Below, in pieces: positions 1-41,471 of a stretch of 41,471 nt of DNA; positions within the stretch are counted from its first letter, which is position 1, and every line of letters begins with the position of its first letter. The stretch is from a virus. The DNA is taken from the IMG/VR virus record IMGVR_UViG_3300005288_000096, positions 1 through 41,471 of that record, one strand, 5' to 3'. The notes under the pieces were generated by a model that saw only the letters and a program-made list of their open reading frames with translations, had not been told where the DNA came from and did not search any database. Position numbers and translations under genes: made by a program.

Positions 1-23
1 GTCAACTCCCCCTCCCTGAGTTA

Positions 24-52
24 TAGGGGGGTGTCTGTGTATATCCCCCCTA
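24..52. repeat. Inverted repeat next to the genome end
   Basis: TAGGGGGG (24-31) and CCCCCCTA (45-52) form a perfect 8-bp inverted repeat around a 13-nt loop. It lies 16 bp before the small terminase gene and close to the left edge. C-runs also occur at 8-16 and at 41393-41417, so both edges carry G/C homopolymer blocks. It could be part of the packaging (cos) region or a hairpin in the terminase leader; I cannot tell which. Confidence 0.4.
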
Positions 53-67
53 GGCCGAGGAGGCTTC

Positions 68-367
68 ATGTCTGCCCCTGAGAGCGTCGTGGAGGCTACT
101 GAGCGCTCCATCAAAGCAGCCACTCACCTGACGGATTTGGATGCGGGTGCGGTCGCTGCTTTGCGTGCCTTGGCTGTGCGGATTGGTACTGCGGATCCGG
201 AGAAGGACAACGTAACCCTTCCCACTTACTTGAAGTTCTGCGATGCGCTACGCCTTACACCGGCTAGCCGTGGCGTGACGGTTGGCGAATCTGAGGCGAA
301 GGGCAAGCTTGCGAACCTGCGTGCACTAAGGAGTGTAAAGAATGACACTCCCACGGGAACGGGCTAA
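68..367 (+). CDS. Terminase small subunit (probable)
   Basis: This 99-aa protein probably recognises the packaging site and recruits the large terminase. It has the size and position of actinophage small terminases: first gene, directly before the large subunit. Residues 49-67 (around LPTYLKFCDALRLTPASR) resemble the conserved stretch of that family, and the C-terminus is basic. The start has a strong ribosome site, GAGGAGG, 6 nt upstream. Its 3' end overlaps the large-subunit gene by 26 bp, so the two are probably translationally coupled. No classical helix-turn-helix is obvious, so the call rests on position plus family resemblance. Confidence 0.75.
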   Translation: MSAPESVVEATERSIKAATHLTDLDAGAVAALRALAVRIGTADPEKDNVTLPTYLKFCDALRLTPASRGVTVGESEAKGKLANLRALRSVKNDTPTGTG

Positions 368-1901
368 GCGGTTTGGTTCTGAGGTTCCGCGTATCTTCAC
401 ACCGCCGCTGCGGGAACTAACCCCGGAGACGTCGAAGGGTTTCGAGTGCATCGCTTTCGCTGAGGATGTGCTCGGGGTGACGCTCCTGCCTTGGCAGAAG
501 TGGTTACTGATCCATGCGCTTGAGGTGCTTGAGGATGGTTCGTACCGGTTCCGTACTGTGATCCTGCTTGTTGCCAGGCAGAACGGTAAGTCAACGCTGA
601 TGCAGGTCCTGTCCCTGTGGCGGATGTATGTGGACGGCTCGAAGCTGATCATTGGTACGGCGCAGAACTTAGACATTGCCGAAGAACAGTGGATGGGCGC
701 TGTCGAACTGGCCGAGGGCGTGCCTGAACTCGCTGAGGAAATCTCGAAGGTCAATAAGACTAACGGCAAGAAGGCTCTGGAGCTTGAGTCGGGTGAGCGT
801 TACAAGGTGGCGGCGGCGAACCGTAAGGGTGGCCGTGGTTTGTCTGGTGACTTGGTTCTGATGGATGAGTTGCGGGAGCATACGAACTGGGATTCCTGGT
901 CTGCTGTTTCTAAGACGACGTTGGCCCGGTTTTATGCGCAGGTTTGGGCTGCTTCGAACGCTGGTGACGCGGCGAGTATTGTGCTCAGGTTCCTCCGCAA
1001 GCTGGCTCATACGGCGTTGGGTAATCCTGACGGTCTGGATGATGTTGGTCTGGTTGCGGATCCTGAGGGCGATGATGCTGAGGACGGCGATTCGCTGGGG
1101 ATCTTTGAATGGTCTGCGCGTCCGGGTGTGTCGATTTGGGATCGTGACGGGTGGGCTGAGGCTAACCCGTCGCTTGGTTACACGCTGACGGAGAAGGCTA
1201 TTGCGTCGGCGGCACGGACTGACCCTGAGGGTATTTTCCGTACCGAATGCTTGTGTCAGTGGCTTGATACCACCGCAGACGGCCCGTTCCCTGAGGGTTC
1301 ATGGGAGGCCGCGAAGGATCCGGCATCGACTATCGCGGGCAAGTACGTCTTTTGCGTGGATGTGTCGTGGGATCGTTCGACGGCGCATATCGGTGTGGCT
1401 GGTTTCCGTGAGGATGGCCTGTTGCATGTGGAGGTTGTGGCGTCTCGTTCGGGTACGGCGTGGGTGAAGCCGTGGTTTGAGGAGCGCGCGAAGCTTGATG
1501 ATTTGTTTGGTGTGACTGTTCAGCAGAACGGCGCCCCCGCTTCGTCGCTGATTTCGGAGCTTGAGACTGTCGACGGCTTGAATGTGATCCCGTGGGCTGG
1601 CAGTGATTTGGGCCGTGGTACTGGCATGTTCTATGACCGTGTGCGCGGGTTGACTGAGGCGACGGATACGCCGGGCGATAAGCCTTTGTTGCGTCATCGT
1701 GGGCAGCCTTTGTTGGATGTGGCTGCTTCGGTGGCTGTGACTAAGCCGGCTGGTGATGCGTGGCTGTGGGATCGGGGTAAGAGCCCGGTGGATATTTCCC
1801 CGCTGGTTGCCGCGACTGGTGCGGCGTGGGCGTTCCTTGTTCACGCGACGGTTGTGAAGAAACGTTCGAAGTATGAAGACGAAGACATGCTGACTATTTA
1901 G
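342..1901 (+). CDS. terL: Terminase large subunit
   Basis: The 519-aa motor and nuclease packages DNA into proheads and cuts the concatemer. The ATPase part shows Walker A at residues 77-85 (VARQNGKST), Walker B at 171-177 (LVLMDEL, with D175 E176) and a coupling motif near 205-209 (SNAGD). The nuclease half starts around 335 with the acidic residue of FCVDVSWD (D340), and has a late acidic residue in DISPLVAA (D484). Length is normal for the family. The ATG is preceded by AAGGAG at 8 nt and lies inside the end of the small-subunit gene. It is followed 8 bp later by the Sm-like gene. Confidence 0.97.
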   Translation: MTLPRERAKRFGSEVPRIFTPPLRELTPETSKGFECIAFAEDVLGVTLLPWQKWLLIHALEVLEDGSYRFRTVILLVARQNGKSTLMQVLSLWRMYVDGSKLIIGTAQNLDIAEEQWMGAVELAEGVPELAEEISKVNKTNGKKALELESGERYKVAAANRKGGRGLSGDLVLMDELREHTNWDSWSAVSKTTLARFYAQVWAASNAGDAASIVLRFLRKLAHTALGNPDGLDDVGLVADPEGDDAEDGDSLGIFEWSARPGVSIWDRDGWAEANPSLGYTLTEKAIASAARTDPEGIFRTECLCQWLDTTADGPFPEGSWEAAKDPASTIAGKYVFCVDVSWDRSTAHIGVAGFREDGLLHVEVVASRSGTAWVKPWFEERAKLDDLFGVTVQQNGAPASSLISELETVDGLNVIPWAGSDLGRGTGMFYDRVRGLTEATDTPGDKPLLRHRGQPLLDVAASVAVTKPAGDAWLWDRGKSPVDISPLVAATGAAWAFLVHATVVKKRSKYEDEDMLTI

Positions 1902-1909
1902 GAGTTGCG

Positions 1910-2137
1910 ATGAATCGCAGGGACAGACTGCTGCGTGCAGCCCATCTAGAGCGGTTCGTTGTCACGCTGACTAGTGGCGAGACGTTCGATGGGTTGCTGG
2001 CGGATGCTGACGATAACAGCGTGAAGCTGGTTGGCGCCTATGCCGTCAGTGACAAAGAGTCGGTTTCCGTTGATGGTGACTTGTACCTGCCCAGAGAAAA
2101 AATCGCTTACATGCAGAATCCTGGGGGTAGGCCGTGA
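1910..2137 (+). CDS. Small Sm-like (LSm-fold) protein between terminase and portal
   Basis: The product is 75 aa. Residues 16-70 show the pattern of a short Sm-type barrel: a strand FVVTLTSGETFDGLL, then DADDNSVKLVGAYAV, then a final strand ending in LPREKIAYMQ. This resembles Sm1/Sm2 organisation (hydrophobic-x-G-x-x-F-x-G-x-L, with a late YI/V-type strand). The fold assignment is inference from that pattern. Function is unknown; proteins of this size between terminase and portal are common in actinophages. Its stop overlaps the portal GTG start (GTGA), so translation is coupled to portal synthesis. Confidence 0.75.
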   Translation: MNRRDRLLRAAHLERFVVTLTSGETFDGLLADADDNSVKLVGAYAVSDKESVSVDGDLYLPREKIAYMQNPGGRP

Positions 2138-4101
2138 TCGTTTCCGATGGTAAGGCTTTGGGGTTCGCCGCTCAGGCGCTGGGTGAGACTACCCCTTCCT
2201 TGTCTAACGGCTATTTCTACGCGACTAATGGCCTGAGTCTTTCGGGGATCACGGCGACGTATGGTGCCTTGTATAAGGCGCAGCCGTCGATTGCTACGGT
2301 GGTTGACAAGATCGCTGCTTCTGCGGCTCGGCTGACTGTGAAGGTGTGGGATAACACGCCCGCTACGGGCAGGGTTGTGGATACGTCGTCTGCGTTTGCG
2401 AGGCTGATTTCTAACCCGTGTTTCGAGATGCCGGCGTTCAGTTTCTACCGTTGGACTGTTGCCACGTATGAGATTTATGGGGAAGCGTTCTGGTTGAAGC
2501 AGCGCAACGATGCCGGGCAGGTTGTTGGTTTGTTGCCGATGCATCCGGCGCGGACGATGGTCCATCGTGACGCGGATGGAAATGTCGAGTATGTGTTCAC
2601 GATTGGTGTTGCTTCGGCTGGCATTCTGAGGGCGCCTGAGTCTGACGTTGTAGCATTCCTGCGCTATAACCCTGAGTCGTTGATGCGTGGCATGTCCAGG
2701 CTTGAGCCATTGCGTACCACTCTGCTGAATGAGGACGCGTCACGGCGTGCTACTCAGTCTTGGTGGAAGCGTGGGGCTCGCCCGTCTGTGATTCTGAAGC
2801 ACCCTGGCGAATTGTCGCAGGCTGCGGCTGACCGCTTGAAGTTATCGTTTGACGCTCGCCACGCGGGCGCGGACAACATGGGTGGTACGAATGTCCTCGA
2901 AGAGGGCATGGAAGCGCAGATCATTCAGCTCAACGCTGAGGAAATGCAGTACATCGAGTCGCGGAAGTTGAACATGCAGGAAGTCTGCATGGTCTTCGAT
3001 GTTCCCCCGCCCGTTGTGCACATTCTGGACCATGCGACGTTCTCGAATATCACGGAGCAGATGCGTTCCATGTACCGCGACACGATGTCGCCGCGGCTGG
3101 AAGATATTGAATCAACGATTGACCGGTCACTGCGCTCGGAGTTCTTCGCCCCTGGTGAGCGTGAAGCCGAGTTCGACATGTCCGAGGTTCTGCGCGGCGA
3201 CTATGAGACGCGTGTGGATAAGGCTATGGCGGCTCGCCAGGCTGGCCTGATTACGGGCAACGAGGGCCGAACCATCATTGGTGAGGCGCTGTCTGACAAT
3301 GCTGAGATGAACGTTGTGTATGCGAACGCTGCGCTTGTTCCGCTTGGTTCGAACGTGCCGGTGCCTGTTGCTCCTGAGGCTGCTCCTGCGTTTGAGGCGG
3401 CGAAAGCGTCGGACCCAAAAGGGTTGAGCGTGCGGGCGATCATGGGTCGCCTCGCACGGGTCAAGGCTAACAAGTCTGCCGTAAGGGATCAGCTTGTCAA
3501 GGAACACGCTGACGCTTTGACGAAGTTCTTCACAGCCCAGCAGGACGCCGTATTGGCTAAGGCTGGGAGTAAGGATGCCGGCGTGTTCGATCCGTCCCAG
3601 TGGAATGGCGACCTTGCCGCGATTCTGAAGACGCTTGGTGCGGCCACGTCTAAGGCTATCGGCGACGGTACCGCTGTAGCTCTTGGCGGTCAATACAACC
3701 CTGAGGATATATCGGACTGGATTGACTCGGACGCTGAGGAATCGGCGGCGGACATCAACGAGACTACGGCTGCCCAGATTGAGGGAGCTGACGGGTCTGA
3801 TGCGTTGAAGGCGTTGTTTGTGTCGTACCTTGCCGGGCGTGTGTTGCAGATCGCGGCCTCACGGGTTGCTTCGGTGGGCGGTCTGGCTTCTCAGGTTGCG
3901 GCTAGGCAGAACGATGCGCGCACGAAGACATGGGTTGTCACGTCCGCGAAGGCCCGCCCGTCGCATGAAGCGATGTCGGGTGAGACTGTGGGCCTCAATG
4001 AGGCTTTCAGTAACGGTATGAACGGACCAGGCGACCCATCGGGCGGCGCGGACGAAGTAGCGGGTTGCACATGCGACCTCGATTTCAGCAAGGAAGGCTA
4101 G
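2134..4101 (+). CDS. Portal protein with C-terminal MuF-like domain (fusion)
   Basis: The 655-aa product is far longer than a normal HK97-family portal (about 400-500 aa). Residues 1 to about 400 are portal-like, including the region around LKHPGELSQAAADRL and the FDVPPPVVHILDHATFSN segment typical of HK97 portals. After a linker rich in Ala and Pro, residues about 430-590 are helical. The last 57 residues (TWVVTSAKARPSHEAM, then GETVGLNEAFSNG, then a CTCDL end) match the MuF/head morphogenesis C-terminal signature of conserved R, H and G and a terminal CxC. The portal would form the dodecameric DNA channel, and the MuF part probably decorates the inside of the vertex. GTG start overlapping the previous stop; no frameshift needed. 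Confidence 0.93.
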   Translation: MIVSDGKALGFAAQALGETTPSLSNGYFYATNGLSLSGITATYGALYKAQPSIATVVDKIAASAARLTVKVWDNTPATGRVVDTSSAFARLISNPCFEMPAFSFYRWTVATYEIYGEAFWLKQRNDAGQVVGLLPMHPARTMVHRDADGNVEYVFTIGVASAGILRAPESDVVAFLRYNPESLMRGMSRLEPLRTTLLNEDASRRATQSWWKRGARPSVILKHPGELSQAAADRLKLSFDARHAGADNMGGTNVLEEGMEAQIIQLNAEEMQYIESRKLNMQEVCMVFDVPPPVVHILDHATFSNITEQMRSMYRDTMSPRLEDIESTIDRSLRSEFFAPGEREAEFDMSEVLRGDYETRVDKAMAARQAGLITGNEGRTIIGEALSDNAEMNVVYANAALVPLGSNVPVPVAPEAAPAFEAAKASDPKGLSVRAIMGRLARVKANKSAVRDQLVKEHADALTKFFTAQQDAVLAKAGSKDAGVFDPSQWNGDLAAILKTLGAATSKAIGDGTAVALGGQYNPEDISDWIDSDAEESAADINETTAAQIEGADGSDALKALFVSYLAGRVLQIAASRVASVGGLASQVAARQNDARTKTWVVTSAKARPSHEAMSGETVGLNEAFSNGMNGPGDPSGGADEVAGCTCDLDFSKEG

Positions 4102-4103
4102 TT

Positions 4104-5102
4104 ATGGACATCGTGAAAAAGGATGCCACGATCACCAATACGGACGACGCCTTTCCTGGCTCGTTTGAGGTGATCTTGTCGGCGCAGACGAAGGACCGGG
4201 ATGGTGACACTCTCCTGAAGGATGGGTGGAAGCAGCCCCTGCCGGATCACATTACTTTTGACAGTGATCATGGGATGACGGTTGAGAAGACTGTCGGTTC
4301 CGGGGTTCCGCGCATTGATGAGGAGACGGGGAACCTGATTGTGTCGGGCACCTATTCCTCATTGCCGCGGGCGCAGGAGGTTCGGACGCTCGTGAACGAG
4401 GGGCACATCCGCACTACCTCCGTGGCGTTCATGTCTGAGAAGTCTCAGAAGGACGGCGCGACCGTGAGTGTGCGCGAGTTGCTCAACGGCGCGTTCGTTG
4501 CGATTCCTAGCAACCGTGAGGCGCTGGTGTTGTCGTCCAAGGGCCTGAAGGCTGGGGCGCGTAACAGTGCCGCCGATGCTTCCAAGGTTCAGGACATTCA
4601 CGACCACGCCGCCGCGCTTGGTGCTGACTGCGCCGGGGCTAAGTCCTTTAAGCCTGAGCCCGCCAAGGTCAAGAGCCTAGTTGGCTCCCTTGAGGCAACG
4701 CAGGACCGCGTGCGAGATGCCTTGCAGGATGCCAACCCCGGCGTCTGGGTCTACCTGCGGGGCACCGTCCCTGACGGCAACGGCGGCGGCTATGTCGTGT
4801 TTGCTGTCGAGAACACCGAAACTTACGACTCTGAGACTTTCAAGCAGTCGTACACAGACGACGGGAGCGTTGTAGCCCTAACGGGTGAAGCCGCTCCTGT
4901 GGACGTGCTGGAAACAGTCGCGCCCGACCCTGATGAAGATGCGGCCGCTTCCGGCGCAGTCTCAGCCCCCGCAGCCGGCGCCCCTGTGGCCCCCGCAGCC
5001 GGCGTTAGGTCTGCCCCCGTCGCTGATGCTGATTCGGACGCAGTAACGGTCAAGGAACTTGAGGCTCAGGCTCTCACGATCCAAGCCGCGCAATTCATCT
5101 AA
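4104..5102 (+). CDS. Capsid maturation protease with probable scaffold tail
   Basis: The 332-aa product resembles HK97-type prohead proteases (family S78). The N-terminal 150 residues hold the likely catalytic set: H56 in DSDHGM, S106 in TTSVAFM and E125 in VRELLNGAF. Residues about 160-330 form an extra region, with a helical part followed by Ala/Pro-rich linkers, which probably acts as a scaffold because no separate scaffold gene is present. The ATG at 4104 lies behind AAGGAAG and 2 nt after the portal stop. An upstream in-frame ATG at 4065 lies inside the portal gene and lacks a ribosome site. A terminator follows. Confidence 0.9.
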   Translation: MDIVKKDATITNTDDAFPGSFEVILSAQTKDRDGDTLLKDGWKQPLPDHITFDSDHGMTVEKTVGSGVPRIDEETGNLIVSGTYSSLPRAQEVRTLVNEGHIRTTSVAFMSEKSQKDGATVSVRELLNGAFVAIPSNREALVLSSKGLKAGARNSAADASKVQDIHDHAAALGADCAGAKSFKPEPAKVKSLVGSLEATQDRVRDALQDANPGVWVYLRGTVPDGNGGGYVVFAVENTETYDSETFKQSYTDDGSVVALTGEAAPVDVLETVAPDPDEDAAASGAVSAPAAGAPVAPAAGVRSAPVADADSDAVTVKELEAQALTIQAAQFI

Positions 5103-5124
5103 CTAAAACTTAGGACCACAAGTT

Positions 5125-5149
5125 AGCCGCCCGAGTAGGCGGTTTTTTT
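5125..5149 (+). terminator. Rho-independent terminator or attenuator before the capsid gene
   Basis: Arms CCGCC (5127-5131) and GGCGG (5138-5142), extended by flanking A-U and G-U pairs, are followed by seven T residues (5143-5149). It lies between the protease and the major capsid gene. It could partially stop transcription from upstream, leave a 3' end, or give the capsid gene a separate message. No clear promoter is visible between it and the capsid start at 5177. Confidence 0.8.
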
Positions 5150-5176
5150 GTGCCCGAAAACGAAAGGACAATTGCC

Positions 5177-6406
5177 ATGTCGGCAGTTATCGAAGCCAAG
5201 CGCTCTATGGCGGATCTTGGCACCAAGGCTCAGGCTGTTATTGCTGATGACACCCTGACCAATGCGGAGAAGAAGACTCGTCTGGACGCCTACCAGGCGG
5301 ACCTGAAGGGTTTCTCTGACACCATCGCACTGCATGAGCAGGCTGCTCGCCTGATCGGCGGCGGGGAAGCTCCCGCCGAGGCGAAGGGCGCCGCCCCGAA
5401 GGGCGAGAACCGCTCTTTCGCTAAGCAGGTTCTGGAGTCTACCGGTTACAAGTCCATGCTGTCTGGCGCTCACGGCGCGTCCGTCGAGGTCAAGGCTGCT
5501 GCGACCATTGATGAAGGTATCATCCCGGCGTTCTCGGGTGGTGCTGGTCTTGCTGGTCAGCTTGTCGCCCCGCAGCTTCTCCCCGGCATTGTTCCGCTGA
5601 ACTTCCAGCGGCTCACCATCGCCGACCTGCTCGCGCAGGGCACCACGTCCTCGACTTCCATCAGCTACGTCATTGAATCCGCATTCCAGGACCTCACTGG
5701 CACCGTGCTGGAAAAGGGCGCGATCCCGCAGCTCGACCTCACCCTCGCACGCCGTCAGGACAACGTTGGCAAGATCGCCAACATCGCCAAGCCCACGGTT
5801 GAAATGTTCCAGGACGCCGAGCAGTTCAAGGCGTACCTCGAAAACCGCATGGTGTTCGGCCTTCAGCGCAAGGAAGAGGATCAGCTCCTCAACGGCACCG
5901 GCACCGCCCCGCAGATCAAGGGCATCCTCCAGCGCACCGGGCTGGCCCCCGCGGTGACTACCACTGCGACCCTGACCGCAACCAAGGCCATGGAGGGTAT
6001 CTTCAACCAGATCACCGCCCTCCGCGCCACGTCCTTTGTGGAGCCTGACGCCATCGTGATCCACCCGACCGACTGGCAGACGATCCGCCTCGGCAAGGAT
6101 TCTCAGGGTCAGTACTACGCTGGTGGCCCGTTCACCGGTGCTTACGGCAATGGTGGCTACACGAACGTTGCTGACATCTGGGGCGTCAAGGCCGTCATCA
6201 CTACCGCCGTCGCTCAGGGCACTGTCCTCGTTGGCGGGTTCCAGGAGTGCGGCCAGATCTTCCGCCGCTCGGGCATCACGCTGGACATGACCAACTCCAA
6301 CAACAACGACTTTGAGACTGACCTTGTCACCCTCAAGGCTGAGGAGCGTCTGGCTCTGGCTGTTTACCGCCCGGCTGGTTTCGGCACGGTTGTCCTGACC
6401 GCGTAG
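5177..6406 (+). CDS. Major capsid protein (HK97 fold)
   Basis: The 409-aa product is the main head subunit. The N-terminal 65 residues are helical and charged, like the delta domain removed by the protease. An Ala/Gly/Glu linker follows, and then the HK97-fold part with the typical segments IVPLNFQRLTIADLL, EKGAIPQLDLTLARR (E-loop neighbourhood), DAIVIHPTDWQTIRL and a late ALAVYRPAGFGTVVL. The ATG at 5177 has GAAAGGA 8 nt upstream; a GTG at 5150 would overlap the terminator and is unlikely. The gene uses more C-ending codons than its neighbours, in keeping with high expression. A GC-rich hairpin follows. Confidence 0.95.
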   Translation: MSAVIEAKRSMADLGTKAQAVIADDTLTNAEKKTRLDAYQADLKGFSDTIALHEQAARLIGGGEAPAEAKGAAPKGENRSFAKQVLESTGYKSMLSGAHGASVEVKAAATIDEGIIPAFSGGAGLAGQLVAPQLLPGIVPLNFQRLTIADLLAQGTTSSTSISYVIESAFQDLTGTVLEKGAIPQLDLTLARRQDNVGKIANIAKPTVEMFQDAEQFKAYLENRMVFGLQRKEEDQLLNGTGTAPQIKGILQRTGLAPAVTTTATLTATKAMEGIFNQITALRATSFVEPDAIVIHPTDWQTIRLGKDSQGQYYAGGPFTGAYGNGGYTNVADIWGVKAVITTAVAQGTVLVGGFQECGQIFRRSGITLDMTNSNNNDFETDLVTLKAEERLALAVYRPAGFGTVVLTA

Positions 6407-6415
6407 TTGGTTCTT

Positions 6416-6444
6416 AGGTGGGGCTGGCGATCCCAGCCCCACCT
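6416..6444 (+). terminator. 12-bp GC-rich stem-loop after the capsid gene
   Basis: AGGTGGGGCTGG (6416-6427) pairs perfectly with CCAGCCCCACCT (6433-6444) around a 5-nt loop. There is no T-run, so it is not a classical terminator. It may be a U-less terminator or a 3' stabiliser of the capsid message. Similar stems follow the major tail protein and a minor tail gene. Confidence 0.65.
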
Positions 6445-6477
6445 TCCCAACCCCCACAACTTTTGAAGGAGTACGTA

Positions 6478-6615
6478 ATGCCCACTGATTATGTTGAGGA
6501 TTACGAAGAACTGACCGGCAAGAAGCGCGAGGATGCTTTCGAGGTTGCGACGAAGGTTGTTACTGCCCCGGATGAAACCCCGATCTTCAACGCGACCAAG
6601 GCTGAGACTAAGTAG
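6478..6615 (+). CDS. Small acidic protein after the capsid gene
   Basis: The product is 45 aa, acidic in its first half (MPTDYVEDYEELTGKKREDA). The start has a good ribosome site, GAAGGAG, 7 nt upstream of the ATG. It sits between the capsid and connector genes, with the connector gene beginning 2 nt after its stop. No known domain is recognisable. A short gene in this position is common in actinophages and may be a minor head component. Confidence 0.7.
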   Translation: MPTDYVEDYEELTGKKREDAFEVATKVVTAPDETPIFNATKAETK

Positions 6616-6617
6616 TC

Positions 6618-7181
6618 ATGGCGGATCTTGCCACGGTTGAGGAGCTGAACGAGTTTTCCCAGCTATCTCTTGACCCTGCTGATACTTCGGCGGCGTTCCT
6701 GCTCAAGGTTGCGTCCGGCATGATCCGTCGCTATCTGGAGCAGGACATCACGCAGGCGACGAACGATGTTGAGTACGCGGACCCGATCAGCGGGAGCTTT
6801 GTTTTTCTGCGCCAGTTGCCGGTCACGTCCGTTTCATTGGTGGAGACAACCACGGACGGCACGACTTGGACGACGGTTGACCCCGCGAATTATACGGTTT
6901 CCCGTAAGACGGGGATCGTGGCCGCGAAGCCGTGGACGGGGATTCAGTGGGGGTCCGATCCCGAGTCGTGGCGGATCACCTACACGCATGGTTACGCGAC
7001 GGTCCCTGATGAGCTAAAGGGTGTTGCGTGCAGTATAGCCTCTAGGTTCTATTCGACTCCTGCCGGGATTGATATGGAGCGGACGGGTCAGCGTCAGGTG
7101 AAGTATTCCCTTGAGTCTGCCGGGTTCACTGGTATGGAGTCGATGGTTCTGTCGTCGTTCCGTATCCCGAGGGTTGCTTGA
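6618..7181 (+). CDS. Head-tail connector (gp6/gp15-like adaptor)
   Basis: The 187-aa product resembles the adaptor that docks below the portal (HK97 gp6 / SPP1 gp15 family). It starts with a helical part (ADLATVEELNEFSQLSLDP, then AFLLKVASGMIRRYLEQDI). A beta part follows with LRQLPVTSVSLVE and WRITYTHGYATVPDELKGVAC, a pattern shared by these adaptors, and a helical end. It is the first of four consecutive connector and completion genes joined by overlapping stops and starts. Confidence 0.85.
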   Translation: MADLATVEELNEFSQLSLDPADTSAAFLLKVASGMIRRYLEQDITQATNDVEYADPISGSFVFLRQLPVTSVSLVETTTDGTTWTTVDPANYTVSRKTGIVAAKPWTGIQWGSDPESWRITYTHGYATVPDELKGVACSIASRFYSTPAGIDMERTGQRQVKYSLESAGFTGMESMVLSSFRIPRVA

Positions 7182-7522
7182 TGGGCAGGCCGTTGGGGCG
7201 GAAGTCGATAACGGTTCAGCGTGCGGCGCAGGTCATGAACGTGTATGGCGACATGGTTCCGGATTGGTCCGGTTCGCCGACTGAGACGGTTTATGCCGGG
7301 TGTGATGTGCAGCCTGGTACGACTCAGGAATACCTTATCGGGCGGGATAGCACGCTGGTTGCGTGGACCGTGTTCCGGGCCGGGAGTGTTGACGTGACCG
7401 AGTTCGACCGTGTCATTTTCAATGGTCGCACGTATGAGGTTTACGGCCACCCTGCTGAGCATGATTCGTTCTCTGGCCGGCAGGACTACACCGAGATTGT
7501 TCTCAAGGATTGGAGCGGCTAA
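7181..7522 (+). CDS. Head closure / head-tail stopper protein
   Basis: The 113-aa beta-rich product has the size and position of SPP1 gp16-like stoppers, which seal the DNA-filled head. Features are SITVQRAAQVMNVYGDMVPDW near the N-terminus and a C-terminal strand pair around RVIFNGRTYEVYGHP. The ATG overlaps the previous stop (TGATG); a TTG one codon earlier is less likely. The family call rests on order and general pattern. Confidence 0.75.
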   Translation: MGRPLGRKSITVQRAAQVMNVYGDMVPDWSGSPTETVYAGCDVQPGTTQEYLIGRDSTLVAWTVFRAGSVDVTEFDRVIFNGRTYEVYGHPAEHDSFSGRQDYTEIVLKDWSG

Positions 7523-7770
7523 TGCTTGAGAAGCTTGAGATGAATGATGCCGCGTTCATTGAGATCCTGAAGTCCGCCGAGGTTCAGTCTGACCTGTTGC
7601 GGCGGGCCAATGCGATTGCGGCGGCTGCCGGCAATGGGGCGTTTGATGTGACCCCATCATTTACGCCCACGCGTGCGCGTGTTTCTGTCGGCACGGCTGA
7701 CCACGCGGCGCGTTACGGAGAAGCCACGACGCGTTCCCTGACTAGTGCTTTGGACGCCGGTCGTGGCTGA
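7522..7770 (+). CDS. Short HK97 gp10-like head-tail joining protein
   Basis: The product is 82 aa. An N-terminal helix (residues 6-40, including DLLRRANAIAAAAG) is followed by strands and a C-terminal helix, ATTRSLTSALDAG. The pattern matches short actinophage members of the HK97 gp10 family, which help join the tail to the head. The start ATG overlaps the previous stop (TAATG) and has GGAG upstream. Confidence 0.72.
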   Translation: MLEKLEMNDAAFIEILKSAEVQSDLLRRANAIAAAAGNGAFDVTPSFTPTRARVSVGTADHAARYGEATTRSLTSALDAGRG

Positions 7771-8191
7771 GGCGGTCCTGTTCCGGGACGTTGAGGAACT
7801 CGTTTGCACGTTCCTGCGCGGGCGGATGAACGCAGTCTTTCCCGGCGTCGATGTTTTCCCCGGCATGCTATTCCCTGGCGCCCCGAAGATTGGGATCCGC
7901 GTCCCCACCGGGCGACCTGCCGAGTTCATCCGCGTCCTCCGTACTGGCGGGCCTAAAGAGACGCTCATCTCTGAGGCCGCGCAGATCACCGTGGAGGCGT
8001 GGGCGCAGTCTGAGGCCCGCGCTTCCCTTCTACTTTCCCAGTGCCGGGCGCTACTCAACGCGGCGGACGAAACCATTTACGGGGTGCGCGAGTTCAGCGG
8101 CCCCGCCAACCTACCTGATCCCTTGTCGGCGCAACTGCGCTACACGATGAGCTTTCAGGTCCGTGCACGCGGCACGGTAATCAGCGCGTAA
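7763..8191 (+). CDS. Tail terminator / tail completion protein
   Basis: The product is about 142 aa and has the size and place of siphovirus tail terminators, which cap the tail tube. Features include a strand PKIGIRVPTGRPAEFIRVLR, a central strand AQITVEAWAQSEARASLLL followed by a helix with LLNAADETI, and a C-terminal strand RYTMSFQVRAR. The start is uncertain: GTG at 7763 gives MAEAVLFRDVEEL and overlaps the upstream stop by 8 bp, while GTG at 7745 adds six residues. Neither has a strong ribosome site, so it may depend on coupling. Confidence 0.75.
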   Translation: MAEAVLFRDVEELVCTFLRGRMNAVFPGVDVFPGMLFPGAPKIGIRVPTGRPAEFIRVLRTGGPKETLISEAAQITVEAWAQSEARASLLLSQCRALLNAADETIYGVREFSGPANLPDPLSAQLRYTMSFQVRARGTVISA

Positions 8192-8236
8192 CCACAAACC
8201 AAGGGTCCGCAAAACACCTTGGAAGGGGTTCGCCTC

Positions 8237-9142
8237 ATGGCTAACTCAATAACTAATGTCGTGGTTGGCAAGCCCCTTGTAACAGGTGGCGTGCTTACCG
8301 CACCTCGTGGAACTGCACTCCCGACCGACCCGCTGGCCGCACTGGACGCCGGTTTCAAGGCTGTCGGCTACATCACCGACTCGGGTGTTGTGAAGTCTGA
8401 GAAGCGCAATACCGGCACGATCAACGCTTGGGGCGGCGATACCATCGCGGCCACATCCAAGGGTTATGACGTGACGATCAAGCTGGACTTGGCCGAGTTC
8501 CTGAACTCCGTCACCCAGTCCCTGATCTACGGCACCGCGAACGTGGTTGCGACGGCTGCTGTTGCCGCGATTGGCACCCCAGTGCTGACCCTCGGTACTA
8601 CTTCCACCACGGGCGGCACCCTTGCAGCGGCAACGTACTTCTGGAAGGTCACGGCGATCAATGGCTCCGGCGAGACTGTGGGCTCCAATGAGGTCACCGC
8701 GACCACGACCGGATCCACATCCTCACAGCCGCTCAGTTGGGTTGCGATCACCGGGTCTACCGGCTTCAAGGTTTACCGGGGCACCGTTGCTGGCGCTGAG
8801 AACGTCCTTGTTGCGACCCTCGGCCTCGTCACGTCCTACACGGACACTGGATCTGCTGGCACCGCTGGAACCGTCCCTTCAGTGGGTAGCACCGGCTCCA
8901 AGGGCAACCAGCTCAAGGTCACCGCGACCAGCGCGCCGACCCCGCACAACTCGTGGGTTTTCGAGATCCTGAACGACGCCAAGAAGGTCCGCCTCGTGGT
9001 CCCTGACGGCAAGGTCATGGACACGGGCGACACCACGTTCAAGGATGACGCTATCGCCGCGGCAGCTCTCACCCTTCAGGCGTTCCCGGACTCTTCCGGC
9101 GCTTACTACTACGTCTACACCGATGATGGCGTGCGTCTGTAA
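8237..9142 (+). CDS. Major tail protein with inserted FN3-like domain
   Basis: The 301-aa subunit builds the tail tube. Residues 1-105 and 222-301 together look like a complete actinophage major tail protein, from MANSITNVVVGKP through SKGYDVTIKLDLAEF to KVRLVVPDGKVMDTGDT and a YYYVYTDDGVRL end. Residues about 113-215 are an extra Gly/Thr-rich beta domain, with AATYFWKVTAINGSGET and TGFKVYRGT strands typical of fibronectin type III folds. The ATG at 8237 has GGAAGGGG upstream; an in-frame ATG at 8219 lacks a site. The inserted domain would stick out from the tube. Confidence 0.9.
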   Translation: MANSITNVVVGKPLVTGGVLTAPRGTALPTDPLAALDAGFKAVGYITDSGVVKSEKRNTGTINAWGGDTIAATSKGYDVTIKLDLAEFLNSVTQSLIYGTANVVATAAVAAIGTPVLTLGTTSTTGGTLAAATYFWKVTAINGSGETVGSNEVTATTTGSTSSQPLSWVAITGSTGFKVYRGTVAGAENVLVATLGLVTSYTDTGSAGTAGTVPSVGSTGSKGNQLKVTATSAPTPHNSWVFEILNDAKKVRLVVPDGKVMDTGDTTFKDDAIAAAALTLQAFPDSSGAYYYVYTDDGVRL

Positions 9143-9157
9143 CACGCCCCTTTAGCT

Positions 9158-9199
9158 GGGTGGCCGGGGTTGTCATGCGGACCCTTGCCCCGGCCACCC
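9158..9199 (+). terminator. 12-bp GC-rich stem-loop after the major tail gene
   Basis: GGGTGGCCGGGG (9158-9169) pairs perfectly with CCCCGGCCACCC (9188-9199) around an 18-nt loop. There is no T-run. Its position after a highly expressed gene suggests termination or message stabilisation. Confidence 0.6.
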
Positions 9200-9249
9200 G
9201 CACCACCTCTCTTCATGACGAGTCCGCAATTCTCTAAGGAGTCCGCAAA

Positions 9250-9546
9250 ATGGTTTATCAGGTTCCGGCGTCTAAGGCGTCCATCAAACAGAACCGGTTT
9301 GAGTTTCAGCTTCCCGGTTCGAGGAAGATCCACAGCGTTCCGCTGTTGAAGTTCTTGAAGCCGTCCCTCGCGCTTGAGCTAGAGGAAGCTTCGGAGCTTT
9401 CCGCGGCGAAGATCCTTTTCAACGAGTACCTCCCCGAAGCGTTTACCCAGTTCGAAGACGCCGAGCAGCTTGAGGCGTTCCTTGATGCCTGGAAGGACGC
9501 GTCAGGTATTGGCGTGGGGGAATCCGGGGCCTCAGCCGACTCCTAA
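9250..9546 (+). CDS. Tail assembly chaperone, short form (gpG-like)
   Basis: The 98-aa unshifted product coats or guides the tape measure during tail assembly. It has GAAAATGG-type initiation with AAGGAG about 10 nt upstream. Helical segments around SVPLLKFLKPSLALELEEASEL and a C-terminal acidic region are usual for the family. The reading frame ends at 9546, but a slippery run at 9516-9522 allows part of the ribosomes to shift -1 into the longer form. Confidence 0.85.
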   Translation: MVYQVPASKASIKQNRFEFQLPGSRKIHSVPLLKFLKPSLALELEEASELSAAKILFNEYLPEAFTQFEDAEQLEAFLDAWKDASGIGVGESGASADS

Positions 9547-9914
9547 CAGAGCATGGCGAGGCCATTGAGTATGACCTGATCACTCTGGGGAAGCATCGCG
9601 ATTGGCTGGGTACGCGGCGCCTGACGTGGCGCGACCTGTATGTGATTGTGCGGCATCTGCCGGATAGTTCGGCTCTCCGTCGCGTGCTGCTCGGTGAGCA
9701 TGCGACGTGGGATGTGAAGGCGCACCTTCTAGCTGGAATCTTCGACGTGTTGGCAGTGGCGAACTGGCAGCGCGGCGGCGATGAGAACGCGAAAAAACCG
9801 GAACGGCTTGCGCGTCCGGGTGTCGTTAAGCAACTGGACGGGCAGTTGCTCGCACAGGGCAAGGCCATCTCCGTCGAGGAAATGAATAAGCAACTCGGTT
9901 GGACAACTACATAA
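9250..9914 (+). CDS. Tail assembly chaperone, -1 frameshift product (gpGT-like)
   Basis: Join 9250..9519 with 9519..9914. Slipping one base back at GGG-GAA gives about 221 aa. After the shift the protein continues as GIRGLSRLLTEHGEAIEYDL, then WRDLYVIVRHLP. That is the normal G-T junction of actinophage chaperones, so the shifted product is the genuine long form. The second frame has no start of its own with a ribosome site. The C-terminal part probably recruits tail tube subunits. The tape measure gene follows 9 nt later. Confidence 0.85.
9516..9522 (+). promoter_or_regulatory. Slippery heptamer for -1 frameshift
   Basis: GGGGGAA lies 24 nt before the 0-frame stop. The 0-frame codons are GGG GAA. 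A -1 slip leaves the P-site tRNA on GGG again and continues as GGA ATC CGG. It is less canonical than GGGAAAG, because the A-site tRNA would not keep full pairing. Confidence 0.72.
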
Positions 9915-9923
9915 GGGGTACTG

Positions 9924-12521
9924 ATGGCTGGCGCTATTGAACTCGCTACCGCGTACATTGCGCTGGTCCCATCGTTGAAGGGCGCATCTCAGGGCATTAG
10001 CTCCCAGCTCACCCCGGCGTCGGCTGCTGCTGGCGCCGAGGGTGGGGCCTCGCTGGGGTCTGCGCTGATGGGCGGCATCAAGAAGTTCGCGCTCCCCATC
10101 GCAGGGATTGTCGCGGGCCTGTCGGTTGGCAAGCTTGTCAAGGACTCCGTCGCTGACTTCCAGTCCTACCAGGGCGCAGTCAACGGCTTCGGGCGTATCG
10201 CGGGCGGATCTATCACTCAGTTCTCCGGGCTCCGTGGCGCAATCCAACTCTCGGGCGTTGACGTGGACGCCGCGGCTGGCGGCTTGACGATCTTCTCCAA
10301 GAACCTTGGCAACGCATCAGGGGATGCAGCCAAGACGGCGGAGATGACCAAGAAGCTCGGTACCGAGTTCAAGGATGCGGCCGGCAACGTCAAGCCGATG
10401 TCGGATATTATGCCGGGCCTCGCGGACAAGTTTAAATCCATGCCTGACGGCGCGGAGAAGACTGCGCTCGCGATGCAGCTCTTCGGGCGCTCCGGTACGC
10501 AGATGCTCCCTTTCCTGAACCAGGGATCTGAGGGCATCGCGAAGCTTACCGGGCAGGCCGGCAAGATGGGCCTGGTCCTTGACGAGACGGACAAGAAGAT
10601 TTTCGGGGCGGCGAAGTCCTCCCTCCGTGAGTACAACACGTCCATCCAAGGTATGCACATTGCGCTCGGATCCACAGCCCTGCCGATCCTGACCGCATTC
10701 TCCAACGTCGGCCGGTCTGTGATGATCCCCGTTATCCAGGCAATGACGCAGGCTCTGTCTGCGGCGCGTGGCCCCGTGCTGGCGCTCGCCACGCACGTTC
10801 AGGCGTTCGCTGACAGGGTCCGCGCGGCCATGACTGGAATCCTGACGCTGTTCACTTCCGGAGACTTTACAGGCGGGCTTAGTAAGGCTCTTGGTATACA
10901 GGAAGACTCCGTGATTGTCGGGGTTATTCTTGGGATACGTGACGCGTTCAAGGAAGTTGGCGCGGGCGTCCATGCAATGTTCGCCGCTTATAAGGCCGGC
11001 GATGGTGACGTAACCTCTAGCGGGTTCGCTGGGGTTATGGAGCGGATCGGCAACGGAGCCCGTGAGTTGACTGGCGGCATCCATGCGATGTTCGCGGCGT
11101 TCAAGGCTGGGGACGGCGATGTAACTTCGTCCGGGTTCGCTGGCGTGATGGAAAAAATCGGGAACGCGGCGCGTGGGTTGTTCGACCAGATCGGTCCGGC
11201 ATTCTCTCAACTCATGTCCGCCATAGGCCCGCTAGTCCCGCAGATACTGTCACTAGTTACTAGTTTCTCTCCGCTGCACTTGGTATTTGGCGCCATAGCA
11301 CCCGTGTTGCCGCAGATCGCGGCGGCACTAGGCCAGCTTGCATCGGCTATCGGCACATCCCTTGGCTCGGCCCTGACGACCGTTGTCCCGGTCCTCTCTC
11401 AGCTTGCCTCGACACTTGTGGGTACGTTGGGCCAGGCTGTGCAGTCGATCCTGCCGTCAATCGTGTCGCTGATTCCCTTGGTGGCTACGTCGTTCGCGCA
11501 GCTTCTCCCAATTATTGCGGGGCTCATAACGCAGCTCGCCCCGCTGGTTGCGTCACTACTTCCCCCGCTGGTTGGTCTATTCAATTCCCTTATCCCTGTA
11601 GTCGTCCAGCTCGTTAGCTCAGTCCTTCCTGTGGCTGTACAGATCATCAGCATGCTTGTCCAAGCGGTTGTGCCACTGGTGACGATCCTCGCGGCCATGC
11701 TGATCCCGATCATTCAGGCACTCATGCCTGTGGTTGTTGTCGTGTTCGGCGTTATCGCGCAGGTAATTACCACTGTCATGCAGATCGTGCAGGGGATCAT
11801 CCAAGTGGTTCTCGGGATTATCTCGGGCAACTGGTCGATGGTCTGGGATGGCATCGTCAACATCTTCTCTGGCATCTGGAACACGATTGTTGCGCTAGTA
11901 ACCGGCGTACTGGCGATCTTAGGTTCAATCATCAGCGGCGCTCTTGGTGGGATCGGTTCGTTCATCGGTGACATCCTCGGCAATATCGGTCAGTTCTTCG
12001 CTGATACGTGGAACAACATTACGAACGGCATCTCTGACTTCGTGGGCGGCATCGGCAGGTTCTTCGCCGGAATCCCCGATGCGATCATGGGCGCCCTGTC
12101 TGGTGCAGGCTCATGGCTGTTTGACGCGGGCAAGAATATCGTCGAGGGCCTGTTCAACGGCATCAAGTCGCTGGCTGGGACCATCGGCAACTTCTTCCTT
12201 GGGTTGCTGCCTGGCTGGATCGTCGACCCGTTCAAAATCGCCCTTGGCATCCAGTCGCCGTCGCGGGTGTTCCGGCAGTTTGGTCGCCATATCGGCGAGG
12301 GCCTAATGCTCGGTACGGGCGACACGAAAGACGACATCGGGGCCACGATGCGCGGACTTGTAACCGTCCCTGATATGCCCAACTTCGGCGCACCATCTGC
12401 GTCCATCGCAGGGCGCGGGCGAGGGTCCGGGAATACGTTCCAAACGACCATCAACCAGGTGGATGACCCTATCGGTACTGCTCATGCTGTGACACGCCGT
12501 CAACTCGCGCTGTCGTCCTAG
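9924..12521 (+). CDS. Tape measure protein
   Basis: The 865-aa protein sets tail length and sits in the tail lumen. It follows the chaperones, with AAGGGG 5 nt before the ATG. The N-terminal 330 residues carry helical segments and a hydrophobic stretch (ALPIAGIVAGLSVG). Residues about 349-419 hold two copies of a 37-aa repeat. Residues about 430-770 are long hydrophobic helices, several able to span a membrane, as in tape measures that form a DNA-entry channel. No lysozyme or peptidase domain is evident. An FKIALGIQSPSRVFRQFGRHIGEGL motif near 770-795 is common near the C-terminus of these proteins. Confidence 0.93.
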   Translation: MAGAIELATAYIALVPSLKGASQGISSQLTPASAAAGAEGGASLGSALMGGIKKFALPIAGIVAGLSVGKLVKDSVADFQSYQGAVNGFGRIAGGSITQFSGLRGAIQLSGVDVDAAAGGLTIFSKNLGNASGDAAKTAEMTKKLGTEFKDAAGNVKPMSDIMPGLADKFKSMPDGAEKTALAMQLFGRSGTQMLPFLNQGSEGIAKLTGQAGKMGLVLDETDKKIFGAAKSSLREYNTSIQGMHIALGSTALPILTAFSNVGRSVMIPVIQAMTQALSAARGPVLALATHVQAFADRVRAAMTGILTLFTSGDFTGGLSKALGIQEDSVIVGVILGIRDAFKEVGAGVHAMFAAYKAGDGDVTSSGFAGVMERIGNGARELTGGIHAMFAAFKAGDGDVTSSGFAGVMEKIGNAARGLFDQIGPAFSQLMSAIGPLVPQILSLVTSFSPLHLVFGAIAPVLPQIAAALGQLASAIGTSLGSALTTVVPVLSQLASTLVGTLGQAVQSILPSIVSLIPLVATSFAQLLPIIAGLITQLAPLVASLLPPLVGLFNSLIPVVVQLVSSVLPVAVQIISMLVQAVVPLVTILAAMLIPIIQALMPVVVVVFGVIAQVITTVMQIVQGIIQVVLGIISGNWSMVWDGIVNIFSGIWNTIVALVTGVLAILGSIISGALGGIGSFIGDILGNIGQFFADTWNNITNGISDFVGGIGRFFAGIPDAIMGALSGAGSWLFDAGKNIVEGLFNGIKSLAGTIGNFFLGLLPGWIVDPFKIALGIQSPSRVFRQFGRHIGEGLMLGTGDTKDDIGATMRGLVTVPDMPNFGAPSASIAGRGRGSGNTFQTTINQVDDPIGTAHAVTRRQLALSS
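10968..11175 (+). repeat. Two 37-codon repeats inside the tape measure gene
   Basis: The copies begin near 10968 and 11079, a 111-bp period. Both encode HAMFAA-[YF]-KAGDGDVTSSGFAGVME followed by [RK]IGN and AR. The proteins are nearly identical, but the DNA differs at many third positions, so this is an old duplication kept by selection. It adds 37 residues to the ruler. Confidence 0.85.
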
Positions 12522-12530
12522 GAGGACTCT

Positions 12531-13430
12531 ATGCCTTATCCGAGTCCTCTTGTTTACCCGTCAGGTCTGCTTTTTCCGGGTCTGACGGGTTATGGCTCGC
12601 CCGTTTCTGTTGGCGATCTGGTGTTCAACACGCCGGATGCTGACGGTACGTTGTTTGTTCTGTCTGATTTGTCTGGTTGGGGTTCGCCTGGATCTACGGT
12701 TACCACGTCGCAGCGTGCCCGTGGGGATGGTGCGACGACTTCTGAGCCGTTCCGTAAGCCTCGCGTCATGACCCTGTCGGGGTCTATTGATGCGCAGTCC
12801 CCAGCGCTTCTGTCTGTTGCGGTTGACACGTTGATTGCGGCGTTCACGCTGGATCAGTTTGTCATGTCGGTGAATGAGTCGGGGCGGATCCGTTCATTGA
12901 TGGCTCAGCGCCAGGATGACGTTTTGGTGAAGTGGCTGAACGCTTATCAGGTTGAGTTCAGCGCACAGATCGTGGCGAAGGATCCGCTGAAGTACGGCGA
13001 CCTTGTCACGGCGTCAACAGTCCTTCCATTTTCTTCGGGTGGGCGTACTCGCCCTTCGACGTGGCCGGTTACTTGGACTGGCATTTCCGGCACGGGAACC
13101 GTCTATGTGGATAACACCGGGAACACTCAAGCCCCTGTTTGGCTGCGCATTGATGGCCCTATCCCTGCTGGTGGTTGGACCGTTACGCATGTTGGTAAGA
13201 AGCAGTCGCTCAGCTTTGCCACGTCCTTAGCCTTGTCTTCGTCCGAGTTCGTGACTGTCGATATGGAGCGCCGCCAAGTCCTCGCGCAGGGCCAGTCAGC
13301 GCGTGCCGGGTACGTCACGTCACGCGGCTGGTTCAGCCTCGATCCCGGCATCAATGAAATCGCGTTCAGCGCGGCGAACTATTCTTCCACGGCCCTTTTG
13401 ACGGCCACGACAAAACCGGCTTGGAGTTAG
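12531..13430 (+). CDS. Distal tail protein (Dit-like) / minor tail protein
   Basis: The 299-aa product follows the tape measure, where siphoviruses encode Dit, the hub joining tube and baseplate. The start has a strong TAGGAGGAC site. The N-terminal half has a pattern seen in Dit proteins (GDLVFNTPDADGTLFVLSDLSGWG, then KPRVMTLSGSIDAQSP). The C-terminal half is a beta-sandwich with VWLRIDGPIPAGG. The assignment rests on order and these patterns. Confidence 0.8.
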   Translation: MPYPSPLVYPSGLLFPGLTGYGSPVSVGDLVFNTPDADGTLFVLSDLSGWGSPGSTVTTSQRARGDGATTSEPFRKPRVMTLSGSIDAQSPALLSVAVDTLIAAFTLDQFVMSVNESGRIRSLMAQRQDDVLVKWLNAYQVEFSAQIVAKDPLKYGDLVTASTVLPFSSGGRTRPSTWPVTWTGISGTGTVYVDNTGNTQAPVWLRIDGPIPAGGWTVTHVGKKQSLSFATSLALSSSEFVTVDMERRQVLAQGQSARAGYVTSRGWFSLDPGINEIAFSAANYSSTALLTATTKPAWS

Positions 13431-13431
13431 C

Positions 13432-14499
13432 ATGACTATTACTTTTTTGCAGCCTGATGGTGTGGCGATTACGGCACAGCAGGAGCGGCAGGGGCAGGCG
13501 GCTACTCATGGTGGCGGCGCCGGTCGTCCTCTTGGTGGGCGGTCTGGGTTCCGTGTTGATACGGCTTCCACGGTCCTTAGCGCGTCCTCTACTACGTGGA
13601 CCCTGACGCCGTGTTCGGTGATGATTGATCCGGGCGCGACGACTCACCAGGGCCTTTATGGCTGGTCAACTGACGCGAACGTTACGGGCGCAGTGACGGC
13701 GGCTGATGCGACTTACGCACGCCTGGATATTGTTTACATCCAGGTGAATGACTCGTCTGCTGGTGACGGATCCGGTGCGACCACTGCCCCGGTGCTGTAC
13801 ACGGCTGGTACGCCGTCCGCTTCACCCGTTGCGCCTACACTTCCGGCACGCTCGTTTCTACTGGGCACCATCTCCGTCCCCGTCTCGGGCGGCGGTTCGC
13901 CTACGGTGATCCTGAACCCAGCCCGGTATGTTGCTGCTGGTGCGCCACTGCCGATAGCCTCGCAGACCGCACAGGACGCGCTCACCCAGTACCCGGCGTC
14001 TGAGATTGTTCGCACGGATGACAAGTACAAGAAGTACATCAGTGACGGCACTAAGTGGATGCCGCACGCTGATGCGCTGGGGTTGCTGTCTGATGTTGAG
14101 GTTACGAGCAACTCGGGCGCGGTCACCAACACGTTCGTTGTGGTGAACAACCTGACGCCGTTCGATTTCAAGGGCGGCCGGAAGTATCGGATCACCTGGG
14201 ATTTTGGGTTTAAGATCACGGCGGCCGGTGCGCCTGCGAACGTCCTGATCGGGCATTGCGCGTCTGGTGACTCCGCGGGCCTTGTCACTGGTGTGACGCA
14301 GTTGCAGGGCCGGCAGATTGCCTCTGTTGTTGGTGGTCAGGACGATGCGCACACGCTCTTTGCGATCTACAAGCCTACGTCGGATGTGACAAGGCAGATT
14401 AAGTGGATTGCGAACTGCCCTGCTTCGGCGATCACGTTCACGGCGGGCGCGACCAGCCCGAACCGTTTCTCAATTGAGGATCTTGGCGCGCAGTTCTAG
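13432..14499 (+). CDS. Minor tail protein
   Basis: The 355-aa product starts 1 nt after the Dit stop, with GGAG about 7 nt upstream. Residues 1-180 contain a conserved baseplate-type segment (RSGFRVDTASTVLSAS, then ARLDIVYIQVNDSS, then PARSFLLGTISVPVSGG) often found in actinophage minor tail proteins. A C-terminal beta domain (residues about 225-355) could bind a surface ligand. No enzyme motif is seen. A GC-rich hairpin follows, separating it from the lysis genes. Confidence 0.8.
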   Translation: MTITFLQPDGVAITAQQERQGQAATHGGGAGRPLGGRSGFRVDTASTVLSASSTTWTLTPCSVMIDPGATTHQGLYGWSTDANVTGAVTAADATYARLDIVYIQVNDSSAGDGSGATTAPVLYTAGTPSASPVAPTLPARSFLLGTISVPVSGGGSPTVILNPARYVAAGAPLPIASQTAQDALTQYPASEIVRTDDKYKKYISDGTKWMPHADALGLLSDVEVTSNSGAVTNTFVVVNNLTPFDFKGGRKYRITWDFGFKITAAGAPANVLIGHCASGDSAGLVTGVTQLQGRQIASVVGGQDDAHTLFAIYKPTSDVTRQIKWIANCPASAITFTAGATSPNRFSIEDLGAQF

Positions 14500-14503
14500 A
14501 TAG

Positions 14504-14537
14504 GTGTGGCCGCGGGCGTCTAGGTCCGCGGCCACAC
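14504..14537 (+). terminator. 12-bp GC-rich stem-loop before the lysis cassette
   Basis: GTGTGGCCGCGG (14504-14515) pairs perfectly with CCGCGGCCACAC (14526-14537) around a 10-nt loop. No T-run follows. It is the third stem of this kind in the late operon. Confidence 0.6.
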
Positions 14538-14578
14538 TTCCCCCACACGTACGAAGCCTATTTAGGAGGCATGCCCGC

Positions 14579-14626
14579 ATGGGTATTGAATACTTTACGC
14601 CTGATGGGATGCCGGCCCGTGACTGA
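14579..14626 (+). CDS. Possible 15-residue leader peptide
   Basis: ATG at 14579 lies 9 nt behind a strong AGGAGG. It opens a short frame, MGIEYFTPDGMPARD, that ends at a TGA overlapping the GTG at 14619. The better spacing makes this ATG a more natural start than the ATG at 14571, which is only 1 nt from the AGGAGG. It may serve to couple translation of the next gene. It could also be incidental. Confidence 0.35.
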   Translation: MGIEYFTPDGMPARD

Positions 14627-14981
14627 CGCGCCCGAAGACTCCCAAGCCCGTATGGCCGAATCCGTTCCCGTGGTCCTTGCCCGCATGGAGGGCAAGTTGG
14701 ACCGGGTGCAGGACAGGGTTACGGAATTAATTCCGCGTGTTAGCAGGATCGAGGACCGGTTGAAGATCCAAGAGGATCTAACGCTTGTGTTGTCGAAGGA
14801 TGCTGAGGCGGAAGAGGCTAAGAAGATCGCATTGGCTTTCGCGCTAAAAGAGGCTGACGAAACCAGGCGCAACCAGTCCGAACAAAGCTGGACACCTATC
14901 CAACGGTTCATGGCGATCCTCGCCTGCATTGTCGGCGCCGTATCACTGGCCCTCTATTTCTACTCAATTCTTCGCGGATAG
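14619..14981 (+). CDS. Coiled-coil protein with C-terminal membrane segment, lysis cassette
   Basis: The product is 120 aa if the GTG at 14619 is used, or 136 aa from ATG 14571. Residues about 10-85 are charged heptad-like helix (ARMEGKLDRVQDRVTELIPRV). Residues about 98-117 form one membrane helix (FMAILACIVGAVSLALYFYS) with a short basic tail. This layout resembles XhlA-type proteins that help holins or anchor lysis complexes. The location directly before endolysin and holin supports a lysis role. Confidence 0.7.
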   Translation: MTDAPEDSQARMAESVPVVLARMEGKLDRVQDRVTELIPRVSRIEDRLKIQEDLTLVLSKDAEAEEAKKIALAFALKEADETRRNQSEQSWTPIQRFMAILACIVGAVSLALYFYSILRG

Positions 14982-14989
14982 GGAACCCT

Positions 14990-15721
14990 ATGTCACAGGT
15001 ATTGACTCCGAATCCGGACATACCCTGCCAGCCCGGCTGGTGCCTGGCTTACGTCAACGAGGCGTTCGGTGTGCGCAAGGTGTACGGGAGCGCAACCGCG
15101 GCATGGGAGGCGTCACCCAGCAAGCACTGGAATAAGGACTTCCCGCCCGGTTGCTGGGTTCCTGTCTGGTTCTCCCTCGCCAACGAACCAGCCGGGCACG
15201 TGGCACTCCTCGCCCCGGACGGTTCCGTGTACTCAACCAGCGACCTCGGTAATGTCCCGCATCATCACCCGAGTCTTGATGACTTGATTGGCTATTACGC
15301 CTACTACGGTATGCCGCTCACCTATCTGGGCTGGACCGAAGACGTAGAAGGCACACCCGTCATCAGCCTTGACGGGATCAATTACGAAGGCAGCATCACC
15401 CCCACCCTAGGAGGATTCTTGTCCGATCTATCAGCACAGGACCAGCAGAACATCTACGAAGCTATCACCCGCATTGATGCTTTCGTGAAGTCCAACCCGG
15501 TGGCTGGCATTGTGCATGACGTGCTGTTCGAGAACCGCGTGGATGGCCGCAACATTGTGGACACGGGCCGTCAGAGCCTGTTCAACGACGCGGCGATACT
15601 CGCTGCACTCTCCGGCCTGAAGGTAGGCAACACAATCACGGCGGCGGACATCGCGGCCGCCATCCCCGCAGACATCGCCAAGCAGGTAGCAGACCTGTTG
15701 GCCGAACGCCTCGCCGCCTAG
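14990..15721 (+). CDS. Endolysin with N-terminal CHAP-like domain
   Basis: The 243-aa product probably cleaves peptidoglycan at the end of the lytic cycle. Residues 13-125 have a CHAP-like (cysteine-histidine peptidase/amidase) pattern: C18 in QPGWCLAYV, then WVPVWFSL, then H70 in AGHVALLAPDGSVYSTSD. The remaining 110 residues form an alpha-helical region ending in DIAAAIPADIAKQVADLLAE, which may bind the wall or oligomerise. No signal peptide is present, so it needs the holin. AGGGAA precedes the ATG. Cys and His spacing is shorter than in classical CHAP domains, so the exact bond cut is not clear. Confidence 0.85.
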   Translation: MSQVLTPNPDIPCQPGWCLAYVNEAFGVRKVYGSATAAWEASPSKHWNKDFPPGCWVPVWFSLANEPAGHVALLAPDGSVYSTSDLGNVPHHHPSLDDLIGYYAYYGMPLTYLGWTEDVEGTPVISLDGINYEGSITPTLGGFLSDLSAQDQQNIYEAITRIDAFVKSNPVAGIVHDVLFENRVDGRNIVDTGRQSLFNDAAILAALSGLKVGNTITAADIAAAIPADIAKQVADLLAERLAA

Positions 15722-15731
15722 GAGCGACAAA

Positions 15732-15998
15732 ATGCTTACCTCTATCCTTCGAACGCTGGTTCCCGCACTGTGGGGAAGCCTTATCGCGTGGCTGATTGGT
15801 GTCTTGCCGATCCTTGCCCCGCTGGAGCCTGACCTTATGGGTCTCTCTGACATCCTGCTCCCCGTTATCACGGCAGTCATTATCGGCTCGTGGTATGCGT
15901 TTTGGCGCTGGTTGGAGCCGCGGCTGCCTGACTGGCTGACTTGCGCTGTTCTGGGCTCTTCTAAGGCTCCCAGCTACAGCGGCAAGCACGAAGCGTAA
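15732..15998 (+). CDS. Holin
   Basis: The 88-aa product has two membrane helices, at about residues 8-30 (LVPALWGSLIAWLIGVLPILAP in two parts) and 40-60 (DILLPVITAVIIGSWYAFWRW), and a short polar tail. It directly follows the endolysin, with TAGGAG 7 nt before the ATG. It would form the inner-membrane lesion that frees the endolysin. The last lysis gene, it is followed by a 90-bp gap. Confidence 0.85.
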   Translation: MLTSILRTLVPALWGSLIAWLIGVLPILAPLEPDLMGLSDILLPVITAVIIGSWYAFWRWLEPRLPDWLTCAVLGSSKAPSYSGKHEA

Positions 15999-16053
15999 CG
16001 TCACATTCAAATCGTTACCGTAACACGCTAGGTCTAGCACGTTCGTCAAGACT

Positions 16054-16060
16054 GATAATA
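16054..16060 (+). promoter_or_regulatory. Weak candidate -10 element before the distal tail genes
   Basis: A TGATAAT-like element lies in the 90-bp gap between the holin and the next tail gene, about 30 nt before the ATG at 16089. No convincing -35 is found 16-18 bp upstream. It would allow the tail-tip genes to be transcribed apart from the lysis genes. Confidence 0.25.
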
Positions 16061-16088
16061 CATCCCGCACAAAACCCAAGGGGGTCCG

Positions 16089-17165
16089 ATGCTCTCTTGG
16101 GTGTCTGTAAACGCGAACACTGGTGACATCACCGCCGACCTTCCGACGCTCAGGGCGGATGGGGCGTTGAAGCAGACGCTAATGCGGTACGAATCGCAGA
16201 CCGCGTCACTGCCGATGGACAAGGCGCCGGACAACTGGCGTCAGGCCACACGGAAGGGCGCTACGTTCCTGGTTGCCTTAGATGAGGACAACACGCCGTT
16301 GTGGGGCGGGATGGTGATCCGCCGCTCACGCAAGGTGGGTGACGGCGTGAAAATGTCACTCGTGACCGCCGAAGCGTACTTCGACCGTGTCTATGTTGGT
16401 GACGAGACGCTCACCGGGGCGCAAAACCTTATCGTCAAGACCCTGGTTGAGGATTATGCCGCGACAGGCGTGAAGCGTGGCCTGCCGATCCGGGTACAGG
16501 TTGTTGGCGGGGACGGTGTTGTCCGGACCCGCACGCATAAAGACTCGGACGACAAAACGCTCTATTCGGTTCTGTCCGACATTTCCGGCGTGCTGGGCGG
16601 GTCCGAGTGGACTGTCGGCTGGGAATGGGTTGGCACGAAGCTCGGGCTTGTCCTGTTCGTGGCGGATCGTATCGGATCACCCGCGCCGGCTGGCCTGAAT
16701 CCTGCCGCACAGTTCTACCTGCCGGGATCGGTGACTGACGCTGAACTCGTTGAGGGCTACGGATCCAGCGAGGGCTCCAACGATGTCATGGCGACCAGCT
16801 CTGGTGTTGAGGGTGCACGCCCTCAGTCCCCGCATCAAACGAACGCGGCAGATTTACGCCCACGGTTTGAATATAGGTGGACCCCGTCAACATCCATCAC
16901 GGATGTGAACACTCTCACCGGTCACGCGCAACGGGCACTCGCGGCGATGAAGGACGGTTCTGTGGCGCTCAGCATCACAGCGAACCGGGCCGAAGCGCCC
17001 AAGCTAAACAAGGACTGGCGGCTGGGCGATGACATCGGGTTCGACATCGAGGCACCGGAATTCCCTGACGGACTGGTGGGGACTGCCCGCTGTGTTGGGT
17101 GGGAGCTTACTGACACAACCATCACGCCCCTCGTGGACGTAACCGGGATACAGGGGATTGAATAA
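16089..17165 (+). CDS. Minor tail / baseplate hub protein
   Basis: The 358-aa product resembles actinophage tail proteins that follow Dit and act as the baseplate hub or fibre base. Typical stretches are RYESQTASLPMDKAPDNW, ATFLVALDEDNTPLWGGMVIRRS and, near the C-terminus, LNKDWRLGDDIGFDIEAPEFP. No catalytic motif is evident. AAGGGGG lies 6 nt before the ATG. Its stop overlaps the next ATG. It is separated from the other baseplate genes by the lysis cassette. Confidence 0.8.
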   Translation: MLSWVSVNANTGDITADLPTLRADGALKQTLMRYESQTASLPMDKAPDNWRQATRKGATFLVALDEDNTPLWGGMVIRRSRKVGDGVKMSLVTAEAYFDRVYVGDETLTGAQNLIVKTLVEDYAATGVKRGLPIRVQVVGGDGVVRTRTHKDSDDKTLYSVLSDISGVLGGSEWTVGWEWVGTKLGLVLFVADRIGSPAPAGLNPAAQFYLPGSVTDAELVEGYGSSEGSNDVMATSSGVEGARPQSPHQTNAADLRPRFEYRWTPSTSITDVNTLTGHAQRALAAMKDGSVALSITANRAEAPKLNKDWRLGDDIGFDIEAPEFPDGLVGTARCVGWELTDTTITPLVDVTGIQGIE

Positions 17166-17821
17166 TGGGTCAGCCAGGACAAGCAGGCAGCCAGTTCCCG
17201 TCTGAGGATGCGCTCGTGCGGCGGGTGCAAGACCTTGAACGCACCGTGCAGCAACTCGCGGCGGCTAACCAGCTCGCGACCGCTGGTATTCAGGCAGTTC
17301 CTGACGGGATCATCGTCAACGGGTCCGAGACAGTCAACGGGCCGCTAACCATCAACGGCGTGGCAACGATAACCGGTGCGCTAAATCTGCCTGCCGGGAT
17401 TATTGGGAATGATGCGCTCGCCGCTCCGGTGTCACCCCTAGCCACACATGTCGGAACGAACAACTTCGGACTTGCCACCGGGCCTAACGTGCCAATCCTA
17501 ACCACATCCATAAATGTCCCGGCAGGGTACACGCAGGCGCTCGTTTTTGCCTCATCCAACATGCATGTCTGGAACAACAACGGAACTCAGGACGATGCCT
17601 ACGCGGTGGTGTTCATCAACGGGTCGTCAGTTGGAGCCTCAAGCCAAACCACGGCCGCAGCCACCGCCAGCGTATGCCTGAACGCGACGGGAACTCTGCT
17701 TATTACCGGCCTCGGGACATCATTCGATGTAGTCGTCAAGGGATCTTCCGCAAGTAACGCTTGGGCGGTAAACACGAACAACTTCATCAACCTCGACGTG
17801 ATGACTATTTTCCTGCGGTAG
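17165..17821 (+). CDS. Minor tail protein with N-terminal coiled coil
   Basis: The 218-aa product begins MGQPGQAGSQFPSEDALVRR, followed by a short coiled coil (VQDLERTVQQLAAAN). It then has beta repeats (DGIIVNGSETVNGPLTING) like the shaft of a trimeric fibre, and a C-terminal beta domain. It probably forms a fibre or tip structure. Its last 17 bp overlap the 3' end of the minus-strand gene that follows. Confidence 0.78.
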   Translation: MGQPGQAGSQFPSEDALVRRVQDLERTVQQLAAANQLATAGIQAVPDGIIVNGSETVNGPLTINGVATITGALNLPAGIIGNDALAAPVSPLATHVGTNNFGLATGPNVPILTTSINVPAGYTQALVFASSNMHVWNNNGTQDDAYAVVFINGSSVGASSQTTAAATASVCLNATGTLLITGLGTSFDVVVKGSSASNAWAVNTNNFINLDVMTIFLR

Positions 17822-18266
17822 GTTCCTTTGGCGTCAGGCCTACGTCCTGGAGCGAAGGATTGACGATATTCGTCGTGCCTGGCGCCGGCGTGCTCGACGT
17901 GTCCCACTTGACCGGGGGCGGACCTCCGGGGACCTGAACGGTTGTCATGCCATTAGGCAGCGTAGCGGCGGTCGCTGGTGCCACGTAGACCGGCTCGGGG
18001 GCGACTACAACGGGCGCAGGCTCCACGACTACAGGAGCGGGAGCCACGGTCGCTACGGGCTCGGCTACCGGCGCGGCGCTGGGTTCGGGTGCTGCTGTGG
18101 TCACGACTGTCTCCGGTGTTGGTGTGGCGGTGGCGGTCACTGCGGTGACGGGTGCGGGTGCGGGTGCGGGCTGGTTCTCAGCGTTAGCGATGGCGAACCC
18201 ACCAAATGCGATGCCCAATGTGGCGAGCGTTCCGACTGCCCCCAGTACTGCGGATCTTTTCTCCAT
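17805..18266 (-). CDS. Secreted or anchored Pro/Ala/Val-rich protein (moron)
   Basis: The 153-aa product is encoded against all its neighbours. Residues 1-28 form a signal peptide or anchor: basic MEKR, a hydrophobic core (VLGAVGTLATLGIAFGGFAI), and ANA before ENQP as a possible cleavage site. Residues 33-105 are low-complexity Pro/Ala/Val/Thr, wall-spanning in character. A polar C-terminal part follows, including VPGGPPPVKWDTS. No catalytic domain. No ribosome site is seen, and a GATAAA element lies 8 nt before the ATG, so the message may be leaderless. A lone reversed gene inside the tail operon is typical of genes expressed from the prophage. Function unknown; surface modification or exclusion is possible. 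Confidence 0.75.
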   Translation of the reverse strand: MEKRSAVLGAVGTLATLGIAFGGFAIANAENQPAPAPAPVTAVTATATPTPETVVTTAAPEPSAAPVAEPVATVAPAPVVVEPAPVVVAPEPVYVAPATAATLPNGMTTVQVPGGPPPVKWDTSSTPAPGTTNIVNPSLQDVGLTPKEPTAGK

Positions 18267-18310
18267 ACCACGACTTTATCAAACATTTTGACATATTAAC
18301 AGGAGACTCC

Positions 18311-18670
18311 ATGCCAAAACGTACTTGGGCTGATGGGCAGACTGGCAACACGCCTCTGAACGCCAGCCGCCTGAACGCTCTCGAGAATGATTTGGACGCG
18401 GCTTTGCATGCGTTGGCTGCTGTTCCGGAGGCGTTGTTCTCGGGGGCTGTGAGTGTGGACGCGAACGGTGTACCAACATCAGCGACGGTGAAGTGGCCTG
18501 ACGGTACTGCGGGTTCGTACGCCGGCACCGCATCGGGTACGTTCCTTGGTGCTCTCGACGCGTACACGATCACCTACGCTGGCACCACCACCAAAACTTA
18601 CACCCAGCCCACAGTCACCCGTGACGGCAACGGGTTCATCACCAACCGACCCGCGATCACCGTAGCTTAG
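18311..18670 (+). CDS. Small minor tail protein
   Basis: The 119-aa product starts MPKRTWADGQTGNTPLNASR, followed by LNALENDLDAALHAL. This is the usual N-terminal adaptor pattern of short actinophage tail-fibre proteins (W-x-D-G, then T-P-L/I-x-A-x-R-L-N-x-L-E). The C-terminal half is a beta domain. AGGAGA lies 6 nt before the ATG. A longer in-frame start at 18206 would run over the minus-strand gene and lacks a ribosome site. Confidence 0.8.
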   Translation: MPKRTWADGQTGNTPLNASRLNALENDLDAALHALAAVPEALFSGAVSVDANGVPTSATVKWPDGTAGSYAGTASGTFLGALDAYTITYAGTTTKTYTQPTVTRDGNGFITNRPAITVA

Positions 18671-18678
18671 GAGCCGAC

Positions 18679-18846
18679 ATGGGACTCATGGACTTCCGAA
18701 AAGTACCCGACGCGGGACTCCCCGCACGACTCCAAGACACGGCACTAAATGCCACTTATGCCCCCGTCACGGGCAGCCCGAATTACACCTCACCCGCCCA
18801 GGCAGCCGGGCTCTCCGCTGCCCTTTCAATCGTCTTCGGAGGCTAA
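18679..18846 (+). CDS. 55-aa tail-region protein
   Basis: The frame MGLMDFRKVPDAGLPARLQD continues to a GG-TAA end. It fills the gap between two tail genes, with TAGGAG 6 nt before the ATG. The LPARLQDTALNATYAPV segment resembles the short motif that links fibre modules in actinophage minor tail proteins. Probably a small tail component. Too short for domain assignment. Confidence 0.75.
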   Translation: MGLMDFRKVPDAGLPARLQDTALNATYAPVTGSPNYTSPAQAAGLSAALSIVFGG

Positions 18847-18849
18847 ATC

Positions 18850-19218
18850 ATGGCTGGTCAGAACGTCATCGTCGCTGCATCAATTTCCCCCCAGGTACTC
18901 GTCTCGCAGCAGCTTGGCATCACAGATGTCGCTATCTACACGGTGCCCGCGTCCACGTCCGTGAAGGTGGCTCAGGCGTCCCTCTGCAACACCACGGCCA
19001 GCCCGGTGACGGTCTACCTGTCCCTGGTCCAGACGGGAGGAACGGTGGGCGACGGAACGCACCGCGTCATCAGCGGCTACACCCTCGCCGCGAACGACAC
19101 CCTGGCACTGAAGGACTACATCGGCGGCGCAATGCTCGGACCAGGCGACAAGATCGCCGGATATGCCGGAACCGCTACCGCCGTGGACCTGGTTGTGACA
19201 GGCACGGTGCACGCATGA
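18850..19218 (+). CDS. Beta-sandwich tail protein
   Basis: The 122-aa product has alternating strands, including TDVAIYTVPASTSVKVAQASLCNTT (split here by turns), TVYLSLVQTGG and ALKDYIGGAMLGPGDKIAGYAG. This pattern is common in small phage tail and collar beta-sandwich proteins. The ATG follows the preceding stop by 3 nt, with GGAGG upstream. Its stop overlaps the ATG of the SGNH tail protein (ATGA), so it is probably co-translated with it. Confidence 0.75.
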   Translation: MAGQNVIVAASISPQVLVSQQLGITDVAIYTVPASTSVKVAQASLCNTTASPVTVYLSLVQTGGTVGDGTHRVISGYTLAANDTLALKDYIGGAMLGPGDKIAGYAGTATAVDLVVTGTVHA

Positions 19219-21053
19219 GCCGATCACTAAGCCAGCGGCCGACCTTGGCAACGTCCGCAGACTCTGCGTTCCTGCCCGCCCGCGCCGCAAACCCGCTCAT
19301 GGCCAAGCTTCAGCGCGGCAAAGAGTCCTGCATCCTTCAGGTACTCGGAGACTCCACGGGTGACGGGCTGAACCGCTGGCCCTACCTGCTGTCCCAGAAG
19401 CTCGCCGCGAAATACCCGGCCTACAACGTGGACTACCTCTACTGGAATGGCACCGCCTATGACGCTGTCGGGGCAGGCTCGTCCTCCCGCGTCCAGCCCG
19501 GCGCCACACCGTCTCCGGCCACGGTAGTGGACAACATGGTCCGGGCCGACAGCTCAACCACTCCCGGAAAGACCTCGGACGCCAACGCGTTCGACTGGTT
19601 CAATGTCGCTGGCACGCACGGGATCCAGTCCAACAAGATTTACCCGGTGACGGATAACGCCGTGGTTTCGATGAATGGGCAGTACGCCGACCACACCGGC
19701 ACGATTACTCTTAACGCGTCCTCGAACAGCACCCAGCGGCTGTATCTGCGCTACCAGAACGCCACGAACAACATCCATGCCCAGATCACCGTGAGCGGCT
19801 CCAGCGGCGCGAACATCATCATCTACCACGTGGTCAACGGCGCGAACCTCGGCGGCACCAACGGGACCGTGAACCTCGCGTTCAACACCGACTACCCGAT
19901 CACATGGTCATGCATCGGGAATCAGATCAGCGTCACCGTCAACGGCGTCACAGTCAACAAGACTCTGCCCGCCGTGGACCTCGCCGCGAACGCCTGGCTG
20001 AGCGCGTCATCCACCATCGCCATGCTCTCCCGCACCGGGGCCGGCGTGAAGTGGAGCAACCTCGCAATCACCAACGTGGCCCCCACGCTGACCGTCCGCA
20101 GCGGCAGCACCTCCGGGCAGATCTGCTCCTACTCGCAGACCAACTTCACCGCCCAGGTGCCGACCAGCCCGGATTACACGATCATCAACTATGGTCACAA
20201 CGAAGGGTTCCAGGACGCCCGGCCGCAGTACCTTCGGCTTGTGGACCAGCTCTTGTCCACGTTCCCGAAGACACCGGTTGCGGCGACTCTGCAGAACCCT
20301 CGGGCGAAGACGGATGTGAACTACTCCAACGGGCTCGCCCGCATGAACTCCATCAGCACCCTCGCTACCAATGAGGGCTGGGGAATCATTGACGTGTGCT
20401 CGCTGTACCTGGCCGATCCGAACTACGCCACGACGCTGCTGAACTCGGACGGGCTGCACCCGTCCAACGCTGGCGGCTCCCCCCTGTGGGCCAGCGAGGT
20501 CATGCGGTTCCTCGACCCGGCAGCCATCACACCCGCCCGGACAATCGGCAGCAAGTCGGGAACGGTCTTCGTGCCGTCCACCTACCTTGTCAGCGCCGAA
20601 GGAACACCCGCCCTCGCAACGACCAACGGCTGGCCGGCATGGACGATGGCCCACGGGGCAGGGAACCAGACCGTTCACGGCTTCGCAGACGTTCCCGGCT
20701 CGTGGGACCTCATTGACATCTACCTGCTCTGGTCAACGTCAGTCGCAACCGGACTTACCGGGTCAAACAACCAGGCGTACCTTGAAGGGCTGATGGGCTG
20801 GATGAACGGCCGGCCCGGATACCCAGTGGGGACGGCGAACGCGGGAACGGCACCGGCCAGCTTCGGCCTCGCGGTGGGCGCCGTGGCGAACAACAGCATC
20901 CCGTACACGCAGCAGGCAACACTTGTCGCCAACGGGGTCCGTCCGCTCGGGCGCCCGCTGCTGATACAGGCGAGGCGCGTCGGCGGTCACGCCTTCGACA
21001 CGCTCACCCAGGACATCTACCTCGAGGGCATCCTGATCAAACGGGCAGGCTAG
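19215..21053 (+). CDS. Tail tip protein with SGNH/GDSL hydrolase domain
   Basis: The 612-aa product is the last late gene and probably the receptor-processing tail protein. The SGNH motifs are split. Block I is VLGDSTGDG with nucleophile S47, block III is INYGHNEG with N329, and block V is SDGLHPSNAGG with D412 and H415. Between residues about 105 and 305 sits an inserted beta domain with a jelly-roll or LamG-like pattern (QRLYLRYQN, ISVTVNGVTVNKTLP, KWSNLAITNV). Residues 440-612 form another beta domain, likely for binding. SGNH enzymes often remove acetyl groups from surface sugars. The core is clearly related to the minus-strand gene that meets it tail to tail. Confidence 0.88.
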   Translation: MSRSLSQRPTLATSADSAFLPARAANPLMAKLQRGKESCILQVLGDSTGDGLNRWPYLLSQKLAAKYPAYNVDYLYWNGTAYDAVGAGSSSRVQPGATPSPATVVDNMVRADSSTTPGKTSDANAFDWFNVAGTHGIQSNKIYPVTDNAVVSMNGQYADHTGTITLNASSNSTQRLYLRYQNATNNIHAQITVSGSSGANIIIYHVVNGANLGGTNGTVNLAFNTDYPITWSCIGNQISVTVNGVTVNKTLPAVDLAANAWLSASSTIAMLSRTGAGVKWSNLAITNVAPTLTVRSGSTSGQICSYSQTNFTAQVPTSPDYTIINYGHNEGFQDARPQYLRLVDQLLSTFPKTPVAATLQNPRAKTDVNYSNGLARMNSISTLATNEGWGIIDVCSLYLADPNYATTLLNSDGLHPSNAGGSPLWASEVMRFLDPAAITPARTIGSKSGTVFVPSTYLVSAEGTPALATTNGWPAWTMAHGAGNQTVHGFADVPGSWDLIDIYLLWSTSVATGLTGSNNQAYLEGLMGWMNGRPGYPVGTANAGTAPASFGLAVGAVANNSIPYTQQATLVANGVRPLGRPLLIQARRVGGHAFDTLTQDIYLEGILIKRAG

Positions 21054-21901
21054 ACGCCCAATGCGCGCTTGACTGCTTCCGCCCAGACAACCTCGCCTGC
21101 GGGGTTTGGGTGGAAGCTGTCATCGCGCAGCAAGGAGGCCGTGTTCGGCGTGGCGTCCTTGAACGCTTTCCAGGCGTCGATCAGGGCCACGGGCGCACCG
21201 GTCCACTGATCACGGAGTGACTGGACAACGGCAGCATGCTTGTCGGCGACCTTGTCCGTTCGCGGATTCTGGAGCGTCACAGCCACAGCCGGCGACTTCT
21301 CCCATGCGTTGGTGACCCAGTCCACGAGTTTGTAGGAACCAACCCGCGCTTCCTGCGCGGTGCCAAGGTTGTGCCCGTGGTTCACGATCACAAGGTCAGG
21401 CTGCTCCGGGATCATCACGGCACGGTGCTGGTAGGAGTACTCCATGTTCTTGCCAGATGCCGACCCGTTCCAGATGACGATCGGCTTGCCGGCGCCCTCG
21501 CCAACCACAGTCGCGTCGGCGTAAGTGTTGTTGTCGATGTTCCAGTTGTGGATCGTCACTGGCCGGTGATACTTCACGGACATCGCCTCGGCCGTGAGGT
21601 AGACCCATTCATCGGTGCCGTTGCCGGTTGAGTCGCCCAGCACGCCGAGAGTCCACACGCGCTGCGGATCCTTGAGGAGTTCCATTGTCGGTGCCAGCGC
21701 GGCAGGCGTCTTAGCAGCTGCCGCAGTCGGAGGGGCCGAGTAGTACGACGCCACCTGACTCGACACGGGTGGCGCGGCTTGGGGAGCCATCGCAACGTGA
21801 GTGACAGCTCCCGCAGTAGCGACAGCCAAAAGGGCCAAGCCAACGAGGCCAAGTGTCTTGAGACGCTTCTTACGGCGTCGACGGCTGGACGTACTGCCCA
21901 C
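21050..21901 (-). CDS. Membrane-anchored SGNH hydrolase (moron)
   Basis: The product is 283 aa from GTG 21901, which has GGGGGAA about 6 nt upstream. Longer starts at ATG 21940 or TTG 21955 exist. A very basic run (SSRRRRKKRLK) precedes one membrane helix (TLGLVGLALLAVATAGAV), then an Ala/Pro linker and the SGNH domain outside the cell. Motifs are VLGDSTGNG (S91), VNHGHNLG (N178) and DDSFHPNPAG (D261, H264). GDSTG, GHN, TLQNPR, LVD and the D-x-x-HP ending are shared with the tail SGNH protein, so the two are homologous. This copy lacks the inserted beta domain. The two stop codons overlap in CTAG (21050-21053). Expression from the prophage and modification of the receptor are inference. Confidence 0.85.
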   Translation of the reverse strand: MGSTSSRRRRKKRLKTLGLVGLALLAVATAGAVTHVAMAPQAAPPVSSQVASYYSAPPTAAAAKTPAALAPTMELLKDPQRVWTLGVLGDSTGNGTDEWVYLTAEAMSVKYHRPVTIHNWNIDNNTYADATVVGEGAGKPIVIWNGSASGKNMEYSYQHRAVMIPEQPDLVIVNHGHNLGTAQEARVGSYKLVDWVTNAWEKSPAVAVTLQNPRTDKVADKHAAVVQSLRDQWTGAPVALIDAWKAFKDATPNTASLLRDDSFHPNPAGEVVWAEAVKRALGV

Positions 21902-22027
21902 AGAGGTTCCCCCAAAAAATTCAGATGTGATTGGCAACATTCTACGGCCCGTCAAGTCATGCCACGGAACGGCCCGAAAGACCGGTTTTCTTCCCTAACT
22001 GAAGTTGCACTACTCTCACACGAATTC

Positions 22028-22056
22028 GCCCCGTCAGCCGAAAGGTTTGGCGGGGC
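22028..22056 (+). terminator. Terminator-like hairpin, plus direction
   Basis: GCCCCG (22028-22033) pairs with CGGGGC (22051-22056), with an inner CC/GG pair (22038-22039 and 22049-22050) and a TCAG bulge. CCTTTCG follows. This would end late rightward transcription after it has crossed the reversed SGNH gene. Confidence 0.6.
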
Positions 22057-22123
22057 CTTTCGTCGTCCCCAGGGCCGTTTTATAGTCCCTTGATTAACCC
22101 CGATTTTAGGGTAACCGTCACGT

Positions 22124-22352
22124 AAGCGTCCCGTAAGCATAGTGAGTGGTCTATCCGCCCGCGCCGTTACTGGGGTCTGCGGTTATGAAGGTACTTCCTG
22201 TTCAGAATAGGCCTGTGAAGAGAACTGCACCCTTGCTTCCCTTTATTTCCGGGACTTTCACTAAACTCACCAGACTCACTGAACACTACTGAAACACCAC
22301 TTTCCTAGTTGCAGCAACGGTTGCACGGGCACTCTCAAAGCGTCCCGTAAGC
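22124..22352. repeat. 15-bp direct repeat (possible integrase arm sites)
   Basis: AAGCGTCCCGTAAGC occurs at 22124-22138 and 22338-22352. The shorter CGTAAGC also occurs at 22121-22127. Repeats of this length spaced by about 200 bp near an integrase gene fit arm-type binding sites of a tyrosine recombinase. Confidence 0.45.
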
Positions 22353-22412
22353 GACCTCTAACCCGAATCCCAATCCTACCGGGGAACCGTGCATCGAGTG
22401 CGGATCGCGGCG

Positions 22413-22464
22413 ACTGAAGAGAACTGCACAAATACTTCCGATCCACTGTAAAGAACTGTAAGAT
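22413..22464 (+). promoter_or_regulatory. Operator-promoter A (rightward), ACTGYA family
   Basis: Two operator pairs are present: ACTGAA-N4-ACTGCA at 22413-22428 and ACTGTA-AAGA-ACTGTA at 22445-22460. A -10-like TAAGAT (22459-22464) overlaps the second. The gene starts only 6 nt later with no ribosome site, so the message is probably leaderless. The arrangement is almost the same as operator-promoter B on the other strand at 25829-25880. Confidence 0.7.
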
Positions 22465-22470
22465 TAGGCT

Positions 22471-22689
22471 ATGAATCTTTCTCTTGAAGCGATCCACGCA
22501 GCCGCTAAGACTCTCGCCGGATTCAATGGTGAGGCGTGGCAGTTCGAACCGCCGCGCATGGACGGCGTAACCCGTACGGGCACACACGCGTCCGTGTACT
22601 TCCGGCAGGCTGAGGAAGTTCTCGGCGCGGCCCGTGAAGCCGAACTCCACGCCCGCGAGCTTGGCAACCCGGTAAGCGACACCAAGTGA
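22471..22689 (+). CDS. Small helical protein of unknown function
   Basis: The 72-aa product is helical, with IHAAAKTLAGFNGEAWQFEPPR and FRQAEEVLGAAREAELHARE. The first part resembles the start of the minus-strand product at 24698-25042 (EAVEAAAKA, an exWxxxxPR motif), so the two may be distant paralogues. No ribosome site; it starts 6 nt after a -10-like element. Its stop overlaps the GTG of the next gene. Transcribed from operator-promoter A. Confidence 0.65.
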   Translation: MNLSLEAIHAAAKTLAGFNGEAWQFEPPRMDGVTRTGTHASVYFRQAEEVLGAAREAELHARELGNPVSDTK

Positions 22690-23027
22690 TCCCGGACGGT
22701 ACGGTGGAGGCGGCGGCTGAGTGGCTTCCCCACTCGGGTGACTGTGAGGCGCGTCCGGAGCGCGATTGCACATGCTGGCAGCCGCGCGTGAACCTAATGC
22801 GTGCCGCCCTCGAAGGGGCCTACCCGATCCTTCTCTCCCATGAGCGGGAGGAAACCCGGTTAGCGCACCTGGATGCCGTGGTGAACGCGGCGAGCCTGAG
22901 TAAGTACGAAGAAGCCATACAGCACCTGCTGGACTTGGCGGACAATGCCGAACGTGACCGCGGCTACGTGAAGGTAGTTGACGCCGACGCTATTCACTCC
23001 GCCATAAACGACGCGCTACACGGCTAA
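22686..23027 (+). CDS. Conserved helical protein of unknown function
   Basis: The 113-aa product uses GTG 22686, overlapping the previous stop (GTGA). An N-terminal part contains three Cys and one His (HSGDCEARPERDCTCWQPR) that could bind a metal. Residues 40-110 are helical and acidic. It ends just before a strong terminator. No function is recognised; proteins of this type are frequent in actinophage lysogeny and early regions. Confidence 0.65.
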   Translation: MIPDGTVEAAAEWLPHSGDCEARPERDCTCWQPRVNLMRAALEGAYPILLSHEREETRLAHLDAVVNAASLSKYEEAIQHLLDLADNAERDRGYVKVVDADAIHSAINDALHG

Positions 23028-23039
23028 CCTCCAAGACTG

Positions 23040-23066
23040 AAGGCCCCCACGTTTAGTGGGGGCCTT
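23040..23066. terminator. Strong bidirectional terminator
   Basis: AAGGCCCCCAC (23040-23050) and GTGGGGGCCTT (23056-23066) form a perfect 11-bp stem with a 5-nt loop. CTTTGT follows on the plus side and TCAGTCTT on the minus side. It separates the converging small plus-strand operon and the integrase gene. Confidence 0.9.
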
Positions 23067-23077
23067 CTTTGTGTCTG

Positions 23078-24280
23078 CTATCCGGTGGGTTGCTGCCTGA
23101 ACATGTCTATGGCGCTACCGGTGTCGAGGGGTGCCATTGACTGGGCTATGTAATGCCTCTTGGTGACCCCGTCTGACGCGTGGCCGAGCTGCCTCGACGC
23201 GAGGACAGAACCATGCTCAGCATCGATTAGGGTGGCGACGGTCTTACGCAGCGTCTTCTGCGTGACCCATTCCCATTCGGACCCCTCGAACGCGTTCTTC
23301 CAAGCGGTCGCAAGGTTCCGTGGCGCTAAAAGTGTGCCGCGTTCTGACGGGAACACCATAGGACCCGTAGCCTCAGCCTGGCGCACCCTCAACATCTCCA
23401 CAGCGAACCCCGGCAAGAGTAGCCGGCGCACGTCGCGCTCCTTTGTCGGTGTCAACATCAACCCGACACCAATCTCCCGCACAACCTGCTGACGTATCTC
23501 AACCCACGGCTGCGGAACATCCAAATGCACGTCCGCCCACGCCAAACCAGGAACCTCACCAGCACGGCAACCGGTAGCTAGCAGGAAGTCCATCGCGTCC
23601 AACGGTGTGCGGCTACGGTCCTTGCCGCCCATCCGCGACTTGTCACCATTCGCGCGCGCCAACCGCTCATCAAACGTCCGTGGCCGCAAAACCTCCACAG
23701 CATGAGCGCGCATCGCCAGGAACTCCGCACCCGTCAACGCCCGGATATCCTTATGGACCAGCTTCGGCCGCTGAGTAAACGCAACCGGGTTCGTAGTCGC
23801 CGCACCCCACCGAACCGCAGACGCAAACATCCCCGACAATGTAGACCGAACCGTCTGCGCAGTCCCCGGACCATTCTCCGCAACCACCGCACTAAGGAGC
23901 ACAGACAACCTTTGCGCCGACGCCTCACGAACACGCAACTTCCCCATCCGCGGAATGATGTGATTATCAATCGCACGCCGAATGTTATACCGCGTGTTAG
24001 CTGCAAGGTCATCGTCACGCTTCGATGCGTAGTACCGTTCCGCAAGTTCAGCCACGGTGGACTCGTTGCTAAGGTCAGATTGCCCACCGAACTTCGCCCG
24101 CTCCTCGAACTTCGCCTTCAGCGCGGCAGATGAAGCACTCTTAGACCGGCCCTGCGCCTTCACCCGCCGAGTCTCCCCATCACCATCCCTGAACCGGGCC
24201 ATCGCCACAAACTGACCGTCAGGAGTCCGCGTGTGGCTGATGTTCCCGTACTGACCAATCGCTAGCTGCGGCCTAGGCAA
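23078..24280 (-). CDS. int: Tyrosine integrase
   Basis: This enzyme inserts the phage at attB. From TTG 24280 it is 400 aa; GAGGAG lies 7 nt before this TTG, whereas a GTG at 24295 (405 aa) lacks a site. An arm-binding N-terminus (GNISHTRTPDGQFVAMARFRD) precedes a SAM-like core-binding domain (residues about 75-160) and the catalytic domain. Active residues, numbered from the TTG, are R239 (ATGCRAGEV), K280 (TPTKERDVR), R345 (KTLRKTVATL), H367 (QLGHASD) and Y377 (HYI). The usual first His of HxxR is Lys here (KTLR). It is the last gene of a leftward operon controlled by operator-promoter B and ends at the strong terminator. Confidence 0.95.
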   Translation of the reverse strand: MPRPQLAIGQYGNISHTRTPDGQFVAMARFRDGDGETRRVKAQGRSKSASSAALKAKFEERAKFGGQSDLSNESTVAELAERYYASKRDDDLAANTRYNIRRAIDNHIIPRMGKLRVREASAQRLSVLLSAVVAENGPGTAQTVRSTLSGMFASAVRWGAATTNPVAFTQRPKLVHKDIRALTGAEFLAMRAHAVEVLRPRTFDERLARANGDKSRMGGKDRSRTPLDAMDFLLATGCRAGEVPGLAWADVHLDVPQPWVEIRQQVVREIGVGLMLTPTKERDVRRLLLPGFAVEMLRVRQAEATGPMVFPSERGTLLAPRNLATAWKNAFEGSEWEWVTQKTLRKTVATLIDAEHGSVLASRQLGHASDGVTKRHYIAQSMAPLDTGSAIDMFRQQPTG

Positions 24281-24701
24281 CGGACCACTCCTCACGATAA
24301 TCAGGGTGATCCTTGTAGACCGCGGCGAGGGCTAAGAGGATTGCATCGCCAATCCAAGGCTCGCTTCTCTCCACAGTGCCCTGCCATTCGTAATCGTCAA
24401 ACTCTTTTTCAACCTCAGTGGCTTTATTGGCATGCTCAAGGATCGCCCGTTTCGCGGCGCACTCAGCCAGGACACGGGCGGGGTCATGGCGAGCGATGTG
24501 CTGCGCGTTGGCGTCCCTTGGCACGCCAGGATCAGACGACGTAATAGCGAGCCATGCGTCACGACCAACTTCTTGGACTTTTGGCTGATCGCCTCGCGTT
24601 GGTACAACTTCCCAACGCCCCTGTGTCGCGTCACGCGCAACACGTTCATCCTCGGCAATCCGCGCTTCAAGGAACTCGGTGATTGACTGCTGCCCGCTCA
24701 T
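24273..24701 (-). CDS. DUF6221-like protein
   Basis: The 142-aa product has the family pattern: SITEFLEARIAEDERVARDA at the start, then GRWEVV, AQHIARHDPARVLAECAAKRAIL in the middle, and DHPDYREEW at the end. Such proteins are common in Streptomyces genomes and actinophages; their function is unknown. Its stop overlaps the integrase start by 8 bp and its start overlaps the stop of the preceding gene (ATGA), so it is translated as part of the integrase operon. Confidence 0.8.
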   Translation of the reverse strand: MSGQQSITEFLEARIAEDERVARDATQGRWEVVPTRGDQPKVQEVGRDAWLAITSSDPGVPRDANAQHIARHDPARVLAECAAKRAILEHANKATEVEKEFDDYEWQGTVERSEPWIGDAILLALAAVYKDHPDYREEWSVA

Positions 24702-25042
24702 CCTTCACCCCGTACAGCCGCGGCTATGGCGCGGAGCCATGAACGAACCTCGTGCCATAGGGCTCCATCGCTAAGCCCGGTATTGGCGTAGTCGTTGCCT
24801 GGGATTTCCTGCGTCCCGTTAGTGAGTTCGTCCGCAGCGTCTTCGAGTGCTTTGGCCGCGATGAACGGGGCCGCAGCTTCAAGGGCGGCGTAGGCGTCAG
24901 AACGGGCGGCGTCCTTGATGCGCGGGGTTTGAAGTTCCCACACCTCATCGCCTACACACAGGATGGCCTTCGCCGCGGCTTCTACGGCTTCGCCTGGCAC
25001 TACCGTCTTGCCGGTCACAGGGTGGCGCTGGTCATTCATCAT
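24698..25042 (-). CDS. Helical protein of unknown function
   Basis: The product is 114 aa (113 if the second ATG is used). An N-terminal HPVTGKTVVPGEAVEAAAKA is followed by a Trp-containing segment and a long Ala-rich helix (SDAYAALEAAAPFIAAKALEDA). Some similarity to the product at 22471-22689 is visible. It is coupled to neighbours on both sides by overlapping stops and starts. No domain recognised. Confidence 0.7.
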   Translation of the reverse strand: MMNDQRHPVTGKTVVPGEAVEAAAKAILCVGDEVWELQTPRIKDAARSDAYAALEAAAPFIAAKALEDAADELTNGTQEIPGNDYANTGLSDGALWHEVRSWLRAIAAAVRGEG

Positions 25043-25157
25043 GTTCCTCGCAGTCTTGGCAGTCGTTATCGCAGTCGGCGATGTCTACGTGCTGGCATTC
25101 CACGCAGGCGTGGCACGGCGGGCTGATGAAGCACCGGCATTCGTGGCAGTCGGTCAC
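25032..25157 (-). CDS. 41-aa cysteine-rich mini-protein
   Basis: A GTG at 25157 overlaps the upstream stop (GTGA), and the frame ends at 25032, inside the start of the next gene. The product has nine Cys: CHECRC, CHACVEC, then CDNDCQDC, plus several His and Asp. This suggests a small zinc-binding module. The tight overlaps on both sides and the absence of another gene in this 112-bp space support it as coding. Function unknown; adaptor or anti-host roles are possible. Confidence 0.65.
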   Translation of the reverse strand: MTDCHECRCFISPPCHACVECQHVDIADCDNDCQDCEEHDE

Positions 25158-25591
25158 AGGGTGGCCTCCAATGCGTTACGGATGTGGCGGGCGTTCTCCA
25201 CCTTGGAGGCGCCCTCAGTCAGGATCGCCATGGCAATGTCTTCGTTCGGGATGGACTTGGAGAACTTCATGTCATGCTCGCCTCGGGACTCCCAAGCCTT
25301 AGCCAGCGACTCCACCCGCTCCAGTGCGGCGGCTTGTTTGCGGGCGAGGGCGAGCAGGTACGCGACGTCCTCTGGTGCATGCGCCACAAGATTGGCGTTA
25401 CCGTGCTTGACGTCGTACTGGAGGCCCACCGATGCGATGAACTTCCCGTACGGCTTAGGGTCGCTGGAAATGGTGTGGCTTGCGTCCGGTACGCCCATGT
25501 CGATCCAGTCCTGATGCTGGAACCACGGTCCTGGTGTTGCGGCGTCCAGTCGTGCGGTGATCGCGTCGAGCCGTTCGGTTGTCTCACTCAT
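25154..25591 (-). CDS. Ea22-like phage protein
   Basis: The 145-aa product has the repeated phage pattern RLDAITARLDAATPGPW, then ANLVAHAPEDVAYLLALARKQ, a type often called ead/Ea22-like. The C-terminal half is helical. Function is unknown. It overlaps both neighbours by 4 bp. Member of the leftward integrase operon. Confidence 0.75.
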   Translation of the reverse strand: MSETTERLDAITARLDAATPGPWFQHQDWIDMGVPDASHTISSDPKPYGKFIASVGLQYDVKHGNANLVAHAPEDVAYLLALARKQAAALERVESLAKAWESRGEHDMKFSKSIPNEDIAMAILTEGASKVENARHIRNALEATL

Positions 25592-25821
25592 GCCAGTCCC
25601 AGCCTTTCCTTGATCGCAGAGTGTACGGCTTCGTAATCGTCGCCTTCGGAGTACTTCAGGTAGGCGATGAGGTTGGCGGTGCGCTGCTCATAAGCGAGGG
25701 CTAGGGTTGCTTCTACCTTTGCGTCCTCCTGGTAGCAGTCCATGAGGAGGGCTTTGGCCTTATTTGCGTGAGTGTTCTCGCTCATGGTGTTCCTGTCGTG
25801 AAGTGTTCGGCGTTCGCTCAT
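25588..25821 (-). CDS. First gene of the integrase operon, unknown function
   Basis: The product is 77 aa from ATG 25821, which lies 7 nt after the -10 element (leaderless), or 65 aa from ATG 25785, which has AGGAA 5 nt upstream. Both read MSE at the start. The body is helical and acidic, ending in YEAVHSAIKERLGLA. Its stop overlaps the next start (ATGA). No domain is recognised. Confidence 0.7.
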   Translation of the reverse strand: MSERRTLHDRNTMSENTHANKAKALLMDCYQEDAKVEATLALAYEQRTANLIAYLKYSEGDDYEAVHSAIKERLGLA

Positions 25822-25828
25822 GGAACCA

Positions 25829-25880
25829 ACCTTACAGTTCTTTACAGTGGATAGGAAGCATAGTTGCAGTTCTTTTCACG
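25829..25880 (-). promoter_or_regulatory. Operator-promoter B (leftward), ACTGYA family
   Basis: On the minus strand, ACTGTA-AAGA-ACTGTA (25833-25848) overlaps a TAAGGT -10 (25829-25834). A second, weaker pair (25865-25880) lies upstream. Read in the same direction, about 50 bp match operator-promoter A closely, including CTTCCnATCCACTGTAAAG. It drives the six-gene operon that ends with the integrase. Confidence 0.7.
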
Positions 25881-26367
25881 CGACGGCTACGAGCGTACGG
25901 GTCGCGAGTCTGGCGTTGACGGCTGGGCATTTGCGGCAGGCCAGGCAACCAGCAGCCAACATTTCGTTGTCGCTGAGTGTCGCGGCACGGTCCATGAGGA
26001 CACGCTTGGTGACGGACAGCTCACGCGCGATCGTCTCCAACGGCTTATCCTCCTTGCACACACCAACGATGCGATCCAGCGGGAGGAGCCGGCGTGCAGT
26101 CTCATACCTGACAGCCATCTCAATATGCTCCGGCTGATGCTCACTATGACCCCACTCGAGGTGGACCAGCTCATGAGTCAGTGTGCACATCAACTGGATG
26201 GCCCCCAACCGTTCATCGACCCAAATGTCAACCCCATCAGTGCGGCCAACAAAACCATCATCCATACGAACGTGATGAACCTTAACCACAACGAACCCCC
26301 GAACCGTTACAAAGACCTGCGCCAATCTTGAGGCGATGAGGGTAAGGCTACCGACCGGGACAGACAA
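25876..26367 (-). CDS. ImmA/IrrE-like metalloprotease
   Basis: The product contains a zinc-protease motif, LTHELVHLEWGH (H65, E66, H69 from the longest start, then H74). It is followed by a helical C-terminal region with RYETARRLLPLDRIVG and a Cys-rich end (CLACRKCPAV). ImmA-type proteases cleave phage or ICE repressors to trigger induction, and the repressor gene is two genes away. The start is uncertain: TTG 26367 gives 163 aa, GTG 26289 gives 137 aa and ATG 26265 gives 129 aa. An ATATTCG palindrome upstream may control it. Confidence 0.85.
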   Translation of the reverse strand: MSVPVGSLTLIASRLAQVFVTVRGFVVVKVHHVRMDDGFVGRTDGVDIWVDERLGAIQLMCTLTHELVHLEWGHSEHQPEHIEMAVRYETARRLLPLDRIVGVCKEDKPLETIARELSVTKRVLMDRAATLSDNEMLAAGCLACRKCPAVNARLATRTLVAVA

Positions 26368-26390
26368 TATTCGGACCTATATTCGAATAT
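26367..26390. promoter_or_regulatory. Candidate operator before the ImmA-like gene
   Basis: ATATTCG occurs at 26367-26373 and again within the perfect 12-bp palindrome ATATTCGAATAT (26379-26390), 12 bp apart. The flanking 26391-26483 stretch is gene-free and AT-richer than average. It probably holds the leftward promoter of the protease gene. Confidence 0.5.
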
Positions 26391-26483
26391 GACCGTAACG
26401 TTCCCGCGACAAAAAACAGCCCAAAAGTAACAAGACGGACACTCATTTATTGGTACGCAAGAGACGCACGATACGCATGGTGG

Positions 26484-26633
26484 TCAAGCATCACGGTCCC
26501 TTTCGACATAGACGCGCAATGCGTCACGGATAACATCAGACAGACTCTCGCCACGCTCAGCAGCCAGGGCCTTAGCCTTCTCCCACAGCCCGTCATCGAT
26601 GCGGACTGTGCGGTGGGTGGTGCCCTTACTCAT
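26484..26633 (-). CDS. Ribbon-helix-helix DNA-binding protein
   Basis: The 49-aa product has the classic RHH layout: a strand HRTVRID, then helix A (DGLWEKAKALAAERG), a turn with ESLSD and helix B (VIRDALRVYVERD). Such proteins bind DNA as dimers of dimers, often on short direct or inverted repeats, and act as antitoxins or repressors. The ATG overlaps the preceding stop (ATGA), so it pairs with the 123-aa gene upstream. The 22-bp palindrome before that gene is a plausible target. Confidence 0.82.
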   Translation of the reverse strand: MSKGTTHRTVRIDDGLWEKAKALAAERGESLSDVIRDALRVYVERDRDA

Positions 26634-27001
26634 GCCGCCACCGCCATCTTGCGCATGTTCTGGAAGTAGATTTCGGCTTCTCCATTGTTGGTGATTCCGG
26701 CGTCGATCATTTCGCCAAGGAACCCGGCGTACTGCCAAGGGCTCATCATTTCGATCTGGTAAGCAACCATCGGGTCGATGCGGCCACCCTTTACGTGCTT
26801 GATGATCGCGTTCATGATCGGGTATGCGGTGTGGAAGATGGCTGACTTCGTCTCGTTGTAGTAGCCAGGGTAGTTGTTCGAGTTGGCGATAGCTTCCAGA
26901 ATTTCGTCCTTCATATTGAGGCCGTTGCGGTAGGTGCGAGTCCGGGCGCTCATACCGAAGTTCTTGCGGACCATCTTTGCGAACTCAGTTCCTGCGCTCA
27001 T
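26630..27001 (-). CDS. Unknown partner of the RHH protein
   Basis: The product is 123 aa, largely helical (EFAKMVRKNFGMS, then AYPIMNAIIKHVKGGRIDPM and YAGFLGEMIDAG). No known domain is recognised. GAAGG lies 7 nt before the ATG. It is coupled to the RHH gene and preceded by a perfect palindrome, a layout seen in autoregulated two-gene units such as toxin-antitoxin pairs. Codon use is less GC-biased than in the neighbours, which hints at a separate origin. Confidence 0.7.
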   Translation of the reverse strand: MSAGTEFAKMVRKNFGMSARTRTYRNGLNMKDEILEAIANSNNYPGYYNETKSAIFHTAYPIMNAIIKHVKGGRIDPMVAYQIEMMSPWQYAGFLGEMIDAGITNNGEAEIYFQNMRKMAVAA

Positions 27002-27045
27002 CGTCTTACCTTCCCCGTATCGGCTTGTTCCGACACGAAGAATCT

Positions 27046-27067
27046 ACAGGGTGTATATACACCCTGT
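27046..27067. promoter_or_regulatory. Perfect 22-bp palindromic operator
   Basis: ACAGGGTGTAT (27046-27056) is followed immediately by its exact reverse complement (27057-27067), with a TATATA centre. It lies between the repressor 3' end and the start of the 123-aa/RHH unit and probably overlaps the -10 of that unit's leftward promoter. Confidence 0.7.
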
Positions 27068-27073
27068 CAATAG

Positions 27074-27772
27074 CTAGTCCAACTCCTCCTGGCCCGCATT
27101 ATCATTCCGATCCGCAGCCAAGCCGAACAGGTTGCGGACGTTATCTGACCCGTGGCGCGGATCCTCTATCTGCTCCTGACCCGCAGTCGGACGATACTTA
27201 GCAACCTGCTTCTGCAAATCCTCCAAATGCGCCTCCTGCACATAGAACCTCTTCGACAACTCAGCCAACAACTCACTAGTAGGGAAATCCTCAGGACGAG
27301 ACGCACGCTCCTTCTCACCCACCGAAGCCCAGTCACGCACCTCAGCCAACGTGAAACGAGCCGTGATAGGCGCCTCCAAAATCCGGGTGATACTCCCACG
27401 CTCCCAACTCAACGCCTCCTCCAAATCAGGACGCGAATCCTGCCGCGGAACCGACGAGCCACGCATCCAGTTATAAAACGACCGCTCCATAGACGCCGGC
27501 AAACGACGAGTGAACTGCGTCGGACCAACACCGTCAAGGGTTAGCTGATCATTGATCAGCCGCACAAGCTCCATACGGTTGTCCTTGTCGTCAATCGGGT
27601 CACCCAACTTCAGCACCTCACGGATCGCGCCGAGCCTGCTCCTGGGAATCGACTCACCCCGCTCCCAACTACCTATGGTCCTCATCGACACGCCCAGCGC
27701 CTCCGCTAGATCCGCCTGGGTCATCCTGAAACGCTCTCTCGCGTCCTTGATCTGCTCACCTGAAATAGTCAT
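27074..27772 (-). CDS. Immunity repressor (XRE-type, probable)
   Basis: The 232-aa product starts with an HTH_XRE domain (residues 7-55: RMTQADLAEALGVSMRTIGSWERGE). A second HTH-like part follows at about 75-135 (LTLDGVGPTQFTRRLPAS, then SFYNWMRGSSVPRQD). The C-terminal half is helical with a probable coiled coil. It is transcribed away from the Cro-like gene across a 301-bp divergent region, the classical layout for a lysis-lysogeny switch. GAAGG lies 7-8 nt before the ATG. The ImmA-like protease nearby may inactivate it. No Ala-Gly self-cleavage site is seen, which fits external cleavage. Confidence 0.85.
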   Translation of the reverse strand: MTISGEQIKDARERFRMTQADLAEALGVSMRTIGSWERGESIPRSRLGAIREVLKLGDPIDDKDNRMELVRLINDQLTLDGVGPTQFTRRLPASMERSFYNWMRGSSVPRQDSRPDLEEALSWERGSITRILEAPITARFTLAEVRDWASVGEKERASRPEDFPTSELLAELSKRFYVQEAHLEDLQKQVAKYRPTAGQEQIEDPRHGSDNVRNLFGLAADRNDNAGQEELD

Positions 27773-28073
27773 GCGCTTACCTTCACCCTTCTTCTAGTTT
27801 CCGGACAATGCGTAGAAGTACCCGATTCTTCCGGGATCCGCTACCTCCAACTACTTAGAACCGCACCCAACTACTCAGTGCTGCCATGGCTACAGACTGC
27901 TGTAGGCAAGTAAGGCAAGTCAAAAAATCTTTCTAGGCGAGTCAAAGGAAAAACCGGTCACGCTCACCTTGTAATTCACCCTCGGATCCCAGTAACGGCG
28001 CGGATTTCACCTACTTGCCTGTTTCTTCCTACATGGGTTGCCTTATCTCGCCTTCTCCTGCTAGTCTCTTCCC
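27773..28073. promoter_or_regulatory. Divergent immunity control region with repeated operators
   Basis: This 301-bp gene-free region lies between repressor and Cro-like genes. It contains AGGCAAGTA at 27904-27912, AGGCAAGTC at 27913-27921, AGGCGAGTC at 27935-27943 and the inverted TACTTGCCT at 28012-28020. Two copies of CCAACTACT[TC]AG lie 20 bp apart (27847-27858 and 27867-27878). The rightward promoter is probably TTGCCT (28038-28043), an 18-bp spacer, then TAGTCT (28062-28067). A leftward TTGACT-18-CAGTCT is a weaker candidate for the repressor. Confidence 0.65.
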
Positions 28074-28307
28074 ATGACAACCAGAAAGGCACACGGGCCA
28101 GCCATCAAGGCAATCCGCAAAGCACTCGGAGTTACCCAGGACGATCTTGCAGTTAGCTGCTCAGTGACACCCGGCTACATGTCCAACGTGGAGTCCGGGA
28201 AGAAGCAGCCCTCAGAGGCTCTAGTGTCCTCGATCTGCCTCCGCCTAGGCATCGAGAAAGACGCCGTTATGTACGCAGTCCAGACCCGCGAGTTGGTGGC
28301 CGCATGA
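28074..28307 (+). CDS. Cro-like XRE regulator
   Basis: The 77-aa product is one HTH_XRE domain (IKAIRKALGVTQDDLAVSCSV, then GYMSNVESGKKQPSEALVSS) plus a short tail. It is the first rightward early gene, opposite the repressor, so it probably represses the repressor promoter. The start lies 6 nt after a -10-like TAGTCT with no ribosome site, so its message is likely leaderless. Its stop overlaps the next ATG. Confidence 0.85.
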   Translation: MTTRKAHGPAIKAIRKALGVTQDDLAVSCSVTPGYMSNVESGKKQPSEALVSSICLRLGIEKDAVMYAVQTRELVAA

Positions 28308-28699
28308 GCTATCACCCGCTGGCGGAAAACCGCACGTACGTATACCGACTCTTCGACCGCCAACAACGCCTCATCTACGTAGGCGCCACAGCACACCCCG
28401 AAGTACGCATCGACGTTCACCGAAAAGGCATCTGGTGGGGTCCTCAAATCCACCGCATCAAACTCAAGGTCTATCCAAACCGAACCGCGGCAACCGACGC
28501 GGAGAAGGAAGCTATCCGCACCGAACACCCTCGCTGGAACATCAACCTCAGGACTTGGGGTAACACCGGATGGACCAGGGAGAACTACCAAGACTTCGTC
28601 ACATCGATGGAGAACTTCCACCCATGCAAGACCGAAGCCCGCGCCCACCGGATCGCACTAGCAAAGCGGTTCCTCCAGCAACTCCCCGCAGCAGCGTGA
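28304..28699 (+). CDS. GIY-YIG (URI-type) nuclease domain protein
   Basis: The 131-aa product has YVYRLFDRQQRLIYVGATAH, a GIY-YIG-type pair of strands, followed by HRKGIWWG and AEKEAIRTEHPRWN (catalytic-type Glu and Asn). The rest is helical. Single-domain members occur as free-standing mobile or DNA-processing nucleases in phages. It sits in the early operon between small unknown genes, coupled by ATGA at the start and TGATG at the end. Confidence 0.8.
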   Translation: MSYHPLAENRTYVYRLFDRQQRLIYVGATAHPEVRIDVHRKGIWWGPQIHRIKLKVYPNRTAATDAEKEAIRTEHPRWNINLRTWGNTGWTRENYQDFVTSMENFHPCKTEARAHRIALAKRFLQQLPAAA

Positions 28700-28881
28700 T
28701 GGACATGAGCACAACCGTCCGAAGTACAACCGGGACGCAACCAATCACGTTCGACAGGATCAGCCCGGACAAGATCCAGATCACCATATGGGACGGGGCC
28801 ACCCAAGAGTATTGGGCCGCCGACCTCGAAGCAGCTTGCAAACACGAATCCCAACAAGACCACACAGGAGAAAACAAATGA
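28699..28881 (+). CDS. Small early protein, unknown function
   Basis: The 60-aa product starts MDMSTTVRSTTGTQPITFDR. A short beta segment (DKIQITIWDGATQEYWAADL) is followed by a charged end. ATG 28699 overlaps the previous stop; ATG 28705 is an alternative. The stop overlaps the next start. Confidence 0.62.
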   Translation: MDMSTTVRSTTGTQPITFDRISPDKIQITIWDGATQEYWAADLEAACKHESQQDHTGENK

Positions 28882-29006
28882 GCAACCACCAGAACAAGTA
28901 CCCGGCACCGAAGAAGCACCGTGCACCGCAGTCGGCCCAACAAGCGTGGGAGGACTACTACTCGGAGGGCCGGCAACAACCTCAGGGGCGGAGGGCGGCG
29001 AAGTGA
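28878..29006 (+). CDS. Small basic protein, unknown function
   Basis: The 42-aa product is basic and polar (MSNHQNKYPAPKKHRAPQSA). AGGAG lies 7 nt before the ATG. Overlaps on both sides (ATGA, GTGA) support it as coding. It may bind nucleic acid. Confidence 0.62.
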   Translation: MSNHQNKYPAPKKHRAPQSAQQAWEDYYSEGRQQPQGRRAAK

Positions 29007-29194
29007 AGTCGTTTCAGTTCCAGCGGCCCAACCCGCGCAAGCCGCTCGTTTGCAAGTACTACGAGGGTGGCATGTGGTGGGCGCAAGTCAATGACGCCGA
29101 TGGGAAATACATCAGCAAGTGCTTCTTCACCTACGCCGAAGCCCTCGCTAAGGCCCTGGAGCTAGCCGAGATGAACAAGGAGGCTGCGAAGTGA
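29003..29194 (+). CDS. Small early protein, unknown function
   Basis: The 63-aa product has a beta part (VCKYYEGGMWWAQVNDADGK) and a C-terminal helix (AEALAKALELAEMN). GTG start with GGAGGG upstream, overlapping the preceding stop. No domain recognised. Confidence 0.65.
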   Translation: MKSFQFQRPNPRKPLVCKYYEGGMWWAQVNDADGKYISKCFFTYAEALAKALELAEMNKEAAK

Positions 29195-29334
29195 ACTGCA
29201 CACACGAGTATCAGCGCAGTTTCAGCGGCGACCCACACCCGACCCTTTGTACACACTGTGGCGAATCGCGCAGCCAGACAGAGTGGCGCCGCAGATTCAA
29301 AGAACTCACCGGATTTGAGAGGACAACGCAATGA
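29191..29334 (+). CDS. 47-aa zinc-binding-type protein
   Basis: The frame has C3, H5, C20 and C23 (LCTHCGES), which fits one zinc site, then a basic helix (WRRRFKEL). AAGGAGG lies 7 nt before the GTG. It overlaps both neighbours by 4 bp. Possibly a small DNA-binding or adaptor protein. Confidence 0.65.
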   Translation: MNCTHEYQRSFSGDPHPTLCTHCGESRSQTEWRRRFKELTGFERTTQ

Positions 29335-29549
29335 AGGCGAAAGCATTCATAGGCAAGCGCGGCGACACATGGAAATACGTCGTCTTTGACCGCCACGGCC
29401 GCCACGTCCTGTCGGACAACACGAACAACTGGCGCAAGATGTTCGACGCCGCCTACTTCGACACGGCAGCGGTTCGCCGGATCGAAAGCGCCGGCCACAA
29501 ACTCAAGCACACCTACCCGGAACTCGTAGATATGGCAGCAGGACTATGA
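29331..29549 (+). CDS. Small early protein, unknown function
   Basis: The 72-aa product is polar, with WKYVVFDRHGRHVLSD and a C-terminal helix. GAGAGGA lies upstream of the ATG. Coupled to neighbours by 4-bp overlaps. No domain recognised. Confidence 0.65.
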   Translation: MKAKAFIGKRGDTWKYVVFDRHGRHVLSDNTNNWRKMFDAAYFDTAAVRRIESAGHKLKHTYPELVDMAAGL

Positions 29550-29908
29550 ACACGATCACCGCAACGGGCGCGCACATCATGACCCAGGCTTTGTGCCGCG
29601 TTTTTGTGCAGCAGACCCCGGCCCGCGAGAACCCTGCAAATTGGGTGAAGCGTTCCCTCGCATTGCAAGCGTCCATCGCCCGGATTATTGGGTTCACGCC
29701 GACCTCGGATGACATCACGGAACTGGTCACGTCGTTGGAGGAGTTGGAGTCGGTCGAAACGGGTACGCACCCTGACCTTGTCCGCAACGAGGCCCGCACC
29801 GTGGACAACTCGCTCGACCTGACCGAACGTCTCATGGCCCGCATCAACACCGAAACCTGGACCCTTCTCAACAACTCCGGGTTCACCACAGTAAGGAACG
29901 TCGCATGA
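29546..29908 (+). CDS. Helical early protein, unknown function
   Basis: The 120-aa product is alpha-helical. Its segment SLALQASIARIIGFTPTSDD could be part of a DNA-binding fold, but no motif is clear. It is coupled to both neighbours. Confidence 0.65.
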   Translation: MNTITATGAHIMTQALCRVFVQQTPARENPANWVKRSLALQASIARIIGFTPTSDDITELVTSLEELESVETGTHPDLVRNEARTVDNSLDLTERLMARINTETWTLLNNSGFTTVRNVA

Positions 29909-29991
29909 CCGCCTTAGTCCTGGCCGCAGCCGTAATGCTCGCCACCTCTTACAAGTTCTTCCGCAACCTCGACCGTCAGGAGCAGCCATGA
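29905..29991 (+). CDS. 28-aa single-pass membrane peptide
   Basis: MTALVLAAAVMLATSY is a membrane helix, followed by a polar end rich in charge (KFFRNLDRQEQP). GTAAGGA lies upstream, and both ends overlap neighbouring genes by 4 bp. Early membrane peptides of this kind may affect the host envelope or block superinfection. Very short, so moderate confidence only. Confidence 0.6.
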   Translation: MTALVLAAAVMLATSYKFFRNLDRQEQP

Positions 29992-30263
29992 GCACCCAGC
30001 AACAAACAGACATCGCCGCACTGGTTGGCGAAATGGAAGACGTTGCTTGCGAATCTACGGGCCACGGTAATCAGCACCACGGAGGCGCTGCGGTGAGTTA
30101 CGCAAGGGTCGACTGCATTGACTGCGGCACCAGCGTAATCAAGTCCTACTGCGCCACGATGATCGGCTTTGTTCGGGGCAACCTGATGGTCGCTTGCAGC
30201 CAATGCCTCAGGAAAGACCGCGCTCTCGACGTAATCACCATCCTCGGCCCGGTGAACGCATGA
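29988..30263 (+). CDS. Zinc-ribbon-like early protein
   Basis: The 91-aa product has CIDCGTS at about residues 43-49 and CSQC near residue 70, forming a likely four-Cys zinc ribbon, with extra His residues (HGNQHHGG) before it. CAGGAG lies upstream of the ATG. Function unknown. Confidence 0.68.
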   Translation: MSTQQQTDIAALVGEMEDVACESTGHGNQHHGGAAVSYARVDCIDCGTSVIKSYCATMIGFVRGNLMVACSQCLRKDRALDVITILGPVNA

Positions 30264-30391
30264 GCTGGTCACCTGAAGATGACGACGAACCACAACAACA
30301 ACGGCCCAACACCAACAGCCTGTGCCCCTGTGACATGTGTTGCGAGCAGGGAGCCTACTCAACCGAACTCGACAAGGAAGACATCGAATGA
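30260..30391 (+). CDS. Small acidic Cys-containing protein
   Basis: The 43-aa product is acidic (SPEDDDEPQQQ) with a CPCDMCC cluster. It overlaps its neighbours by 4 bp on both sides. No convincing ribosome site, so it is likely translated by coupling. Unknown function. Confidence 0.58.
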   Translation: MSWSPEDDDEPQQQRPNTNSLCPCDMCCEQGAYSTELDKEDIE

Positions 30392-31095
30392 CAACCACGA
30401 CCACCGAACCAGGCAATATCAGCTTGCAAGTATTCAATGACATCGAGCAGGGAACGGATGAGTGGCATGCTGTACGGCGCGGCATAATCACGGCATCTGT
30501 TGTGGGTTTGCTCATCACACCGAAGACGATCAAGCCGGCGATCAACGACACGTCGCGCGGCCTGACTGGCACGCTGGTAGCCGAGCGCATCACGGGCCTC
30601 ACGGAGCCGATGCAGATGAACGCTGACATGGAACGCGGGACCTTGGATGAGCCGTTCGCCCGCGACCTGTACAGCGAGCACTTTGCACCTGTCGCTGAGG
30701 TTGGGTTCATGGTGCGCGATGACTGGGGTTTCCGGATCGGCTACTCACCGGATGGTTTGGTTGGTGATGACGGTTTGATCGAGATTAAGTCGCGCCGTCA
30801 GAAGAAGCACCTCGCGACGATCCTGGCCGATGAAGTGCCGCTCGAAAATGTGGCGCAGTGCCAAGCGGGGCTGCTTGTCTCCGGGCGTGCATGGCTGGAT
30901 TATGTGTCCTATTGCGGCGGCATGCCCCTGTACGTGAAGCGCGTCTACCCGGATATGAGATGGTTCCACGCGATCCAAGTAGCCGTCGAAGCGTTTGAGG
31001 ACTCAGCGGCGCAGATGATCAAGAACTACGGGATCAACACCAGCGGCAGACCCGCGACCGAACGCATTAACCACTACGAAGAGATGAGGTTCTGA
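30388..31095 (+). CDS. YqaJ / lambda-type exonuclease
   Basis: The 235-aa recombination nuclease would degrade one strand from double-strand ends. Key motifs are QGTDEWHAVRRGIITAS (residues 21-37), GTLDEPFARDLY with E88, GYSPDGLV with D122 and IEIKSRRQ with E132 and K134. This is the PD-(D/E)XK arrangement of the family. ATG 30388 overlaps the previous stop; an upstream in-frame ATG at 30337 is less likely. The protein at 31235-31792 is probably its functional partner. Confidence 0.9.
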   Translation: MTTTTTEPGNISLQVFNDIEQGTDEWHAVRRGIITASVVGLLITPKTIKPAINDTSRGLTGTLVAERITGLTEPMQMNADMERGTLDEPFARDLYSEHFAPVAEVGFMVRDDWGFRIGYSPDGLVGDDGLIEIKSRRQKKHLATILADEVPLENVAQCQAGLLVSGRAWLDYVSYCGGMPLYVKRVYPDMRWFHAIQVAVEAFEDSAAQMIKNYGINTSGRPATERINHYEEMRF

Positions 31096-31097
31096 CA

Positions 31098-31235
31098 ATG
31101 GACGAATTTGGAGAGTCCCCGAGCATCTACATATGGCCCGTAGACCACGTGGAGGGCGAGCCCTTCGAAGACGACTTCTGGGAACGAGTCGCTGAGGGCC
31201 TGAAATCTGTATACATCGAATGGGAGCGGATCTGA
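31098..31235 (+). CDS. Small acidic protein between recombination genes
   Basis: The 45-aa product is strongly acidic (GEPFEDDFWERVAEGLK). It lies 2 nt after the exonuclease stop and its TGA overlaps the ATG of the next gene. It could mimic DNA or regulate the nuclease, but that is speculation. Confidence 0.65.
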   Translation: MDEFGESPSIYIWPVDHVEGEPFEDDFWERVAEGLKSVYIEWERI

Positions 31236-31792
31236 TGGACCTCACCGAATCAATCGCCCCGAAATCCGACCAACTCAACAGTGACGACCTCGTCACCGGG
31301 CCAGTCACCGTGACCATCACTGAGGTTCGCGCTGGCAACTCTGAGCAGCCCGTCGAAGTCCACACGGCAGAGTTCCCCGGACGCCCCTACAAGCCGTCCA
31401 AGAGCATGAGGCGCGTCATGGTGCAGGCGTGGGGGGCAGAGGCTAGCGCGTACGCCGGCCACCGACTTACCTTGTTCCGCAACCCTGAAATCAAGTTCGG
31501 CGGCGCAACTGTCGGCGGCATCGAAATCTCGGCAATGTCACACCTGCCGAAGCGACTCACAGTCTCCCTGATGGTGACCCGCGGCAAACGCAAGCCGTTC
31601 TCCGTGGAGGTGCTGGCCGAACCCAAGCCCACCGCACGTCGTGACTTCCTGGCTGAGGCTGGGCAGGCTGCGGGTATCGAGGCGTTGCGTGCGATTTACA
31701 GTGCCGCTGCCGAAGCTAACGAATCGGCGGAAACCCTCGCGAAGATCATCGCAATGGCAACCCCCGCACCTGATGCCGCGCCCGCTGAGTAG
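31235..31792 (+). CDS. Conserved exonuclease-associated protein
   Basis: The 185-aa product begins MDLTESIAPKSDQLNSDDLV. It has a conserved beta core (TVTITEVRAGNSEQPVEVH, then TLFRNPEIKFGGATVGGIEI, then KRLTVSLMVTRGKRKPFSV) and a helical C-terminus. I recognise this as a protein frequently found next to YqaJ-type exonucleases in actinophages, without an established function. The beta core could be an OB-like fold, which would suit a DNA-binding or annealing role. No RecT, Erf or Red-beta gene is seen nearby, so this is the best candidate partner. Confidence 0.75.
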   Translation: MDLTESIAPKSDQLNSDDLVTGPVTVTITEVRAGNSEQPVEVHTAEFPGRPYKPSKSMRRVMVQAWGAEASAYAGHRLTLFRNPEIKFGGATVGGIEISAMSHLPKRLTVSLMVTRGKRKPFSVEVLAEPKPTARRDFLAEAGQAAGIEALRAIYSAAAEANESAETLAKIIAMATPAPDAAPAE

Positions 31793-31805
31793 CGCCCCGT
31801 TGGTG

Positions 31806-31991
31806 ATGAACACGATCACCAACCACTGTCGCTGCGGCAAGGTACTCGCACTGAACGAGCAAGACGCGCGGCGCATCGTCAAACGCATCCAGAAACGCAA
31901 AGGCGACACGCAGGCCGTGAGGTATTACCGCTGCAAGTTCGGGTCCACCCACTGGACCAGCCAGATACACCAACAGGAAAGAGCTAGCTAG
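31806..31991 (+). CDS. Small zinc-ribbon-like protein
   Basis: The 61-aa product has CRCGKVLALNEQDARRIVKR and a later RYYRCKFGSTHWTSQ. Three Cys and one His could bind one zinc. The basic central helix suggests nucleic acid contact. Starts at ATG 31806 or GTG 31803; the ribosome site is weak. Confidence 0.68.
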   Translation: MNTITNHCRCGKVLALNEQDARRIVKRIQKRKGDTQAVRYYRCKFGSTHWTSQIHQQERAS

Positions 31992-32255
31992 TTGTCACGC
32001 ATCATCACCGTATATACGTCCCCAAATTGCCAGCCATGCAAGGCTACTAAGCGCTGGTTGGACGCCCGCAGCATCGGCTACCAAACCGTTGATGTGTCAC
32101 AAAGTCCGGACGACTTAGCCGCCATCAAGTCCCTCGGCTACAAAGCAGCACCCGTGGTCATCGTCTCAACAGGCGACCCGGAGATTGAGCTTCACTGGCA
32201 GGGCTTCCACCCCGACAACCTCAAGAAATACACCCTTACGGAGGCGGCGGCTTGA
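31992..32255 (+). CDS. NrdH-like redoxin (glutaredoxin fold)
   Basis: The 87-aa product has a thioredoxin-fold pattern: IITVYTSPNC-QPC-KATKRWL with the CQPC active site (C13, C16), then TVDVSQSPDDL and the cis-Pro segment AAPVVIV (P residue before VV). The C-terminal HWQGFHPDNL matches NrdH proteins. It would reduce ribonucleotide reductase or another enzyme during DNA synthesis. TTG start with AGGAAAGAG about 8 nt upstream. No ribonucleotide reductase gene is in the window. Confidence 0.85.
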   Translation: MSRIITVYTSPNCQPCKATKRWLDARSIGYQTVDVSQSPDDLAAIKSLGYKAAPVVIVSTGDPEIELHWQGFHPDNLKKYTLTEAAA

Positions 32256-32800
32256 AGATAGCCAGGTGCCATACGGAATGCGAAGTCCAAGGCTGCACAA
32301 ATCTTGTGGGGCCAAAGGGTGCGAGAGGGATTTGCACCAAGCACTATCAGATGTGGCGCAAGACCGGCGACCCATGCGGGTCAACAAGACCATCTGATGC
32401 AGATCGGTTTTGGCCGAAGGTTCGCAAGGGTGCCGACTGCTGGGTATGGCAGGCAGGAGTGGACGGGTGCGGATACGGAATGTTCAGCGTGACGCGGACC
32501 GTGAGGGCGCATAGGTGGGCGTACGAACATCTGGTCGGCCCGATACCCGAAGGCCTGGTACTCGACCACCTATGCAGGAACACTCGATGCGTCAACCCGG
32601 CACACTTGGAACCCGTCACTAACGACGAAAACCTCTTTCGAGGTTGGGGCCGGCGGATCAAGAACGGCTCAGTCCAAGGCTGCATCAACGGCCATGAGTA
32701 CACCGAACTCAACACTTACATCAACCCCAAAGGCGCACTTGTGTGTCGAACCTGCTCGGCAAGAAGCCGGCGCAGATACGAAGAAAGGGTAGCCGCGTAA
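32252..32800 (+). CDS. HNH endonuclease (homing type)
   Basis: The 182-aa product contains [50 protein letters not shown] and NLFRGWGRR, the ordered motifs of HNH_3-type homing nucleases. An N-terminal Cys-rich part ([20 protein letters not shown]) and a C-terminal [14 protein letters not shown] add zinc sites. TTG start behind GGAGG, overlapping the redoxin stop. It lies directly before ssb. Probably a mobile gene inserted in the replication region without harming the flanks. Confidence 0.88.
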
Positions 32801-33309
32801 TGGCTAACGAAACGACTCTCACCCTCATTGGCAACATGACAACCGACCCGGAGTTGCGCTTCGTGCCTTCCGGGGCCGCGGTCGCGAACTTCACCGTGGC
32901 TTCGACTCCGAAGATCTTCGACAAGAAGACCAATGAGTGGCGGGATCAGGAAACCCTGTTTGTGCGGTGCAATGTCTGGCGCGAGATGGCTGAGTCGGTT
33001 GCGGAATCTTTGACCAGGGGAACCCGTGTCGTCGTGTCCGGGCGCCTTACTTCCCGCTCTTGGGAAGACAAGGATGGGACCAAGCGCTCTGTCATGGAGC
33101 TTGAGGTTGACGAAATCGGCCCCTCGCTCCGGTACGCAACAGCCAAAGTGACCCGCACCCAGCGCAACAACCAGGGCGGCAACACTGGCGGTTTCGCAAC
33201 ATCTCAGCCGTCTGGTTTTGGTCCGTCCACAGCCCAGCAGGATCCGTGGGGCGGCAACTCGTCCGCAAACGCAGGCGGATTCGGCGGCAACAGCGAACCT
33301 CCGTTCTGA
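32800..33309 (+). CDS. ssb: Single-stranded DNA-binding protein
   Basis: The 169-aa product has an OB domain (residues 1-112) with [47 protein letters not shown] and [17 protein letters not shown], as in bacterial SSBs. A Gly/Asn/Gln-rich linker follows, ending GGNSEPPF, a shortened form of the acidic tip. The ATG overlaps the HNH stop (TAATG). It ends the first block of early genes; an operator-promoter follows. Confidence 0.93.
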
Positions 33310-33333
33310 CCCACATTTTTGACCTAAATTAGT

Positions 33334-33376
33334 TGCAGTGTTGTGCAGTAAATTCCTGCACAACACTGCATACTTA
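33334..33376 (+). promoter_or_regulatory. Operator-promoter E with 15-bp inverted repeat
   Basis: TGCAGT-N4-TGCAGT (33334-33349) is mirrored by a second pair on the other side (33355-33370). Together they form 15-bp perfect arms (33334-33348 and 33356-33370) around 7 nt. A -10-like CATACT (33369-33374) follows. It precedes the gene at 33403 and lies 25 bp after ssb. Confidence 0.62.
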
Positions 33377-33402
33377 GAGAACACCCAAACCCGAAGGAAA
33401 TC

Positions 33403-33555
33403 ATGAGCACCTTCCACCACCAGACCGGTGACAACATCCGGGCGTTACGCGACTGGCACCACAAAACGCACACTCACGCACTCCGGTGGGAGTCCTGCCC
33501 CTGGTCGCCGTGTGATCAACTCGAACCCGACTTCCGGGAAGCGTGGTCCAAGTAG
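33403..33555 (+). CDS. 50-aa His/Trp-rich protein
   Basis: The frame MSTFHHQTGDNIRALRDWHH continues with HKTHTHALRWESCPWSPC. GAAGGAA lies upstream of the ATG. It is the first gene after operator-promoter E. Several His and two Cys could bind metal. Its stop overlaps the next GTG. Unknown function. Confidence 0.68.
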   Translation: MSTFHHQTGDNIRALRDWHHKTHTHALRWESCPWSPCDQLEPDFREAWSK

Positions 33556-33779
33556 TGGCGTACGTCTACAAGGGCAAGAACGCCCCGCGTGAAGCACCCA
33601 AAGGTGAGCGCCGACGCGGCCCCGGCAGGAACCCGCGGCACGGGAACGGATGCGGCACCCCAGCCGGATACGCCACCCACCGCAGACACAACACGCCAGT
33701 ATGCCTCCCATGCAAAGCCGCACGGAGCGAGTACCGGCGAAACCTTGACAGAGCAAAACGGCAGGAGACAGCAGCATGA
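33555..33779 (+). CDS. Zinc-motif protein (separate form of a two-part module)
   Basis: The 74-aa basic product has the motif CGTPAGYATHRRHNTPVCLPC (given here with its turn at residues 33-53) followed by KAARSEYRRN. The same motif starts the protein at 34006-34329. Start GTG 33555 overlaps the preceding stop; GTG 33543 is an alternative. It is coupled to the next gene by ATGA. Confidence 0.72.
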   Translation: MAYVYKGKNAPREAPKGERRRGPGRNPRHGNGCGTPAGYATHRRHNTPVCLPCKAARSEYRRNLDRAKRQETAA

Positions 33780-34009
33780 GCACCGAACCATTAGCGCCTC
33801 GATACCAAAAGTGCGCGGACGCCGCAGCTAGGAAAGCAGCGATCCTAGCCGAAGAAATCGAATGGCAACTCAAGAGCGGACAAGGGTGGTGGACCGCGAT
33901 GAAAGCAGTCGGCTACACCAACCCCGAATCCCTCAGCAGGCGACTCTACAGGTCCGGACGACACGACCTCGCCGCCGTATTCAAGATCGATGAGGAAGAG
34001 GCAGCATGA
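33776..34009 (+). CDS. HTH-like EIEW-domain protein (separate form)
   Basis: The 77-aa product has ILAEEIEWQLKSGQGWWTAM, KAVGYTNPESLSRRLYRSGRHDLA, a helix-turn-helix-like layout in which residues 45-60 could be the recognition helix. The same domain forms the C-terminal half of the next protein. Coupled on both sides. Confidence 0.72.
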   Translation: MSTEPLAPRYQKCADAAARKAAILAEEIEWQLKSGQGWWTAMKAVGYTNPESLSRRLYRSGRHDLAAVFKIDEEEAA

Positions 34010-34329
34010 ACCCCACGATCATTCGCCCTATCTGCGGCACTGACGCCGGATACCGGGCGCACACAAAACGCGTCGAAGAACGCTGTCAACCATGCAAAAC
34101 TGCGTGGACCGAACGGTGCAAAAAATACACCCACCGCACCAAGATGACAGCCCAAGAAATCGCCGAAGAAATCGAATGGCTGCTCTCCCTCAATCAGGGC
34201 GAGCACTACATACTTCGGGCCATCGGCTACCAAGGCCGTGAACGTTCGCTGGAGGCCCGGTTGCGGGACCACGGGTTGCAGGACGTAGCCCGCCGCCTCC
34301 TATTCCCTGACCTGGACGCCGCAGCATGA
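34006..34329 (+). CDS. Fused zinc-motif plus EIEW-domain protein
   Basis: The 107-aa product joins both modules of the two preceding genes. Residues 9-28 (ICGTDAGYRAHTKRVEERC, then QPCKTAW) match the zinc motif at 33555. Residues 50-100 (AEEIEWLLSLNQGEHYILRA, IGYQG, SLEARLRDHG) match the domain at 33776. Probably a DNA-binding regulator. Function in the phage is unknown. Confidence 0.72.
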   Translation: MNPTIIRPICGTDAGYRAHTKRVEERCQPCKTAWTERCKKYTHRTKMTAQEIAEEIEWLLSLNQGEHYILRAIGYQGRERSLEARLRDHGLQDVARRLLFPDLDAAA

Positions 34330-34433
34330 CCGCGCAGTCATGGGATGAGCGCCGCGCAGAACGCAAAGCCGCCGACCAGGAACGCAAAGACGCCCACCGC
34401 AAAGAACGCGAGAACACAGCGGATTCCGGATGA
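34326..34433 (+). CDS. 35-aa charged helical peptide
   Basis: The frame MTAQSWDERRAERKAADQER continues with KDAHRKERE, a single highly charged helix. It overlaps neighbours by 4 bp on both sides. Possibly only a coupling element before the replication gene. Confidence 0.6.
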   Translation: MTAQSWDERRAERKAADQERKDAHRKERENTADSG

Positions 34434-34843
34434 GTCTAGAAACTGGGGTCGAGTGGGTTCGGCTCCAAACCAGCATCTACCGCAACTCGAAACTCCTCAA
34501 CCTCCTAGCGCTACCGTCTGGGCATCGGACCGCACTCGCGTACATCTTCTCGTTCGGTTACTCCGGGGAACATGGCTGCACGGGCGTTATCCCGAAGGTG
34601 GCACTCCCACTCATCCAGGCAACCGCAGCGGACGCTAAGAGGCTCGTGACAGCCGAACTGTGGGACGTGGACGCGGGCTCCAAGGGCTGGAAAATCCACG
34701 ACTGGGACGTGTACCAGCCGAACCCTGAGTACATCAAAAAGCTCTCAGATGCGGGCCGTGCAGGGGCTAGGGCCAGATGGGACAAAAGGGCCGCTGAAAT
34801 GGCCTCCGAAGCACCTGAAACCCCGGATTCACCGCCATTTTAG
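34430..34843 (+). CDS. Replication organizer-like protein (short)
   Basis: The 137-aa product has the usual N-terminal winged-helix pattern of phage replication organizers: WVRLQTSIYRNSKLLNLLAL, then ATAADAKRLVTAELWDVD and GWKIHDWDVYQPNPEYI. It ends in a basic part (AGRAGARARWDKR). Larger relatives have an extra helicase-loading domain, which is missing here. Iteron-like repeats lie just after the stop, consistent with an origin recognised by this protein. No phage helicase or primase is found, so replication probably depends on host enzymes. Confidence 0.78.
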   Translation: MSLETGVEWVRLQTSIYRNSKLLNLLALPSGHRTALAYIFSFGYSGEHGCTGVIPKVALPLIQATAADAKRLVTAELWDVDAGSKGWKIHDWDVYQPNPEYIKKLSDAGRAGARARWDKRAAEMASEAPETPDSPPF

Positions 34844-34994
34844 CGATGCGATTCGTATGCGATTCGCATTCCGATTCGGTATGCACACTTAACAGTAAAC
34901 ACCCGACCTCGCCTTTCGCTTCGCTTGGCTTTTAAAGAAGTTGGGGTGCTTTGCTGCTGCTTCGTCACTTACCTATACGCGAAGGTCACAAAAA
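34844..34994. other. Candidate replication origin with iteron-like repeats
   Basis: ATGCGATTCG occurs at 34846-34855 and 34857-34866, and CCGATTCG at 34871-34878, so the GATTCG core repeats every 11-12 bp. The following 34880-34900 and 34930-34945 stretches are AT-richer. The region holds no gene and lies directly downstream of the replication-organizer-like gene. Confidence 0.55.
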
Positions 34995-35351
34995 ATGGAT
35001 TTGAAATTCAACGAGTATGACGCTGTTGATTTGTCGTCAATCATCCGCCGCTACCGTCCTCGCTGGGCGCACAGTGCGATCATGACTCAGCTTGGGATTG
35101 CAGCAAAGAGTGGCGCTTCACTGGGCCAGGTGATGGCAGCAGCAGAGAAAGCCATGAATAACGAAAAGCAGCTAACACCTGCCGCGATCATGTTCCCCGA
35201 GAACTGGGAGCAGTCCAATACGAAAAGCGCCGGGAACATAGCAGCCCCACGGGTTTGCATGGAATGTACCCAACGCTTCCCCGCAGACCAAGTCACAAGG
35301 CATCCGTCCGGGCACGGGTTCATTTGCGGCGGACACGAGGAGACGGCATGA
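34995..35351 (+). CDS. Protein with C-terminal zinc-finger-like end
   Basis: The 118-aa product has a helical N-terminal part (DLSSIIRRYRPRWAHSAIMT, SLGQVMAAAEKAM) and a C-terminal CMECTQRFPADQVTRHPSGH followed by FICGGH, which supplies four Cys/His ligands. GAAGG lies upstream of the ATG. It follows the candidate origin, so a replication role is possible. No family recognised. Confidence 0.7.
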   Translation: MDLKFNEYDAVDLSSIIRRYRPRWAHSAIMTQLGIAAKSGASLGQVMAAAEKAMNNEKQLTPAAIMFPENWEQSNTKSAGNIAAPRVCMECTQRFPADQVTRHPSGHGFICGGHEETA

Positions 35352-35467
35352 CCATTCCCAGCCTCACAGTGCCGCCCGTGAGCGCCTTGCAGTACTCTTC
35401 AGCACTCCGCTGCATACCACTGAAAACTAGCCCGTTAGCAAGCGCTTTCCAGGGAGAACCAGAATGA
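35348..35467 (+). CDS. 39-aa protein, uncertain
   Basis: The frame MTIPSLTVPPVSALQYSSAL fits exactly between two genes with ATGA overlaps at both ends. The content is low in charge and has no motif. A reading frame maintained for coupling is the simplest explanation. Confidence 0.45.
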   Translation: MTIPSLTVPPVSALQYSSALRCIPLKTSPLASAFQGEPE

Positions 35468-35703
35468 GCAAGAAGCAAGCAACTGACGACCAGAGCCTCT
35501 ACGCCCCGGACTTCTTCGCCGACACCAGATCGCCAGCCATCCTTGCGGCAGGCAAGGCGCTCTATGGGCGACTGAACTTCTACAAGGACTCCGCACCCGC
35601 ATGGGAAGACTTGGACATCGATGCATCGGATCACTACTACATCGCGGCCCGTCATGCCGTCAGAGCATTCCACCGCGAGGCCGAACGCGAGGCAAGCAAG
35701 TGA
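35464..35703 (+). CDS. Small middle protein, unknown function
   Basis: The 79-aa product is helical with acidic patches (WEDLDIDASDHYYIAARHAV). CAGGGAG lies upstream of the ATG. The stop overlaps the GTG of the resolvase-like gene. No domain recognised. Confidence 0.68.
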   Translation: MSKKQATDDQSLYAPDFFADTRSPAILAAGKALYGRLNFYKDSAPAWEDLDIDASDHYYIAARHAVRAFHREAEREASK

Positions 35704-36050
35704 CCGCATATCACCGCCAAAAAGGCCCATCGTTCGAACGCCTCATAGCCGACTACCTAGCCTTGAATGGCTTCCCGTACGCTGACCGGCGCGTCAAGTC
35801 AGGGGCGAAGGACAAGGGCGATATCGGCGGGGTCATGGCTCACGGGCAACGCGTCGTCCTTGAGGCGAAGAACACCACCAGGATTAACCTCGGCACATGG
35901 GCGACGGAAGCCGAGACGGAGCGCGTGAACGATGGCGCACTCGCCGGCATGATCGTGCACAAACGCCACGGCAAGGGCAAAGCTGCGGATCAGTGGGTCA
36001 CGCTCACCCTCGCCGACCTCACAGCCCTCCTAACCGGAACCAGGCCCTAA
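35700..36050 (+). CDS. PD-(D/E)XK nuclease, Holliday junction resolvase-like
   Basis: The 116-aa product has the motif series of small archaeal/phage resolvases: GPSFERLIADYL (E13), KDKGDIGGV (D41), RVVLEAKNTT (E55, K57) and later IVHKRHGKG and DQWVTLTLADL. It probably cuts branched DNA before packaging. GTG start overlapping the preceding stop. It is the last gene before operator-promoter D. Confidence 0.82.
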   Translation: MTAYHRQKGPSFERLIADYLALNGFPYADRRVKSGAKDKGDIGGVMAHGQRVVLEAKNTTRINLGTWATEAETERVNDGALAGMIVHKRHGKGKAADQWVTLTLADLTALLTGTRP

Positions 36051-36069
36051 AAATTTAGGAAGAAAAAGT

Positions 36070-36109
36070 TGCAGTTCTCTACAGTAAAACCCGCAAAACA
36101 GTGTAAACT
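36070..36109 (+). promoter_or_regulatory. Operator-promoter D, ACTGYA family
   Basis: TGCAGT-TCTC-TACAGT (36070-36085) lies before AACAGTG and a -10-like TAAACT (36104-36109). It precedes the gene at 36157 with a 47-nt leader. The gap from 36051 to 36156 has no gene. Confidence 0.62.
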
Positions 36110-36156
36110 TATCTCATCGGCCCGACTCAGCGGACCCCGACCCCCCGGAGCACATG

Positions 36157-36294
36157 ATGACCATCCTGGATGAGCTTGTAACCCTGATTGACGGCCTCGA
36201 CGCTGAAGGCCATGACCACCAGAACGTAAAGACGATCAAACGCCTCGTACACAACTTGCAGAAGATCACCGAAAACATGGAGCACACAAAATGA
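36157..36294 (+). CDS. 45-aa helical protein
   Basis: The frame MTILDELVTLIDGLDAEGHD continues with a helix VKTIKRLVHNLQKITENME. GGAG lies 6 nt before ATG 36157; ATG 36154 is too close. It is the first gene behind operator-promoter D. Possibly a small dimeric helical hairpin. Unknown function. Confidence 0.68.
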   Translation: MTILDELVTLIDGLDAEGHDHQNVKTIKRLVHNLQKITENMEHTK

Positions 36295-36632
36295 GCGACC
36301 GCGAAGAACTGGCGACAGTCATCAGCCGAACCCCTCACATCAGGGCGCTTCACCTTGAACTGCCGAGCAGTATCGTCAGTCATCTCGCAGACGGAATCAT
36401 CGACGCGGTCCTCGCATCCGGTTACCGAAAGCCGCGCGTAGTGACGACCGTTGCCGAACTCGACGCGCTGCCTGCTGGGGCCATGATCCTGGACAGCGAC
36501 CCGGATTGCTGCGTGAAGAACGACCGCGAGCGGTGGTACTCCTTGGCAGGATCGGAAGAAAGCTACTCCAGTGCGCATATCGTTGACTCACTCCCCGCGA
36601 CGGTCCTTTACGTACCGGAGCCGACCGCGTGA
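36291..36632 (+). CDS. Conserved middle protein, unknown function
   Basis: The 113-aa product has an N-terminal helical part and a C-terminal beta part with AELDALPAGAMILDSD and RERWYSLAG. This second pattern recurs in many actinophage proteins of unknown role. Overlaps both neighbours by 4 bp. Confidence 0.7.
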   Translation: MSDREELATVISRTPHIRALHLELPSSIVSHLADGIIDAVLASGYRKPRVVTTVAELDALPAGAMILDSDPDCCVKNDRERWYSLAGSEESYSSAHIVDSLPATVLYVPEPTA

Positions 36633-36775
36633 AGCATCGCCCGGTAACCCAGCTCACGGTCCCCGACGCACTCGCAGCCTCAGCGCATGGCCTGAACGAA
36701 TCCCAGTGGCTCGCACTCACCGACACGGAACGCGCAGACCGCCGCTGGAACATCACACAAGCAAGCAGGGGATAA
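36629..36775 (+). CDS. 48-aa protein, unknown function
   Basis: The frame VKHRPVTQLTVPDALAASAH includes GLNESQWLALTDTERADRRW. GTG start overlapping the preceding stop (GTGA). The middle looks like a short helix-turn-helix. No family recognised. Confidence 0.6.
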   Translation: MKHRPVTQLTVPDALAASAHGLNESQWLALTDTERADRRWNITQASRG

Positions 36776-36778
36776 GAA

Positions 36779-36928
36779 ATGACTGAGCAAGTAGGTGTTG
36801 GCGCCGATTTCTGGAACCGCCGAACCAACCGAATCCCCGGCTGCTCGTGCGAACCATGGCGGTACAACCCACGACAAACCCGCCCACCAGCAAACCCCAA
36901 CTGCGAAATGCACGGACAAGGAAACTAA
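36779..36928 (+). CDS. 49-aa Cys/Pro-rich protein
   Basis: The frame has C22, C24 (CSCEPWRYNP), then C43 and H46 (NCEMHG), a possible zinc site. AGGGG lies upstream of the ATG. It ends just before the TTG of the membrane protein gene, whose ribosome site is in its last codons. Confidence 0.6.
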   Translation: MTEQVGVGADFWNRRTNRIPGCSCEPWRYNPRQTRPPANPNCEMHGQGN

Positions 36929-36929
36929 C

Positions 36930-37439
36930 TTGATCTTCTGGATACTAGTAACAATCATCGTCCTCATCGCAGCAGGCGTCTTCATCTCGGAGGCGGGAGA
37001 CTCATATGGAATCCCATTCGTCGGGGCGCTCATAGCAATCGTCGTTGGCGCATTCCTTGGCGGGCTGATCTTCATGGCCTGCGGGACCTGGATTCCATGG
37101 AACAACGATGTCGTCAAGGATGACACGTACAAGCTCAAGGCCATTGGCAACTCCAATGGAATCGAAGGCCGGTCCTACTTCCTCGGTGGCGGCTACATCA
37201 AAGACAGGCGCGTCCTGAACTTCATCAGCCAGCGAGACGGCGGCGCAATCTATGTGGAGCAGGCCGACGCCGCGAGGGCAACTATCTTTGAAGGATCGAA
37301 GGACGCCACGGTTCAGGCCAAGCACATCGACCACGTTAACGGCTGGGTTTCGCCGTGGCCGCTCGGATCGCACGACGAGTACGTGTTCCGCATCCCGACA
37401 GGTTCGGTGGTTGAGTCCTACACGCTGGACAACAAATGA
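36930..37439 (+). CDS. Two-pass membrane protein
   Basis: The 169-aa product uses TTG 36930, with AAGGAA 6 nt upstream. Two membrane helices (residues about 2-20, WILVTIIVLIAAGVFIS, and 31-50, GALIAIVVGAFLGGLIFMA) precede a soluble domain with GIEGRSYFLGGGYIKDRR and a beta-rich end. Actinophage proteins of this type are common and have no known role. Longer frames upstream overlap the preceding gene and lack a start signal. Confidence 0.75.
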   Translation: MIFWILVTIIVLIAAGVFISEAGDSYGIPFVGALIAIVVGAFLGGLIFMACGTWIPWNNDVVKDDTYKLKAIGNSNGIEGRSYFLGGGYIKDRRVLNFISQRDGGAIYVEQADAARATIFEGSKDATVQAKHIDHVNGWVSPWPLGSHDEYVFRIPTGSVVESYTLDNK

Positions 37440-38230
37440 CCTGCCAATGCAGTGTCCCAATCACGAATGGTGACTTCATTTGCACAGCCTGTGCGGCGGA
37501 TTTGCGGCAGGTGTTGGCTGAACTGGATTCGGTGGTTGATGACCTGGTTCGTACGGTACCAAGGGCCTCACTGACTGCCGGGTATGGTGAGCGTGTTTCG
37601 TCCTCGGGATCCTTGCACGCGCCGTTGCCGATCAACGAGAACGCGTTGGATGCGCACATGGCCTTGGACAAATGGCTCATGTACGCGGCCCTCGAACTCG
37701 CCAAAGTGACCGGGGTCAGGCTCGCCGGCAGGGACTCCAAAAAGCTCAGCAGCTACATCTACACGCACCTTGGGACGCTCAAAACCTTGCACTGGGCCGG
37801 GGATGCAAAAACTACTTTGCAAGGGATCATCCGGGACTGCCAGAAAGCCACCCGCACCGCAACGCAAGCCGAGTTCGCCGGGACATGCCCCGAAGACGGC
37901 ACCGAACTCTACGCCCACGCTGGTGACGACACCGCCATCTGCCGGACCTGCACCACCGTGTACACCGACATCCAGGAATGGCGGAACACTGCCACCGAAT
38001 ACGCCAAGCAGCAGGACGATGGGATTGTTGGCTACCCGGACGCCATCAGTAAACGCCTAGCGAGGATCCACGGCGAAGAGATTACACCCGAACACGTCCG
38101 GCTGCTGGCATCACGCGGGCTGCTGGTCAGGGCCAACCCTGAGCGGAACGAGGCCGGGAAAGTACTGCGCCCGATGTACAAGCTGGGCGATGTCAAAGCA
38201 CTCATCAAACCGAAAGAAGAAGCCGCATAG
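37436..38230 (+). CDS. Zinc-ribbon and HTH protein
   Basis: The 264-aa product has an N-terminal Cys set (CQCSVPITNGDFICTAC), a helical middle with DKWLMYAALELAKVTGVRL, and a second four-Cys ribbon (CPEDGTELYAH, then CRTCTTVYTD). A C-terminal helix-turn-helix part (ISKRLARIHGEEITPEHVRL) follows. This layout recurs in actinophages, probably as a DNA-binding protein. The start overlaps the preceding stop. Confidence 0.8.
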   Translation: MTCQCSVPITNGDFICTACAADLRQVLAELDSVVDDLVRTVPRASLTAGYGERVSSSGSLHAPLPINENALDAHMALDKWLMYAALELAKVTGVRLAGRDSKKLSSYIYTHLGTLKTLHWAGDAKTTLQGIIRDCQKATRTATQAEFAGTCPEDGTELYAHAGDDTAICRTCTTVYTDIQEWRNTATEYAKQQDDGIVGYPDAISKRLARIHGEEITPEHVRLLASRGLLVRANPERNEAGKVLRPMYKLGDVKALIKPKEEAA

Positions 38231-38232
38231 TC

Positions 38233-38637
38233 ATGGGTATGTACACAGAGATATTCTTCCGGGCGACACTGGTAAAGGATGCGCCCGATGAAGTGTTGGC
38301 CCCAATCCGGGCAATGCTCGGGCAGATAGAGGTTGACCCCGACGACTTGCCGGACCATCCGCTATTCGAGTGCCCGCGTTGGGACATGCTCGCGCAGGGT
38401 AGTTCCTACTACTTCCCGGACCACGCCTCGTCCGGATTGGCATATGACGATATCCGCAAGGCTTACGGACTGGCCCTCAATGCTGACATCAAGAACTACC
38501 ACGGCGAGGTCGAGCAGTTCTTCGACTGGATCAACCCCTATGTGGACGCGATTCCCGGCGAGCCGCTTGGCTATGAACTCTATGAGGATATGGAGCCAGG
38601 GAAGGCACCGACGCTCTACTTCAAGAAGGCTGCATGA
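38233..38637 (+). CDS. Conserved phage protein, unknown function
   Basis: The 134-aa product starts MGMYTEIFFRATLVKDAPDE and includes HPLFECPRWDMLAQGSSYYF and a C-terminal beta part with LGYELYEDMEPGKAPTLYF. Similar proteins beginning GMYTE occur in many phages and lack a known role. Preceded 2 nt earlier by the stop of the zinc-ribbon gene. Its stop overlaps the next ATG. Confidence 0.72.
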   Translation: MGMYTEIFFRATLVKDAPDEVLAPIRAMLGQIEVDPDDLPDHPLFECPRWDMLAQGSSYYFPDHASSGLAYDDIRKAYGLALNADIKNYHGEVEQFFDWINPYVDAIPGEPLGYELYEDMEPGKAPTLYFKKAA

Positions 38638-38906
38638 AGCCCCTGGTCCTCCACATCTACGAGAAGCACCCGGCAATGGACGCCTACTTCTTCCGCGGCT
38701 CCTACGTTCCATGCGCCATCATCGCCGTAGCCAAGCGGCTCGCCGATGCCGAGTTGGCTGCGGAGTATCACGCCCAGCAAATGGAAGCGGCGCGCGCTGT
38801 TGACCGAGCCTATCCCTGGGGCGAAAGCGACGAGACGGAGATAGAGACTGCCCGCATATACGTTCTCCACCGCTTCGCCACGCTGCCCCACTTTGACGAG
38901 GACTGA
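38634..38906 (+). CDS. Small middle protein, unknown function
   Basis: The 90-aa product has a short beta start (LVLHIYEKHPAMDAYFF) and a long helix (AKRLADAELAAEYHAQQM). Its stop lies inside operator-promoter C. No domain recognised. Confidence 0.68.
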   Translation: MKPLVLHIYEKHPAMDAYFFRGSYVPCAIIAVAKRLADAELAAEYHAQQMEAARAVDRAYPWGESDETEIETARIYVLHRFATLPHFDED

Positions 38907-38949
38907 AAAGAACTGCAACGAAAACTTCCTAAAACTGTAGACTAGTGCA
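38902..38949 (+). promoter_or_regulatory. Operator-promoter C, ACTGYA family
   Basis: ACTGAA-AAGA-ACTGCA (38902-38917) is followed by ACTGTA (38934-38939), overlapping a -10-like TAGACT (38938-38943), then AGTGCA (38944-38949). It resembles operator-promoters A and B with one repeat unit removed. It would drive the last right-hand genes and the structured RNA region. Confidence 0.6.
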
Positions 38950-39020
38950 ACTTTTCCGTGCTAATCTTTAATTAGTTTAGAAGTGGCATCGGGAAACCAG
39001 CCCACTCAAACAGCACTACC

Positions 39021-39051
39021 AAGAGGCTCGGGATAAGACCCCGGGCCTCTT
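39021..39051 (+). terminator. Hairpin between promoter C and the next gene
   Basis: AAGAGGC (39021-39027) pairs with GCCTCTT (39045-39051), extended inward by CGGG/CCCG pairs. The T-run is weak (TTGACGTTAAA). It may act as an attenuator between promoter C and the gene at 39081. Confidence 0.55.
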
Positions 39052-39080
39052 GACGTTAAACGAGCTAAGGAGGCTGCGCG

Positions 39081-39272
39081 ATGACGTACAACCCCGCACG
39101 TCGAGCTAGACACCCGGTCACTGTTGCCGAGCTGAACGACGCGAATGCATTGAAGTCGCTCGCTGACCGGCTTGACCTCGTCCTAGACGAGCTAACAACA
39201 GCCTCAGCACGTGCAGCAATCATGCACTCACGAACCATCCTCGTAGGCGCAGTCAACGCCATACGCCCATAA
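39081..39272 (+). CDS. Small helical protein, unknown function
   Basis: The 63-aa product has VAELNDANALKSLADRLDLV followed by a second helix. A strong AAGGAGG lies 7 nt before the ATG. It is the only gene between operator-promoter C and the structured region. No family recognised. Confidence 0.7.
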   Translation: MTYNPARRARHPVTVAELNDANALKSLADRLDLVLDELTTASARAAIMHSRTILVGAVNAIRP

Positions 39273-39319
39273 TCACACTAACGCTGCGCCATCGCAGTAG
39301 AAGTGTGAACACTAGGTTT

Positions 39320-39420
39320 CCCGACGCGGGTCAAGCGTGTAAGGCGCGATGTAGTCGTAAAGACATTCCGTGCAGTGCAAGCCCAGAAGGCTGCTCATCC
39401 AATGGGCTGCCCGCGTCGGG
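39320..39420 (+). ncRNA. Candidate structured RNA, element 1
   Basis: CCCGACGCGGG (39320-39330) is exactly complementary to CCCGCGTCGGG (39410-39420) across 79 nt, and wobble pairs can extend the stem at both ends. Inside, AGCCCA (39380-39385) pairs with TGGGCT (39403-39408), and GTC/GAC pairs may form near 39354-39363. No credible gene lies here. It does not fit a tRNA fold. Strand is assigned from the neighbouring genes; the stem itself is symmetrical. Confidence 0.5.
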
Positions 39421-39429
39421 GATTGATCA

Positions 39430-39472
39430 ATATGTGGCACAAATCGGCAAAAGCGCCGAAAGAGCCACATAT
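39430..39472 (+). ncRNA. Candidate structured RNA, element 2
   Basis: ATATGTGGC (39430-39438) pairs perfectly with GCCACATAT (39464-39472). Inside, TCGGC (39444-39448) pairs with GCCGA (39455-39459), leaving an internal loop of ACAAA and AAGA and an A-rich apical loop. It starts 10 nt after element 1, and no T-run follows, so a terminator is unlikely. The 39473-39599 remainder shows no gene. Confidence 0.5.
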
Positions 39473-39599
39473 GCAACATCTTCCGGGAACGTCACGCAAA
39501 CATGCAGCCCCGGCAAGCCCAACCTGCCTAGCCGTCACGCAGGAATCACAAACCTGACGGCAACACTTTTGCAACACACCCTTGAGCAAGGAAGCGAAC

Positions 39600-39806
39600 A
39601 TGAGCAGAGCAACAGGTTGCGTCTTCAATCGCATCATCAGCCAGGGTGACGCGGAAGACCGTGCGGCAGTGACAGCACTCGTCACCTCCACCAAAACCCA
39701 TGTAGACGTTGCCCGCGAAATGACCGGCGCCGGCATCTTCATGAGTGAGCACACCGTACGTCGTCACCGCCGCTCGGACTGCACTTGCGCCCTGGTTGCT
39801 GCCTGA
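39600..39806 (+). CDS. Small HTH-like protein
   Basis: The 68-aa product has AAVTALVTSTKTHVDVAREM followed by SEHTVRRHRRSDC, which looks like a helix-turn-helix with a basic recognition helix. AAGGAAG lies 6 nt before the ATG. Its stop overlaps the exonuclease ATG (TGATG). It could be a regulator or a nuclease accessory protein. Confidence 0.7.
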   Translation: MSRATGCVFNRIISQGDAEDRAAVTALVTSTKTHVDVAREMTGAGIFMSEHTVRRHRRSDCTCALVAA

Positions 39807-40606
39807 TGGGCGCCCTCGCTAAGAAGCTCGCCCCGAAGATCCAGCCCGCCGCCGTCAAGCAGGTCCGCATCCTCACGCTTGACATCGAGAACGCACCCAA
39901 CCTTGCACACGTCTGGTCACTGTTCAATCAGAACGTCTCCCTCGCCCAACTCCAGGAAGTCGCCACCGTCATCTCGGTAGCAGCCAAATGGTACGGCGAG
40001 AAAGAAGTCCTGTTCTACTCGGACCACCACGACGGCCACGACGCAATGGTCAAGAACATTCACGCCCTCGTCTCCGAAGCCGACCTAATCGTCGGGTACA
40101 ACAGTGCCGGCTTCGACATGAAACACCTCAACCGTGAATTCATCCTCGCCGGACTTAACCCGCCCGCGCCATATAAAAACGTTGACCTACTCCAGACCGT
40201 ACGCAAACAATTCAAGTTCGCATCCGGCAAGCTCGACCACGTTGCACAGCAGCTCGGACTAGGCAAGAAAACCAGCCACGCAGGCCACGAACTATGGGTC
40301 AAATGCATGGCCGGCGACGAAGCCGCATGGGACAAGATGCGCCAGTACAACAAGCAAGACGTTGTGCTCACCGAGAAGCTTTACGACCGTCTTCGCGCAT
40401 GGATCCCCAACCACCCCCACCTCAGCATGTTCACCGGCGAGGAATGGGGATGCCCGGTCTGCGGCAACAAAGACCTCTCCAAGTTCCGCGACGGCACCGC
40501 ATACACAAACGTGCAACGCTACCGCCTCTACCAATGCCCCTGTGGTCACTGGGTACGCGGCAACAAGAAGCTCATTGATGCAACGCAGACCAGGAGCGCA
40601 CGCTAA
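39806..40606 (+). CDS. DEDD-type 3'-5' exonuclease with zinc ribbon
   Basis: The 266-aa product has RNase H-like exonuclease motifs: ILTLDIENAP (D26, E28), LIVGYNSAGFDMKHL (D104) and QYNKQDVVLTE (D185), a layout closer to YprB-type than to proofreading epsilon. A C-terminal zinc ribbon follows (CPVCGNKDLS, then CPCGHWVRGNK). It probably trims DNA or RNA ends in phage replication or recombination. ATG 39806 overlaps the previous stop; a longer start at 39785 is unlikely. Confidence 0.85.
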   Translation: MGALAKKLAPKIQPAAVKQVRILTLDIENAPNLAHVWSLFNQNVSLAQLQEVATVISVAAKWYGEKEVLFYSDHHDGHDAMVKNIHALVSEADLIVGYNSAGFDMKHLNREFILAGLNPPAPYKNVDLLQTVRKQFKFASGKLDHVAQQLGLGKKTSHAGHELWVKCMAGDEAAWDKMRQYNKQDVVLTEKLYDRLRAWIPNHPHLSMFTGEEWGCPVCGNKDLSKFRDGTAYTNVQRYRLYQCPCGHWVRGNKKLIDATQTRSAR

Positions 40607-40672
40607 CGGTCAACACTATGACCGCTAACCGGGTTTATGGTCACAAACCTAACCATTGAGCATGGGAGCAGC

Positions 40673-40852
40673 ATGAAGAAGCTAATCGCAGCCATCATCG
40701 AACTCCTCGAAGCCAAAGCCGAACTGCTCCGCGAAGAAGCCTGCACCCTTGAACTCGGCACCTATGCGCGAGGGTACAAAGAAGGACAGCAGGACAACAT
40801 GTACTGCGGCGATGACTGCGACTGCGACATCGAGCCAGGAGCGACTGATTAA
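40673..40852 (+). CDS. Small helical protein with acidic Cys end
   Basis: The 59-aa product has a long helix (KLIAAIIELLEAKAELLREE) and a C-terminal YCGDDCDCDIE. GGGAG lies 5 nt before the ATG. Unknown function. Confidence 0.68.
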   Translation: MKKLIAAIIELLEAKAELLREEACTLELGTYARGYKEGQQDNMYCGDDCDCDIEPGATD

Positions 40853-40979
40853 AAAAGATCAGCCGCTGCGGGTTCGGATCCTCGCCGCACGCTTACGTAT
40901 CGTGCTCGACCAAAGACTCAGCAGGGACACACCACACGATGTGCTGTTGCTTGCTGCACAGACCTTCCACGCAGGCTAA
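40812..40979 (+). CDS. Small helical protein, start uncertain
   Basis: About 55 aa from ATG 40812, which overlaps the previous gene in another frame. The part from residue 10 on (ERLIKKDQPLRVRILAARLR, then DTPHDVLLLAAQTF) looks like real helical protein. AGGAG at 40837-40841 suggests that a non-ATG start just after it is also possible. Confidence 0.5.
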   Translation: MTATATSSQERLIKKDQPLRVRILAARLRIVLDQRLSRDTPHDVLLLAAQTFHAG

Positions 40980-41110
40980 CGCTACGGCCTCGGATGGTTG
41001 GAATAAGAGATAGGCAACGGACCTGAGGAGGCCGCTATCTGCCGCGTCAGGCTAACGACGCACGGCTACCGCTGAGAAGCAGGCAGCCACCTAAACGTTA
41101 GGGGTATGCA

Positions 41111-41392
41111 ATGGGTAAGCATGCAGGCAGATCAGGTGGCAACTGGCGCAACCTAGTAGCCAACCAACGAGCCAAGCGTAAGCCATGCTGCATATGCACA
41201 CAGCCCATCGACTACACACTGACCTACCCCAACGAAGACAGCTTCAGTGTCGAGCACATCAAGCCCTGGTCAACGCACCCCGAGCTACGCGAAGAACCAA
41301 GCAACCTAGACAGTGCTCATCTCAGGTGCAACAAAGCCAAGCAGGACAAGGTAGACAAGCCCGCCCTAGGTGCCACATCACGTAATTGGTGA
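41111..41392 (+). CDS. HNH endonuclease beside the packaging end
   Basis: The 93-aa product has a Cys pair (CCICTQPIDY), FSVEHIKPWSTHPEL and SNLDSAHLRCNKAKQ, the HNH core with zinc Cys residues. HNH proteins at this place, next to cos and the terminase genes, assist specific DNA cutting during packaging in many siphoviruses. AGGGG lies 6-7 nt before the ATG. The last 79 bp of the window are non-coding and C-rich, probably part of the packaging site. Confidence 0.88.
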   Translation: MGKHAGRSGGNWRNLVANQRAKRKPCCICTQPIDYTLTYPNEDSFSVEHIKPWSTHPELREEPSNLDSAHLRCNKAKQDKVDKPALGATSRNW

Positions 41393-41471
41393 CCCCACCC
41401 CCACCCCCCTGACAAACGGCGACACATGGGGTGGGTGTGCGAAATCTCTGACGCAAACACGCCTAGTCGCG

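What the first reader, a model, noticed from the sequence alone, without database searches (positions are those of the whole stretch)
19215..21901. Tail SGNH hydrolase paired with a membrane-anchored homologue on the opposite strand
The tail protein and the reversed gene share VLGDSTG, GHN, TLQNPR, LVD and a D-x-x-HP ending in the same order, so they are homologues. One is on the virion; the other has a basic N-terminus and one membrane helix that would put the enzyme outside the lysogen's membrane. The reversed strand suggests prophage expression. I infer that the lysogen's enzyme changes the same surface sugar that the tail enzyme recognises, for example by removing acetyl groups, and so blocks infection by related phages. 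I know of no described system with this exact pairing, but I could not search for one.
Basis: partly seen in the sequence, partly recalled or inferred. Interest (0 to 1): 0.85.

Follow-up and report, generated by a model that had tools for sequence, protein, structure and literature searches.

The report
Paired tail and lysogen surface esterases
This temperate soil-bacterium phage carries two related sugar-ester-cutting enzymes back to back, one on its tail and one that would sit on the surface of the cell it lives in, and the same pairing recurs as a swappable unit in many other phages, which suggests that the resident virus edits the very receptor its own tail uses and so shuts out similar viruses.

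Summary
The tail SGNH protein (19215-21053 +) and the membrane SGNH protein (21050-21901 -, probable GTG start, 283 aa) are homologues (37% over 145 aa, E 2e-19) whose genes overlap tail-to-tail by 4 bp. They are not a recent duplicate: all 22 tail domains sampled lie on one side of a 100/99 branch, with the membrane domains and host chromosomal proteins on the other. Some of those host relatives lie in polysaccharide loci.

The arrangement is recurrent. About 20 phage or contig types, most from Arthrobacter or Gordonia, carry a convergent tail esterase and membrane or lipoprotein esterase. Pairs are exchanged as a unit between otherwise different phages, with 2.7-2.9 kb blocks of 100% identity covering both enzymes. 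One phage uses alpha/beta hydrolases in both roles. In 41 contigs chosen without reference to SGNH, 10 of 11 with a tail SGNH have an opposite-strand SGNH, acyltransferase or Wzy gene, against 4 of 30 others.

Best reading: a receptor-editing lysogenic-conversion gene mobilised with the receptor-binding enzyme, a Gram-positive variant of Sf6/P22/D3 seroconversion. Substrate, expression and exclusion are untested.

The parts
19215..21053 (+). Tail-operon terminal gene: SGNH esterase / receptor-binding protein, 612 aa
   Evidence: Lipase_GDSL_2 1e-9, PHROG 15641 tail fibre 2e-32; SGNH core pLDDT about 80-90, insert and C-terminus low
19353..19355 (+). tail catalytic Ser47 (GDSTG)
   Evidence: motif and alignment
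20448..20459 (+). tail catalytic block V, D412-G-L-H415
   Evidence: motif and alignment
21050..21901 (-). Membrane-anchored SGNH enzyme, 283 aa from GTG 21901 (longest ORF 301 aa to TTG 21955); stop overlaps the tail gene by 4 bp
21908..21913 (-). ribosome-binding-like GGGGGA, 6 nt before GTG 21901
   Evidence: sequence read
21791..21850 (-). transmembrane helix after the basic stretch RRRRKKRLK
   Evidence: hydrophobicity 1.97 over 19 residues; AF2 helix 29-55
21740..21772 (-). stalk 'PPVSSQVASYY', shared with other Arthrobacter phage surface enzymes that have different catalytic domains
21629..21631 (-). membrane enzyme catalytic Ser (S109 of the 301-aa ORF, S91 of the 283-aa protein)
   Evidence: invariant in alignment A3
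21110..21121 (-). membrane enzyme block V, D279-S-F-H282 (D261/H264)
18850..19218 (+). small tail gene (PHROG 1276) just before the tail SGNH; a gene of similar size and N-terminal sequence precedes the tail SGNH in L007
23078..24295 (-). tyrosine integrase, same strand as the membrane enzyme
   Evidence: PHROG 1, 5e-38
27074..27772 (-). HTH repressor-like protein, same strand
   Evidence: HTH_3 2e-10; PHROG 3/8 repressor families

Best explanation
The two genes form one exchangeable receptor unit. The tail SGNH enzyme binds and de-esterifies an acylated surface glycan during adsorption (inferred). The convergent gene is expressed from the prophage (inferred from strand) and anchors an SGNH esterase on the outer face of the lysogen's membrane (predicted). 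There it edits the acyl groups of the same glycan class, most simply by removing them, so that virions whose tails need that decoration no longer adsorb (inferred). Because a new tail specificity needs a matching lysogen enzyme, both move together. Shown here: homology, fold, anchoring signals, recurrence, joint transfer as precise cassettes, enzyme-class matching, and purifying selection on the membrane gene in the Gordonia version.
For: Homology and fold. The same slot in Shoya, RootBeer, Hum25, Maja and Mbo4, in L007, L008, L024 and L025, in Gordonia Matteo, Budski, DirtyBoi and Eyes, in Richie, Popper, Bauer, BrayBeast, Kukla, TripleJ, Belphegor and Clown, in AbbyDaisy and Seahorse, and in L073, L116, L129 and L136. 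Joint exchange: Matteo/Budski are 100% identical over 2,724 bp, from inside the tail gene to past the partner; Richie/Popper/Bauer share 2,884 bp identical over both genes with diverged flanks; Kukla/TripleJ, Shoya/BrayBeast/Sarge, Hum25/Pitbull and Budski/CheeseTouch share 80-99% identical flanks while tail enzyme and partner both differ. Class matching: Seahorse has alpha/beta hydrolases in both roles (30% over 216 aa, E 2e-19) on the stalk also used by SGNH versions. SGNH-independent sample: 10/11 against 4/30, p 9e-6; stand-alone SGNH partner 6/11 against 2/30, p 0.002. Other enzymes in the slot are classical surface-glycan genes: AT3, AT3-SGNH, Wzy_C, hexapeptide acetyltransferase. Two chromosomal relatives lie beside Wzz and CapD-type genes, one of them also beside Wzy_C and rml genes; others near glycosyltransferases. 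dN 0.02-0.04 against dS 0.21-0.23 in the Gordonia membrane gene. SGNH tail proteins of Klebsiella prophages are active esterases (PMC13123978).
Against: No expression or biochemical data. No consensus promoter upstream. Joint transfer can partly reflect adjacency. Some tail esterases lack such a partner: L083, ArV2, and Barco/CheeseTouch, whose convergent gene is a 100-aa protein without a membrane helix. Mbo4 pairs a membrane SGNH with a pectin-lyase tail. A partner could add rather than remove acyl groups. Hosts of this phage and its glycan are unknown. Phages in the samples are related, and some HMMs included loci of the sample, although one search found most of them before that.
Confidence: 0.55

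Rival explanations
1. The membrane SGNH protein is the outer half of a split O-acyltransferase: it takes acyl groups from a host AT3/MBOAT protein and adds them to the receptor glycan, blocking adsorption as Sf6 Oac or OafB does.
For: In Hum25 the same SGNH clade is fused to an AT3 domain and groups 100/100 with the stand-alone L008 protein; AT3 genes occupy the slot in MrSmee, L113, L137, L084, L117 and L127; Kukla has AT3 plus membrane SGNH side by side. PatB and the SGNH domain of OafA can transfer acetyl without a fused AT3 domain (PMC7448272).
Against: No multi-pass acyltransferase in the window; the protein does not match PF19040, the AT3-fused SGNH family; best structural matches are esterases and thioesterases.
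Confidence: 0.2
2. The membrane enzyme remodels an envelope or extracellular polysaccharide for host fitness and has nothing to do with phage adsorption; its place beside the tail gene is the usual slot for accessory genes.
For: Chromosomal relatives sit in polysaccharide loci and beside pgsA; accessory genes often lie between tail genes and the integrase.
Against: Enzyme-class matching with the tail, including the alpha/beta hydrolase pair, and joint replacement with the tail enzyme domain.
Confidence: 0.12
3. The membrane enzyme acts during the lytic cycle, stripping receptors from the host and debris so that progeny do not re-adsorb.
For: Same predicted chemistry and location; in Belphegor and Clown the pair lies inside the late gene block.
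Against: Opposite strand to the late genes and same strand as the repressor wherever annotated; no stand-alone partner beside the SGNH tail genes of Casserole.
Confidence: 0.06
4. The linkage is physical only: neighbouring genes hitchhike when tail modules recombine.
For: Adjacency with 4-bp overlaps makes co-transfer likely.
Against: Hitchhiking does not explain why partners of tail SGNH proteins are glycan-modifying genes in 10 of 11 unselected loci, nor different catalytic domains on one stalk.
Confidence: 0.07

Closest known systems
Serotype-converting (lysogenic conversion) modules of Sf6 (oac), P22/BTP1 (gtr, OafB), D3 (oac, wzy)
   Same: Prophage surface-glycan enzymes that alter the phage's own receptor and exclude related phages (PMC9558356, PMC11436027). 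In P22 and Sf6 they lie near the tailspike (own knowledge).
   Different: Those add acetyl or glucose or change the polymer linkage; here a stand-alone esterase of the same superfamily as the tail enzyme is predicted, in Gram-positive hosts, as a precise convergent cassette.
Phage epsilon15 conversion of Salmonella E1 to E2
   Same: Conversion involves loss of O-antigen acetylation (PMC9558356).
   Different: Attributed there to inhibitors of the host acetyltransferase, not an esterase.
CUS-3 prophage NeuO with endosialidase tailspike (E. coli K1)
   Same: Prophage capsule O-acetyltransferase (PMC3046976) in a phage whose tailspike attacks that capsule (tailspike: own knowledge).
   Different: Unrelated enzymes; acetyl is added.
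G7C gp63.1 and Klebsiella prophage SGNH receptor-binding proteins
   Same: SGNH domain in a tail fibre; tested members are active esterases, and G7C's removes an O-acetyl group from LPS (PMC13123978).
   Different: No membrane-anchored partner described there.
AT3-SGNH acetyltransferases OatA, OafA, OafB
   Same: Membrane-tethered SGNH domain acting on surface sugars.
   Different: No AT3 domain here and no PF19040 match; Hum25 shows a fusion of this SGNH clade to AT3.

Membership tests
SGNH/GDSL hydrolase superfamily | Block I Ser in GDS, Block III Asn, Block V DxxH, SGNH fold | tested here: met
   S109, N196, D279/H282; Foldseek to TesA, CE3 and Axe2, E down to 5e-8
SGNH/GDSL hydrolase superfamily | ester hydrolysis | not testable with these tools
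   no assay
Lysogenic (serotype) conversion gene | carried by a temperate phage outside the late operon, on the repressor strand | tested here: met
   integrase and repressor-like genes on the same strand; partner on repressor strand in 7 of 7 annotated phages
Lysogenic (serotype) conversion gene | membrane or extracytoplasmic surface-glycan enzyme | tested here: inconclusive
   anchor and fold predicted; glycan link only by relatives and slot-mates
Lysogenic (serotype) conversion gene | expressed in lysogen, alters surface, excludes phages | not testable with these tools
   no expression or plating data; promoter scan negative
AT3-SGNH acyltransferase (OatA/OafB) | AT3 domain fused or encoded alongside | tested here: not met
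   no Acyl_transf_3 match in the protein and no multi-pass protein but the tape measure in the window
AT3-SGNH acyltransferase (OatA/OafB) | SGNH domain of PF19040 type | tested here: not met
   only GDSL families matched; L117 and L127 do match PF19040
PHROG 15641 tail fibre | sequence match | tested here: met
   both proteins match, but the membrane proteins form a separate clade with chromosomal proteins

The most novel reading that the evidence does not exclude
Temperate phages of Actinobacteria carry mobile 'mirror' cassettes: a receptor-attacking tail enzyme plus a lysogen-surface enzyme of the same chemistry, built by swapping catalytic domains (two SGNH types, alpha/beta hydrolase) onto a common membrane or lipoprotein stalk. 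Receptor specificity and receptor-based exclusion are therefore inherited together as one module, with receptor de-esterification as a new kind of superinfection exclusion.
Probability: 0.45. Interest if true: 0.85.

Novelty: new variant of a known kind. Interest (0 to 1): 0.72.

Why it matters
Receptors of most actinobacterial phages are unknown, and receptor-based exclusion is described mainly for Gram-negative O-antigen. If the pairing is functional, the partner gene predicts which chemical group the tail needs, exclusion groups could be read from genomes, and naturally near-identical phages (Shoya, BrayBeast, Sarge) allow direct tests. Open-access full-text searches found no description of such an esterase pair, but subscription papers were not covered.

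Tried and rejected
Recent duplication of one gene into two: rejected by the tree. Chance resemblance: rejected. Family-free BLASTP mirror test on 41 loci was weak (2 of 41 same-locus loci against 22 of 1640 cross-locus pairs), because most pairs belong to different SGNH subfamilies; profile-based counting was used instead. Single-protein scan of IMG/VR found nothing. Megablast to known phages found no close relative of the pair. Membership in AT3-SGNH: not met. Sigma-70 promoter scan: none. Rfam: none. Whole tail protein model is too weak for a fold search. The minus-strand proline/alanine-rich ORF 17805-18266 has no phage relatives.

Full report
OBSERVATION. The window is a 41,471-bp virus record with terminase, portal, major head, tape-measure and minor tail genes on the + strand, and integrase and a repressor-like gene on the - strand, so it is most likely a temperate siphophage. 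The last tail-operon gene (19215-21053 +) and the minus-strand gene overlap by 4 bp tail to tail. They are homologous (37% over 145 aa, E 2e-19) and both match PHROG 15641 tail fibre. The minus gene most likely starts at GTG 21901, 6 nt after GGGGGA, giving 283 aa: RRRRKKRLK, one hydrophobic helix, a PPVS stalk and an SGNH domain. AlphaFold2 models that domain confidently, and its nearest solved relatives are esterases and thioesterases such as TesA, CE3 and Axe2. The tail copy has an insert between catalytic blocks I and II, modelled poorly.

RELATION OF THE TWO. In a tree of 37 domains, all 22 tail domains are on one side of a 100/99 branch; the other side holds nine phage membrane domains and six chromosomal proteins. 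So the pair is not a recent duplicate. Chromosomal relatives are single-helix proteins found in few Actinomycetales genomes (9 of 396). One lies beside Wzy_C, Polysacc_synt_2, Wzz, RmlA-like and RmlC genes (L046), one beside Polysacc_synt_2 and Wzz (L049), others near glycosyltransferases (L043, L047), and the Microbacteriaceae ones beside a gene that looks like pgsA (by sequence only). Several chromosomal copies have lost the catalytic Ser (GDQT, GDGT).

RECURRENCE. tblastn to phage records led to Arthrobacter phages Shoya and RootBeer and Rhodococcus phage Mbo4 with a minus-strand membrane SGNH in the same slot, to Hum25 with an AT3-SGNH fusion, and to Maja with a Wzy_C protein. IMG/VR and GTDB added L007, L008, L024 and L025. 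Further searches added Gordonia Matteo, Budski, DirtyBoi and Eyes, and Arthrobacter Richie, Popper, Bauer, BrayBeast, Kukla, TripleJ, AbbyDaisy and Seahorse, plus Gordonia Belphegor and Clown, where the pair sits elsewhere in the late genes. Membrane partners carry a transmembrane helix or a lipobox (L025, TripleJ, BrayBeast, Seahorse). AbbyDaisy's predicted helix is weak (1.51) and the minus-strand SGNH of L021 has none.

JOINT EXCHANGE. Matteo and Budski, assigned to different genera, are 100% identical over 2,724 bp running from inside the tail gene past the convergent esterase, with unrelated sequence before. Richie, Popper and Bauer share 2,884 bp identical over both enzymes, with diverging flanks. 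Conversely, Kukla/TripleJ, Shoya/BrayBeast, Shoya/Sarge, Hum25/Pitbull and Budski/CheeseTouch share flanks at 80-99% identity while tail enzyme and partner both differ. The tail attachment domain stays when the enzyme part is exchanged (Shoya/BrayBeast 95.6%, Shoya/Sarge 97.1%). Sarge, annotated with a glycoside hydrolase tail, has no partner.

CLASS MATCHING. In Seahorse both proteins are alpha/beta hydrolases related to each other (30% over 216 aa, E 2e-19; Pfam for the lipoprotein). Its lipoprotein uses the same stalk (PPPVSAKVQ.YYDK) as SGNH versions of two different subfamilies. In a sample of 41 contigs chosen by minor tail proteins, an opposite-strand SGNH, AT3 or Wzy gene follows in 10 of 11 loci with a tail SGNH and in 4 of 30 others (p 9e-6). 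A stand-alone SGNH partner follows in 6 of 11 against 2 of 30 (p 0.002). Limits: phages are related, some profiles were enriched with loci from the sample (one search had already found most), and one search did not test other glycan enzymes. Ten phages found by a tail attachment domain show the same: partners contain SGNH in Hum25, Shoya, BrayBeast, AbbyDaisy, Bauer and RootBeer; MrSmee has a SASA-type esterase tail with a co-directional AT3; Pitbull has a hexapeptide acetyltransferase; Zucker a Wzy_C protein; Sarge none.

SELECTION. Between Gordonia cassettes the membrane gene has dN 0.02-0.04 and dS 0.21-0.23, so it is maintained.

MECHANISM. Tail SGNH proteins of Klebsiella prophages are active esterases and G7C's removes an O-acetyl group from LPS (PMC13123978). 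Receptor modification by prophage acetyltransferases and glucosyltransferases is a known exclusion route (Sf6, P22, D3; PMC9558356, PMC11436027), and epsilon15 lysogeny reduces O-antigen acetylation (PMC9558356). The simplest reading is that the lysogen's membrane esterase edits the acyl groups that the tail recognises. The alternative direction, acyl addition with a host donor protein, stays open because of Hum25 and Kukla. Expression, substrate and exclusion are inferred, not shown.

VERDICT. A real, recurrent and mobile pairing. It is filed as a new variant of lysogenic conversion: it works like seroconversion, but the functional membership criteria could not be tested.

Noticed in passing
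window 17805-18266 (-): A second minus-strand ORF (153 aa) inside the tail region, with a signal-like N-terminus and a Pro/Ala/Val-rich chain, convergent with the gene 17165-17821; no relatives among phage records.
   Followed up: partly
L003 7669-9609 and L008 7995-8813: The SGNH domain of Hum25's AT3-SGNH fusion and the stand-alone L008 membrane SGNH are close relatives beside similar tail genes: gain or loss of an AT3 domain in one slot.
   Followed up: partly
L043, L044, L045, L047, L048: Chromosomal single-helix SGNH relatives that have lost the catalytic Ser (GDQT or GDGT), some near glycosyltransferases: possible non-catalytic glycan-binding proteins.
   Followed up: no
L117 14476-18377: Tail protein with a polysaccharide deacetylase domain next to an opposite-strand AT3-SGNH acyltransferase.
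   Followed up: no
L066, L095, L096, L005: Wzy_C (O-antigen ligase/polymerase-like) genes next to the terminal tail gene in actinobacterial phages.
   Followed up: partly
L143 4756-5058 (-) and L144 4756-5058 (-): Gordonia Barco and CheeseTouch share a tail-esterase cassette whose convergent partner is a Cys/His-rich 100-aa protein without a membrane helix.
   Followed up: partly
L054 4091-4612 and 5396-5596: Two further small genes inside the 2,884-bp identical block of Richie, Popper and Bauer travel with the esterase pair.
   Followed up: no
L025: Contig labelled Acidobacteria MAG holds a phage-like tail region with the closest known convergent pair (membrane protein 47% identical); probably a phage contig placed in that bin.
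   Followed up: no
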